Assembly (NCBI GenBank): GCA_017556765.1
Contig: JAFYME010000054.1
Span: 1 to 41,119 of the forward strand
DNA: 41,119 nucleotides
Reading direction: 5' to 3'
Source: Bacteroidales bacterium
GTDB lineage: Bacteria; Bacteroidota; Bacteroidia; Bacteroidales; UBA932
The notes under the pieces were generated by a model, which did no database searches, was not told the DNA's origin, and saw only the letters and a program-made list of their open reading frames with translations. Each line of letters opens with the position of its first letter. The first letter of the stretch is position 1. Both the position numbers and the translations under genes were made by a program. Positions 1 to 41,119 of this stretch are shown here, piece after piece.

Positions 1-1892
1 AGGCGACAGAGATCACCCGCGAGAACGCGAACATGAACGCCGACACCCCTGCCGGAATGATGATGAAGTTCGCTTCGGAGTCTACGAAGTCATATGTAGA
101 CGAGTGCCTGCTTTCAGAGGACGTTAAGGAGGCAGTGAAGAACAACTACATCCATATCCATGACAAGGACTACTACCCTACCAAGAGCCTTACCTGTATC
201 CAGCACCCACTGGACAAGATCCTCGAAGACGGATTCTTCGCAGGACATGGAGAGTCACGTCCGGCTAAAAGAATCGAGACAGCCAGCATCCTTGGATGCA
301 TCTCTCTTGAGACCGTTCAGAACGAGATGCATGGAGGTCAGGCGATCCCTGCATTCGACTTCTACATGGCACCTTTCGTAAGAAGGACATTCCAGGAGGA
401 GCTCGACAAGATCGGAGAGATCAACGGCGAGAACTACGCGCGTCTTTATGATGTGAAAATCGACGACTATCTCAAGAGGGAGCTCGTAGGAATCCAGGGC
501 GACGACCGCGTGATCCAGCATGCCATCAACATGACTGTCAGCCGCGTACACCAGTCCATGGAGGCCTTCGTACATAACATGAACTCCATCCACTCACGCG
601 GAGGAAACCAGGTTGTGTTCAGCTCAATCAACTATGGTACAGATACTTCAGCTGAGGGCCGCTGCGTGATCCGCGAGATCCTCAACACAACATACGAGGG
701 CGTAGGAAACGGTTCCACAGCGATCTTCCCTATCCAGATCTGGAAGAAGAAGAGAGGTGTAAGCTACCTTCCTGAAGACCGCAACTATGATCTTTACAAG
801 TTTGCATGCAAGGTATCGGCACGCCGTTTCTTCCCTAACTTCGTGAACCTTGACGCTCCATACAACCACCACGAGCTCTGGAATCCGGACGATCCGAAGA
901 GATACCAGTACGAGGTTGCTACAATGGGATGCCGCACACGTGTGTTCGAGAACCGTTTCGGACCTAAGACATCGATCGGCCGCGGAAACCTCTCGTTCAC
1001 CACAGTGAACATAGTGAAGCTTGCGATCGAATGTATGGAGATAGAGAATCAGGAAGACAGGATTCACGCTTTCTTCCAGAAGCTTGACGATGTGCTCGAG
1101 ATCGCGGCAAAGCAGCTCAACGAAAGATTCAACTTCCAGAAGACCGCTCTCAAGAAGCAGTTCCCCCTCCTTATGGGAGCTCTCTGGCTCGACAGCGAAA
1201 AGCTCGCGGACAATGATACAATCGAATCGGTGATCAACCACGGAACCCTCGGTATCGGCTTCATCGGACTCGCAGAGTGTCTCATCGCCCTCATCGGAAA
1301 GCATCATGGAGAATCAGCAGAGGCTCAGGAGCTCGGACTCCGTATCGTGACATTCATGCGCAGCAAGATCAACAAGTTCTGCGAGACATACAAGCACAAC
1401 TACAGCGTGCTCGCAACCCCTGCAGAGGGCCTTGCAGGCCGTTTCACACGCGGTGACAAGAAGAAGTTCGGCATCATCCCTGGCGTGACAGACAAGGATT
1501 ACTATACCAACTCGAACCATGTGCCTGTATATTACAAATGTACTCCAAAGCACAAGGCTCAGATCGAGGGTCCATACCACGCTCTCACAGGTGGCGGACA
1601 TATCTTCTATGTCGAGATCGACGGAGATGCGACACACAACCCTGAGGCTATCATGAACATCGTGGACCTCATGGACAGATATGATATCGGATACTGCTCG
1701 GTAAACCACAACCGCAACCGCTGCATGGACTGCGGATTCGAGAATGCGAAGGAAGGACTCACAGAATGTCCTCACTGCGGAGGCCACAACATCGACAAGC
1801 TCCAGCGAATCACCGGCTACCTCGTCGGAACGACAAGCCGCTGGAACGGCGGAAAGCTCGCTGAGCTCCGCGACCGCGTCGTACACGAATAA
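1..1892 (+). CDS. nrdD: Anaerobic ribonucleoside-triphosphate reductase, 3' part
   Basis: Glycyl-radical enzyme reducing ribonucleoside triphosphates to deoxyribonucleotides under anoxia, in the cytoplasm. The reading frame is open back to base 3, so the gene is cut by the window edge; the ATG at 33 is internal, and the usual N-terminal part (ATP-cone region and start of the barrel) lies outside. About 629 C-terminal residues are visible. Near the C terminus sit four cysteines in two CxxC pairs (CMDC and CPHC), the zinc site of the family, followed by RITGYL, whose glycine, 25 residues from the end, is the expected radical site. The activase nrdG lies tail-to-tail downstream, separated only by a hairpin. 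Identity is very secure; the N-terminal architecture cannot be judged here. Confidence 0.97.
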   Translation, partial: ATEITRENANMNADTPAGMMMKFASESTKSYVDECLLSEDVKEAVKNNYIHIHDKDYYPTKSLTCIQHPLDKILEDGFFAGHGESRPAKRIETASILGCISLETVQNEMHGGQAIPAFDFYMAPFVRRTFQEELDKIGEINGENYARLYDVKIDDYLKRELVGIQGDDRVIQHAINMTVSRVHQSMEAFVHNMNSIHSRGGNQVVFSSINYGTDTSAEGRCVIREILNTTYEGVGNGSTAIFPIQIWKKKRGVSYLPEDRNYDLYKFACKVSARRFFPNFVNLDAPYNHHELWNPDDPKRYQYEVATMGCRTRVFENRFGPKTSIGRGNLSFTTVNIVKLAIECMEIENQEDRIHAFFQKLDDVLEIAAKQLNERFNFQKTALKKQFPLLMGALWLDSEKLADNDTIESVINHGTLGIGFIGLAECLIALIGKHHGESAEAQELGLRIVTFMRSKINKFCETYKHNYSVLATPAEGLAGRFTRGDKKKFGIIPGVTDKDYYTNSNHVPVYYKCTPKHKAQIEGPYHALTGGGHIFYVEIDGDATHNPEAIMNIVDLMDRYDIGYCSVNHNRNRCMDCGFENAKEGLTECPHCGGHNIDKLQRITGYLVGTTSRWNGGKLAELRDRVVHE

Positions 1893-1904
1893 TCAGTCAA
1901 GGAT

Positions 1905-1930
1905 GTCATCCCCGACCCGATCGGGGATCT
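1905..1930. terminator. Bidirectional hairpin between nrdD and nrdG (GTCAT repeat unit)
   Basis: A perfect 8-bp stem (ATCCCCGA at 1908-1915, TCGGGGAT at 1921-1928) with a 5-nt loop fills the 36-nt gap between the two convergent stop codons. Its position suits a shared terminator, although the T-tract is weak (CTATTTAT on the plus side). The unit starts GTCATCCCCGA and belongs to the dispersed repeat family described at 3712, 4837, 6585, 28893 and 32757. Confidence 0.6.
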
Positions 1931-2432
1931 ATTTATAAGGAATTACAGAGACGGTGCCGGCAACGACATCGTCTTTTTGTTCTGTCAGATGAATGATCCT
2001 CTGGTTGGAACTGCCACGGAAGTGGAGTTCCGGGTCGCGAAGTTCGGCCACGAACGGTCCGTCGACGAGTGTGTCGATGTATGGAAGGATCTGGCTCATG
2101 CGCTCGTCCGCGAGGATTTCTTCGTATGTGAATCCGGTGTAGCACCATATGTTCTTGCCGGTCTCCTCCTTGATGCGGCGGGCAAGCTCTGTAAAGGCCT
2201 CGACCTGGTAGAGAGGGTCGCCGCCGGAGAATGTGACGTTGGCAAATTCATCGGCCTTGACGACCTCCAGAAGCTCATCTACGGTCACTTCCCTGCCCCC
2301 ATGAAAATCCCAGGACTGCGGGTTATGACAGCCCGGACAATGATGCGCGCATCCCGCACAATATATCGATGTACGGAATCCCGGCCCATCGGCCATCGTC
2401 TCCTCCAATATGTCCAGAATCCTTATTTTCAT
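1929..2432 (-). CDS. nrdG: Anaerobic ribonucleotide reductase activating protein (radical SAM)
   Basis: Radical-SAM activase that installs the glycyl radical on NrdD. From the ATG at 2432 the protein is 167 aa, normal for the family. Cys28, Cys32 and Cys35 form the CX3CX2C cluster motif (CAHHCPGC), preceded by the conserved DGPGFRTSIYC stretch and followed by the glycine-rich FSGGDPL motif. A longer frame begins at a TTG (2459) but the added residues are not family-like, so I use the ATG. It is convergent with nrdD rather than following it, so the two need separate promoters. It lies 79 nt downstream of the epimerase-like gene on the same strand; no clear Bacteroidota promoter was found in that gap, so co-transcription is possible. 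Confidence 0.95.
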   Translation of the reverse strand: MKIRILDILEETMADGPGFRTSIYCAGCAHHCPGCHNPQSWDFHGGREVTVDELLEVVKADEFANVTFSGGDPLYQVEAFTELARRIKEETGKNIWCYTGFTYEEILADERMSQILPYIDTLVDGPFVAELRDPELHFRGSSNQRIIHLTEQKDDVVAGTVSVIPYK

Positions 2433-2473
2433 AGTGGGGTATATCTTATTACTATTCAATCACTTACAATATC

Positions 2474-2500
2474 TCCGTGCCGTCAAAAGGGGAGCACGGA
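2474..2500 (-). other. Hairpin with CCCCTTTTG loop, upstream of nrdG
   Basis: A 7-bp perfect stem (TCCGTGC at 2474-2480, GCACGGA at 2494-2500) with a 13-nt loop. Read on the minus strand the loop begins TCCCCTTTTG. A hairpin with the same stem top (GTGC/GCAC) and CCCCTTTTG loop occurs at 30522-30547. It lies in the gap between the epimerase-like gene and nrdG, so it would be in the 3' end of one transcript or the leader of the other. No U-tract follows it on the minus strand, so a terminator role is doubtful. Confidence 0.4.
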
Positions 2501-2511
2501 AGAAATATAAA

Positions 2512-3672
2512 CTATTGATTATCATCAATTTGCAGCCCACCCGTTTTAGGCAGGGGTGCCGGGCGGACGTCGTCCCATGAGCGGATAGCGTCGTATGCTT
2601 CGCGTGAGCCGTAGTATGCTTCGAACTTCTCGGGATCATTCTCGACCCACCACTGTGTGCCGAGTCCCTCCGCAAATGCGAACGGCTTCATGAACATCTT
2701 GACCGCCCATGCAGGAGCGAGGAAGGCCAGATGGTAGAACCATGGGAGCTTTGATTTCATCGTCGCGAAGTATTCATCGACAGGAACATTTGCCCTGAAA
2801 TGAAGGATGTCATCCAGGATATCGGCATCTTTGTACCACATTCCGTGGAAATTCTTCAAGGCAAACCACTGAGGCTCGAAGACTTTTTCCGGAGAAGGAA
2901 GGCCGAGGGCTCCGAGCATGCGGGTCATGAACTCATAATTGGTCATGCGGTACTGCTCGCCGCTGCTGATGTTGTAGGCCTTGTTCCAGAAATCTTCCGG
3001 TACCCAGTCTTCGCATACCTGAGCCAGAAGACGGCCCGAATCCTCGATTGTAGCCCACTCGAGAACGCCTCCCATAGGCACATGGAATGCTGTCGGATTC
3101 ACAACGCTGAGGATGCCGGGATAGAGGATGCCGCTCTGGCGCAATGACACCAGATATTTCAAGCCCGCGGAAGCGAAGATCTGCTCGGCACGGATCTTTG
3201 AAAGAGCGTACATGTCGAACTTCGCCGGTACCTGCGGTTCGGAAGCGCATCCCCAATGGTGAGGAGGGTTCCTGTCGCCATACTGGGCCACAGAACCGAT
3301 GTAGACCACCTTGACCTCAGATGCATTCTCCTGAGCCAGAATCGCTTTCACGACATTTTCAGCAGAGCCTATATTGACCTTGAGGGTCTTCTCAGGATAA
3401 TAATCAGCTGCAGGAGACACCATGCCTCCTACATGAAGAACATAATCTGAGCCCGTAACTCCTGCAAGGACATCCTCATAACGCATGAGGTCACCCCACA
3501 CGACTGTAACAGCGGGATCAGAAAGATACGGAGCCAGCTTGCGGCGGTTCTTCTTGCTGTCGCGTGCAAGAATCCTTATGTCGAAACGCTCTTTTCGAGC
3601 ATATAGTTCCTGAAAACCGGCCCAGCCCATGTTGCCTGTAGCTCCGGTAAGGAACACTGTCTTTTTGGCCAT
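2512..3672 (-). CDS. NAD(P)-dependent epimerase/dehydratase family protein (extended SDR)
   Basis: 386 aa from the ATG at 3672. The Rossmann nucleotide motif TGATGNMG is at residues 9-16, the active-site Ser at about 127 (GSVAQYG) and YxxxK at Tyr155-Lys159 (YALSK). These make it an extended short-chain dehydrogenase/reductase acting on a nucleotide sugar or similar substrate; the substrate is not readable from the sequence. A longer frame starts at a TTG (3702) that lies inside a promoter -7 box, so the ATG is preferred. It lies just past the end of the arabinan PUL on the same strand but has its own promoter, so it is probably not part of it. Confidence 0.85.
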   Translation of the reverse strand: MAKKTVFLTGATGNMGWAGFQELYARKERFDIRILARDSKKNRRKLAPYLSDPAVTVVWGDLMRYEDVLAGVTGSDYVLHVGGMVSPAADYYPEKTLKVNIGSAENVVKAILAQENASEVKVVYIGSVAQYGDRNPPHHWGCASEPQVPAKFDMYALSKIRAEQIFASAGLKYLVSLRQSGILYPGILSVVNPTAFHVPMGGVLEWATIEDSGRLLAQVCEDWVPEDFWNKAYNISSGEQYRMTNYEFMTRMLGALGLPSPEKVFEPQWFALKNFHGMWYKDADILDDILHFRANVPVDEYFATMKSKLPWFYHLAFLAPAWAVKMFMKPFAFAEGLGTQWWVENDPEKFEAYYGSREAYDAIRSWDDVRPAPLPKTGGLQIDDNQ

Positions 3673-3679
3673 AAAAAAT

Positions 3680-3707
3680 GCAGTCTGAAATTCAGACTGC
3701 AAATATA
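3680..3707 (-). promoter_or_regulatory. Promoter -7 box with overlapping palindrome upstream of the epimerase gene
   Basis: The minus strand carries TATATTTG (3707 to 3700), matching the Bacteroidota -7 consensus TAnnTTTG. It runs directly into a 21-bp inverted repeat (3680-3700; arms GCAGTCTGAA and TTCAGACTGC, one central base). With a start site about 4 nt past the -7 box, the palindrome covers the start site and first ~17 nt of RNA, a typical repressor position or a 5' RNA hairpin. No good -33 element is visible. Confidence 0.55.
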
Positions 3708-3711
3708 GTAA

Positions 3712-3783
3712 AGATTCTTCGCTTCGCTCAGAATGACATGTCAGAGAAACTCAAAATGACAAATCTGAGATGCTCAGAATGAC
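3712..3783 (-). repeat. Three tandem GTCAT-family repeat units
   Basis: Three consecutive units (3712-3737, 3741-3760, 3764-3783) each end on the plus strand in CTCARAATGAC, that is, they begin GTCATTYTGAG when read on the minus strand. The first unit continues as GCGAAGCGAAGAATCT. The third is a near-perfect hairpin (TCTGAG-ATG-CTCAGA). They fill the gap between the last PUL gene and the epimerase promoter and may terminate PUL transcription. Confidence 0.7.
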
Positions 3784-3784
3784 G

Positions 3785-4819
3785 TTAGAGAACTACGATA
3801 GGCCATCCGTCTTCTGACCATGTAAGCTCACGGACGAGAAGCTTCGAGCGGTAATCTTCATTCTTGTCGTAGCCATGCATGAAGATGTAGTCCTTGTCTC
3901 CGAATGTGTATACAGAGCAGTGACCTACACCGGCAAACTGCTCGTTACCCTTTGCGACAGTGGTTCCGCCGCTGTTCATCATGGATACTCCGTCCTTGTC
4001 GAAATATGGGCCTGTAACCTCCTTAGAACGGCCTACGACCACATTGTATGTACTCTTCTCGCCGCGGCAGCAGAGGTCGTAAGATGCGAAGAGGTAGTAC
4101 CAGCCGTCATGCTTGAAGATGAACGGAGCCTCTACTGCACCGTTTCCTGCGTCGAAGTCCTTTCCTCTAGGGTCAGCAGTCACGGCTGTATCTGTCTTGG
4201 ATGTATCCTCAGCTGTTCCCTCCGGACGGCGGCAGATCGGGAACCATACCTGCGGCTCAGCCATGCGTGTAAGGGTCTGGTCGAGCTTGAACATCTTTAG
4301 TCCGCGCCAGAATGAACCGAACGAGAGCCATGCCTCGCCGTTGTCGTCCATGATGACGTTCGCATCGATGGCGTTCCACTCGTCTCTTCCAGGGATAGAC
4401 TCGACGATCATTCCCTTATCTTCCCACTTGTAGTCAGGAGACTCAGGGTTGAGGGTCTTGTTGGTCACTACTCCGATGGCAGAGATGTTCTTGCCGAAAT
4501 GAGAATATGAATAGTACACATAATATGTACCTTCATGGTAGAACACATCAGGTGCCCATGGCATGCCCTTGAAGCCCCTGTCTGCAGCCCACTGAGGGAT
4601 ATCGTCAAGTACACGGCCCTCGAAACGCCATTTCACAAGGTCAGCGGATGACATGATGCCCATGCCTGTAGTGAATACATAGTAACGTCCGTCGCAGAAT
4701 GCCGCTACAGGGTCATGCGCATCCGGATATTCGAATTCAGTACCTCTCTGCGGGCCGCGAGGCTGCGCAGAAAGGGTTATGGTTGCCAGAAGGCAGAGTA
4801 TCAGGAGAATGTTTTTCAT
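3785..4819 (-). CDS. GH43 endo-alpha-1,5-L-arabinanase, secreted
   Basis: 344 aa from the ATG at 4819. It hydrolyses alpha-1,5-linked arabinan. Residues 1-19 are a cleavable signal peptide ending LSAQ, pointing to the periplasm rather than the surface. The GH43 five-bladed propeller catalytic triad is visible: Asp36 (AHDPVAAF, general base), Asp152 (AIDANVI, pKa modulator) and Glu230 (AVEAPFIF, acid). The conserved MPWAPDVFY segment is at about 86-94. The size fits a single-domain arabinanase without the C-terminal sandwich present in its neighbour. It is the last gene of the PUL, 51 nt after the GH43 lipoprotein gene, with a GTCAT repeat in the gap. A longer frame from a TTG (4864) adds residues that are not signal-like and was rejected. 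Confidence 0.9.
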   Translation of the reverse strand: MKNILLILCLLATITLSAQPRGPQRGTEFEYPDAHDPVAAFCDGRYYVFTTGMGIMSSADLVKWRFEGRVLDDIPQWAADRGFKGMPWAPDVFYHEGTYYVYYSYSHFGKNISAIGVVTNKTLNPESPDYKWEDKGMIVESIPGRDEWNAIDANVIMDDNGEAWLSFGSFWRGLKMFKLDQTLTRMAEPQVWFPICRRPEGTAEDTSKTDTAVTADPRGKDFDAGNGAVEAPFIFKHDGWYYLFASYDLCCRGEKSTYNVVVGRSKEVTGPYFDKDGVSMMNSGGTTVAKGNEQFAGVGHCSVYTFGDKDYIFMHGYDKNEDYRSKLLVRELTWSEDGWPIVVL

Positions 4820-4836
4820 AACTTTAAATATTAAAG

Positions 4837-4862
4837 AGATCCCTCGACAAACTCGGGATGAC
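4837..4862 (-). repeat. GTCAT-family repeat unit
   Basis: Single unit between the two GH43 genes. On the minus strand it begins GTCATCCCGAG and ends GAGGGATCT, with an ATCCC/GGGAT stem around a short centre. It has the same orientation as the other copies in the PUL. Confidence 0.7.
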
Positions 4863-4870
4863 AATTGATA

Positions 4871-6562
4871 TTACTGGACTTTCTTGCCCCACCATGTAGA
4901 CTTCATTTCCTTGTGGGTTCCGGCATATACGACTGTTGCGACTCTTGGAGTTGCTTCCCAGTCAGCCTCCCATTCTACGCACACTACGGTCTTTACTCCG
5001 TCCACATTGAATGTGAGCCATTTCTTTGCCGGGTCGAATGTCCATGTACCTTTGAGGGCTCCGACCATGGTTCCGTCAGCCTTGAGGACGAGTTCCTTCG
5101 AAGTCCGCTGCTCGGCATACTTGTAGTCGAGGTTTATATGCTCCCATGAACCCACGAGATCATCCTTCGTAATCGCCTTTTCAGGAAGGCCTGCGTATCT
5201 TTCAGGAAGAGCGATCGGCCAGAGGTTATTCGGTTCGTCTGCAGATGCCGGACACCATACGATACGGCGCACATGGCCCATCATGATTGCGTTGCTGTAT
5301 GCATTGCCGCCGACATTGGCAGGAAGACGTCCCTGCGAGCTGTAGAACCAGCCGTCACCGTTATGTTCAGGGAAAACACAGCAATGCGCTATTCCCACCC
5401 AGCCGTAGCTGTAGTTGAATCTGTATGGATGCGTAACGATCGGATAACAGTCGCCGCGACCGTTGGTGAAATTGCGTCCTGTTATGTCGTAATATGGACC
5501 TTCGATCTTCTCGCTTCGCACCACGCGGGTGTTGTAAGGCACATCCAGACCGTCATATGCCATGAACAGATAATAGTATCCGTCCTTGTAGATGACTTCT
5601 GGAGCCTCGCTGCCCTGCCAGCGTGAGCTTGCAGTACGGGTTCCCACACGGATACCGTAGCGGGCTGTAAGGTCGCTTACATTGTCTGCCCAAGGATCGC
5701 CAAGAGGGGCATTTACAGGCTTTCCGCTTGCAGGATCGATCTCCAGAAGGGCAAAGCCGCTGTGCCATGAGCCGTAGATGAGATAATGCTTGCCGGAAGG
5801 ATCGTCGACAAGGTATGTAGGGTCGATCGCATTGTAATAGAAATAGCCGTCCCAGTTGTTCTCGTTAGGACGTTTCCATCCGTCACGGCCTCTGTCGCTT
5901 GAGGAGCATGTCACGAATCCCTTGTCCTCCCAGTTTCCACTTGCAGGATCGGTCGTTTCGCACATTCCTATGAATGCACGTTCTGTCCAGCTGCCGTCGA
6001 AGCCTACGCCGCCGGTCTTGATCGAGTTATCGATGACGATGCAGTAATACATGCGGAGCTTTCCGTCCACTTCCCTTATCACCGGTGCCCAATATCCATA
6101 TGAAATCTTGTTCTTCTCGATGGCTGGCACGCCCATGCGCTTACGGATGCTGTTCAAAGAATCCGCCACCCACGCAGGCGCTTCGTTCATAGGGCCCGGT
6201 ACATATTCCCAGTTCACGAGATCCTTCGAGCGCTTTCCCGGAAAATGCTTTCCCTTGGTCGCCTTGAGGTGCTCGTTGCCATATGATGCATCTGTACAGT
6301 ACATGTAGTAATAGCCGTCATAATACGCGATCGACGGGTCATGTACATTGGCCAGATTCCACTTTGAATGGTTATTCCATCCTGCAATGGCAGAATAATC
6401 ATCTTCATAATCCGGAATCCTCACTTCTTCCGAAGGTGGCTCCGGCGTAGGATTTACAGGTCCGGTGATGATGCCGGTTCCCTGAGAAGGATCCTCGCAT
6501 GAAGCAACCACCAATGCTCCTGCAAGAATAAGTGCCTTTGCTAAGCGCATTTCAAATCTCAT
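4871..6562 (-). CDS. GH43 endo-arabinanase lipoprotein with C-terminal beta-sandwich
   Basis: 563 aa from the ATG at 6562. The lipobox VVASC (Cys22) follows a short hydrophobic stretch, so it is a lipoprotein, probably surface-exposed, followed by a Pro/Glu-rich tether (about 33-46). The catalytic triad is Asp75 (VHDPSIAY), Asp247 (AIDPTYLV) and Glu319 (GSEAPEV). The last ~95 residues (WEHINLDY to the end) resemble the GH43_C sandwich domain of large endo-arabinanases. In the PUL this would be the surface enzyme that generates oligosaccharides for SusCD. A frame from 6589 starts with an ATG that lies within the GTCAT repeat; I consider that start false. Confidence 0.9.
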   Translation of the reverse strand: MRFEMRLAKALILAGALVVASCEDPSQGTGIITGPVNPTPEPPSEEVRIPDYEDDYSAIAGWNNHSKWNLANVHDPSIAYYDGYYYMYCTDASYGNEHLKATKGKHFPGKRSKDLVNWEYVPGPMNEAPAWVADSLNSIRKRMGVPAIEKNKISYGYWAPVIREVDGKLRMYYCIVIDNSIKTGGVGFDGSWTERAFIGMCETTDPASGNWEDKGFVTCSSSDRGRDGWKRPNENNWDGYFYYNAIDPTYLVDDPSGKHYLIYGSWHSGFALLEIDPASGKPVNAPLGDPWADNVSDLTARYGIRVGTRTASSRWQGSEAPEVIYKDGYYYLFMAYDGLDVPYNTRVVRSEKIEGPYYDITGRNFTNGRGDCYPIVTHPYRFNYSYGWVGIAHCCVFPEHNGDGWFYSSQGRLPANVGGNAYSNAIMMGHVRRIVWCPASADEPNNLWPIALPERYAGLPEKAITKDDLVGSWEHINLDYKYAEQRTSKELVLKADGTMVGALKGTWTFDPAKKWLTFNVDGVKTVVCVEWEADWEATPRVATVVYAGTHKEMKSTWWGKKVQ

Positions 6563-6584
6563 GTCGTTCTTTTTTATGAAAAAA

Positions 6585-6676
6585 GTCATCCTGAATGAAT
6601 ATCATTCTGAACGTAGTGAAGAATCTTTTGAAGATCCTTCGCTACGCTCAGGATGACAATAAATAGTCCAGAATGA
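6585..6676. repeat. Inverted pair of GTCAT-family units forming a long hairpin
   Basis: Two units face each other: 6602-6627 and 6631-6656 are complementary over 26 nt with four mismatches and a 3-nt loop (TTG). Partial units flank the pair (GTCATCCTGA at 6585-6594; a CCAGAATGAC remnant at 6667-6676). It fills the 129-nt gap between susD and the GH43 lipoprotein gene. On the PUL transcript it would form a very stable stem-loop, a plausible RNA-processing, attenuation or decay-protection element that could set lower expression of the enzymes downstream of susCD. Confidence 0.75.
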
Positions 6677-6691
6677 CAATCTAGTCAAATA

Positions 6692-8455
6692 TTAGAGTTC
6701 CACTACAGGACGGACTCTCCATCCCTTAGCCTCAAACTCAGCCTTGTTGTCTGTGTTTGTATTGGCAGAGTTACCGCTGCCGAGGTTAGGATTAGAGTTC
6801 AAAGTAGTCTGGAAGATTGGGAAATACTCATGACCTGGCTGGTAGAACTGATATGTAGAACCAGTCGGATTCTCTACCGGATAAGTTGTGTTCGCTGTTC
6901 CGTCGAGAACGTAGTTACCATGATCCTTAAGCTGTGCAAGACGGTCTGAAGTGTGGAAGAAGCCCCAACGGATGAGGTCGATACCACGGCCGTTCTCACA
7001 ACCGAACTCCTTTGGACGCTCTACGTTTGCAATCTGCTCGAAGAGCTTGTCAGCTGAACCGAAGTCAGCAAGCTCAAGGTTTGCAAGACCTGCACGGTTA
7101 CGTACCTGGTTGATGTATCCGATAGCCTCTGCGTTCGGACCTGAGATCTCATTGATACACTCTGCAGCACGGAGAAGCACGTCAGAGTAACGCATGAGTC
7201 GGAGGTTGATACCGCAGTGGAGACCTGTCACGATAGTGTTGCAGACATCCTGACGGGCGTAAGTCCACTTAGCAGAAGAGAAACCGCCGTTTGTACCGTT
7301 TGCCACAGGAGTAGCAGTTACCGGAGTCTGGTAGATCACATTCTGACGTGGGTCGTTTCCACCTGGATAGCCGGCATTCTTACCGCCTGTATAGATGTCA
7401 TACTCAGGCTCATATGAAGCTATTGTCCAGTAAAGTCTTGGGTCGAGAGTACCGTCAGTACATCTTTCAGCCTTGAAGAGGTTGTAAAGCCATGGAGAAA
7501 CTGCAAGGTCAGCCCAGCTTCCGAATGTTCCAGGAGCATAGTTCGACTCTACTGCATGGCCCTGAGTAGCGTTTGAAGAGATGTTCACAGGAGTCCACTC
7601 CTCGTCAGAACCACCCTTTCCATAGTCAAGATACTGAACCTCGAAAAGGCTCTCCTCATTGTTCTCGGCAGCGCCTTCGCGGAAGTTGTCACCATAGTCA
7701 GCCATGAGCCTGTATGTACCGTACTTTCCATCCATGATGTCCTTGAGGACAACAAGAGCTTCCTCAAACTTGTGACGGAACATGAGTGAACGTGCATAGT
7801 AACCTGCAGCAGCGCCGCAAGTAGCACGTCCGCCAGCCCACTCACCGCCCTCGTTACGTGAAGGGAGGATCTGCATAGCCTCTGCAAGGTCAGCATCGAT
7901 CTGGTCGAAGAGCTGGTCCTGAGGCACGCATGGAGCGTACATTGTCTCCATTGACGAATACTGAGCGTAGTCGTTGAAGAGAGGAGCTGTCTGATAGTAT
8001 GTAGCGATTGTATAGTATGCAAGGGCTCTGAGGAAGAGTGCCTGACCCTTGATCTCGTTGTATGACTTCTCGCTGAGCTCGCATGTCTCTACCTTCTGAA
8101 GCACGAAGTTACAACGGTTCACAACATGGTAGCAGTCACGCCAGATCCACTGTGTTCCGATGTCGTCACCTGCTGCAGAGATGTTGAGGTTGTCATATGG
8201 GAGATACCAGATCTGAGATGCGTTCCAGATCTCGTCACCACGGACAGCATCCATAGTATAGCCTACGCGGGCGAATGTACCCTCAAGACGGATACGGTTG
8301 TAGCAGGAGATCACTGCCTCCTGAAGCTCCGCCTCTGAGTCGCCGAAGTCATATGTTGTCTGGTTGTTCGGGTTTCTGAGCTCAAGCTGATCGTTGCATG
8401 AAGCCATTCCGAAAACAACCGCAAACGCTGACAGAATTATTGATATTTTTTTCAT
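6692..8455 (-). CDS. susD: SusD/RagB-type surface glycan-binding lipoprotein
   Basis: 587 aa from the ATG at 8455 (another ATG two codons upstream is possible). Signal peptide with lipobox GMASC (Cys at about 20), then the SusD helical fold: early helices with YNRIR, the TPR-like core (GQALFLRALAYY, then AAAGYYARSLMF) and the C-terminal block RNRAGL plus ERPKEFGCENGRGIDLIRWG, which is strongly diagnostic. SusD caps the SusC channel and binds the glycan at the cell surface. It follows susC by 29 nt and ends in VRPVVEL. The substrate (arabinan) is inferred from the flanking enzymes. Confidence 0.95.
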   Translation of the reverse strand: MKKISIILSAFAVVFGMASCNDQLELRNPNNQTTYDFGDSEAELQEAVISCYNRIRLEGTFARVGYTMDAVRGDEIWNASQIWYLPYDNLNISAAGDDIGTQWIWRDCYHVVNRCNFVLQKVETCELSEKSYNEIKGQALFLRALAYYTIATYYQTAPLFNDYAQYSSMETMYAPCVPQDQLFDQIDADLAEAMQILPSRNEGGEWAGGRATCGAAAGYYARSLMFRHKFEEALVVLKDIMDGKYGTYRLMADYGDNFREGAAENNEESLFEVQYLDYGKGGSDEEWTPVNISSNATQGHAVESNYAPGTFGSWADLAVSPWLYNLFKAERCTDGTLDPRLYWTIASYEPEYDIYTGGKNAGYPGGNDPRQNVIYQTPVTATPVANGTNGGFSSAKWTYARQDVCNTIVTGLHCGINLRLMRYSDVLLRAAECINEISGPNAEAIGYINQVRNRAGLANLELADFGSADKLFEQIANVERPKEFGCENGRGIDLIRWGFFHTSDRLAQLKDHGNYVLDGTANTTYPVENPTGSTYQFYQPGHEYFPIFQTTLNSNPNLGSGNSANTNTDNKAEFEAKGWRVRPVVEL

Positions 8456-8484
8456 GATCATTTACGTTTTACAAGTTAAACCTC

Positions 8485-11400
8485 TTAGAATGACAGATTT
8501 ACACCGAACATTACTGTCATTGGAGTAGGATACGAACAATAGTTGTAACCAGGAGTGAATGTACCGCCTGCGAAGTCGATGTTATAACCTCTGTACTTAG
8601 AGATTGTAGCAAGGTTCTGGCCTGATACATATACGCGTACTCCGCTGATCACATCCTTGAACCACTTGTCAGGAAGGTTGTATCCGAGCTCTACGTTAGC
8701 GATCTTCCAGTATGCGCCGTTCTGGAGGAAGCGTGAGCTGAACATGTCGTTTGTGATCGAACCTGTGCTTGCCCAGTATACTCTTGGAACTGTTGTGCTA
8801 GGCTTCTCAGGAGTCCATGCGTTCACGAGGTCTACGCTCTTGTTTGTCGCGCCATAAGAACCGCGGAGAGTTCTGTCGATGAAGTCCATCACCTGGTATC
8901 CTGCTGCTCCGAATGTAGATACATTGAGGTCGAAGCCCTTGTACTCGAGACGGAAGCTAAGACCGAACTGAACCTTAGGCATACCGCTTCCGAGGATTGT
9001 ACGGTCGTCACCAGTGATCTCACCGTCATTGTTTACATCCTTGTAAGCAACGTCACCTGGCTGCGCGCCGTTCTGGTTCACATGAAGACCTTCAGCGTTG
9101 ATACGGTTGTCGATCTCGTCCTGGTTCTGGAAGATACCCTCATAAACATATCCGTAGAACTGTCCTACCTCGCTGCCCACCTTTGTGATGCAGTCACCGT
9201 CGATTCTCTGAGACTCGCCCATACCGAGGGATGTAACCTTGTTCTTCGGAAGTGTCATGTTTGCAGAGATGTCATACTTGAGCTCGTGGCCATAGTCATG
9301 CCATGCGAGAGCGAACTCAAGACCTGTGTTCTCCATTGTAGCGGCATTCATTGTAACCGAACCGTTTGTCGCACCAGCCTCTGCAGGAACAGGAACGCTG
9401 TAGAGAAGGTCTTCAGAAACAGCCTTGTACCAGTCTGCGTTGAACTCGAGCTTACCGCCGAACATAGCATAGTCGAGACCGATGTCGAGAGTCTTCTTCT
9501 TCTCCCACTTGAGGGCTGTGTTCACATAGTCAGAGATTGCAGAACCTGTGACCTTGTCGCCATTGAAGCTGTAAGTATAGTTACCACGGGCCATTGTCGC
9601 CATGAACTGGTAGTCACCGATGTTCTCATTACCGAGCACACCATAAGATGCGCGGAGCTTCAAGAGGCTTACGAGCTGAGGGTCAACATTGAAGAAAGGC
9701 TCCTTGTCGATACGCCATCCGAGGGATGCAGAAGGGAACCAGCCCCAACGGCCGTCATTTGAGAGACGGCTTGAACCGTCGCGACGTACTGTAGCCTGGA
9801 AGAGGTATCTTTCACCGTAGTCATAGTTAATACGGCCGATGTAAGATGTAAGCACATGCTCGCTCTCGTAGCTTGATGCGTTTCTTGTTTCAGCGTTTCC
9901 TACCTGGAGGTAGTAAGGCTCAGGCATTGTAGTACCGATACCTGTAAGAGAGTGGTGGCTCTCACGCTGGAATGTATGACCTGCAACGATGTTGAGGTGG
10001 TGCTTGCCCATCTTTCCGTCATAAGTCACGAAGTTCTCGATGAGACCGTCAGTGTATGAACGGTAACCCTGGTTGAGGGTCTCGTTGGTCTTTGCAAGAT
10101 AGTTTGTCGAGCTGACGATGAACGCTGGGATGAATGTGAAATCCTTAGCGTATGTACGGCTGTATGAAAGGTTGAGGTTGTACTCGAACTTATGGTTCTG
10201 GCTCTTCACTCCTACCATTCCGAGAAGGTCGATGTTTGCCGATCCTGTTGCCACGATACGGTCAACTGTAGTGTTTCTCTCGAGAAGGTTGTTTGTGAGG
10301 AGAGGGTTCTGCATACGGATGTCACCGTGCTGCTCCATATAATATGTACCGTATCCATAAGCGTCATACGAGTATCCTGAAGCTGCGCCGAGCTTGTCGT
10401 CAAGGCACCATGTAGACTCGTCATAAGCCTTGATGCTAGGCGGCATGAGGAGAGCGGAAGCCATGATAGGGAACTGCTGTCCGTAAAGACCCTGTACATA
10501 CTCGTTGGCATTTGAAAGGGCCATGTTGTCCTGGAGGCTGTGGCTGTACACGAGACCTGTGCGGAGCTTGAGGAACTTCACGTCCATTGTGTTGTTCACG
10601 CGGACTGTGAAACGGTCGTAGTTAGGACCTGCACCCTCGAGAGTACCCTTCTGGCTGAAGTAGTCGAGACCTACGTTGTATGTATTGTTAGCTCCACCAC
10701 CTGAGATGTTCACGTTGTGGTTCTGACGGATACCTGTCTTGAAGACCTCGTCAAACCAGTCTGTGTTGATCTCGTTAGGATCGAGATAAAGTGCATTATC
10801 TTTCTGATATCCTGCAGGAGCATCCATTCCGCTGTTTGCAAACGCCATGCGTACGTAGTCGCCGTACTGAGTTGCATCCATAACTTCATAAACGCCCTTC
10901 TTGATCTGGTCAACACCGAGGTAACCGCGATAGTCGACCTTCATAGGCTGATCCTTCTTACCGCTCTTTGTTGTGATGATAACCACACCGTTCGCAGCAC
11001 GTGAACCGTAGATCGCAGCTGCAGAAGCGTCCTTGAGGACCTGGATTGTCTCGATGTCGTTTGGAGAGAAGTCACGGATTGTTGTACCCATAGGCACACC
11101 GTCGATCACGTAGAGAGGAGCTGTGCTTCCGAAGCTGCCCAAACCACGGATACGTACTGAAGGGTCTGCACCCGGCTGACCGTCTGATGTGATCTGCACA
11201 CCGGCAACCTTACCCTCGAGCATTGTCGAGATGTTTGAGTGAGATACCTTCTTCATCTCGTCTGCGTCAACGATCGCAACAGAACCTGTGAGGTCAACCT
11301 TACGCTGCGAACCGTAACCCACAACGACTACCTGGTCGAGAAGAGTGTTCTCAACCTTCATCACGATTGTACCGAGATCTGCACGGCCGCCTACAGCAAC

Positions 11401-11682
11401 CTCGAGAGTCTCGAAACCTACAGAGATGAACTGGAGAGTAGCATCTGCAGGGACTGCAAGAGAGAAGAATCCGTCAAGATCGGCTGTTGTTCCGATTGTA
11501 GTACCTGCTACAACAACGCCGACTCCCGCTACAGGCTGGCCGCTTTCGTCGACTACCTGTCCTTTAACTGTCACATTGTCAGCCTGGATAGCTTCAACTG
11601 ATGTTGCTGAAGCTGTCACAGCAGCAAACGGTGCCGCTGCAAGAAGGCCGCAAAGCGCTATCTTTACAAAATTATGTTTCAT
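8485..11682 (-). CDS. susC: SusC/RagA-type TonB-dependent outer-membrane transporter
   Basis: 1065 aa. A signal peptide (to about residue 27) is followed by a CarboxypepD_reg-like Ig domain (VKGQVVDESGQPVAGVGVVV), a TonB-box-like stretch (LLDQVVVVGYGSQRK), a plug domain (RIRGLGSFGSTAPLYVIDGV) and a C-terminal 22-strand barrel ending in F. There is no STN domain at the N terminus, so it is not wired to an anti-sigma partner as hybrid SusC proteins are. It imports oligosaccharides using TonB/ExbBD energy. It lies 18 nt downstream of the glycan-binding protein gene and 29 nt upstream of susD. Confidence 0.97.
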   Translation of the reverse strand: MKHNFVKIALCGLLAAAPFAAVTASATSVEAIQADNVTVKGQVVDESGQPVAGVGVVVAGTTIGTTADLDGFFSLAVPADATLQFISVGFETLEVAVGGRADLGTIVMKVENTLLDQVVVVGYGSQRKVDLTGSVAIVDADEMKKVSHSNISTMLEGKVAGVQITSDGQPGADPSVRIRGLGSFGSTAPLYVIDGVPMGTTIRDFSPNDIETIQVLKDASAAAIYGSRAANGVVIITTKSGKKDQPMKVDYRGYLGVDQIKKGVYEVMDATQYGDYVRMAFANSGMDAPAGYQKDNALYLDPNEINTDWFDEVFKTGIRQNHNVNISGGGANNTYNVGLDYFSQKGTLEGAGPNYDRFTVRVNNTMDVKFLKLRTGLVYSHSLQDNMALSNANEYVQGLYGQQFPIMASALLMPPSIKAYDESTWCLDDKLGAASGYSYDAYGYGTYYMEQHGDIRMQNPLLTNNLLERNTTVDRIVATGSANIDLLGMVGVKSQNHKFEYNLNLSYSRTYAKDFTFIPAFIVSSTNYLAKTNETLNQGYRSYTDGLIENFVTYDGKMGKHHLNIVAGHTFQRESHHSLTGIGTTMPEPYYLQVGNAETRNASSYESEHVLTSYIGRINYDYGERYLFQATVRRDGSSRLSNDGRWGWFPSASLGWRIDKEPFFNVDPQLVSLLKLRASYGVLGNENIGDYQFMATMARGNYTYSFNGDKVTGSAISDYVNTALKWEKKKTLDIGLDYAMFGGKLEFNADWYKAVSEDLLYSVPVPAEAGATNGSVTMNAATMENTGLEFALAWHDYGHELKYDISANMTLPKNKVTSLGMGESQRIDGDCITKVGSEVGQFYGYVYEGIFQNQDEIDNRINAEGLHVNQNGAQPGDVAYKDVNNDGEITGDDRTILGSGMPKVQFGLSFRLEYKGFDLNVSTFGAAGYQVMDFIDRTLRGSYGATNKSVDLVNAWTPEKPSTTVPRVYWASTGSITNDMFSSRFLQNGAYWKIANVELGYNLPDKWFKDVISGVRVYVSGQNLATISKYRGYNIDFAGGTFTPGYNYCSYPTPMTVMFGVNLSF

Positions 11683-11700
11683 AATGTAATGGTCTTTAGA

Positions 11701-13398
11701 TTAGTATATCACTGCATATGCCGCCTCACATGTAAGACAACAATTAAGGTCTGCACTGTCTACCACGATACCCTTGAAGCTCTGGAAATGAGTCTCGCCA
11801 TTGATATATGTAACATCATAGCGGATATCCGCAGTATTGTCTCCATTGTTTGTAACTGTAATCTTGATGTCTGCGCGATTAAGACCTGCAAGGAATGTAT
11901 CCCAATTCCAGTTGCTCTCAAGAACGAGATTAGCATTACCATCGTAACCGCCGCCCCAGCCGAAGTTATCCATACGTACTACAGCATTCTCGGTAAGATC
12001 AGTCTTACGAAGAATCACATCTGTACAATGCCAGTTAGATCCGCAGCTTGAATACTGATATACATTATATGAAACTGTCTCACCTGAAGGAACTGGTATA
12101 TCGGCAGACCAGTCTGTCCACCAACCGGTAGAGCAGTCTGAAACTCCCACTGCGTCTGTACCCTTTATCACTTCTACAGGACACTTGATAGTCACTGTAG
12201 ATGATGAGCCGACATAAGTGACATCAACTTCCTGAGTTCCGTCTGCAGGAACTGCACCGAATGTAAGCATAGAATTGTCAAGAACTCCAGTTGTCTCGTC
12301 AGCATATGTCGCTGTAACCACAAGACCTGTTGGATCAAACGCTACCGGTGCATCATATACATAATACTTAGGATATGATGGAGCAGCAGTAATTTCCATA
12401 CTCTTTACAGGATTGATGACATTGAGTGAATATGTACCGGCAACAGGCTTTCCGTAGTTGCCCTGCTTTGTCTTGCTGTATGAGTAGATGATGGTCTTCG
12501 TACCTACTGTTGAAAGATCTGGAACCACAAAAGTGATGTCCGCTGTATCTGCCACAGTTGTTGCACCGTCAGCGAATGTAACTGTAGCGACAGCATCACC
12601 CCAGAAATCAGTGTTTCCAAGCTCAAGCGCTGCCGGAGCGCCTGAAACAACGATAGATGTCGCCATTTCGTCTGGAATCTCAAGGATCTTAGACGGCTCG
12701 AGCCATGCTTCCTTTACCTCCATGAAGCTTCCGTCAGCGATGAGGAAAGCTGTTACTGAAGGGCCTGTAACAGGCTGTTCGTATGTCTCTGTAAGCACTA
12801 CGCCATCAACTGAAGTATGAGTTGCAGTAAGGAATACTGTTCCTGCAGTAGCATAGTCGATCTGCATTTCAACAACAGCACCGTCAAGATGTCTCTTGAA
12901 GTCATTCCAGATGTCACCGTCACCGTCTGTATCAGGATAATCCTGGCTGATCATGGCTCCGTTATAGTCACCGTTACCCCATCCGTAAGCGTCTGAACGG
13001 AGAACGAAGAACTCTGTATAACCATCCGAATCACGCTCGCCGGAAGCGACGCACATGTTCCAGTTGCTCCAGTTGTTGCCTGTACCGGTTCCGTCAAGGG
13101 TTCCGTTGTGGTTGATGAACTTGACTGTGAGGCACTTTCCCTGAGGTACTGTGAAGTACTGAGAGAAATCAACCCACCATCCTGAAGTGTAATCCTTGGC
13201 ACCTACTTCTGCGACTGCGATGTCGATCGTAGTCTTGTCTCCCGTGTTCTGGGCATCCTTAAGTGCCTGAATCGAATCAATCTTGCTCTGGAGGTCAGCA
13301 GGCGGATTGATCTCTATGAAAGACACTTCCGAGCAGCTGACAGAAACTGAAGCCACAAAAGCAGCGACAGCGAGCAGTCTTAGCATCAATTTTTTCAT
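11701..13398 (-). CDS. Surface glycan-binding lipoprotein, module-Ig-Ig-module architecture
   Basis: 565 aa, lipobox VSVSC (Cys22). Two related Trp-rich modules sit at about 70-237 and 422-565. Both begin TSGWW.D(F/W)S or the like with a following VP.G, then have an NW.(C) segment, an FGWG/YGWGNGDY-type glycine-rich loop, a WNDF/WDTF helix and a strand-rich tail. Between them are two bacterial Ig-like domains (about 247-328 and 332-411; ATVTFADGATTV and VTATYADETTGVL). I do not recognise the outer module as a named CBM family. Position just before susC, the lipoprotein signal and the aromatic-rich modules indicate a surface glycan-binding protein, by analogy with the SGBPs of other PULs; arabinan as ligand is inferred. 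No catalytic motif is seen. Confidence 0.75.
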   Translation of the reverse strand: MKKLMLRLLAVAAFVASVSVSCSEVSFIEINPPADLQSKIDSIQALKDAQNTGDKTTIDIAVAEVGAKDYTSGWWVDFSQYFTVPQGKCLTVKFINHNGTLDGTGTGNNWSNWNMCVASGERDSDGYTEFFVLRSDAYGWGNGDYNGAMISQDYPDTDGDGDIWNDFKRHLDGAVVEMQIDYATAGTVFLTATHTSVDGVVLTETYEQPVTGPSVTAFLIADGSFMEVKEAWLEPSKILEIPDEMATSIVVSGAPAALELGNTDFWGDAVATVTFADGATTVADTADITFVVPDLSTVGTKTIIYSYSKTKQGNYGKPVAGTYSLNVINPVKSMEITAAPSYPKYYVYDAPVAFDPTGLVVTATYADETTGVLDNSMLTFGAVPADGTQEVDVTYVGSSSTVTIKCPVEVIKGTDAVGVSDCSTGWWTDWSADIPVPSGETVSYNVYQYSSCGSNWHCTDVILRKTDLTENAVVRMDNFGWGGGYDGNANLVLESNWNWDTFLAGLNRADIKITVTNNGDNTADIRYDVTYINGETHFQSFKGIVVDSADLNCCLTCEAAYAVIY

Positions 13399-13432
13399 GA
13401 TAATTAGTATTAGTTAGTATTTGGTTAATGGT

Positions 13433-15412
13433 TTATTTCTGAAGAACATACACCATGAATGTCTTCGGAGCCACAGTCACCTCGAGGGCCTTGCCTTCAA
13501 AATTGAGCGGGCTTGTCTGAGGGACGATCTTTGTAGGCTCGTCAAGAGTGTTGTCTGCGTCAAGGTCGTCAGAATGGTAGCTAACAGCCTCTACTCCCTT
13601 GAGGACTTCCTTCATCTTGAGGCCCTCGAAGTTCACCTTTACAGGCTGAGCTTCATCTGAAACATTGATGATCTTGATGTATACCTGATTCTTTTCAGCG
13701 TCATATACAGAGCTTGCGAAGAGACCGTTCTGGCCCTCTGCACCTGTGATGTTAACGCCTTCCATATCAGTGAGTTTCAACGCATTAGTTCCCTGATACT
13801 GAGTATAGAGTCTCTGTACATACCAGCTGCATGACTTCATGCTGCGGAGGTTGTCGAACCAGATGAGGTCAGGTCTCCACTGCCATCCCTCGATATGAGC
13901 GAAGAGAGGAGCATATGTAGCCATATGTACGATATCGGCATTACGCTCGATTGTTGTCATGAATGCAGCCTCAAGGAGAGAAGCCTCGAAGTGGTTCCAC
14001 TTCTTGCCTGCTCCGTGGCATGCATACTCGCCTGCGAACACCTTCGGACCCTTGCGGTCGTAGTTGTCATAACGTGCTCCCTGCGCGAGGAACCATGACT
14101 CAGGACGGTAGAAGTGCTCGTCCACGAGGTCAGCTCCGAGTCTCTTCATCTCAGGCCAGAGGAAATCGAACTGGTCACCCTCTGAGTTAGGACCTGAAGA
14201 ACCTACTATCTTGATCTCAGGATAAGCCTTGCGGATAGCGTCGATGAAAGGCACGAGGTGCTCCGGATATTCAGGGCCCCACTGCTCGTTTCCGATACCG
14301 ATGAACTTGAGGTCGAACGGCTCCGGATGGCCCATCTCGGCGCGAAGCTTACCCCACTCTGTGGTAACGTCACCGTTTGCGAACTCGATAAGGTCAAGAG
14401 CGTCCTGAACATACTCGTCAAGGTCGCATACTGGAACATGAGCGTCCTGAGTCTCGTTCTGGAACTGGCATGCGAGACCGCAGCTGAGTACTGGAAGCGG
14501 CTCAGCGCCGATCTCCTCAGAAAGGAGGAAGTACTCGTAGAATCCGAGACCATATGACTGGAAATAGTCAGGATAATAGCGGTGCTTGAATGTGTGCTGC
14601 CATCTGTTTTCATTGAGAGGACGATTCTCTACAGGACCTACGCTGTTCTTCCAGTTGTAGCGTGTAGGAAGGTCTGTACCCTCGACGATACATCCGCCTG
14701 GGAAGCGGAAGAGGCCTGGCTCGAGATCATAGAGAGCCTGCGCAAGATCCTTGCGGAGACCGTTCTCATGGCCCATCCATGTGTCTACAGGGAAGAGGGA
14801 AACATGCTCAACGTCCACAGTGACAGGGTTGTTGAGGAATACTCGGAGAGTAGCCTTAGGATCGGTCACGGCAGAAGTCATGACTACCTCGTACTTCTTC
14901 CATTCCTTTGAATCCACTGTGATTTCAGCAACTGTATGAGCCTGCTCCTCACCCATCGAAGCTGTGTCGATGAACTCGATGCCGAGCTTTCCGGCTTCCT
15001 TTCCGTCAGGGATTCGCGCCCATACGCTGAAACGATACTGCTCACCCTTCTTGAGACCGATGCCGAAGAAACCGTTGTTCTCCATTGCGGTATGCTTGTG
15101 AGGGTGACCAGGATAATAAAGTCTTACATAATGAGGATTACGCTCGAATGGTCCGTCATTCATGACCTCGAGACGGCCGCCGACTGTCCAGCCCTGAAGG
15201 CGGTTGTTAGGGAACTCGAACGAGCGGTTCTTGACCAGTTCGGCATAGAGTCCGCCGTCTGCGGCAAAGTTGATGTCCTCGATGAAGATTCCGTACATTG
15301 TAGGCTGGATTTCAGCTCCAGGCTTGTTCACACGGACCTTCATTTCATTTGTCTGTGCAGAAATGGCTACGGCAGCAGACATCGCAAGAAGCGATAGAAG
15401 AATCTTTTTCAT
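13433..15412 (-). CDS. GH51 alpha-L-arabinofuranosidase with N-terminal CBM4-like domain
   Basis: 659 aa with signal peptide (to AISAQ, residue 20). The acid/base is Glu376 (GIGNEQWG) and the nucleophile Glu462 (FAGEYACH), both in GH51 signature contexts; FRFPGGCIVEG at about 235-245 is another family landmark. Residues ~65-210 form a beta-sandwich insertion resembling CBM4_9, and the last ~170 residues are the C-terminal sandwich. The enzyme removes terminal arabinofuranose units, probably side-chain or oligosaccharide ends, in the periplasm. Large GH51s of this layout differ clearly from the 511-aa enzyme encoded next to it, so the pair is not a recent duplication. It is the second PUL gene, 34 nt before the glycan-binding protein gene. 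Confidence 0.93.
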   Translation of the reverse strand: MKKILLSLLAMSAAVAISAQTNEMKVRVNKPGAEIQPTMYGIFIEDINFAADGGLYAELVKNRSFEFPNNRLQGWTVGGRLEVMNDGPFERNPHYVRLYYPGHPHKHTAMENNGFFGIGLKKGEQYRFSVWARIPDGKEAGKLGIEFIDTASMGEEQAHTVAEITVDSKEWKKYEVVMTSAVTDPKATLRVFLNNPVTVDVEHVSLFPVDTWMGHENGLRKDLAQALYDLEPGLFRFPGGCIVEGTDLPTRYNWKNSVGPVENRPLNENRWQHTFKHRYYPDYFQSYGLGFYEYFLLSEEIGAEPLPVLSCGLACQFQNETQDAHVPVCDLDEYVQDALDLIEFANGDVTTEWGKLRAEMGHPEPFDLKFIGIGNEQWGPEYPEHLVPFIDAIRKAYPEIKIVGSSGPNSEGDQFDFLWPEMKRLGADLVDEHFYRPESWFLAQGARYDNYDRKGPKVFAGEYACHGAGKKWNHFEASLLEAAFMTTIERNADIVHMATYAPLFAHIEGWQWRPDLIWFDNLRSMKSCSWYVQRLYTQYQGTNALKLTDMEGVNITGAEGQNGLFASSVYDAEKNQVYIKIINVSDEAQPVKVNFEGLKMKEVLKGVEAVSYHSDDLDADNTLDEPTKIVPQTSPLNFEGKALEVTVAPKTFMVYVLQK

Positions 15413-15454
15413 CAGTTATATTATTATTATGTGGTTACTGTCAGATACGGCGAA

Positions 15455-15493
15455 ATCTGCACCCCTTGAAAAATCAGGTCAAGAGGGGCAGAT
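15455..15493 (-). promoter_or_regulatory. Stem-loop between the two GH51 genes
   Basis: In the 117-nt gap, ATCTGCACCCCTTGA (15455-15469) pairs with TCAAGAGGGGCAGAT (15479-15493) with small internal mismatches and a 9-nt loop. No TAnnTTTG box was found nearby. It lies mid-operon, so attenuation, processing or transcript stabilisation are all possible; the function is unknown. Confidence 0.45.
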
Positions 15494-15529
15494 CCGCTAT
15501 AAATCAAAGATGTCGAGCCATCTGATATA

Positions 15530-17065
15530 TTAGAAATTCAATGCTACTACTGAAGCGGCAGGAACAGTGACTGTGAGAGTCTTGCCGTTCTTCTTGAAAG
15601 CTGTGAATGGCTTTGGAGCAACTGCAGGCTCCTTGCCGAAATCGTTGTAAGACTGGATTGTAGGAGCTGCGAGAACCTCACCTGTCACGTTCTTAGGATT
15701 AAGATCGTCGAATGAGAGAACAAGAGTCTGAGCCTTGTCAACGACAGGGTTTGCGATAGATACATGGAGCTTTCCGTCTGCATCCTTCGATGCTGTAACG
15801 CTTACCTCAGGCATGATGCGTCCTGAAGGAGCAACCATATCAGCCGCGTTGCACTCTGTAGGAACGTACTGCGCATTCTGATGTACATTGTACATGCGGA
15901 ACACATGGTATGTAGGAGTGAGAACCATCTCATTGCCCTTTGTAAGGATCATTGCCTGGAGAACGTTCACGATCTGAGCGATATTGGCCATCTTGAGACG
16001 GTCTGTGTGACGGTGGAAGATGTTCAGTGACATAGCTGCAACCATGGCGTCACGCATTGTGTTCTGCTGATAGAGGTGGCCTGGGTTTGTACCTGGCTCC
16101 ACGTCGAACCATGTTCCCCACTCGTCAAGGAGAAGATCAACCTTTCCCTCAGGATCGTATGCGTTCATGATTGCCTTGTGGTTCTCGATGACCTCTTCTA
16201 CCTCCACAGCCTTTGATACCATGTTGTACCACCAGTCTGTATCGAAATCAGTAGCAGAACCCTTTGAGCCTTCCCAACCCTTCACTGTATAATAGTGGAG
16301 AGATACTCCATGCATCTGGTCGCCGATGCGGTCCATGAGCACCTTTGTCCAGTTGTAGTCATAGTCAGAAGCACCGCTGGCAACCTTGTAGAGGACGTTT
16401 CCGTCATAGTTGCGGCAGTATGTAGCATAACGGCGATAGAGGTCTGAATAGTACTCAGGACGCATGTTTCCGCCGCATCCCCAGCTCTCGTTACCGACTC
16501 CGAGATACTTGAGCGACCAAGGCTCCTTGCGTCCGTTCTTTGCACGGAGCTCTGCAAGAGTACCGCCTTCTGCTGTAATGTACTCAACCCACTTCGCAAG
16601 TTCCTCAACAGAACCCGAACCTACGTTACCTGAAAGATAAGGCTCGCACTCAAGGAGTTCGCAGAGGTTGAAGAACTCATGTGTACCGAATGAGTTGTCC
16701 TCAACGGTACCGCCCCAGTTGTTGTTGATCATCATCGGACGATTCTCCTTAGGACCGATACCGTCCATCCAGTGATACTCGTCAGCGAAGCATCCGCCCG
16801 GCCAGCGAAGCACAGGAACCTTGAGTTCCTTAAGAGCCTCCACGAGGTCCTTTCTATATCCGTTGATGTTAGGAATGTCTGAATCAGGGCCCACCCAGAT
16901 TCCGTCATAGATGCATCGTCCCAGATGCTCGGCGAACTGACCGTAGATCTCTGCAGGGATCACCGGCTGGTTTTCCGCTTCTTCATGAATCTTCACCTGT
17001 ACCTGTGCAGAAGCACATACAGCTGCAAGCACTCCAGCGAGGAGGGTAAGAGTAATCTTTTTCAT
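15530..17065 (-). CDS. GH51 alpha-L-arabinofuranosidase, short form, exported
   Basis: 511 aa. Acid/base Glu193 (GVGNESWG) and nucleophile Glu315 (LLLDEWGTW) are in canonical GH51 contexts, with [14 protein letters not shown] at about 86-99. The length matches the compact, classically intracellular type, yet a clear signal peptide is present (to VCASA, about residue 20), so it should act in the periplasm. It is probably the first gene of the PUL transcript: a TACATTTG -7 box lies 28 nt upstream and the next gene upstream belongs to cell-envelope functions. It releases arabinose from short arabino-oligosaccharides. Confidence 0.94.
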
Positions 17066-17092
17066 CTTGTGTTTTTTTAGTGTTATTTATTA

Positions 17093-17100
17093 CAAATGTA
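17093..17100 (-). promoter_or_regulatory. Candidate PUL promoter (-7 box TACATTTG)
   Basis: TACATTTG on the minus strand fits TAnnTTTG and would give a leader of about 24 nt to the first GH51 gene. No convincing TTTG -33 element is 19-21 nt upstream, which suits a promoter that needs an activator (as PUL promoters usually do), but this is weak evidence. Confidence 0.45.
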
Positions 17101-17179
17101 TCTAATTCAATTCAACTTTGATAGCTTTTGGACCAAAACATATCGATTTCGCACACCTTTTTACGGATTTTGACCAAAT

Positions 17180-18370
17180 TTACCGCAACCAAGTTTCAGG
17201 GTTCTGCGGATCTTTGCCTTTCCAAACCTCGAAATGGAGCTGGGTCTGTCCGTTTATCGTATCGATATCTCCGATAAGCTGTCCTGTCTTGACCTTGTCG
17301 CCGGCCTTTACGGCAATGTTCTTCATCTTGCAGTAAAGCGTAAAATAGTTTCCATGCTGCACGAGCACGCACTGATTGTATCCCGGCATGACCAGAACCT
17401 GCGAAACTACTCCGTCAAAGACGGCCTTCACATGCTCACCCTTTGCCAGAGCTATATCCACACCGTTGTTCGGCGGAAGCTCTAGATTCTTGTATACAGG
17501 ATGATAATGCTTTCCGAAACGGCTGACCACAGGACCGTCCGCAGGCCATGGGAGCTTGCCCTTGTTCTTTGAAAACTCCGCATCCAGCTTCATGTCTACC
17601 GGTGCCTTCGGCTTCTTGCTTCCGGTCTTCTGACCATCTTTATTCATGGCGTTTGCAATCAGACGCTCGATCTCACGGTTCAAGGCATTGATCTCCTTCT
17701 TCTTCGACGCAAGCTGGCTCTGATACTTCTTCCTGTCCTTCTGAAGCTTCTTGACCACGCTGTCTGCCTTGCTTTCGTCCTTTCTCAGATTGTCCAATTC
17801 CTTCTGCCTCTCGGCCTTTACGGCCTCGGCATCCTTCTTCAGAAGCGCAAGCCTTTCCTGCTTCAAGGCCAGTTCATCCTGCATTGTGCGGATGCTCTTC
17901 GCCTCGTTCTTCATCTGGGTCGAGAGATTGCGGAAATATCCGAAACGGCGGAAGGCCTGACCGAGATTGTCGCTCGCGAACATGTACATGTACCATATAC
18001 GCGAATCCCTGTTCTTATATGCGCTGAGAACCAGCTTCGAATAATGCGCAGTCAGGGTATCCACCCTTGCCTGAAGCCTGTTTATCTCCTTCTGAGCCAG
18101 ATAGATGCTGTCAGAATATTGACGGATCACACGGTCGGACTCCGAAACGAGAGCCTTTCTGTTCGATATCTTCTTGCGGATGAGGCTGAGGTCGGTCAGC
18201 ATGGAGCTGCTCTGCGAAGCATTCTCCGCCAGCTGCTTGTCGATGATGGCTATTTCCCTCTCCAGACGCGCCTTCTTCTCCTCCTGAGCCCTTGTATCCT
18301 GCGCAGATGCCGCCATCGAGACCGACAGCAGCACCACTACCATATATATGTATCTGAGTATTCTGTACAT
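17180..18370 (-). CDS. EnvC-like murein hydrolase activator (coiled coil + degenerate LytM)
   Basis: 396 aa, signal peptide to AASAQ (about 24), then a long coiled coil (about 28-240, rich in Lys/Glu/Leu heptads) and a C-terminal M23/LytM fold (about 275-396). The zinc ligands of active M23 peptidases are missing: the HxGxD motif reads NNGVD (Asn301 in place of His) and HxH reads QLH (Gln377 in place of His). As in EnvC, it should therefore activate a cell-wall amidase rather than cut peptidoglycan itself. Its gene is 6 nt downstream of the TPR protein gene and probably co-transcribed. My recollection is that in many Bacteroidota a DUF4292 lipoprotein gene lies between these two; none is present here. 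Confidence 0.88.
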   Translation of the reverse strand: MYRILRYIYMVVVLLSVSMAASAQDTRAQEEKKARLEREIAIIDKQLAENASQSSSMLTDLSLIRKKISNRKALVSESDRVIRQYSDSIYLAQKEINRLQARVDTLTAHYSKLVLSAYKNRDSRIWYMYMFASDNLGQAFRRFGYFRNLSTQMKNEAKSIRTMQDELALKQERLALLKKDAEAVKAERQKELDNLRKDESKADSVVKKLQKDRKKYQSQLASKKKEINALNREIERLIANAMNKDGQKTGSKKPKAPVDMKLDAEFSKNKGKLPWPADGPVVSRFGKHYHPVYKNLELPPNNGVDIALAKGEHVKAVFDGVVSQVLVMPGYNQCVLVQHGNYFTLYCKMKNIAVKAGDKVKTGQLIGDIDTINGQTQLHFEVWKGKDPQNPETWLR

Positions 18371-18376
18371 CAGCGG

Positions 18377-20092
18377 TTATTTCTTCATTTCCTGACGGCG
18401 CTGCTTCACCTTCTCTTCCAGCCCCTCTATTTCCCCCTTGTTCTTCTGGAGCGCCAGGTTCCAGTACACCAATGCAAGGTCATATTCCTTCAATACAAAA
18501 AGTACCTCGGCATAATGGTCCATTATCACGACGCTGTCCTTTCCTCCGTAGAGCATCGCATGCTTGAAGAACGGCTTCGCCTCAAGGGCCTTGCCCTGCA
18601 GATAGAGGATCCATCCGAATGTATCGAGGTATGTCGCATTGTCCGGCTCGGCCTCTATTGCCTTCTTGCTCATGCTGTAGGCCTTCTTCAGCTTCTTCCC
18701 CTCTACGCTGAGGTAGTATGCATAATTGTTAAGGACATATACATAGTCCGGATTTATCTTCAGAGCCTTGTCGTATGCCTTGTACGCCTTCTTGTCGTCG
18801 CCGAGCTGATGGTAGATATCTCCCATAGTCGACCATGCCCTCAATGTCTTCGAACTGTCACGCGGAGCGACCTCCAGCACCTTCTGGCAGAGGTCCAGCA
18901 CCTTGTCATATTCCTCAAGGTTGTAATCTCCCATGCTAGCCATCTCCAGGAAGGCGGTCTCCTTCGGGAAGCGTTCGAACGCCTTTCGGCCTTCCCTCGA
19001 AAGATCCTCCCACTCCTGAGCGTACATCAGGAACTCCACATATGTCGCAGCCGCGGCAAAGCTCTCCGGCCACGCCTCAAGATTTGCCTTGAAATGCTTC
19101 TTTGCCTGGTCCATACGGTCTGTCGAATAGTAGTAAACCGCTGCAGCATGTAAAAGTATGCTATCCTTTGGATGCACCTTCAGGACTTTGTTCATCACGG
19201 TATCCAGCTGAGGCTGGAATGTGCTGACGAACTTCGGATCCGTCCTCTGCACTACAGCCATGAGATAGTCTCCCTTCGCGCCGGCCGGAGTATCCTCCGT
19301 CACAATGTACTTGTCCAGGACATTGAAATACTCCTCATATCTCCTTGTCATCCTGAGAGCTTCAGCCTTGCCCAGAAGGGCCGGAGAATAGTCCGGAGCC
19401 AGCTCCAGAGCTTCGTCGTAATATGCCAGCGCAGTCGAATCATTGTACATGGCCATCTCGTAATCGGCCAATGTCGCCAGAATGAACGGAGACGAATATT
19501 CCTTATTATAGTCCTGTAGCGACTGGAAGGCCTCTTCCTGCCTGTTAAGCATACGCAGAAGGTTGAACCTGTAGACGGCTATGGACTCGGTCATGCCGAA
19601 GACGGTCTCGATCTCCTTCAATGTCTCCAGAGCCTTATCGTATTCCTGCTGAGAGCCATAAAGCTCCACGAGGTCGAAATAAAGGTCGCTCTTCTTCGGG
19701 AAATCCTCCAGGAGCTTTTCATACATGTCTACAGTAAGCTCCGCTCTTGATGTGACCGCATACAGCCTTGCCAACCTGTACCTGTACCAGAAATTAGACG
19801 GATCTATCTCTGACGCCATCCTGTAGCACTGCTCTGCAGTCTCAGGGTCGTTCTTTGCTATCGCGCACTGTCCCAGATAATACCATGCGCCGTCATTCTG
19901 AGGGTCATCGGCAACGACTTCCTTGAGGATCGAAACCGCGGAGTCGATGTCCCTTTCATTATATCTCGCCACGGCGGAAAGCACCATGTTCTCATGCCTT
20001 GCCTCAGCCCTCTCCTTCTGCGCATGCGCAGGCATTGAAAAGAAAGACAGGAAGACACATGCGGCCAACGCCATATATAAAAACTTCTTCAT
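18377..20092 (-). CDS. Secreted tetratricopeptide-repeat protein
   Basis: 571 aa from the ATG at 20092, which begins a good signal peptide (MKKFLYMALAACVFLSFF, cleavage after PAHAQ). A longer frame from 20290 adds 66 non-signal residues that run into the divergent promoter region and was rejected. Tandem TPR helices occupy most of the protein, e.g. DGAWYYLGQCAIAKNDPETA, the KTLRAWSTMGDIYHQLG region, and NPDYVYVLNNYAYYLSVEG. TPR arrays bind partner proteins; the partner is probably in the envelope, given the signal peptide and the co-transcribed EnvC-like gene. It is divergent from the ECF sigma gene. Confidence 0.88.
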   Translation of the reverse strand: MKKFLYMALAACVFLSFFSMPAHAQKERAEARHENMVLSAVARYNERDIDSAVSILKEVVADDPQNDGAWYYLGQCAIAKNDPETAEQCYRMASEIDPSNFWYRYRLARLYAVTSRAELTVDMYEKLLEDFPKKSDLYFDLVELYGSQQEYDKALETLKEIETVFGMTESIAVYRFNLLRMLNRQEEAFQSLQDYNKEYSSPFILATLADYEMAMYNDSTALAYYDEALELAPDYSPALLGKAEALRMTRRYEEYFNVLDKYIVTEDTPAGAKGDYLMAVVQRTDPKFVSTFQPQLDTVMNKVLKVHPKDSILLHAAAVYYYSTDRMDQAKKHFKANLEAWPESFAAAATYVEFLMYAQEWEDLSREGRKAFERFPKETAFLEMASMGDYNLEEYDKVLDLCQKVLEVAPRDSSKTLRAWSTMGDIYHQLGDDKKAYKAYDKALKINPDYVYVLNNYAYYLSVEGKKLKKAYSMSKKAIEAEPDNATYLDTFGWILYLQGKALEAKPFFKHAMLYGGKDSVVIMDHYAEVLFVLKEYDLALVYWNLALQKNKGEIEGLEEKVKQRRQEMKK

Positions 20093-20115
20093 AGCTTCGT
20101 TTATCAGAAAACATA

Positions 20116-20123
20116 CAAAAATA
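20116..20123 (-). promoter_or_regulatory. Candidate -7 box for the TPR-envC operon
   Basis: Minus-strand TATTTTTG matches TAnnTTTG and predicts a leader of about 20 nt to the ATG at 20092. It also falls inside the longer frame of the TPR gene, supporting the shorter start. No clear -33 box. Confidence 0.45.
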
Positions 20124-20146
20124 ACACTCAATTTCGGGAATTTGCA

Positions 20147-20154
20147 TATTTTTG
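20147..20154 (+). promoter_or_regulatory. Candidate -7 box for the ECF sigma operon
   Basis: Plus-strand TATTTTTG fits the consensus and would leave a leader of about 92 nt. No -33 TTTG at the right distance. If the sigma factor drives its own promoter, the real element may be different and unrecognisable here. Confidence 0.3.
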
Positions 20155-20235
20155 GAAAAAATGTGCTCGGCATGCAACATTCACGGCCCCTTTTGCATCT
20201 ATATAGCGCATGAACAATTAACGACCTTTGGGGCC

Positions 20236-20243
20236 AAAAGGAG
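20236..20243 (+). promoter_or_regulatory. Ribosome binding site deciding a GTG start
   Basis: AAAAGGAG ends 6 nt before the GTG at 20250. Strong Shine-Dalgarno sequences are uncommon in Bacteroidota, and this one supports the GTG as the start of the sigma factor. Confidence 0.65.
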
Positions 20244-20249
20244 AAAACC

Positions 20250-20792
20250 GTGGCAGAGAACTTTGATCTACAGCTGATTGAATCATGCATAAAAGGAGAT
20301 CGCGCGTCCCAGAAGGTTGTTTACGACCGTCTGGCTTCCCGTATGCTCCCTTTATGCATGCGTTATGCTGGGGATAATGAGCAGGCCATGGACATACTCC
20401 AGGACGGGTTCGTGACATTGTTCACGCAGCTCAAGCAATATAAGGGAGACGGCTCCTTTGAAGGATGGGCGAGAAAGATCTTTGTAAATACTGCACTTAT
20501 GAGTCTTCGAAAGAAGGATGCGCTGAAGATGAGCGAAGATCTGGACACGATCAGAGGAATGAAGGCGGACACGCCGAGCCAGAGTCAGAACATCGGATAC
20601 AAGGAACTGATGAAGCTGGTGATGCAGCTCCCGGCGGGCTTCAGGACAGTATTCAACCTGAGCGTGCTCGAAGGCTACTCGCACAAGGAGATCGGAGATC
20701 TTCTCGGAATATCCGAGAGCACGTCAAGGACGCAGTTGAGCAGGGCGAGAACATGGTTGCAGAACAAGATTAAGGAATTGGAAAATGTTTGA
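20250..20792 (+). CDS. ECF-family RNA polymerase sigma-70 factor
   Basis: 180 aa with a GTG start backed by a good Shine-Dalgarno. Region sigma2 is at about 10-95 (AMDILQDGFVTLFTQL and FEGWARKIFVNTALMSLRKK) and sigma4 at about 120-175 (LPAGFRTVFNLSVLEGYSHK, then the helix-turn-helix IGDLLGISESTSRTQLSRAR). The two-domain size is typical of ECF factors. Its stop overlaps the start of the next gene by 8 nt, so the two are translationally linked, the usual arrangement for an ECF factor and its regulator. Target promoters cannot be read from the window. Confidence 0.94.
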   Translation: MAENFDLQLIESCIKGDRASQKVVYDRLASRMLPLCMRYAGDNEQAMDILQDGFVTLFTQLKQYKGDGSFEGWARKIFVNTALMSLRKKDALKMSEDLDTIRGMKADTPSQSQNIGYKELMKLVMQLPAGFRTVFNLSVLEGYSHKEIGDLLGISESTSRTQLSRARTWLQNKIKELENV

Positions 20793-21984
20793 AGATAAAA
20801 ACATAAATGAATTTGATCAGATGATGAAGTCCATCCTGGATGAAGGCAGGGAAGAAGTTCCTGCAAGCGTCTGGGAGGGGGTTTCCGCTGGTCTGGACAA
20901 AGCCGAAAAGCACAAGACCGTGGTCTTGTGGTGGAGGCGTGCGGCCGCGGGAGCGGCTGTGGCGGCAGCGGTGGCTGTCGGCGTGATCTTCAATCACACG
21001 CCGCAGCAGGAGCTGGTGCCCCAGGCGGGAGACAGCGGCATGATCGCCGTTGCTGAGCCTGCAGATGAGATCGTGACAGAAGAGACTGAAATCGTCATTC
21101 CGGACATGATCGCGGAAGCGGAACCGGTCGTGAAGCCGGTAAGGAATGCAGTAATAAAGACTGCTGACGAGGCAATCGAGGTTGTCACAGACGTGGCTAC
21201 GGCTGATGAAATCCCTGCTGATGTGGTTCCTGCCGATAAGGCTCCGGCTGATGAAGCTCCAGCTGATGAGAAAAAAGTTGAGACCAAGAAGGAATATTTC
21301 CCTGAAGACTGGGGCGAGGAGACTCCTGAGAGAAAGGCTGACGTCTCGCTCGTGCTTTCGGGACTGGCCAGCACAAATGACGCTCAGAGTCAGAACCGTA
21401 TGGGTCCGATGAAAGCTCCATCTGTGAATCCGGCGCCTAAGAAGACCGGCATCACAGAGACCAGCACAAAGTCAACATACGGAATCCCCGTATCCTTCGG
21501 AGCAGGAGTCAAGGTAGACTTCAATGAAAGATGGTCGCTGGGAGTCGGAGCAAACTACACTCTTCTGGCCAGAAAATTCTATGGTAAATATACAAAGGTC
21601 ACCGAGGCCGGAGGAATAGAAAATTCAATATCTTCCGATATCCGCAACACACAGCACTTCGTCGGCATCCCGGTAAATGCATATTACAACATCATAAGCA
21701 AAGACAGGATAAACCTTTACGCATACGCCGGAGGAACTGTAGAGAAATGTGTATCAGATAATTACAATGTTCTGGGCACATCTATCTACCACAAGGAAAA
21801 GGCTGAGGGTGTACAGCTTTCGGCCGACGCCGGAATAGGTGTGGAATTCATGCTTGGAAAGCACATGGGACTTTATATCGACCCAAGCCTGAGATATTAC
21901 TTCGACTGCGGACAGCCAAAGAGCATCAGGACGGTGCAGCCGCTCATGTTCGGATTTGAGATGGGTTTCAGATTCCGTCTATAA
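20785..21984 (+). CDS. Putative anti-sigma-like protein fused to an outer-membrane beta-barrel
   Basis: 399 aa. Residues 1-50 are soluble and charged, with a motif (EVPASVWEGVSAGLDKAEK) at the position of a sigma-binding tail. A single hydrophobic, Ala-rich segment (about 53-70) is preceded by WWRR, giving an N-in orientation. Residues ~75-225 are an acidic Ala/Pro-rich linker with PAD repeats (PADVVPADKAPADEAPADEK). Residues ~232-399 look like a porin-type 8-strand barrel (alternating aromatic/glycine strands, last strand FEMGFRFRL). No cleavable signal peptide. As translated, one chain would cross the inner membrane, the periplasm and sit in the outer membrane. Genes with this pattern next to ECF sigma factors occur in Bacteroidota, but regulation by this protein is inference. 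The 3' end overlaps the convergent mlaF-like gene by 17 nt. Confidence 0.75.
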   Translation: MFEDKNINEFDQMMKSILDEGREEVPASVWEGVSAGLDKAEKHKTVVLWWRRAAAGAAVAAAVAVGVIFNHTPQQELVPQAGDSGMIAVAEPADEIVTEETEIVIPDMIAEAEPVVKPVRNAVIKTADEAIEVVTDVATADEIPADVVPADKAPADEAPADEKKVETKKEYFPEDWGEETPERKADVSLVLSGLASTNDAQSQNRMGPMKAPSVNPAPKKTGITETSTKSTYGIPVSFGAGVKVDFNERWSLGVGANYTLLARKFYGKYTKVTEAGGIENSISSDIRNTQHFVGIPVNAYYNIISKDRINLYAYAGGTVEKCVSDNYNVLGTSIYHKEKAEGVQLSADAGIGVEFMLGKHMGLYIDPSLRYYFDCGQPKSIRTVQPLMFGFEMGFRFRL

Positions 21985-22720
21985 TGTTCCTGGCCAAAGT
22001 ATTGGCACATACAAAATCCTTCAGTTCCTTGCAATCGGGCTGAAGGATTGTTTTTTTATCCCCCTGCCAGAGCATGGATCCCTGGTGGATGAATCCGATC
22101 TTGTCTCCGATCTCGAGGATGGAATTCATATCGTGCGTATTCACGACAGTCGTCATGTTAAACTCCTTGGTCAGGTCGCTGATGAGACGGTCTATGAGGA
22201 TGGATGTATATGGATCCAGACCGGAATTCGGCTCGTCGCAGAACAGGTATGAAGGATTCAGGGCTATGGCCCTCGCTATACCGACACGCTTCTGCATTCC
22301 TCCGCTGAGTTCGCTGGGATACTTATCGTCCGAACCGATTACATTCACCTTCTCCAGACAGTACTGCGCCCTTTCCCTCATCTGAGCCTTCGACCAGTCT
22401 GTGAAGAATTCCATAGGGAACATCACATTTTCTATGACCGTCGCAAAATCAAAGAGAGCGCTTCCCTGGAAAAGGATTCCTATGTTCTGACGAAGCTTCA
22501 TCTTCTCCTTGTCGGACATCTGCGAGAGCTTCACATCTCCATAGCTTATGTCTCCGCTGTCAGGCTCCATCAGACCTATGAGGTTCTTCAGCAGCACTGT
22601 CTTACCAGAACCGCTGGCTCCTATGATCATGTTGCACTTGCCCTGCTCGTATTCCACATTTATGTTCTTCAGGACCTGCACCCCGTCGAAGCTCTTGTTC
22701 AGATTCTCTACCTTGATCAT
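21968..22720 (-). CDS. mlaF: MlaF-like ABC transporter ATPase (phospholipid/lipid transport)
   Basis: 250 aa. Walker A GASGSGKT (34-41), Q-loop in GILFQGSALFD, signature LSGGMQKR, Walker B YLFCDEPNSGLDP and switch His in NTHDM. The SGLDP and ELSGGMQKRVGIARA wording is typical of the Mla/Mce-associated ATPases. Start is 1 nt after the stop of the permease gene, so the two form an operon and a complex at the inner membrane moving phospholipid between membranes. The substrate-binding MlaD (MCE) subunit usually encoded next to them is not adjacent. The 3' end overlaps the convergent barrel gene by 17 nt. Confidence 0.92.
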   Translation of the reverse strand: MIKVENLNKSFDGVQVLKNINVEYEQGKCNMIIGASGSGKTVLLKNLIGLMEPDSGDISYGDVKLSQMSDKEKMKLRQNIGILFQGSALFDFATVIENVMFPMEFFTDWSKAQMRERAQYCLEKVNVIGSDDKYPSELSGGMQKRVGIARAIALNPSYLFCDEPNSGLDPYTSILIDRLISDLTKEFNMTTVVNTHDMNSILEIGDKIGFIHQGSMLWQGDKKTILQPDCKELKDFVCANTLARNIIDGI

Positions 22721-22721
22721 T

Positions 22722-23468
22722 TTAATAAAGCATTAACTGGGTTACTATCAGGTCGGCCAGAAGAATCAGGATGCTGGTCACGACAATGGCCTTTGTGCTG
22801 GAGCGTCCTACGCCGAGAGAGCCTCCCTTTGCATAGTATCCGTTGAAAGCCGCTATCGAAGATATCATGAAGCAGAAAAGAGACATCTTGAAGCAGCTGT
22901 AGAATATGTAGAAGCCGTTGTAAAAGGCTTTGATTCCCGTAATGTACGATGCTGTAGGGATTATCTGTGTCGTCTCGACGACTACGTATCCTCCGACAAG
23001 GCCGAGAGCCAGACTGAGGAGCATCAGAAGCGGGCTGAGAATCGTTGTGACGGCGATTTTCGGAAGGACAAGGAAGCCTGCCGAATTGACACCCATCATG
23101 TCCATGGCGTCGATCTGCTCGGTAATGCGCATGCTTCCTATCTCAGATGATATGTTCGAGCCCATCTTTCCCGCAAGGATCAGCGCCACCATGGTAGAGC
23201 AGAACTCCAAAATGAGACTCTCCCTTACCATGTATCCTATATACATCTTGTCGATTATGGGATTTTCCAGATTTGACGCAGTCTGGATAACGAGGACTCC
23301 ACCTATGAAAAGAGAGATGACTCCCACCAGAAGTATCGACGATATTATGAGCTTATCTGCTTCTATGACGCACTGCCTCCAGAAGATGCGCCATTTTTCG
23401 GGTCTTCTGAAGACCTTCTTCAAGAACAGAAGGTATCTGCCTGCCGATTCAAAGAAGCTTCTTACCAT
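22722..23468 (-). CDS. mlaE: MlaE-like ABC transporter permease
   Basis: 248 aa with five to six hydrophobic segments. The N-terminal amphipathic region, the conserved LILAGKMGSNISSEIGSMR loop and the EQIDAMDMMGVNS coupling segment are characteristic of the MlaE/YrbE family. It pairs with the downstream ATPase. A 47-residue ORF ends 7 nt upstream, making it the likely first gene of the operon. Confidence 0.93.
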   Translation of the reverse strand: MVRSFFESAGRYLLFLKKVFRRPEKWRIFWRQCVIEADKLIISSILLVGVISLFIGGVLVIQTASNLENPIIDKMYIGYMVRESLILEFCSTMVALILAGKMGSNISSEIGSMRITEQIDAMDMMGVNSAGFLVLPKIAVTTILSPLLMLLSLALGLVGGYVVVETTQIIPTASYITGIKAFYNGFYIFYSCFKMSLFCFMISSIAAFNGYYAKGGSLGVGRSSTKAIVVTSILILLADLIVTQLMLY

Positions 23469-23475
23469 AAACTAT

Positions 23476-23619
23476 TTACCAGTCTCCAAGATAATCATCC
23501 AGAGTTTCATTGCTGCCACAAATAACTCCCTCCACCTGAATATCCACTACAGACACCGATGGGGTCATATATTCATCTGAATGCTCTTCCCTATATTCCT
23601 TAAAAGTCATCTTTATCAT
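23476..23619 (-). CDS. Small protein of 47 residues leading the mlaEF operon
   Basis: ATG at 23619 (a second ATG three codons later at 23610), stop TAA at 23476-23478, 7 nt before mlaE. The protein has a charged N-terminal part (FKEYREEHSDEYM), a middle with alternating hydrophobics (SVSVVDIQVEGVICGS) and an acidic tail ending DDYLGDW. No signal peptide or membrane segment. The VxVxxVxxEGVxCxS core and terminal Trp resemble short unnamed proteins I recall from Bacteroidales genomes, but I cannot verify this. A TACTTTTG -7 box sits 16 nt upstream of the ATG, and the frame is clean, which supports real coding. Function unknown; the single Cys-Gly-Ser site may matter. Confidence 0.6.
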   Translation of the reverse strand: MIKMTFKEYREEHSDEYMTPSVSVVDIQVEGVICGSNETLDDYLGDW

Positions 23620-23634
23620 AGTTTAATAAGCATA

Positions 23635-23642
23635 CAAAAGTA
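23635..23642 (-). promoter_or_regulatory. Candidate -7 box for the small-protein/mlaEF operon
   Basis: Minus-strand TACTTTTG fits TAnnTTTG; the predicted leader is about 12 nt. The upstream region is nearly pure A/T with no TTTG -33, but carries the direct repeat at 23645-23681. Confidence 0.5.
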
Positions 23643-23644
23643 TA

Positions 23645-23681
23645 AAAAAAATTTAAGCATATGTTAAAAAAATTTAAGCAT
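23645..23681. repeat. Two direct repeats AAAAAAATTTAAGCAT, 21 bp apart
   Basis: Perfect 16-nt copies at 23645-23660 and 23666-23681. The 21-bp period is two DNA turns, so a dimeric regulator or a bend-inducing protein could bind both on one face. They lie between the divergent comM and small-protein/mlaEF genes, immediately upstream of the latter's -7 box. Confidence 0.6.
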
Positions 23682-23755
23682 CATGATTTCGCCACATTTT
23701 TCTCTTTTTTTAACACTTTTCCGATCATGGATATGACATTTGGCGAAAAAAAGAC

Positions 23756-25306
23756 ATGCTGATAAACATCCATTGTGCAAAATGCATCGGAATCGATGCT
23801 GTACCTGTAACAGTTGAAATAGACATTGCTACGGGCATAGGGATTCATCTTGTAGGACTGGCAGATGCCGCTGTCAAGGAGAGTCTTCTGAGGACGATAA
23901 CATCATTGCAGTCCATGGGATTCAGGATTCCGGGCAGAAAGATCGTCATAAATCTTGCTCCGGCGGACATGCATAAGAAAGGCAGCGGGTATGATGTTCC
24001 CATTGCCTTGGGAATCATAGCGGCTTCCGGACAGCGCGATCTCCCCCTGCTGGACAAGTTCATGATCATGGGCGAGCTCGGCCTTGACGGTACCGTCCGG
24101 GAGGTTCCGGGAGCGTTGCCCATTGCTGAACTGGCCCGCAGAGACGGCCTCCAAGGCTGCATCCTTCCGAGGGAATCCGCCATGGAAGCAGTTGAATATG
24201 AAGGTATTGACGTCTATGGAGTCGACAATCTCGACGATGTCTTGAGGATACTGGGAGGCGAGGAACTCTGCGACGACCTCCTGGCAAGGAACCAGATGAA
24301 AGATTCCCATACTGAGGATGGAGAAGCTGCCGGTTTCGGAGTCATGGACTTTTCTGAAATCATCGGTCAGGAAGGGGCCAAAAGAGGCATAGAGATCGCC
24401 GCTGCCGGAGGGCACAATGTCATTCTCATAGGCCCGCCGGGATCGGGAAAAAGCTCGCTTGCAAAGGCAATGGCAGGGATCCTGCCTCCCATGACCATGG
24501 AGGAATCCCTGCAGACCAGCAAGATCTACTCTGTGGCCGGAAAAGGCAGTCCCCGAGGAGGGCTCCTAAGACAACGCCCGTTCCGATCGCCCCACTACAG
24601 CGCATCGATTGCCGCCCTTTTGGGAGGAGGCTCGGACAACATCATGCCCGGGGAAATCTCACTGGCCCACAACGGAATACTCATGATAGACGAATTCTGC
24701 GAGGCCCCGAAAAAGGTGCTGGAGGTACTCAGAGCCCCTATGGAAGACAGAAAGGTGACGATTTCAAGACTGAAGACAAAGGTGGAATACCCGGCGGATT
24801 TCATGCTGGTAGCTGCAACCAATCCATGTCCGTGCGGATACTACGGCGAAGGCGACAGATGCACATGCACGCCGGCCAAAAGGATAGCATACATGTCCAA
24901 GCTTTCCGGCCCAATAATGGACAGGATCGACATACAGCTGTGGATGAAACCGATCGATCCGAAAAGGCTCGTCGACAGGAAGCGTGCGGAGCCGAGCAAG
25001 GATGTGGCGCGCAGGGTGCTGAATGCGAGAAAGATACAGAAGGAACGCTTTGCAGATGAGGGAATATTCTGCAACGCGGCCATGAACAACCGTCTGATAG
25101 AAAAGCATTGTCCGCTCAGCGTCGAATGCCGCAACCTTCTTGAACGTATCATCGAAAGGATGGGGCTGTCGGCCAGGGCATGCTCAAGGATCATCAAGCT
25201 TGCCCGCACGATAGCAGACCTGGATGGCGCCAGGGACATCTCATGCGAACACATCATGGAAGCATCCAGCTATCGTTTCCTCGACAAACAAGGACTTGAA
25301 TACTGA
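23756..25306 (+). CDS. comM: YifB/ComM family Mg-chelatase-like AAA ATPase
   Basis: 516 aa, full length for the family. N-terminal ChlI-like domain (about 1-170; VEIDIATGIGIHLVGLADAA, FRIPGRKIVINLAPAD), AAA+ core with Walker A GPPGSGKS (226-233) and Walker B ILMIDEFCE, followed by the MEDRKVTISR sensor segment, a zinc-binding-like C-x-C-x-Y-x..C-x-C loop (NPCPCGYYGEGDRCTC) and the C-terminal Mg_chelatase_C domain. ComM is a branch-migration helicase aiding integration of DNA during transformation in Vibrio/Haemophilus; the role in Bacteroidales is inferred. A near-consensus -7 box (GACATTTG, 23735-23742) precedes it. Confidence 0.95.
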   Translation: MLINIHCAKCIGIDAVPVTVEIDIATGIGIHLVGLADAAVKESLLRTITSLQSMGFRIPGRKIVINLAPADMHKKGSGYDVPIALGIIAASGQRDLPLLDKFMIMGELGLDGTVREVPGALPIAELARRDGLQGCILPRESAMEAVEYEGIDVYGVDNLDDVLRILGGEELCDDLLARNQMKDSHTEDGEAAGFGVMDFSEIIGQEGAKRGIEIAAAGGHNVILIGPPGSGKSSLAKAMAGILPPMTMEESLQTSKIYSVAGKGSPRGGLLRQRPFRSPHYSASIAALLGGGSDNIMPGEISLAHNGILMIDEFCEAPKKVLEVLRAPMEDRKVTISRLKTKVEYPADFMLVAATNPCPCGYYGEGDRCTCTPAKRIAYMSKLSGPIMDRIDIQLWMKPIDPKRLVDRKRAEPSKDVARRVLNARKIQKERFADEGIFCNAAMNNRLIEKHCPLSVECRNLLERIIERMGLSARACSRIIKLARTIADLDGARDISCEHIMEASSYRFLDKQGLEY

Positions 25307-25310
25307 CATG

Positions 25311-25341
25311 TTTGCCAAAGAATGTATTTTGCATATCTTTG
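25311..25341 (+). promoter_or_regulatory. tsaE promoter, consensus -33/-7
   Basis: TTTG at 25311-25314, 19-nt spacer, TATCTTTG at 25334-25341: an exact fit to the Bacteroidota primary promoter. The ATG at 25346 is only 4 nt past the -7 box, so the predicted start site falls at or next to the start codon, suggesting a leaderless mRNA. Confidence 0.75.
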
Positions 25342-25345
25342 CAGC

Positions 25346-25768
25346 ATGAAACACGAAATCATCATCAGAGACGTAAATGACCTTGACAGGGCGGCATCCG
25401 AATTCCTCGAGAAGATCGGAGACAATACTCTTGTGGCATTCTTCGCGCCCATGGGCTCGGGAAAGACAACATTCACGACTGCAATATGCAGGGTTCTCGG
25501 CGTGACAGATCCTGTCGGCTCCCCTACCTTCGCCATCGTGAACGAGTACATGCGCGCCGACGGCGACCCTATGTACCATTTCGACTTCTACAGGATCAAC
25601 AAGCTTGCCGAGGCCGTCGAGATCGGTCTTTACGACTATCTTGACAGCGGATGTCTCTGCATCATGGAGTGGCCTGAAAACATCGAGGAACTGCTTCCTG
25701 AAGAGACACTTAAGGTCAGCATCAAGGTAAATCCGGATCAGTCAAGAACCGTTTCCTGGGAAGCCTGA
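25346..25768 (+). CDS. tsaE: tRNA threonylcarbamoyladenosine biosynthesis ATPase
   Basis: 140 aa from the ATG at 25346; an upstream in-frame ATG (25322) lies between the promoter elements and is rejected. P-loop APMGSGKTT at about 34-42, then SPTFAIVNEY and YHFDFYRI (the TsaE Asp-Phe-Tyr-Arg motif), and MEWPEN near the end. TsaE works with TsaB and TsaD to make the t6A modification at position 37 of ANN-decoding tRNAs. The 3' end overlaps the convergent lipoprotein gene by 31 nt. Confidence 0.95.
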   Translation: MKHEIIIRDVNDLDRAASEFLEKIGDNTLVAFFAPMGSGKTTFTTAICRVLGVTDPVGSPTFAIVNEYMRADGDPMYHFDFYRINKLAEAVEIGLYDYLDSGCLCIMEWPENIEELLPEETLKVSIKVNPDQSRTVSWEA

Positions 25769-26973
25769 TCCTTGTTTGTCGTGACGGAGCATATGTATCC
25801 GTTATAGTCCAGCTGTTCCAGCTTGCCGTCTTTCCATATCTGCGGTTTCGCCCCGGTCTTCGAAGAAAGTCCGACATGAAGTATCCCGTCTGCCATTACG
25901 GCCGTTCGGCTGCTCATCGACGTGTAATTGAACGGGGTCGAAACGATGGTCCCGTTCAGATAGATCTGCCCGCAGATCGACGACGAAGGTGAATTCAGCA
26001 CACAAAACACGCTTCCGCCGGAACAATTTACAGAAGACATGGTCAGACCTGGATTGAAGGCATAGTATTCCATTGCATCACTCCACACAAACGCATTCAA
26101 TGGTCTGCCCTGCGCCACTGAGACGCCTTCTACGCACACTACTTTCGAATCGGCAAGTATCCTGCATCCGGCCATCGATGCCGACTCTGGCATATCCAAT
26201 TTGGTCATAGCTGTTCCGGCAAAAACAACAGGATCATCGACTCCTATGATATCTGCAACATAATATATCGTGCCGCCATCAGAAGTTATGCACCAGACCT
26301 TCTTAACATCTTCCCGCAGAGCTACCTGAACGACTTCACCGTTCCGTACATGATAATATCTTTCAATATCATCCGTTGCTGATGCCACAGGCTCGGAAAA
26401 GGCAAAACAGATATCATCGCCATCCCGATACAGCCTTCCAAAGCTCCTTCCTTCCGTGCGCTCCAGCAGAATCTCGCCGTTCTTCCTGTATGTAAAGCCC
26501 TCTCCTTCACGTCGATGTCCAAGAGTATAGACACCGCTGCTGTCCACCAACATCCCGAATATCTGTTCTCTTCCCGAGTATCTGAAAAGCTGCCTGCCGT
26601 CCTTCTTTATCACGGTCTCCGAATCCGTCGAATAATCCGTATACAGATGTCCGTCTATCATCCTGTGCATATCAGGATCTGACGAGGTTTCATACTCGTC
26701 TCCTACCGGCACCTTCATCATAGGAAGACCATTGGCAAGAACGACCAGAGAACACTTCACGCTCCCCTTCTCCCTGTCGGCCCTCCAGTCATAACCATCC
26801 GAATAACTCATCAAAGTCACATAACATATGGTCCTGTCCGGATCGTCCTTCCCTACATTCATCCCGGGGCCTGTCCAGGCTTCTCCGCCGGGCCTTCTGA
26901 CCGGTTCTCCGACCTCGGTCAAGCCGCATGAAACCGCTGCTATCATGACGACTGCAAATAAAAATCCCTTCAT
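25738..26973 (-). CDS. Unrecognised lipoprotein with propeller-like repeats
   Basis: 411 aa from the ATG at 26973. The short signal ends in the lipobox AAVSC (Cys16). The rest is strand-rich with recurring pairs of the type W/F-K/R-(D/N)G...(L/I) and YxxG, e.g. VIKKDGRQLFRYSG, TYRKNGEILLER, YHVRNGEVVQVAL, IYLNGTIVSTP, IWKDGKLEQL, which suggests a beta-propeller of five or more blades. No catalytic motif seen and I do not recognise the family. A frame from a TTG (27018) adds non-signal residues. It is convergent with tsaE (31-nt overlap) and divergent from higBA across a 313-nt AT-rich gap. Confidence 0.75.
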   Translation of the reverse strand: MKGFLFAVVMIAAVSCGLTEVGEPVRRPGGEAWTGPGMNVGKDDPDRTICYVTLMSYSDGYDWRADREKGSVKCSLVVLANGLPMMKVPVGDEYETSSDPDMHRMIDGHLYTDYSTDSETVIKKDGRQLFRYSGREQIFGMLVDSSGVYTLGHRREGEGFTYRKNGEILLERTEGRSFGRLYRDGDDICFAFSEPVASATDDIERYYHVRNGEVVQVALREDVKKVWCITSDGGTIYYVADIIGVDDPVVFAGTAMTKLDMPESASMAGCRILADSKVVCVEGVSVAQGRPLNAFVWSDAMEYYAFNPGLTMSSVNCSGGSVFCVLNSPSSSICGQIYLNGTIVSTPFNYTSMSSRTAVMADGILHVGLSSKTGAKPQIWKDGKLEQLDYNGYICSVTTNKDQASQETVLD

Positions 26974-27057
26974 TTCTTTTTTCTCCAAAGAAAGGGAAAA
27001 CCTGCCGGAGAGCCTCAATCATTCGTCCCGTATAATGGATTTTAGTCACATTTTTCT

Positions 27058-27130
27058 TTTTCTGAAAAGTCTTCAACTTTTTTTGAAGATTGGAGCTGTT
27101 CTTCAAAAAAGTTAAAAACCTTTCAGAAAA
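27058..27130. repeat. Nested inverted repeat (about 73 nt)
   Basis: Outer arms TTTTCTGAAA (27058-27067) and TTTCAGAAAA (27121-27130); inner arms AACTTTTTTTGAAGA (27075-27089) and TCTTCAAAAAAGTT (27100-27113) with one bulged T and a 10-nt loop. It can fold as an extended hairpin in RNA from either strand, or as a cruciform. Confidence 0.6.
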
Positions 27131-27238
27131 GTTCAAAGATTTACAGAAAAATAAATTTAACACTGCATTTCACCACATAAATTACGCAGCTGAAGCCTAT
27201 TAAACTATTTTTACAGCACAATTTAACGCAATACAATA

Positions 27239-27277
27239 TTTACATATTTGTAAATTTCTTTTTAATAACTAAATTTG
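27239..27277 (+). promoter_or_regulatory. higBA promoter with operator palindrome
   Basis: TTTG at 27247-27250, 19-nt spacer and TAAATTTG at 27270-27277 make a consensus promoter; the ATG follows 9 nt later. The -33 box lies inside a perfect palindrome, TTTACA-TATT-TGTAAA (27239-27254), where binding of the antitoxin HigA would block polymerase. Autorepression is the norm for such pairs; the specific site is inferred. Confidence 0.7.
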
Positions 27278-27286
27278 CAGTGAAGC

Positions 27287-27604
27287 ATGAAAGTCATTTA
27301 TGGCAAAACTTATCTCAAAGAACTACATTTGCACAGGAGAGCCAACGACAAGAAGCACAGATTTCAACCGGATGTAATCAAAAGATACATCAAGACTGTG
27401 GAAATTATGATCAGTGTAAAAAACGTACTGGAACTAAGCAGGATCAATTCTTTAAGATATGAGAAACTATCCGGAAATAAGAAAGGATTATCTTCAGTCA
27501 GAGTCAATGACAAGTATCGAATAGAATTTGAGGAACATGCAGAAAATCAGGAAAGCATTGCGACCATATGCAATCTTATAGAATTGTCAAATCATTATAA
27601 TTAA
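27287..27604 (+). CDS. higB: HigB/RelE-superfamily toxin
   Basis: 105 aa. The C-terminal half has the family pattern RINSLRYEKLSGNKKGLSSV followed by RVNDKYRIEFE, and a final strand ATICNLIELSNHY. HigB toxins are ribosome-dependent mRNA endonucleases. Toxin-first order, 6-nt gap to an HTH antitoxin gene and the compact promoter are all typical of higBA. The gene is more A/T-rich than its neighbours, consistent with acquisition by transfer. The N-terminal part is lysine/histidine-rich and slightly longer than the ~92-aa minimal HigB. Confidence 0.88.
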   Translation: MKVIYGKTYLKELHLHRRANDKKHRFQPDVIKRYIKTVEIMISVKNVLELSRINSLRYEKLSGNKKGLSSVRVNDKYRIEFEEHAENQESIATICNLIELSNHYN

Positions 27605-27610
27605 GTCAAT

Positions 27611-27955
27611 ATGATTGAAATAGAAGGTGTCGATCCTATGATGATCGCAAACAACCTGAAGCCAAACTACGTAACCCATCCCGGGGAAGTGATCAAGGAC
27701 GAACTGGAGTATCTCAAGATCCCGCAGAAGAGGTTCGCAGAGCAGATAGGCCTGTCTGCATCACTAGTGAATCAGGTGCTGAAGGGAAAGCGTCCTGTAA
27801 ATACAGAATTCGCTCTTCTGACCGAAGCTGCGATAGACATACCTGCAGACCTGTTGCTCAGGATGCAGGCAAGATACGACAGATGGAAGACAGAGCAGAA
27901 GCCCGGCTTCATGGAAAAACTGAAGAATGTAAAGAAATTCGCCGCCGTGCTGTAG
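27611..27955 (+). CDS. higA: HigA-type antitoxin, XRE-family HTH
   Basis: 114 aa. THPGEVIKDELEYLKI (22-37) is the HigA/VapI opening; the helix-turn-helix spans about 38-60 (QKRFAEQIGLSASLVNQVLKG). It neutralises HigB and represses the operon through the palindrome upstream. The C-terminal helix (to KKFAAVL) is probably dimerisation or toxin contact. The stop codon is the loop of a hairpin that probably terminates the operon. Confidence 0.92.
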   Translation: MIEIEGVDPMMIANNLKPNYVTHPGEVIKDELEYLKIPQKRFAEQIGLSASLVNQVLKGKRPVNTEFALLTEAAIDIPADLLLRMQARYDRWKTEQKPGFMEKLKNVKKFAAVL

Positions 27956-27968
27956 CAGCGCGACGGCG
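27943..27968. terminator. Hairpin at the higA/ispE convergent end
   Basis: CGCCGT+GCTG (27943-27952) pairs with CAGC+ACGGCG (27956-27959, 27963-27968), with a bulge of three and a TAG loop that is the higA stop codon. It lies between convergent higA and ispE and could serve both. T-tracts are poor on either side. Confidence 0.5.
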
Positions 27969-27974
27969 TCATAT

Positions 27975-28886
27975 CTATTTCCTGTAAAGGGCAAAAAGAG
28001 CTGATCCGGAGCCGGACATCGAGGCATATGCTGCACCGCTGTCATAAAGCGAGCGCTTGATTGCGGCAAGCTCAGGATGGTTTACAAAAACCGTTTCCTC
28101 GAAATCATTGGTCAGAAGGCCGTCCCATTCTTCGACAGGTCTTGCAAGAGCCTCACGAAGAGGAATCTCCGGGAGATGCGGCCTGATGCCACTGTAGGCT
28201 TCTTTTGTCGAGACCGCGATTCCTGCCGGCGTAATTACCTGAAGATCATATGCTTCAAGATCTATCGGATATTCTGCAAGGATCTCTCCCCTGCCCTCTC
28301 CGATCATAGGACGGTTATACACAAAGAATGCGCAGTCGCTGCCAAGACGGGCCGCATAACAGGCAAGCTGTTCCTCCGAAAGCCCAAGCGTGCAGAGTTC
28401 ATTGAGCATCTTGAGCGCGAATGCGGCATCTGCAGATCCTCCTCCCAGACCAGCTCCCACAGGAGATGTCTTTTCAAGAAAAATCTTCACAGGAGGCAGC
28501 TTGAAATCCTCCGCCAGCATAAAGTAAGCCTTAGCGGTCAGGTCTTTCAGCGGATCCCAGTCCACACCTTCGGCACGGGCGATGGTTATCATCAGCTTAC
28601 CATCTTCGGATATGCCCTGAACCAGCTTCGGCGCAGTCGAATCCTCAGTCTCGACCCCGAAAACGCCCTCCGGTTTCACACTTCCCTGAGAAGCAGGAAT
28701 CTGAGATCCATACTTAGCGAAAAGAGCCGCAGAAGAACGGCTGTAATCATCCCCGACCACGATTTCAAGGGTGTCGGAGATACCGTAATATGGAACGAAA
28801 AGGGTCTCGAGATCATGAAAACCGTCCTCACGCTTGCGCAGGATATTCAGACCGAGATTTATCTTGACATTAGGATTGGTGATCAT
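27975..28886 (-). CDS. ispE: 4-diphosphocytidyl-2-C-methyl-D-erythritol kinase
   Basis: 303 aa. GHMP kinase of the MEP isoprenoid pathway, phosphorylating the 2-OH of CDP-methylerythritol. N-terminal NVKINLGLNILRKREDGFHDL, ATP-binding SPVGAGLGGGSADAAF (141-156) and the C-terminal MSGSGSALFAL are all diagnostic. It is about 25 residues longer than the common length; the excess seems to be in residues ~48-95, a loop between early strands. It is the last gene after sufD on the same strand, 35 nt away, with a GTCAT repeat in the gap; no promoter is visible, so it may share the suf transcript. Confidence 0.95.
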   Translation of the reverse strand: MITNPNVKINLGLNILRKREDGFHDLETLFVPYYGISDTLEIVVGDDYSRSSAALFAKYGSQIPASQGSVKPEGVFGVETEDSTAPKLVQGISEDGKLMITIARAEGVDWDPLKDLTAKAYFMLAEDFKLPPVKIFLEKTSPVGAGLGGGSADAAFALKMLNELCTLGLSEEQLACYAARLGSDCAFFVYNRPMIGEGRGEILAEYPIDLEAYDLQVITPAGIAVSTKEAYSGIRPHLPEIPLREALARPVEEWDGLLTNDFEETVFVNHPELAAIKRSLYDSGAAYASMSGSGSALFALYRK

Positions 28887-28892
28887 AGCAAA

Positions 28893-28919
28893 AGCTCCCT
28901 GGCACCTGCTCAGGATGAC
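28893..28919 (-). repeat. GTCAT-family repeat unit (diverged)
   Basis: Between sufD and ispE. On the minus strand it begins GTCATCCTGAGCAGG and ends CAGGGAGCT. The first ten bases match other copies; the middle is diverged. Confidence 0.6.
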
Positions 28920-28921
28920 AA

Positions 28922-29704
28922 TTATTGATTTTTGACAATGTTACGGATAGCATCCTCGAGATGAGCCGCAACGATTTCACGCTCTTCCTCAGGAATATGT
29001 TCAAGCACAGGGGCGATGAAGGAAATCATCTGCAGCACCTTCGCATCCTCAAGGGTGATTCCGCGCGAACGCATATAGAACTGCTCCTCTTCGTTAAGAC
29101 GGCCGATGGTAGCTCCATGGGAGCACTTCACATCGTCGGCATATATCTCAAGCTGAGGCTTGGTGTCGACCTTCGCATCGTCTGAAAGCAGGATATTGTG
29201 GTTCTCCTGATATGCTTCAGTCCTCTGGGCATCCTGAGCGACAATGATCTTTCCATAGAAATCCACCTTCGACTTTCCGCCGGCGATGCCTTTGAAAAGC
29301 TGACGCGAATTGCAATGAGGCAAGTCATGATGCATGTCCACAGCAATCTTCACTTTCTCCTCACCTCCGCAGACATAGGCTCCATATATATTCGCCTGCG
29401 CGCCCTCTCCCGCCAGAGTCACATCCAGCCTGATGTCACAGCTAACTCCCGGATACACCAGAAGCACCATGTCCAAACATGCGTCTCTTTCCACTACGAT
29501 ATGCTGTGGAAGAGTCATGGAACTTGATTGTGCAGATGACATCGCACCTACGGGGTCCCCGGAAATCTGCTGATTTTTGGGGTTTTGATCGCGTAGGGGG
29601 TGAGTGAGTGCCGAAGGCACGGGTCGGGGGTCATCGGAACAACAAGTTCCATGACCATCGAGAATATATAATCTATATTCTTTATTCCTAATAATCTCTT
29701 CCAT
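28922..29704 (-). CDS. sufD: SufD-like Fe-S cluster scaffold subunit, short form
   Basis: 260 aa, against roughly 420-450 for most SufD. The beta-helix core and C-terminal part are intact: DMHHDLPHCNSRQLFKGI, the ENHNILLSDDAKVDTKPQLE strand region, YADDVKCSHGATIGRLNEEE and YMRSRGI are the SufBD signature. The N-terminal helical domain is missing; the ATG follows the sufC stop by 3 nt, so this is how the gene starts, not a visible break. Residues ~17-63 (Pro/Ser/Asp-rich, starting GHGTCCSDD) do not look like SufD and correspond to an inverted-repeat-bounded DNA segment. SufD pairs with SufB and SufC in the SufBC2D scaffold complex. It is probably functional because the rest is conserved, but this is inference. 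Confidence 0.88.
   Translation of the reverse strand: MEEIIRNKEYRLYILDGHGTCCSDDPRPVPSALTHPLRDQNPKNQQISGDPVGAMSSAQSSSMTLPQHIVVERDACLDMVLLVYPGVSCDIRLDVTLAGEGAQANIYGAYVCGGEEKVKIAVDMHHDLPHCNSRQLFKGIAGGKSKVDFYGKIIVAQDAQRTEAYQENHNILLSDDAKVDTKPQLEIYADDVKCSHGATIGRLNEEEQFYMRSRGITLEDAKVLQMISFIAPVLEHIPEEEREIVAAHLEDAIRNIVKNQ
29514..29655. repeat. Palindromic element inserted in-frame in sufD
   Basis: Outer perfect 13-bp inverted repeats (GTCATGGAACTTG at 29514-29526; CAAGTTCCATGAC at 29643-29655), inner GATGAC/GTCATC (29535-29540; 29630-29635), and a GTGCC-TTC-GGCAC-like small hairpin within. The reading frame of sufD stays open through it and gains about 45 codons. Its ends and CCCCGACCCG core recall the GTCAT repeat family at 1905-1930. 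Confidence 0.6.
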
Positions 29705-29707
29705 ACA

Positions 29708-30457
29708 CTACAGATTATCGTAACCCTTCTCCTCGATCTCAGCCACAAGCTCCTTGCCGGCCGTCTTCACGATCTTTCCGTCCTTGAGCACATGCACCAC
29801 GTCAGGAACGATGTAGTCCAGAAGTCTCTGATAGTGGGTGATGACGATCGCCGCCTTCTCAGGAGTATGGAGGGCATTCACACCGTTCGCAACGATGCGG
29901 AGAGCGTCCACATCAAGTCCGCTGTCGGTCTCGTCTAGAATCGCGAGAGTCGGGTCAAGCATGGCCATCTGGAAGATCTCGTTACGCTTCTTCTCACCGC
30001 CCGAGAATCCCACATTGACCTCACGCTTCGCAAACTCCGGCTTCATCTGCACGAATGCCATCTTCTCACGCAGAAGCTTCAGGAAATCTCCGGCCTTGAG
30101 AGGCTCGAGTCCTTTGCCGACACGATGAGCATTGACCGCTGTCTTCATGAAGTTGGTGATAGTAACTCCCGGAATCTCAACTGGATACTGGAACGAAAGG
30201 AAGATTCCCGCCCATGCACGCTCCTCCGGAGACATTGCAAGAAGATCCTGTCCGAGGAATTCGATGGTTCCTGCAGTGACAGTGAACTGAGGCTTTCCAG
30301 CCAGCACTGCCGAGAGGGTACTCTTACCTGCACCGTTCGGGCCCATGACCGCATGGATCTCGCCCTTACGGATCGTCAGATCCACTCCTTTCAGGATTTC
30401 CTTATCCTCAACCGAAGCCCTGAGGCCCTCTATTTTCAATAATATATCGTTTGCCAT
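29708..30457 (-). CDS. sufC: SufC ATPase of the Suf Fe-S assembly complex
   Basis: 249 aa, full length. Walker A GPNGAGKS (39-46), Q-loop [12 protein letters not shown], signature [13 protein letters not shown], Walker [16 protein letters not shown] and switch His in [12 protein letters not shown]. SufC is a soluble ABC ATPase that drives conformational change in SufBD during cluster assembly. It is 3 nt before sufD; a 119-nt gap separates it from pnuC upstream. Confidence 0.97.
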
Positions 30458-30521
30458 ATAGCTATTTTTTAATCATTTTACCTGGCGCTTAATTGCCAGT
30501 ATTTCAATCCTTTACACATAT

Positions 30522-30547
30522 CGCGTGCTCCCCTTTTGCAGCACGCG
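30522..30547. other. Hairpin with CCCCTTTTGC loop between pnuC and sufC
   Basis: Perfect 8-bp stem CGCGTGCT (30522-30529)/AGCACGCG (30540-30547) with loop CCCCTTTTGC. The plus strand continues GTTTCTTT; on the minus (transcribed) strand there is no T-tract. Same loop as the hairpin at 2474-2500 but opposite orientation to transcription. A smaller CTGGC/GCCAG hairpin lies at about 30482-30499. Confidence 0.45.
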
Positions 30548-30576
30548 GTTTCTTTAAACCCTTGTAAGACAACAGG

Positions 30577-31236
30577 TTATGCGCCAGCCTCTTTTCTGTA
30601 CAATTTATACCATGTGAACAGCGACCATATGCCGTTGACAAGATACAGGCAGCTGACAATCGGCATGAATACCAGTCCTGCCTTCAGGTATAGCGTCAGG
30701 TTCGCGATGTTCACGAACAGCCAAGCTATCCAGCAGTCCCATTTCTTGAGCGCAGAAAGCGTCTGGGCAGTCAGGATCAGCACAGTCACGCAGCAGTCCA
30801 GATACGGAAGCGGATTGGCAGGAAAATATCCCACGAACCACTTCGTTCCCATCATGCTCATAAGCCAGCCCCACACGAGAGCCAGGACAAGCACCAGCGC
30901 CACTATACCGCCTCTTTGCGGCCATGACAACATCGACACCTTCAGATCTCCGCTGCCGGAAGCGCTCTCCTCCCCTTTGCGAGGATGGCTCCAGCGGTAC
31001 TGGCCCATTATGTTTATACCAAGCGAGACAGGCTGAAGGATAAGGTTTGCATACAGGTTCTTCTGCCAGAACATGAAGAACAACAGTGCAGTATACATAT
31101 ACCCTACATAAAAGTTGCTCTTGCTGTTTCTTCCAGCCAGAAAGACCGTAGTAAGACCGAATACAGCCGACAGAAGATCTATCAGCAGCACCGGCTTTCC
31201 ACCCATCTCAAAAAGTATGATATTCCAAAACTCCAT
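30577..31236 (-). CDS. pnuC: PnuC-family nicotinamide riboside (or related vitamin) transporter
   Basis: 219 aa from the ATG at 31236. Seven or so hydrophobic segments; the family motif WQKNLYANLILQPVSLGINI followed by GQYRW is at about 58-82, and the second-half motif WDCWIAWLFVNI at about 166-177. PnuC is a facilitator whose substrate is trapped by intracellular phosphorylation. Bacteroidota also have PnuT homologues for thiamine, and the family cannot be split safely by eye; no thiamine or NAD gene is adjacent. It is placed between sufB and sufC, which are normally contiguous. A loop at residues ~84-100 is rich in Ser/Gly/Glu. Confidence 0.88.
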   Translation of the reverse strand: MEFWNIILFEMGGKPVLLIDLLSAVFGLTTVFLAGRNSKSNFYVGYMYTALLFFMFWQKNLYANLILQPVSLGINIMGQYRWSHPRKGEESASGSGDLKVSMLSWPQRGGIVALVLVLALVWGWLMSMMGTKWFVGYFPANPLPYLDCCVTVLILTAQTLSALKKWDCWIAWLFVNIANLTLYLKAGLVFMPIVSCLYLVNGIWSLFTWYKLYRKEAGA

Positions 31237-31307
31237 CAAATTTCATTTTAATATCTCACCCCTAACCAGGTTCTGATAAGTTCATATACCTCACAGACCG
31301 CCTTACA

Positions 31308-32747
31308 TCAACCTACAGATCCCTCCAGCGACACCTGCAGCAGCTTCTGAGCCTCAACAGCAAACTCCATCGGAAGCTTCGAAAGCACCTCACGGGCATA
31401 TCCGTTGACGATGAGTCCTACGGCCTCCTCCGGGCCTATACCCCTCTGGTTGCAGTAGAAGAGCTGATCTTCGCTGATCTTGGAAGTCGTAGCCTCATGC
31501 TCGACCACAGCCGTCTTGTTGGCATTCTCTATGTACGGGAATGTATGCGCCCCGCACTTATCGCCTATCAGAAGGCTGTCGCACTGCGAGAAATTGCGGG
31601 CATTATCCGCACCCGGCAGCATCTTGACCAGACCACGGTAGCTGTTCTGGCTGCGGCCTGCCGAAATACCCTTGCTGACGATGCGGCTGCGGGTATTGCG
31701 GCCGATATGTATCATCTTCGTACCGGTATCAGCCTGCTGGAAGTTATTGGTAACTGCCACAGAATAGAACTCCGACGAAGAATTGTCTCCCTTGAGGATA
31801 GTGGAAGGATATTTCCATGTGATCGCAGAACCGGTCTCAACCTGTGTCCATGAAAGATGGCTTCCTGCACCCTTGCAGATACCTCTCTTGGTCACGAAGT
31901 TATAGATACCTCCGCGTCCCTCCTTGTCTCCCGGGTACCAGTTCTGGACTGTCGAATATTTAACCTCAGCATCCTTCTCCACGATGATCTCGACCACCGC
32001 CGCATGGAGCTGGTTTTCATCACGCATCGGCGCGGTACATCCCTCCATGTAGCTTACATATGAACCCTCGTCAGCCACGATCAATGTTCTTTCGAACTGG
32101 CCTGTACCGGCCGCATTGATTCGGAAATAGCTTGAAAGCTCCATAGGGCAGCGTACGCCCTTCGGTATGTACACGAATGAACCGTCGCTGAAAACGGCGG
32201 AATTCAGGGCCGCATAGAAGTTGTCGCCCACCGGAACGACCGACGCAAGGTACTTGCGCACAAGATCCGGATGTTCCTTCACAGCCTCAGAGAACGAGCA
32301 GAAGATGATGCCCTTCTCAGCGAGAGCCGCACGGAAGGTGGTTGTCACCGACACTGAATCAAATACAGCATCGACTGCAACTCCGGCAAGTGCCGCACGC
32401 TCATGAAGAGGAATTCCGAGCTTGTCGAATGTCTTCTCAAGCTCCGGATCGATCTCCTTCGGACGATCCTCGTCCTTCTTCGGAGCCGCATAGTATATGA
32501 TGTCCTGAAAATCTATCTCAGGAATATCCAAATGGGCCCATGTCGGAAGCGTCATCTTCTGCCAGCGGCGGAATGCCTCGAGGCGGAACTCCAGCATCCA
32601 CTCCGGCTCATCCTTCTTGGACGAAATCAGACGGATTATGTCCTCATTCAGACCTTTGGGTATGAACTCCTGCTCGACATTGGTGACGAAGCCGTGCTCA
32701 TACTCTTTCTCTGTTATATTGTCTAATATTTCTTTGTCCTTGCTCAT
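31308..32747 (-). CDS. sufB: SufB Fe-S cluster scaffold subunit
   Basis: 479 aa, full length. The family landmarks are clear: [40 protein letters not shown], the segment [19 protein letters not shown] with the conserved cysteine(s), and [17 protein letters not shown] with the conserved His and Glu. SufB receives sulfur and builds the cluster with SufC and SufD. It is the first gene of the operon, with a candidate promoter and an 82-nt leader containing a GTCAT repeat. Downstream comes pnuC after 71 nt. Confidence 0.97.
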
Positions 32748-32756
32748 ATCATAAAA

Positions 32757-32781
32757 ATCCCTCGACTACGCTCGGGATGAC
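32757..32781 (-). repeat. GTCAT-family repeat unit in the sufB leader
   Basis: On the minus strand it starts GTCATCCCGAGCGTAG and ends GAGGGAT, followed directly by TTTTT and then, 7 nt later, the sufB start. With its ATCCC/GGGAT stem and T-run it is terminator-like, in the leader of an essential operon. Confidence 0.7.
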
Positions 32782-32785
32782 AATT

Positions 32786-32850
32786 TAAAAACTGCTATCC
32801 TGCAATGTACAGGCCGTAATGGCCCGAATATGCAAAGATAGCAGTTTTTA
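32786..32850 (-). terminator. Large inverted repeat after the MORN/TonB gene; overlaps suf promoter
   Basis: Perfect 14-bp arms TAAAAACTGCTATC (32786-32799) and GATAGCAGTTTTTA (32837-32850), 37-nt spacer with an inner GGCC-GTAAT-GGCC hairpin. For RNA coming from the MORN/TonB gene (stop at 32873) this is a stem followed by TTTTTAAATT, a plausible intrinsic terminator. The -7 box of the suf operon lies in the upstream arm. Confidence 0.6.
32833..32840 (-). promoter_or_regulatory. Candidate suf operon promoter (-7 box TATCTTTG)
   Basis: Minus-strand TATCTTTG matches TAnnTTTG, 86 nt upstream of sufB; the predicted start is near 32829. No good -33 box, so the promoter may be activated. Confidence 0.5.
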
Positions 32851-32872
32851 TGATTATTCAGTCCTTATTCGA

Positions 32873-33715
32873 CTATTCGTTGTTGAAAACAACCGGAACT
32901 GTAAGTCTCACACTTCTCTTCTCACCCTTATGTTCTGCAGGATGCCACTTAGGAGACTTGGCAACAGCCTTTTCAGCAGCTTCGTTGAGTGTTGGATTCG
33001 ATCCGAATACGGCATGGATGTCAGATAAAGAACCATCAACATTGACAGTAAACTCTACAAGAACTGTCCTCGAAGTACCTCTCGCCAGCTCGGCAATAGG
33101 AGTTTCAACCCTGGAATTTACCCACAATGCGAAATCGTCAAGTCCGCCGCCCTGGAATGTAGGATGAACAAGTCCTGCCGACTCTCTGAGCCTGAGGTTT
33201 CTCTCTTCCCAAAGAAGCTCCAGATCCCTGAGGAAATCCTCCTGCTTGATACGCAGGTCTACGCGAGGATACTGCGGCTTGCCTTTCATTGAGGCAGGAA
33301 CAGTCTTATGATCGCTGATCCTGGACTTCATCCTTCCGTTTTTGAACTTGCCCACAAAGACGGAGCCATTGGATCTGTACAACGTATCAATGCCATGGTA
33401 CTTACCATTCTTGTACTGTCCGGCTATCACGATACCGTTGTCTCTGTATATGCGGCCGTTTCCTGTAGCCTTTCCTTTCTTGAAATCGCCCCAATAAACT
33501 TCGCCGTTCGGCTTGTAACAGATACACCTTCCTTCCGCCCTTCCTTCCTGGAAGGTTCCGATTATGAGTCCGTCCCTTCCGGAATATAAAATACCTTCAC
33601 CATTCGGCCAATGGCCTTCATAACGGACCTGGTCTGCAACAGAATTCTGAGCAGAGAGCGACACCGACGACAGAACTGCCACCGCCAGCGTCAGGAGTGT
33701 GAATCTCGTTTTCAT
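32873..33715 (-). CDS. Secreted MORN-repeat protein with TonB C-terminal domain
   Basis: 280 aa. Signal peptide to SLSAQ (about 23). Residues ~37-130 hold four to five MORN-type repeats (GEGILYSGRDGLIIGTF, GEVYWGDFKKGKATGNGRIY, GIVIAGQYKNGKYHG, GSVFVGKFKNGR). Residues ~195-280 match the TonB C-terminal domain (VEFTVNVDGSLSDIHAVFGS, then AAEKAVAKSPKWHPAEHKGE and VRLTVPVVF). The N-terminal membrane anchor that classical TonB uses to contact ExbBD is replaced by what looks like a cleavable signal, so the protein may be periplasmic and not transduce energy. MORN repeats often contact lipids or proteins. Partner and role unknown. Confidence 0.85.
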   Translation of the reverse strand: MKTRFTLLTLAVAVLSSVSLSAQNSVADQVRYEGHWPNGEGILYSGRDGLIIGTFQEGRAEGRCICYKPNGEVYWGDFKKGKATGNGRIYRDNGIVIAGQYKNGKYHGIDTLYRSNGSVFVGKFKNGRMKSRISDHKTVPASMKGKPQYPRVDLRIKQEDFLRDLELLWEERNLRLRESAGLVHPTFQGGGLDDFALWVNSRVETPIAELARGTSRTVLVEFTVNVDGSLSDIHAVFGSNPTLNEAAEKAVAKSPKWHPAEHKGEKRSVRLTVPVVFNNE

Positions 33716-33737
33716 GGCATTAGTTGTTAGTCTCTCG

Positions 33738-33745
33738 CAAATATA
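33738..33745 (-). promoter_or_regulatory. Candidate -7 box for the MORN/TonB gene
   Basis: Minus-strand TATATTTG in the 39-nt gap between hppA and this gene; the predicted leader is about 19 nt. No -33 match. Confidence 0.5.
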
Positions 33746-33754
33746 ACAATTTTT

Positions 33755-35944
33755 TTAATGAATTGCTACTGTAAGCATTGCCATTACTATAGACACCATG
33801 CTCATAAGCTTGATGAGAATGTTCAGAGAAGGTCCAGATGTGTCCTTGAACGGGTCACCGACTGTATCTCCGGTCACTGTAGCCTTGTGAGCCTCCGAGT
33901 TCTTTCCTCCGAGATGACCTTCCTCAACATACTTCTTCGCATTGTCCCATGCTCCGCCGGAATTGGACATGAACACTGCAAGCACGAAGCCCGAGCCAAG
34001 ACCTCCGATGAGCAGACCCATGACACCTGCAGGGCCAAGAATCAGACCCACGAGGATAGGAACGATGATGGCGATGAGCGAAGGAAGAAGCATCTCACGC
34101 TGAGCTCCCTTTGTCGAGATCTCCACACAACGAGCATAATCTGGAGTAGCTTCCTTCGTAAGGATACCCTTGATCTCACGGAACTGACGACGCACCTCTG
34201 TAACCATGCTCTGGGCAGCACGACCTACCGCGTTCATGGTAAGACCGCAGAAGAGGAATGACATCATCGCGCCGATGAACACGCCCACGAGAACCACAGG
34301 GTTCATGAGGTCTACATGATAATAAGCCATGATATCTGGAATTGTAGCCTGAGCGGCATCGATGGTGTTGCCGGCAACGTCTACAATCTGTTTTCCAAGG
34401 TGTGTAAGACCGATCTTGATCTCCTCGATGTATGAAGCAAGGAGGGCAAGGCCTGTAAGGGCAGCGGAACCGATCGCAAAGCCCTTTCCTGTTGCGGCTG
34501 TTGTGTTTCCGAGAGCATCGAGGACGTCTGTACGTTTGCGTACCTCAGGATCGAGTTCGCTCATCTGAGCGTTACCGCCGGCGTTGTCAGCGATAGGACC
34601 ATATGCATCGGTCGCGAGGGTGATGCCGAGAGTAGAAAGCATACCTACCGCAGCGATACCGATACCGTAGAGGCCTGTAGAAAGGCTTTCAGCCGAGAAC
34701 GAAAGGTCGAATCCGTTTGCACAGAGATATGCAAGGAGGATGGCTACAGCGATAGTCACGACAGGAATCGCAGTCGAGAGCATACCCAGACCCACACCTG
34801 AGATGATCACTGTGGCAGGACCTGTTTCAGCCGATTCTGCGAGCTTCTGGGTAGGTCTGTATGAATGTGAAGTATAATACTCTGTCGCCTGGCCGATGAT
34901 CACGCCGGCTGCAAGACCTGCAACGACCGAAAGCGAGAAGCCCCACCAGTTCTCCATTCCGAGGGCATACATGATGCCGAATGTAGCGACAGCAATAAGG
35001 ATTGAGCTGAGGTTGGTTCCGCGGCCGAGAGACTTCAGAAGATCGTCCAAACCCGCTCCTTCCTTTGTGCGTACCACATAAATGCCGAGGATTGAAAGAG
35101 CGACACCGACAGCCGCAATGATCATAGGAGCAAGGATGGCCTTCATCTGAGCTTCCACTCCGATCGCGCCGAAAGCAGCCGCTCCGAGAGCCATTGTAGC
35201 AAGGATGGATCCGCAATAAGATTCATAAAGGTCGGCACCCATACCTGCAACGTCACCTACATTGTCACCCACGTTATCGGCGATTGTAGCAGGGTTGCGA
35301 GGGTCATCCTCAGGGATACCTGCCTCAACCTTACCTACGAGGTCAGCTCCGACGTCCGCCGCCTTTGTATAGATACCTCCACCCACGCGTGCGAAGAGAG
35401 CCTGTGTCGAAGCACCCATACCGAATGTAAGCATTGTCGTTGTGATGAACACGAGCTTCTGAGTACCCTCGATGTCGACGAACTGGTTCAGGATCACCCA
35501 CCAGATAGCGATGTCGAGAAGGCCGAGACCTACTACTGTAAGGCCCATCACTGCGCCGCTTCGGAAAGCGACCTTAAGTCCGGAATTGAGGGACCTCTGA
35601 GCTGCATTCGCCGTTCTCGCAGATGCATATGTCGCGGTCTTCATTCCCACGAAGCCGGCAAGGCCCGAGAAGAAACCGCCTGTGAGGAATGCGAACGGAA
35701 CCCAGCTGTTCTGTACTCCAAGGAATGCCAACAAGGCAAAAAGAGCAGCAAGTACGATAAAGACGATTACAACGACTTTGTACTGCTGCTTCAGATAAGC
35801 CATAGCTCCCTCCCTTACAAACTGAGCGATCTGCTTCATTGTAGCAGTTCCTTCGCTTTCCTTCATCATCTGGCGGAAAAAGAGGTAGGCAAAAGCCAGG
35901 GCGACCACTGCCGCAGCTGGCACAAGATAGAATAGGTTAGTCAT
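33755..35944 (-). CDS. hppA: Membrane-bound ion-pumping pyrophosphatase
   Basis: 729 aa from the ATG at 35944, about 16 membrane segments. Hydrolyses pyrophosphate to pump H+ and/or Na+ across the inner membrane. Substrate-site motifs are present: [20 protein letters not shown], the [20 protein letters not shown] region, and [36 protein letters not shown] has Ala rather than Lys at the position associated with potassium dependence, so this is the K+-dependent subtype; Bacteroidota members of it include Na+ and Na+/H+ pumps, which I cannot separate here. A longer frame starts at a TTG (35989) that is inside the -7 box and was rejected. Confidence 0.96.
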
Positions 35945-35986
35945 GTCGTTATGGTTGATTAGTGTTAATTTTTCATGTGGTGATGA

Positions 35987-36017
35987 CAAATTTATTTAAT
36001 TTTTCGAGAAAAACAAC
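35987..36017 (-). promoter_or_regulatory. hppA promoter
   Basis: GTTG (36017 to 36014), 19-nt spacer, TAAATTTG (35994 to 35987) on the minus strand; near-consensus Bacteroidota promoter with a leader of about 39 nt. Confidence 0.65.
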
Positions 36018-36101
36018 GCCATAACCAGTTAATTATTAAGCAAAAATGATAATAAAATTAAAAAAGTTAAATTTACCGATACTACTGATTGCTCTTTTTG
36101 T

Positions 36102-36109
36102 TATATTTG
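36102..36109 (+). promoter_or_regulatory. Candidate -7 box for the CE1-type esterase gene
   Basis: TATATTTG, 14 nt before the ATG at 36124; no good -33 box. It lies within the longer reading frame from 36046, supporting the downstream start. Confidence 0.5.
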
Positions 36110-36123
36110 CAAAGTTCCGAAAT

Positions 36124-37023
36124 ATGGTTATGATGAGAATCTGTTCAAAATCACTGTTGAGCGCGGCCCTGACATTGGTCTGCGCATTATTTTTTATCGG
36201 TACTGCCCAGGCACAGCAGGCGCAGAGACATACGATCAAGCATGGAGGCATGGAAAGGGAATACTGGCTGTATCTGCCGGAGAACCTCAAGCCCGACGCA
36301 CCGCTTGTGATCCTGCTTCATGGCTACAAGGCCAGCGCGGAAGGATACCGCCCGGAGATGATGACCGTGGCGAAAGAGAACGGATTCGCCCTCTGCTATC
36401 CGCAGGGAGCATTGGACGGCCGTGGAAAGACCTGCTGGAACGTAGGATATCCCTTCCAGGAAGATCTCAAGACAGACGACGTCGATTTCTTATGTACATT
36501 GGCAAGACATCTTCAGAAGAAGCATGACCTGAGCCGAGAAAACACATTCCTTACCGGTATGTCCAACGGAGGCGAGATGTGCTATCTCATGGCCTACCTT
36601 AAGCCTGACGTGTTCGCGGCATTCGCTCCGATCGCCGGACTGTCCATGGAGTGGTCATACAAGAAATATGAAGCCATGAAGCCGGTTCCTCTCATGGAAG
36701 TTCATGGAACAGCCGACAAGACATCAAAATGGGAAGGTGATCCGTTCAACGAAGGCGGATGGGGCTCATACCTGGCCGTCCCTCAGGCTGTCGCATACTG
36801 GGCCGCAAAGGCCAGATGCACACACGAAGAGACAACGGAACTCCCGCTCATAAGAAACAAGGTCATCCTGCATACATACAAAGGTGGCGAGCCAGCCTGG
36901 AAAGGCGGGCCCGCCACTGAAGTGCGTTTATATGAAGTCGTCGGAGGAAAGCACACATGGGCCCTCAACGACATGGATACATGTCAGGAAATCTGGAATT
37001 TCTTCAGTATCTATCTTAGATAG
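36124..37023 (+). CDS. Secreted alpha/beta-hydrolase, CE1/PHB-depolymerase (LpqC)-like esterase
   Basis: 299 aa from the ATG at 36124 (36133 also possible). Signal peptide to GTAQAQ (about 31). Nucleophile Ser147 in GMSNGG, acid probably Asp198 (VHGTADKT), His near residue 276 (VGGKHTWA); oxyanion region LVILLHGY. The family includes feruloyl and acetyl-xylan esterases and poly-hydroxybutyrate depolymerases. A feruloyl esterase would make sense in a genome with an arabinan PUL, since some plant arabinans carry ferulate, but the gene is 19 kb away with its own promoter, so this is only a suggestion. Its 3' end overlaps the convergent lipoprotein gene by 8 nt. Confidence 0.82.
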   Translation: MVMMRICSKSLLSAALTLVCALFFIGTAQAQQAQRHTIKHGGMEREYWLYLPENLKPDAPLVILLHGYKASAEGYRPEMMTVAKENGFALCYPQGALDGRGKTCWNVGYPFQEDLKTDDVDFLCTLARHLQKKHDLSRENTFLTGMSNGGEMCYLMAYLKPDVFAAFAPIAGLSMEWSYKKYEAMKPVPLMEVHGTADKTSKWEGDPFNEGGWGSYLAVPQAVAYWAAKARCTHEETTELPLIRNKVILHTYKGGEPAWKGGPATEVRLYEVVGGKHTWALNDMDTCQEIWNFFSIYLR

Positions 37024-39235
37024 TCCAGATAGCGGGAACATGGTCAAGCTGCATGAGATGACCTGCCTTGATTGAGCGGGTGAATGATGAAGCCGCTGAC
37101 GGAACTGCAACAGCATTTTCTGCTGTAGTCTTCTCTCTTACAGTCACAACCGGCTTAGAAGCAGCTGCTGGCATTGCCTCGACAGACATTGTGGAAACTG
37201 TTGTTCTTGTCGCGCTGTTAAGCTCTTCAACCAACGACTTGAGGTCCTCGATATTGCCCTTCTGCTCTGCTGTAGGAAGGACAAGAGAACGTGCCAATGC
37301 ACCTTCACCGCCGTTTGCATCAAGAGCATACGCGAATGCAGTCTGCTCTACCGCCCAATTGAGGACATAGAATGAGTATGGCTGAGCCATGCTTACCTCA
37401 TCCCAGTAGCCGTTGAGATATGAATGGATATAATCATCAGGATATTCTGTTGCATCCATACCATTTCCTTCGAGGATACCTGCGTACAGTGCGGTAGCGG
37501 AAGGATCAACATTGTACTTGATGACAGCGATGCACTTGCCGGCTGTCACTGCAGGCTGGCCGAATACTGCACCAGCCTCCTCATCACCTGAATAATAACC
37601 TACGATCTCTATCTCTGGAACGGTTGTTCCTACCGGCTTTGTCTTTGCAAACGCAGGATATGAGTGAGCTGCAGCCACCTTACCGGTCTTTGCGTCGAGG
37701 GCATAGAGGAAGAGAGTGTATGATGTATCAGGGGCAAGTTCTTTTGCATCCATATAATTAGGACCGTTCCAGTAGTACATGCTGACTACAGAAGTCACTG
37801 TTGCTGAAGGATCGAACATCTGCTGCATTGCCACCATTGACTCGATACCAGCCTCAACCTCAGCGATTCTTGCAGCCTCATCGTATGTACCGTCAACGCA
37901 TACGTCACCATAATAGTAAACAGAAGGGTCTGAAGGAGTTACATGGAATGTAAGTTTATAAGTAGACTCTTCTGTAACCTCATATGTGAAAGTACAGTCT
38001 GCAGGATCATTACCTGGAAGAGTACGGAATGTAACCATTACCGGCTCTGATGTAACACCACCTGCGTATCCGAATGCAATCACGCAATACTCTGTATCAG
38101 GAGTATCAAGCTTGAACTTGTAAGGGCTGTCAGGGCCACCTGTATAATCCTGAACACCGGTGTATGTCATAAAGCCCATATCAAACCACATCTTGTTCGC
38201 TGCCACGATTTCATTCATCACCTCCTCTGCAGAAGATGTTCCGTCATATGGCTGAACCATCCAGCAGAACTTCTCAGTAAGATCTGACGGAGTGATGAGG
38301 ATTGCAGCTCTCATCTGCTCGATATCTGTAACTGAAATGTCGAAAGTAAGTCCGCTTGAAGCCGGCTCTTCAGTCACAAATGAACCATCGGTAACCTCGG
38401 TAACGACATAAAGTCCCTCATTCATGTCAAATCCCGCAACGAGATATACATACTCGGTAGCGGCGTTAAGGCCCTCTGCCTTGAGTGTCTGAGGTCCCTG
38501 GAAGAACAATGCCTCGATAACCTGATCCTCAGTGTAACCTGCACCAAGATACTCATTGATCTCGCTTTCTGCATATGCCTGATAGAACACATCCTTTGTC
38601 CACTTGTAGTCACCTTCAGCGTCAGTATATGTGTCATACATAGCCTTTGTGACAATGAGAAGGTGCCACTTGATATTGTTGTCAGAAGGAGTCACAGCAA
38701 GGCTCACATTGTTCTGCTCGACAGTAGCGGCAACATCAAATGTGCAGCTGACAGCCTCCACTGCCGCAGTCTTGAACTCCTTAAGTTCAGGGAATGTAGT
38801 GCTCTCCCAGTCATTTGCAGGGTCAACTCCGAATACCACAACCGCATATTCGGTATTGACAGCCAGGCCGTCTACAACCACTCCCTGTGAAGCACCCTTT
38901 GCAGCAATCGCAGACATCTTCTCTGCGAAAGTAAGACCTGCAGATGCTGCGGCGGCCTTTATCTCATCATACACATGCTCTACCACTGCCTCATCCTCGA
39001 GTCCGGCAAGACTCTCGGCAGTTGTAACTACTGCTACATAATCCTTATCGAGAAGTTCCGGAGTCACAGAGTATGTAACTGTCTTCTTTGTTACAGCGTC
39101 CACTGTAATCTCGAAACTCTGAATTGCCGGAGTAGGTTCCGGTGTCGGAGTCGGTTCTTTCTGTGGTTCCTTGTTACATCCAACCATTGCCAAGGCTCCT
39201 AGAGCCATGAACAACAAAGTTCTCAGCTTTTTCAT
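37016..39235 (-). CDS. Large lipoprotein with five tandem beta-sandwich-like repeats
   Basis: 739 aa from the ATG at 39235. Lipobox AMVGC (Cys20), then a Pro/Thr tether (KEPTPTPEPTP). Five related segments at about 37-156, 161-290, 294-406, 411-534 and 539-650. Repeats 1-4 open with (S/T)F(E/D/T)(I/V/Y)xV, have (V/I)TPxxxx near strand 3 and a late (N/D/A)T(E/S)Y.(V/L)..(A/F)(F/G/L) strand. Fibronectin-III-like fold is likely; the exact family is not recognised. Residues ~650-739 are low-complexity (Ala/Thr/Ser), ending in IWTI. Probably surface-exposed. It follows the BACON/thioredoxin lipoprotein gene by 34 nt as a likely operon. Confidence 0.75.
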   Translation of the reverse strand: MKKLRTLLFMALGALAMVGCNKEPQKEPTPTPEPTPAIQSFEITVDAVTKKTVTYSVTPELLDKDYVAVVTTAESLAGLEDEAVVEHVYDEIKAAAASAGLTFAEKMSAIAAKGASQGVVVDGLAVNTEYAVVVFGVDPANDWESTTFPELKEFKTAAVEAVSCTFDVAATVEQNNVSLAVTPSDNNIKWHLLIVTKAMYDTYTDAEGDYKWTKDVFYQAYAESEINEYLGAGYTEDQVIEALFFQGPQTLKAEGLNAATEYVYLVAGFDMNEGLYVVTEVTDGSFVTEEPASSGLTFDISVTDIEQMRAAILITPSDLTEKFCWMVQPYDGTSSAEEVMNEIVAANKMWFDMGFMTYTGVQDYTGGPDSPYKFKLDTPDTEYCVIAFGYAGGVTSEPVMVTFRTLPGNDPADCTFTYEVTEESTYKLTFHVTPSDPSVYYYGDVCVDGTYDEAARIAEVEAGIESMVAMQQMFDPSATVTSVVSMYYWNGPNYMDAKELAPDTSYTLFLYALDAKTGKVAAAHSYPAFAKTKPVGTTVPEIEIVGYYSGDEEAGAVFGQPAVTAGKCIAVIKYNVDPSATALYAGILEGNGMDATEYPDDYIHSYLNGYWDEVSMAQPYSFYVLNWAVEQTAFAYALDANGGEGALARSLVLPTAEQKGNIEDLKSLVEELNSATRTTVSTMSVEAMPAAASKPVVTVREKTTAENAVAVPSAASSFTRSIKAGHLMQLDHVPAIWTI

Positions 39236-39269
39236 AATTTGTAAGTTGTTTATATTAATAAAATGGGTA

Positions 39270-40673
39270 TTAGTCCAATTCAAGATGAGCATCTGTTCCT
39301 ACCTTCACGATACGGCAGTTGTCGATGTATGTGTCTCCATAATCCTTGTATGTTGCAGCAGGAACGCCATTGACTTTCTCACGGGTGCCGTATGGCTTCT
39401 CCACATATACAAGGAGTTCGAGATCATCCTTGCTCCAGGCAGACTTGACGGTTCCTTCATATGTCCTGCTCACTATCTGATAATCAGCCGAAGCTACAAC
39501 CTTGTCGCCATTCATTGATGTAAGCGCAAGACGAGCCACATCATCATGTACATAGTTATCGCCGCCATTGTTCTGATAGCCCACGATTCCGTCCTCAAGC
39601 AGGAGAACTACCACTCTATATGTATCCGCCTCCTTTATATAAAGGTCAAGATCGACTGTCAGCTGGTCACCGCTGAGCGTACTGCTGACTGATATTCCTG
39701 TTGTAACCGGATAGGATTCCTTGGTCTCCTGCGCTACAGCCACTGCATGCGAAGCGGTAATATCAGTCTGCGACTGATTTGTGACCTTTGCTCTGAAGTC
39801 TATAACTCCCGACGGCAAAGAACTTACACCGAATCTCTTGGTGAGAGTATTGGCATCGCTGAAATCATAGCTCGATCCATCCGTGTGGATGCTCACGATT
39901 TCAAGACCGCCGTTCAACTGAGCCTTCGCGCTGTTAAAGGCTGTCGCCATATATGGACAGTAGCCGCACCAGTCTGCTGTAAAACGCATTGCCAGCGACC
40001 TATGTCTGAACTGATCGACTTTCCAGTCGTCGTCAGAAGTACCGGCAGGTCTTTGCGTCACCTTAAAATCCTTGGAAAGCTCACCGGCACTGAATGTAAT
40101 CACTCCGGTACGCTCGCCACCTGTATTCGGATCCACGACAAATTCGTGCCTGTAGTCATCGCCGTCGTTTGTCCGGGACGCCTTGATCCAATCAACAGAG
40201 ATTTCAAAATCATATTCTACGTCTGCAGTCACTACAACAGCGAATGTGCCGCCAAGACAGGACATGCTCCTTTCTGTGTCGTCCAGTACAAATGTAGGGA
40301 TGAATTCCGCCTGCGAAAGGGTTATTTTCCTTATGGCAGAACCGCCGCAGCATAATTCGATGACCGCTGTCCTTTCTGAACCGGAATCGTTCACACTGAC
40401 TTCCACATTGACCCTGGCCATACCTGCGGCTCCTTCGGCAGGAGATACCTTAAGCCAGTCGGCCTTTCCCGCAACCCTTACAGTCCAGTCTGCAGCTGCA
40501 GTAAAACGGATTGTCAGAGATTCGCCTGCAGGAGCCACATCAAGGATTTCCTTCTGGCTTCCGGCCAATTGTATCAATGTCTCATCGACGCTTCCCTCGG
40601 GGGTCTTTTCACAACCGGCAACAACAACGAAAAGCATTGCCAAGGTCAAGATCATAAACATCAGTCTTTTCAT
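39270..40673 (-). CDS. BACON-BACON-thioredoxin (Omp28-like) lipoprotein
   Basis: 467 aa from the ATG at 40673, which has a strong Shine-Dalgarno. Lipobox VVAGC (Cys21). Two BACON-type domains (about 40-122 and 127-208; ADWTVRVAGKADWLKVSP and EYDFEISVDWIKASR, each ending in the ITLSQ/FKVTQR-type strand). Residues ~220-330 resemble a thioredoxin fold with the redox motif W235-C236-GY-C239 and SSLPSGVIDF as the cis-Pro region. The C-terminal ~130 residues match Omp28-like sandwiches. BACON domains are thought to bind glycoprotein or mucin; an extracytoplasmic CxxC suggests a thiol-disulfide role. Both are inferred. Confidence 0.85.
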   Translation of the reverse strand: MKRLMFMILTLAMLFVVVAGCEKTPEGSVDETLIQLAGSQKEILDVAPAGESLTIRFTAAADWTVRVAGKADWLKVSPAEGAAGMARVNVEVSVNDSGSERTAVIELCCGGSAIRKITLSQAEFIPTFVLDDTERSMSCLGGTFAVVVTADVEYDFEISVDWIKASRTNDGDDYRHEFVVDPNTGGERTGVITFSAGELSKDFKVTQRPAGTSDDDWKVDQFRHRSLAMRFTADWCGYCPYMATAFNSAKAQLNGGLEIVSIHTDGSSYDFSDANTLTKRFGVSSLPSGVIDFRAKVTNQSQTDITASHAVAVAQETKESYPVTTGISVSSTLSGDQLTVDLDLYIKEADTYRVVVLLLEDGIVGYQNNGGDNYVHDDVARLALTSMNGDKVVASADYQIVSRTYEGTVKSAWSKDDLELLVYVEKPYGTREKVNGVPAATYKDYGDTYIDNCRIVKVGTDAHLELD

Positions 40674-40676
40674 AAA

Positions 40677-40684
40677 TCCTCCTT
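40677..40684 (-). promoter_or_regulatory. Shine-Dalgarno of the BACON/thioredoxin lipoprotein gene
   Basis: Minus-strand AAGGAGGA, 3 nt from the ATG at 40673 (core AGGAGG about 5 nt away). Near-perfect anti-Shine-Dalgarno match, unusual in this phylum, and it decides this start over an upstream in-frame one. Confidence 0.65.
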
Positions 40685-40727
40685 GTTTTAAAAAGCGTGA
40701 AAGTGTAAAAATAAGCATTTATCATAT

Positions 40728-40766
40728 AAAAAACAAAGCTTCAAGACCTTTTTGGTCCTGAAGCTT
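40728..40766 (-). terminator. Intrinsic terminator after rplQ
   Basis: AAGCTTCAAGACC (40736-40748) pairs with GGTCCTGAAGCTT (40754-40766), one mismatch, 5-nt loop; on the minus strand it is followed by TTTGTTTTTT. It closes the ribosomal-protein operon. A second small hairpin (AGCAGC-TTTT-GCTGCT, 40776-40791) lies between it and the rplQ stop. Confidence 0.85.
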
Positions 40767-40806
40767 ATCATTATGAGCAGCTTTTGCTGCTTTTTGTCTT
40801 GTCAGA

Positions 40807-41119
40807 TTACTCTGCTGCAGGTGTCTCAACTGCCTTCTTAGAGCTACGACGAGTAGTCTTCTTAGCTGCCTTTGGAGCTGCTGCGAGAGCGGCCTCGTTG
40901 AAGTCTACGAGCTCGATGAGAGCCATGTCAGCTCCGTCACCCTGACGGAAACCAGTCTTCAACACGCGAGTGTATCCACCTGGACGGTCAGCGATCTTTG
41001 GAGCAACTGTGCGGAAGAGCTCTGTAACAGCCTCCTTGTTCTTGAGGTAGCTGAATACAACACGACGAGAGTGAGTAGTATCCTCCTTTGACTTAGTGAT
41101 GAGAGGTTCTACATACATC
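40807..41119 (-). CDS. rplQ: 50S ribosomal protein L17, C-terminal part
   Basis: 103 residues are visible; the 5' end lies beyond the window, and the first ATG seen (41118) is internal ([13 protein letters not shown]). [20 protein letters not shown] and [19 protein letters not shown] are L17 signatures, followed by the lysine-rich tail with Ala/Pro residues that Bacteroidota L17 proteins often carry. It is normally last in the alpha operon after rpoA, matching the strong terminator downstream. Confidence 0.97.

What the first reader, a model, noticed from the sequence alone, without database searches (positions are those of the whole stretch)
20250..21984. ECF sigma factor coupled to a putative both-membrane-spanning barrel protein
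Seen: the sigma gene overlaps by 8 nt a 399-aa ORF with a soluble N-terminus, one WWRR-preceded hydrophobic helix (53-70), a ~150-residue acidic PAD-repeat linker and a C-terminal porin-like barrel; no cleavable signal. Known: ECF factors are usually followed by a membrane anti-sigma. Inference: this chain could sense the outer membrane directly and hold the sigma factor at the inner membrane, with no separate receptor. The linker is roughly long enough to cross the periplasm if extended. The adjacent divergent TPR/EnvC operon is a candidate target.
Basis: partly seen in the sequence, partly recalled or inferred. Interest (0 to 1): 0.7.

Follow-up and report, generated by a model that had tools for sequence, protein, structure and literature searches.

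The report
Both-membrane anti-sigma factor with small RNA
This gut-type bacterium carries a known kind of switch, a protein predicted to run from the inside of the cell through both membranes and hold back a gene activator, and comparison with its relatives suggests that the activator also turns on a small RNA not found in the Rfam catalogue, much as outer-membrane stress systems do in E. coli.

Summary
An ECF sigma gene overlaps by 8 nt a 399-aa protein with a soluble N-terminus, one hydrophobic helix, a 156-residue acidic linker and an OMP_b-brl_2 barrel domain. [quoted passage not shown] The window sigma falls in a clade apart from the nigD-linked EcfO/BT_4720-type sigmas.

New here: (1) a promoter-like motif, GCARC-N15/16-GCATC, stands before the sigma gene in 38 of 40 sequences, window included; (2) its strict form has five sites in the own genome (reversed control 0): before the sigma gene, a NigD1/NigD2-family lipoprotein (the family EcfO and Das1 control), another lipoprotein, a 204-aa protein, and (3) an unannotated ~60-nt small RNA with a 19-nt core, invariant in 32 sites, and a terminator hairpin. 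In 31 congeneric genomes RNA and window-type pair occur together in 25, neither in 6, no discordance. The proposed TPR/EnvC target is not supported: its strand carries a housekeeping-type element.

Likely a sigma-E-like outer-membrane stress system with its own sRNA.

The parts
20173..20200 (+). ECF-type promoter-like motif TGCAAC-N16-GCATCT (-35 box 20173-20178, -10 box 20195-20200), 49 nt before the sigma start: probable autoregulation
   Evidence: GCARC-N15/16-GCATC upstream of sigma in 38 of 40 sequences (window + 39 loci; spacer 16 in 36, 15 in 2); the strict form TGCARC-N16-GCATCT in 34 of 40; shuffled sequences 0.055 of 40
20250..20792 (+). ECF sigma factor, 180 aa
   Evidence: Pfam Sigma70_r2 and r4_2, TIGR02937 over cut-off; tree
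20785..21984 (+). Dma/Reo-type anti-sigma protein, 399 aa, overlapping sigma by 8 nt
   Evidence: weak NCBIfam antisigma match to residues 7-100, E 2.8e-4, below its cut-off
20785..20928 (+). Residues 1-48: cytoplasmic, presumed sigma-binding segment with conserved Trp30
   Evidence: W30 nearly invariant in 41 sequences and in 93% of a wider alignment; binding not tested; residues 1-51 alone match no NCBIfam model
20941..20997 (+). Residues 53-71: single inner-membrane helix
   Evidence: Hydropathy; similar place in relatives
20995..21462 (+). Residues 71-226: acidic, Pro/Ala-rich tether
   Evidence: 33 D/E, 14 K/R, 16 P; poorly conserved in sequence, 122-225 residues long in relatives
21463..21981 (+). 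Residues 227-399: outer-membrane beta-barrel domain
   Evidence: PF13568 and PF13505 over cut-off; the invariant residues lie here
20116..20123 (-). TAnnTTTG element (TATTTTTG) of the divergent TPR operon: housekeeping-type promoter, against control by this sigma
   Evidence: Present on the TPR strand in 15 of 15 genus sequences; consensus of sigma-ABfr as stated in PMC7366714 (passage)
18377..20092 (-). TPR protein, divergent neighbour (linked, not a supported target)
   Evidence: Divergent neighbour in 32 of 39 family loci
17180..18370 (-). EnvC-like M23 peptidase, second gene of the divergent operon
   Evidence: Peptidase_M23 E 1.4e-22; linked as above

Best explanation
The pair is an outer-membrane stress switch of the Dma/Reo kind, from a separate branch of that family. 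The 399-aa protein starts in the cytoplasm, where residues 1-48 hold the sigma factor, crosses the inner membrane once, spans the periplasm with its tether and ends as a barrel in the outer membrane. When the outer membrane or barrel folding is disturbed, the protein lets go of the sigma factor. Freed sigma reads TGCARC-N16-GCATCT promoters: its own operon, a NigD1/NigD2-type lipoprotein, other exported proteins, and a ~60-nt small RNA with a 19-nt conserved 5' segment, which most likely base-pairs with envelope mRNAs to lower their output, in the manner of the sigma-E-dependent sRNAs of enterobacteria. Shown by sequence: layout, fixed pairing, motif, its sites, the sRNA gene and its co-occurrence with the pair. 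Inferred: topology, sigma binding, that this sigma reads the motif, the signal, and the action of the sRNA.
For: Layout in 40 of 40 family loci, barrel model in 40 of 41; sigma upstream in 39 of 39 readable family loci, in 40 of 40 further loci picked from the hits, 39 of them from other families, and in 119 of 120 in a second pass that also took the 80 named loci (exception L244). Motif before sigma 38 of 40. Strict motif in 61 genus genomes: 235 matches against 44 for the pattern read backwards; own genome 5 against 0. Own-genome sites lead to NigD1/NigD2 family NF051862 (94.9 bits, cut-off 60; PF17415 E 4.1e-17) and a TIGR04134 lipoprotein (98.5 bits, cut-off 39.8). nigD genes are controlled by EcfO-Reo in P. 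vulgatus and by Das1-Dma1 in B. thetaiotaomicron. Genes behind motif sites look exported in 21 of 30 against 42 of 166 other genes, p 4e-6. sRNA: 26-nt pattern with up to 3 mismatches in 34 of 249 family genomes, one each, control 0; 32 distinct sites share 19 invariant nt; the exact motif lies upstream in 28 of 32 and with one mismatch in the other 4 (three of the 32 had first been found through the motif); hairpin of -12 kcal/mol or better in 32 of 32, with a T-run in 31. Pair and sRNA: 25 genomes both, 6 neither, 0 discordant; 12 of the 31 were looked up for the pair after the sRNA result.
Against: No structure model, no expression data, no target mRNA: the exact complement of 13 nt of the core occurs in 21 genomes only at the sRNA gene itself. 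The window sigma lies outside the clade of the studied nigD-linked pairs, so their behaviour is carried over by analogy. The looser motif GCARC-N16-GCATC gives 22 own-genome matches against 11 reversed, so only the strict form discriminates. Outside the window's family the strict motif is rare: 12 of 119 sigma-upstream regions, others only with changed letters or not at all. Of 79 sites examined, 23 fall inside ORFs and 26 have no gene within 200 nt by a crude caller; five lpxD-linked sites lie in a divergent coding sequence. The E<=1e-30 line between window-type pair and paralog was set after seeing the data (nearest values 5.5e-33 and 7.6e-16), and co-occurrence is not corrected for kinship of the genomes.
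Confidence: 0.7

Rival explanations
1. The motif is read by another regulator, for example one of the genome's other sigma factors (two sigma-helix-barrel fusions, P0001 and P0002) or a DNA-binding protein using TGCA-centred half-sites; the window sigma is merely one of its targets.
For: TGCA..TGCA boxes form an imperfect inverted repeat; paralogous sigma factors exist in the same genome.
Against: Fixed 16-nt spacing and AAC/ATCT cores suit an ECF promoter (recalled rule). The motif was not found in the 220-400 nt looked at upstream of the own fusions, L072 and L222; before one fusion stands only a look-alike with a 14-nt spacer. Nine of 61 genus genomes have no strict site; the five of them that were tested (G420, G421, G435, G437, G444) all lack the window-type pair.
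Confidence: 0.15
2. No single chain spans the envelope: the protein is cut, its barrel goes to the outer membrane (or stays periplasmic) and the N-terminal part is an ordinary inner-membrane anti-sigma factor.
For: No structure or fractionation here; linkers vary widely (122-225 residues) and are poorly conserved.
Against: Helix, linker and barrel stay in one chain in all 40 family loci and in relatives across the order; published work describes relatives as spanning both membranes.
Confidence: 0.12
3. One reading: the divergent TPR/EnvC operon is the main target of the sigma factor.
For: Divergent linkage in 32 of 39 family loci.
Against: TAnnTTTG on the TPR strand in 15 of 15; sigma-type motif on that strand in 1 of 40 (L035) under a loose pattern; no TPR/EnvC neighbour in 40 other loci, 39 of them from other families, several truncated.
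Confidence: 0.07
4. The 'sRNA' is a cis-acting leader or a tiny coding gene, not a trans-acting RNA.
For: In five genomes an M6-peptidase-like ORF lies 70-180 nt behind the motif with the RNA in between.
Against: What follows differs between genomes (by eye); a terminator-like hairpin stands directly behind the core in 32 of 32; all 19 core positions are invariant in 32 sites, whatever the reading frame.
Confidence: 0.12

Closest known systems
Dma1/Das1 and Dma2/Das2 of Bacteroides thetaiotaomicron (Pardue et al. 2024, not held; Pardue et al. 2026, PMC13088901: abstract, sections 3, 5, 11, part 1 of 30, and passages read)
   Same: N-terminal sigma-binding part, one membrane helix, long disordered tether, C-terminal barrel, cognate ECF sigma gene next door; Das1 raises nigD1.
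   Different: Window sigma falls in another clade than the nigD-linked Bacteroides sigmas; its neighbours are TPR/EnvC and Mla-like genes; it goes with its own motif and an sRNA.
EcfO-Reo of B. fragilis and Phocaeicola vulgatus (PMC9308784, PMC13114119; passages read; the 2013 EcfO paper is not held)
   Same: Barrel-ended anti-sigma predicted to span the periplasm; induced by the toxin BcpT, with cell-envelope stress as the likely signal; nigD genes in the regulon.
   Different: In 53 named loci nigD is the divergent neighbour and the box is GCAGT-N15-GCATT before sigma in 29 of 53; in the window lineage nigD is unlinked and the box is GCARC-N15/16-GCATC.
Dma3-type fusions (described in PMC13088901)
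   Same: Two such fusions, sigma-helix-linker-barrel in one chain, lie in the window's own genome.
   Different: The window pair is two genes.
Sigma-E/RseA with sRNAs MicA, RybB, MicL of enterobacteria (recalled, no call)
   Same: Outer-membrane stress, membrane-held sigma, autoregulation, short sRNA made straight from the sigma promoter.
   Different: Sensing domain is a barrel in the same chain as the anti-sigma part; the sRNA matches no Rfam family.
Rfp11 of Flavobacterium psychrophilum (PMC9723704, passages read)
   Same: A putative regulatory RNA behind an ECF-type (SM6) promoter in the same phylum.
   Different: Other box (CGT in the -10 region), regulon with type IX secretion genes, no link to a barrel-ended anti-sigma in the passages read.

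Membership tests
Dma family (dual-membrane-spanning anti-sigma) | N-terminal anti-sigma domain | tested here: inconclusive
   Soluble ~48 residues with conserved Trp30; NCBIfam antisigma E 2.8e-4 for residues 7-100, below its cut-off, none for residues 1-51 alone; binding untested
Dma family (dual-membrane-spanning anti-sigma) | Single transmembrane helix | tested here: met
   Hydropathy only
Dma family (dual-membrane-spanning anti-sigma) | Long intrinsically disordered tether | tested here: inconclusive
   156 residues, acidic, Pro-rich, unconserved; disorder itself not computed
Dma family (dual-membrane-spanning anti-sigma) | C-terminal beta-barrel | tested here: met
   PF13568 and PF13505 over cut-off; 40 of 41 aligned members; no structure model
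Dma family (dual-membrane-spanning anti-sigma) | Cognate ECF sigma gene adjacent | tested here: met
Dma family (dual-membrane-spanning anti-sigma) | Sigma factor of group ECF21 | not testable with these tools
   No ECF group models at hand
Dma family (dual-membrane-spanning anti-sigma) | Homology to Bacteroides Reo/Dma1-type proteins | tested here: met
   Profile of 40 window-family proteins finds the nigD-linked B. faecis protein (L248) at E 2.5e-70
EcfO-Reo / Das1-Dma1 ortholog | Sigma in the same clade | tested here: not met
   Window in a 54-row clade (100/99) that excludes the 12-row Bacteroidaceae clade with divergent nigD; the tree is midpoint-rooted and rough
EcfO-Reo / Das1-Dma1 ortholog | nigD gene next to the pair | tested here: not met
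   Neighbours are TPR/EnvC and Mla-like genes
EcfO-Reo / Das1-Dma1 ortholog | nigD gene in the regulon | tested here: inconclusive
   NigD1/NigD2-family gene 25 nt behind the motif in the own genome, and a homolog behind the motif in three other genus genomes; regulation untested
Sigma-E-type stress sRNA (works-like) | Gene starts at the stress sigma's promoter and ends in an intrinsic terminator | tested here: met
   sequence only, no transcript data
Sigma-E-type stress sRNA (works-like) | Pairs with outer-membrane protein mRNAs | tested here: inconclusive
   No exact 13-nt complement outside the sRNA gene in 21 genomes; weaker pairing not searched
Known Rfam family | Match of the sRNA loci to an Rfam 15 model | tested here: not met
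   L322, L340, L395: one match, below its gathering score and not at the sRNA

The most novel reading that the evidence does not exclude
A Bacteroidales outer-membrane stress system in which one protein senses the outer membrane and holds the sigma factor, and in which that sigma makes a dedicated, conserved small RNA: a sigma-E/MicA-like circuit that arose with a different sensor and a different RNA, in a lineage from which the papers searched here report no such RNA.
Probability: 0.65. Interest if true: 0.75.

Novelty: new variant of a known kind. Interest (0 to 1): 0.6.

Why it matters
Dma-type switches are known from a few Bacteroides, but which promoters their sigma factors read, how far the regulon is shared and what they sense are open. 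This analysis gives a testable promoter for a large unstudied branch of the family, ties that branch to NigD lipoproteins like those known from EcfO and Das1 although the gene pairs do not look like orthologs, and adds a small RNA that comes and goes with the pair. If the RNA acts on envelope mRNAs, post-transcriptional control of outer-membrane stress, best known from enterobacteria, would have a counterpart in Bacteroidota that can be tested gene by gene.

Tried and rejected
Solved-structure search with A1: eight matches, the best at E 0.14, nothing to build on. TPR/EnvC as target: rejected on promoter evidence. lpxD as a target (5 motif sites 135-185 nt upstream): rejected, the sites lie in the conserved start of a divergent coding sequence that I take, from memory, to be rimP. 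Two sites before ORFs that look, from memory, like apolipoprotein N-acyltransferase: rejected as intragenic. M6 peptidases as direct targets: in all five the sRNA lies between motif and ORF. L433, an sRNA-core look-alike in another family: rejected, no motif. Orthology with EcfO-Reo: rejected by tree and neighbourhood. Reading the motif as an inverted-repeat operator or RNA hairpin was set lower: by eye, changes in one box are mostly not matched in the other. Search for mRNA targets by exact complement: the 15 matches are all sRNA genes. sRNA detection outside the genus is incomplete: the 26-nt pattern missed G005 and G010, which the 20-nt pattern found.

Rows dropped before counts: L068 from sigma counts (contig end); L046 from alignment A2 because of a stop codon, and L048, L052 and L067 as a precaution that later proved needless; other loci were left out of A2 as near-duplicates. 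Duplicates L363 = L405 and L322 = L408 were dropped from sRNA counts; four of the 34 genomes gave no locus and their sites were not read. Of the 235 genus motif matches 79 were examined; the list is itself cut. Four of the 30 genes stand behind the sRNA (L322, L344, L382, L388); without them the count is 20 of 26.
Full report
What is there. The window holds an ECF sigma gene (20250-20792, +) that overlaps by 8 nt a 399-aa ORF (20785-21984, +). The ORF has a soluble start, one hydrophobic helix (53-71), a 156-residue acidic linker and a barrel domain (PF13568, E 1.9e-9). A TPR gene and an EnvC-like gene run the other way, and two ORFs that I read as an Mla-like ABC pair follow convergently (the name is recalled, no family search was run on them). 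All points of the observation hold; the fold could not be predicted.

How general it is. In the window's family 161 of 199 genomes have a relative at E<=1e-10 (85 of 96 good ones; 22 of 25 genera). In 40 loci fetched from that family the layout of helix, linker and barrel is kept, a sigma gene lies upstream in 39 of 39 loci that reach that far, and TPR/EnvC is the divergent neighbour in 32 of 39. Of 41 aligned proteins 40 match OMP_b-brl_2. At the level of the order 55 of 198 genomes match; 40 further loci picked from the hits, 39 of them from other families, all have the sigma gene upstream and none has TPR/EnvC, though several are truncated. A second pass over these and the 80 named loci found the sigma gene in 119 of 120. 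A named genome, Candidatus Cryptobacteroides faecigallinarum, has the same gene order (sigma 68%, TPR 53%, EnvC 60% identical), so the window probably comes from that genus (inference).

Already known. PMC9308784 (2022) describes in P. vulgatus a sigma/anti-sigma pair whose anti-sigma is predicted to span the periplasm with a barrel at its C-terminus, and which responds to the toxin BcpT (passages). PMC13114119 (2026) names it EcfO-Reo and says that Reo spans all five compartments (passages). PMC13088901 (2026) describes the Dma family with this four-part layout, and Dma3 as a fusion with its sigma factor. The 2024 paper that named the family is not held.

Where this pair sits. A tree of 91 sigma factors puts the window in a 54-row clade (100/99) that excludes a 12-row Bacteroidaceae clade in which nigD is the divergent neighbour; two rows of the 54 have a NigD gene downstream (L123, L144). 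In all, 53 named loci have a NigD gene divergent to the sigma gene. I take that Bacteroidaceae clade to be EcfO/BT_4720, because the P. vulgatus nigD, ecfO and reo locus numbers are consecutive, BT_4720/BT_4721 is an ECF sigma/anti-sigma pair (passage of PMC10861873) and NCBIfam lists BT4719 among NigD1/NigD2. The window's genus also holds a nigD-linked paralog (L222; L072 by eye). The window's own genome holds two sigma-helix-linker-barrel fusions. The tree is midpoint-rooted and its bootstrap had not fully settled.

The promoter. Upstream of the sigma gene GCARC-N15/16-GCATC occurs in 38 of 40 sequences, against 0.055 of 40 after shuffling; the strict form TGCARC-N16-GCATCT in 34 of 40. L066 shows a one-letter variant by eye, L072 none. 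In the window it lies at 20173-20200. Outside the family the strict form is found in 12 of 119 loci, with changed letters in many others; the loci with divergent nigD show GCAGT-N15-GCATT instead (29 of 53 before sigma, 12 of 53 before nigD, 0 in shuffled sigma-upstream sequence). So branches seem to have their own form of the box. The TPR strand has TAnnTTTG in 15 of 15 genus sequences and a sigma-type box in 1 of 40 under a loose pattern.

The sites. The own genome, 58% complete, has five strict sites and none for the pattern read backwards; the looser GCARC-N16-GCATC gives 22 against 11. In 61 genus genomes the strict pattern gives 235 against 44, and 52 of the 61 have a match. The own sites lead to the sigma gene, a NigD1/NigD2-family lipoprotein, a TIGR04134 lipoprotein, a 204-aa protein without a family match that looks to me like a small outer-membrane protein, and the sRNA. 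Among 79 sites examined, 11 are the sRNA. Thirty have a clearly called gene behind them, of which 21 look exported by a crude rule, against 42 of 166 other genes in the same stretches (Fisher p 4e-6; families recur between genomes, so the p value is too kind); without four sRNA-linked genes it is 20 of 26. Groups that recur by BLAST are unnamed ~200-aa proteins (7), sigma genes (7), TIGR04134-like (6), lpxD (5, artefact), M6 peptidases (5, behind the sRNA), NigD (4), PagL-like (3) and an unnamed lipoprotein-like group (3). Against: 23 sites are inside ORFs by the crude caller and 26 have no called gene within 200 nt.

The small RNA. At one own site no ORF follows. Instead come about 8 nt, then GGTTTAGGTTTTAGTACAC, then a GC-rich hairpin and a T-run; two more genomes showed the same. 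A 26-nt pattern made from these three, with up to 3 mismatches, is found in 34 of 249 family genomes, once in each, reversed control 0. In 32 distinct sites (30 loci plus L340 and L395) the 19 nt are invariant, although mismatches were allowed anywhere and the hairpin differs in sequence; the hairpin is -12 kcal/mol or better in 32 of 32 (median z -4.4, mononucleotide shuffles), with a T-run in 31 of 32. The exact motif precedes 28 of 32 and the other four have one mismatch; of 15 core sites met, 13 have the exact motif (some overlap with the former). Two further genera (L434, L435) show motif, core and, by eye, a hairpin; in L435 the last core letter differs. In 247 genomes across the order the only other hit, L433, lacks the motif. 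It is not in Rfam (three loci). Neighbouring genes differ between genomes, which speaks for a trans-acting RNA.

The link. In the window's genus, of 31 genomes tested for both, 25 have the window-type pair (E<=1e-30) and the RNA, 6 have neither, none is discordant (p 1.4e-6 without correction for kinship). Twelve of the 31 were tested for the pair only after the RNA result was known, and all twelve agreed. Four more genomes without a strict motif site (G420, G421, G435, G437) also lack the window-type pair.

How it likely works. Residues 1-48 hold the sigma factor; the barrel senses the outer membrane; disturbance frees the sigma factor, which amplifies its own operon, makes NigD-type and other envelope proteins, and makes the RNA, which probably trims envelope mRNAs. 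The signal, the release step (proteolysis or conformational change) and the RNA's targets are inferred. No exact complement of 13 nt of the core exists outside the RNA gene in 21 genomes.

Novelty. The barrel-ended anti-sigma is a known kind. The promoter of this branch, its regulon and above all the sRNA were not found in print: searches of the held library turned up EcfO/Dma papers, BatR and other Bacteroides sRNAs (PMC10861873, passages; PMC7366714, passages), and Rfp11, an RNA behind an ECF-type promoter in Flavobacterium (PMC9723704, passages), but no sRNA tied to a Dma-type pair. The library lacks most subscription papers, including the 2013 EcfO paper, which identified an EcfO motif (as stated in PMC7366714).

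Noticed in passing
L322 (own genome G000:C15, minus strand, about 880-950), L340, L395, L403-L432: Unannotated ~60-nt small RNA with 19 nucleotides invariant in 32 sites and an intrinsic terminator behind the sigma-type promoter; single copy per genome.
   Followed up: yes
L002 (P0001, 564 aa) and L003 (P0002, 526 aa), own genome C56 and C12: Sigma factor, membrane helix, linker and barrel in one chain; in P0002 the helix follows the sigma part almost at once, with little room for an anti-sigma segment, so release would seem to need cutting.
   Followed up: partly
L222 / L402 (Cand. Cryptobacteroides faecigallinarum C35) and L072: A second, nigD-linked sigma/barrel pair in the same genus, without the TGCARC-GCATCT box in the stretch looked at.
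   Followed up: partly
window 21968-23468, minus strand: Two genes read as Mla-like ABC ATPase and permease end head-on against the barrel gene and stay there in many relatives; meaning of the linkage unknown.
   Followed up: no
L166-L245 named loci with divergent nigD: GCAGT-N15-GCATT box before sigma (29 of 53) and before nigD (12 of 53): a candidate EcfO/Das1 promoter that can be checked against published regulons.
   Followed up: partly
L328, L381, L393: Homologous 444-454-aa proteins (PagL match for L328, E 1.1e-6) directly behind the sigma-type box in three genus genomes: possible lipid A remodelling in the regulon.
   Followed up: partly
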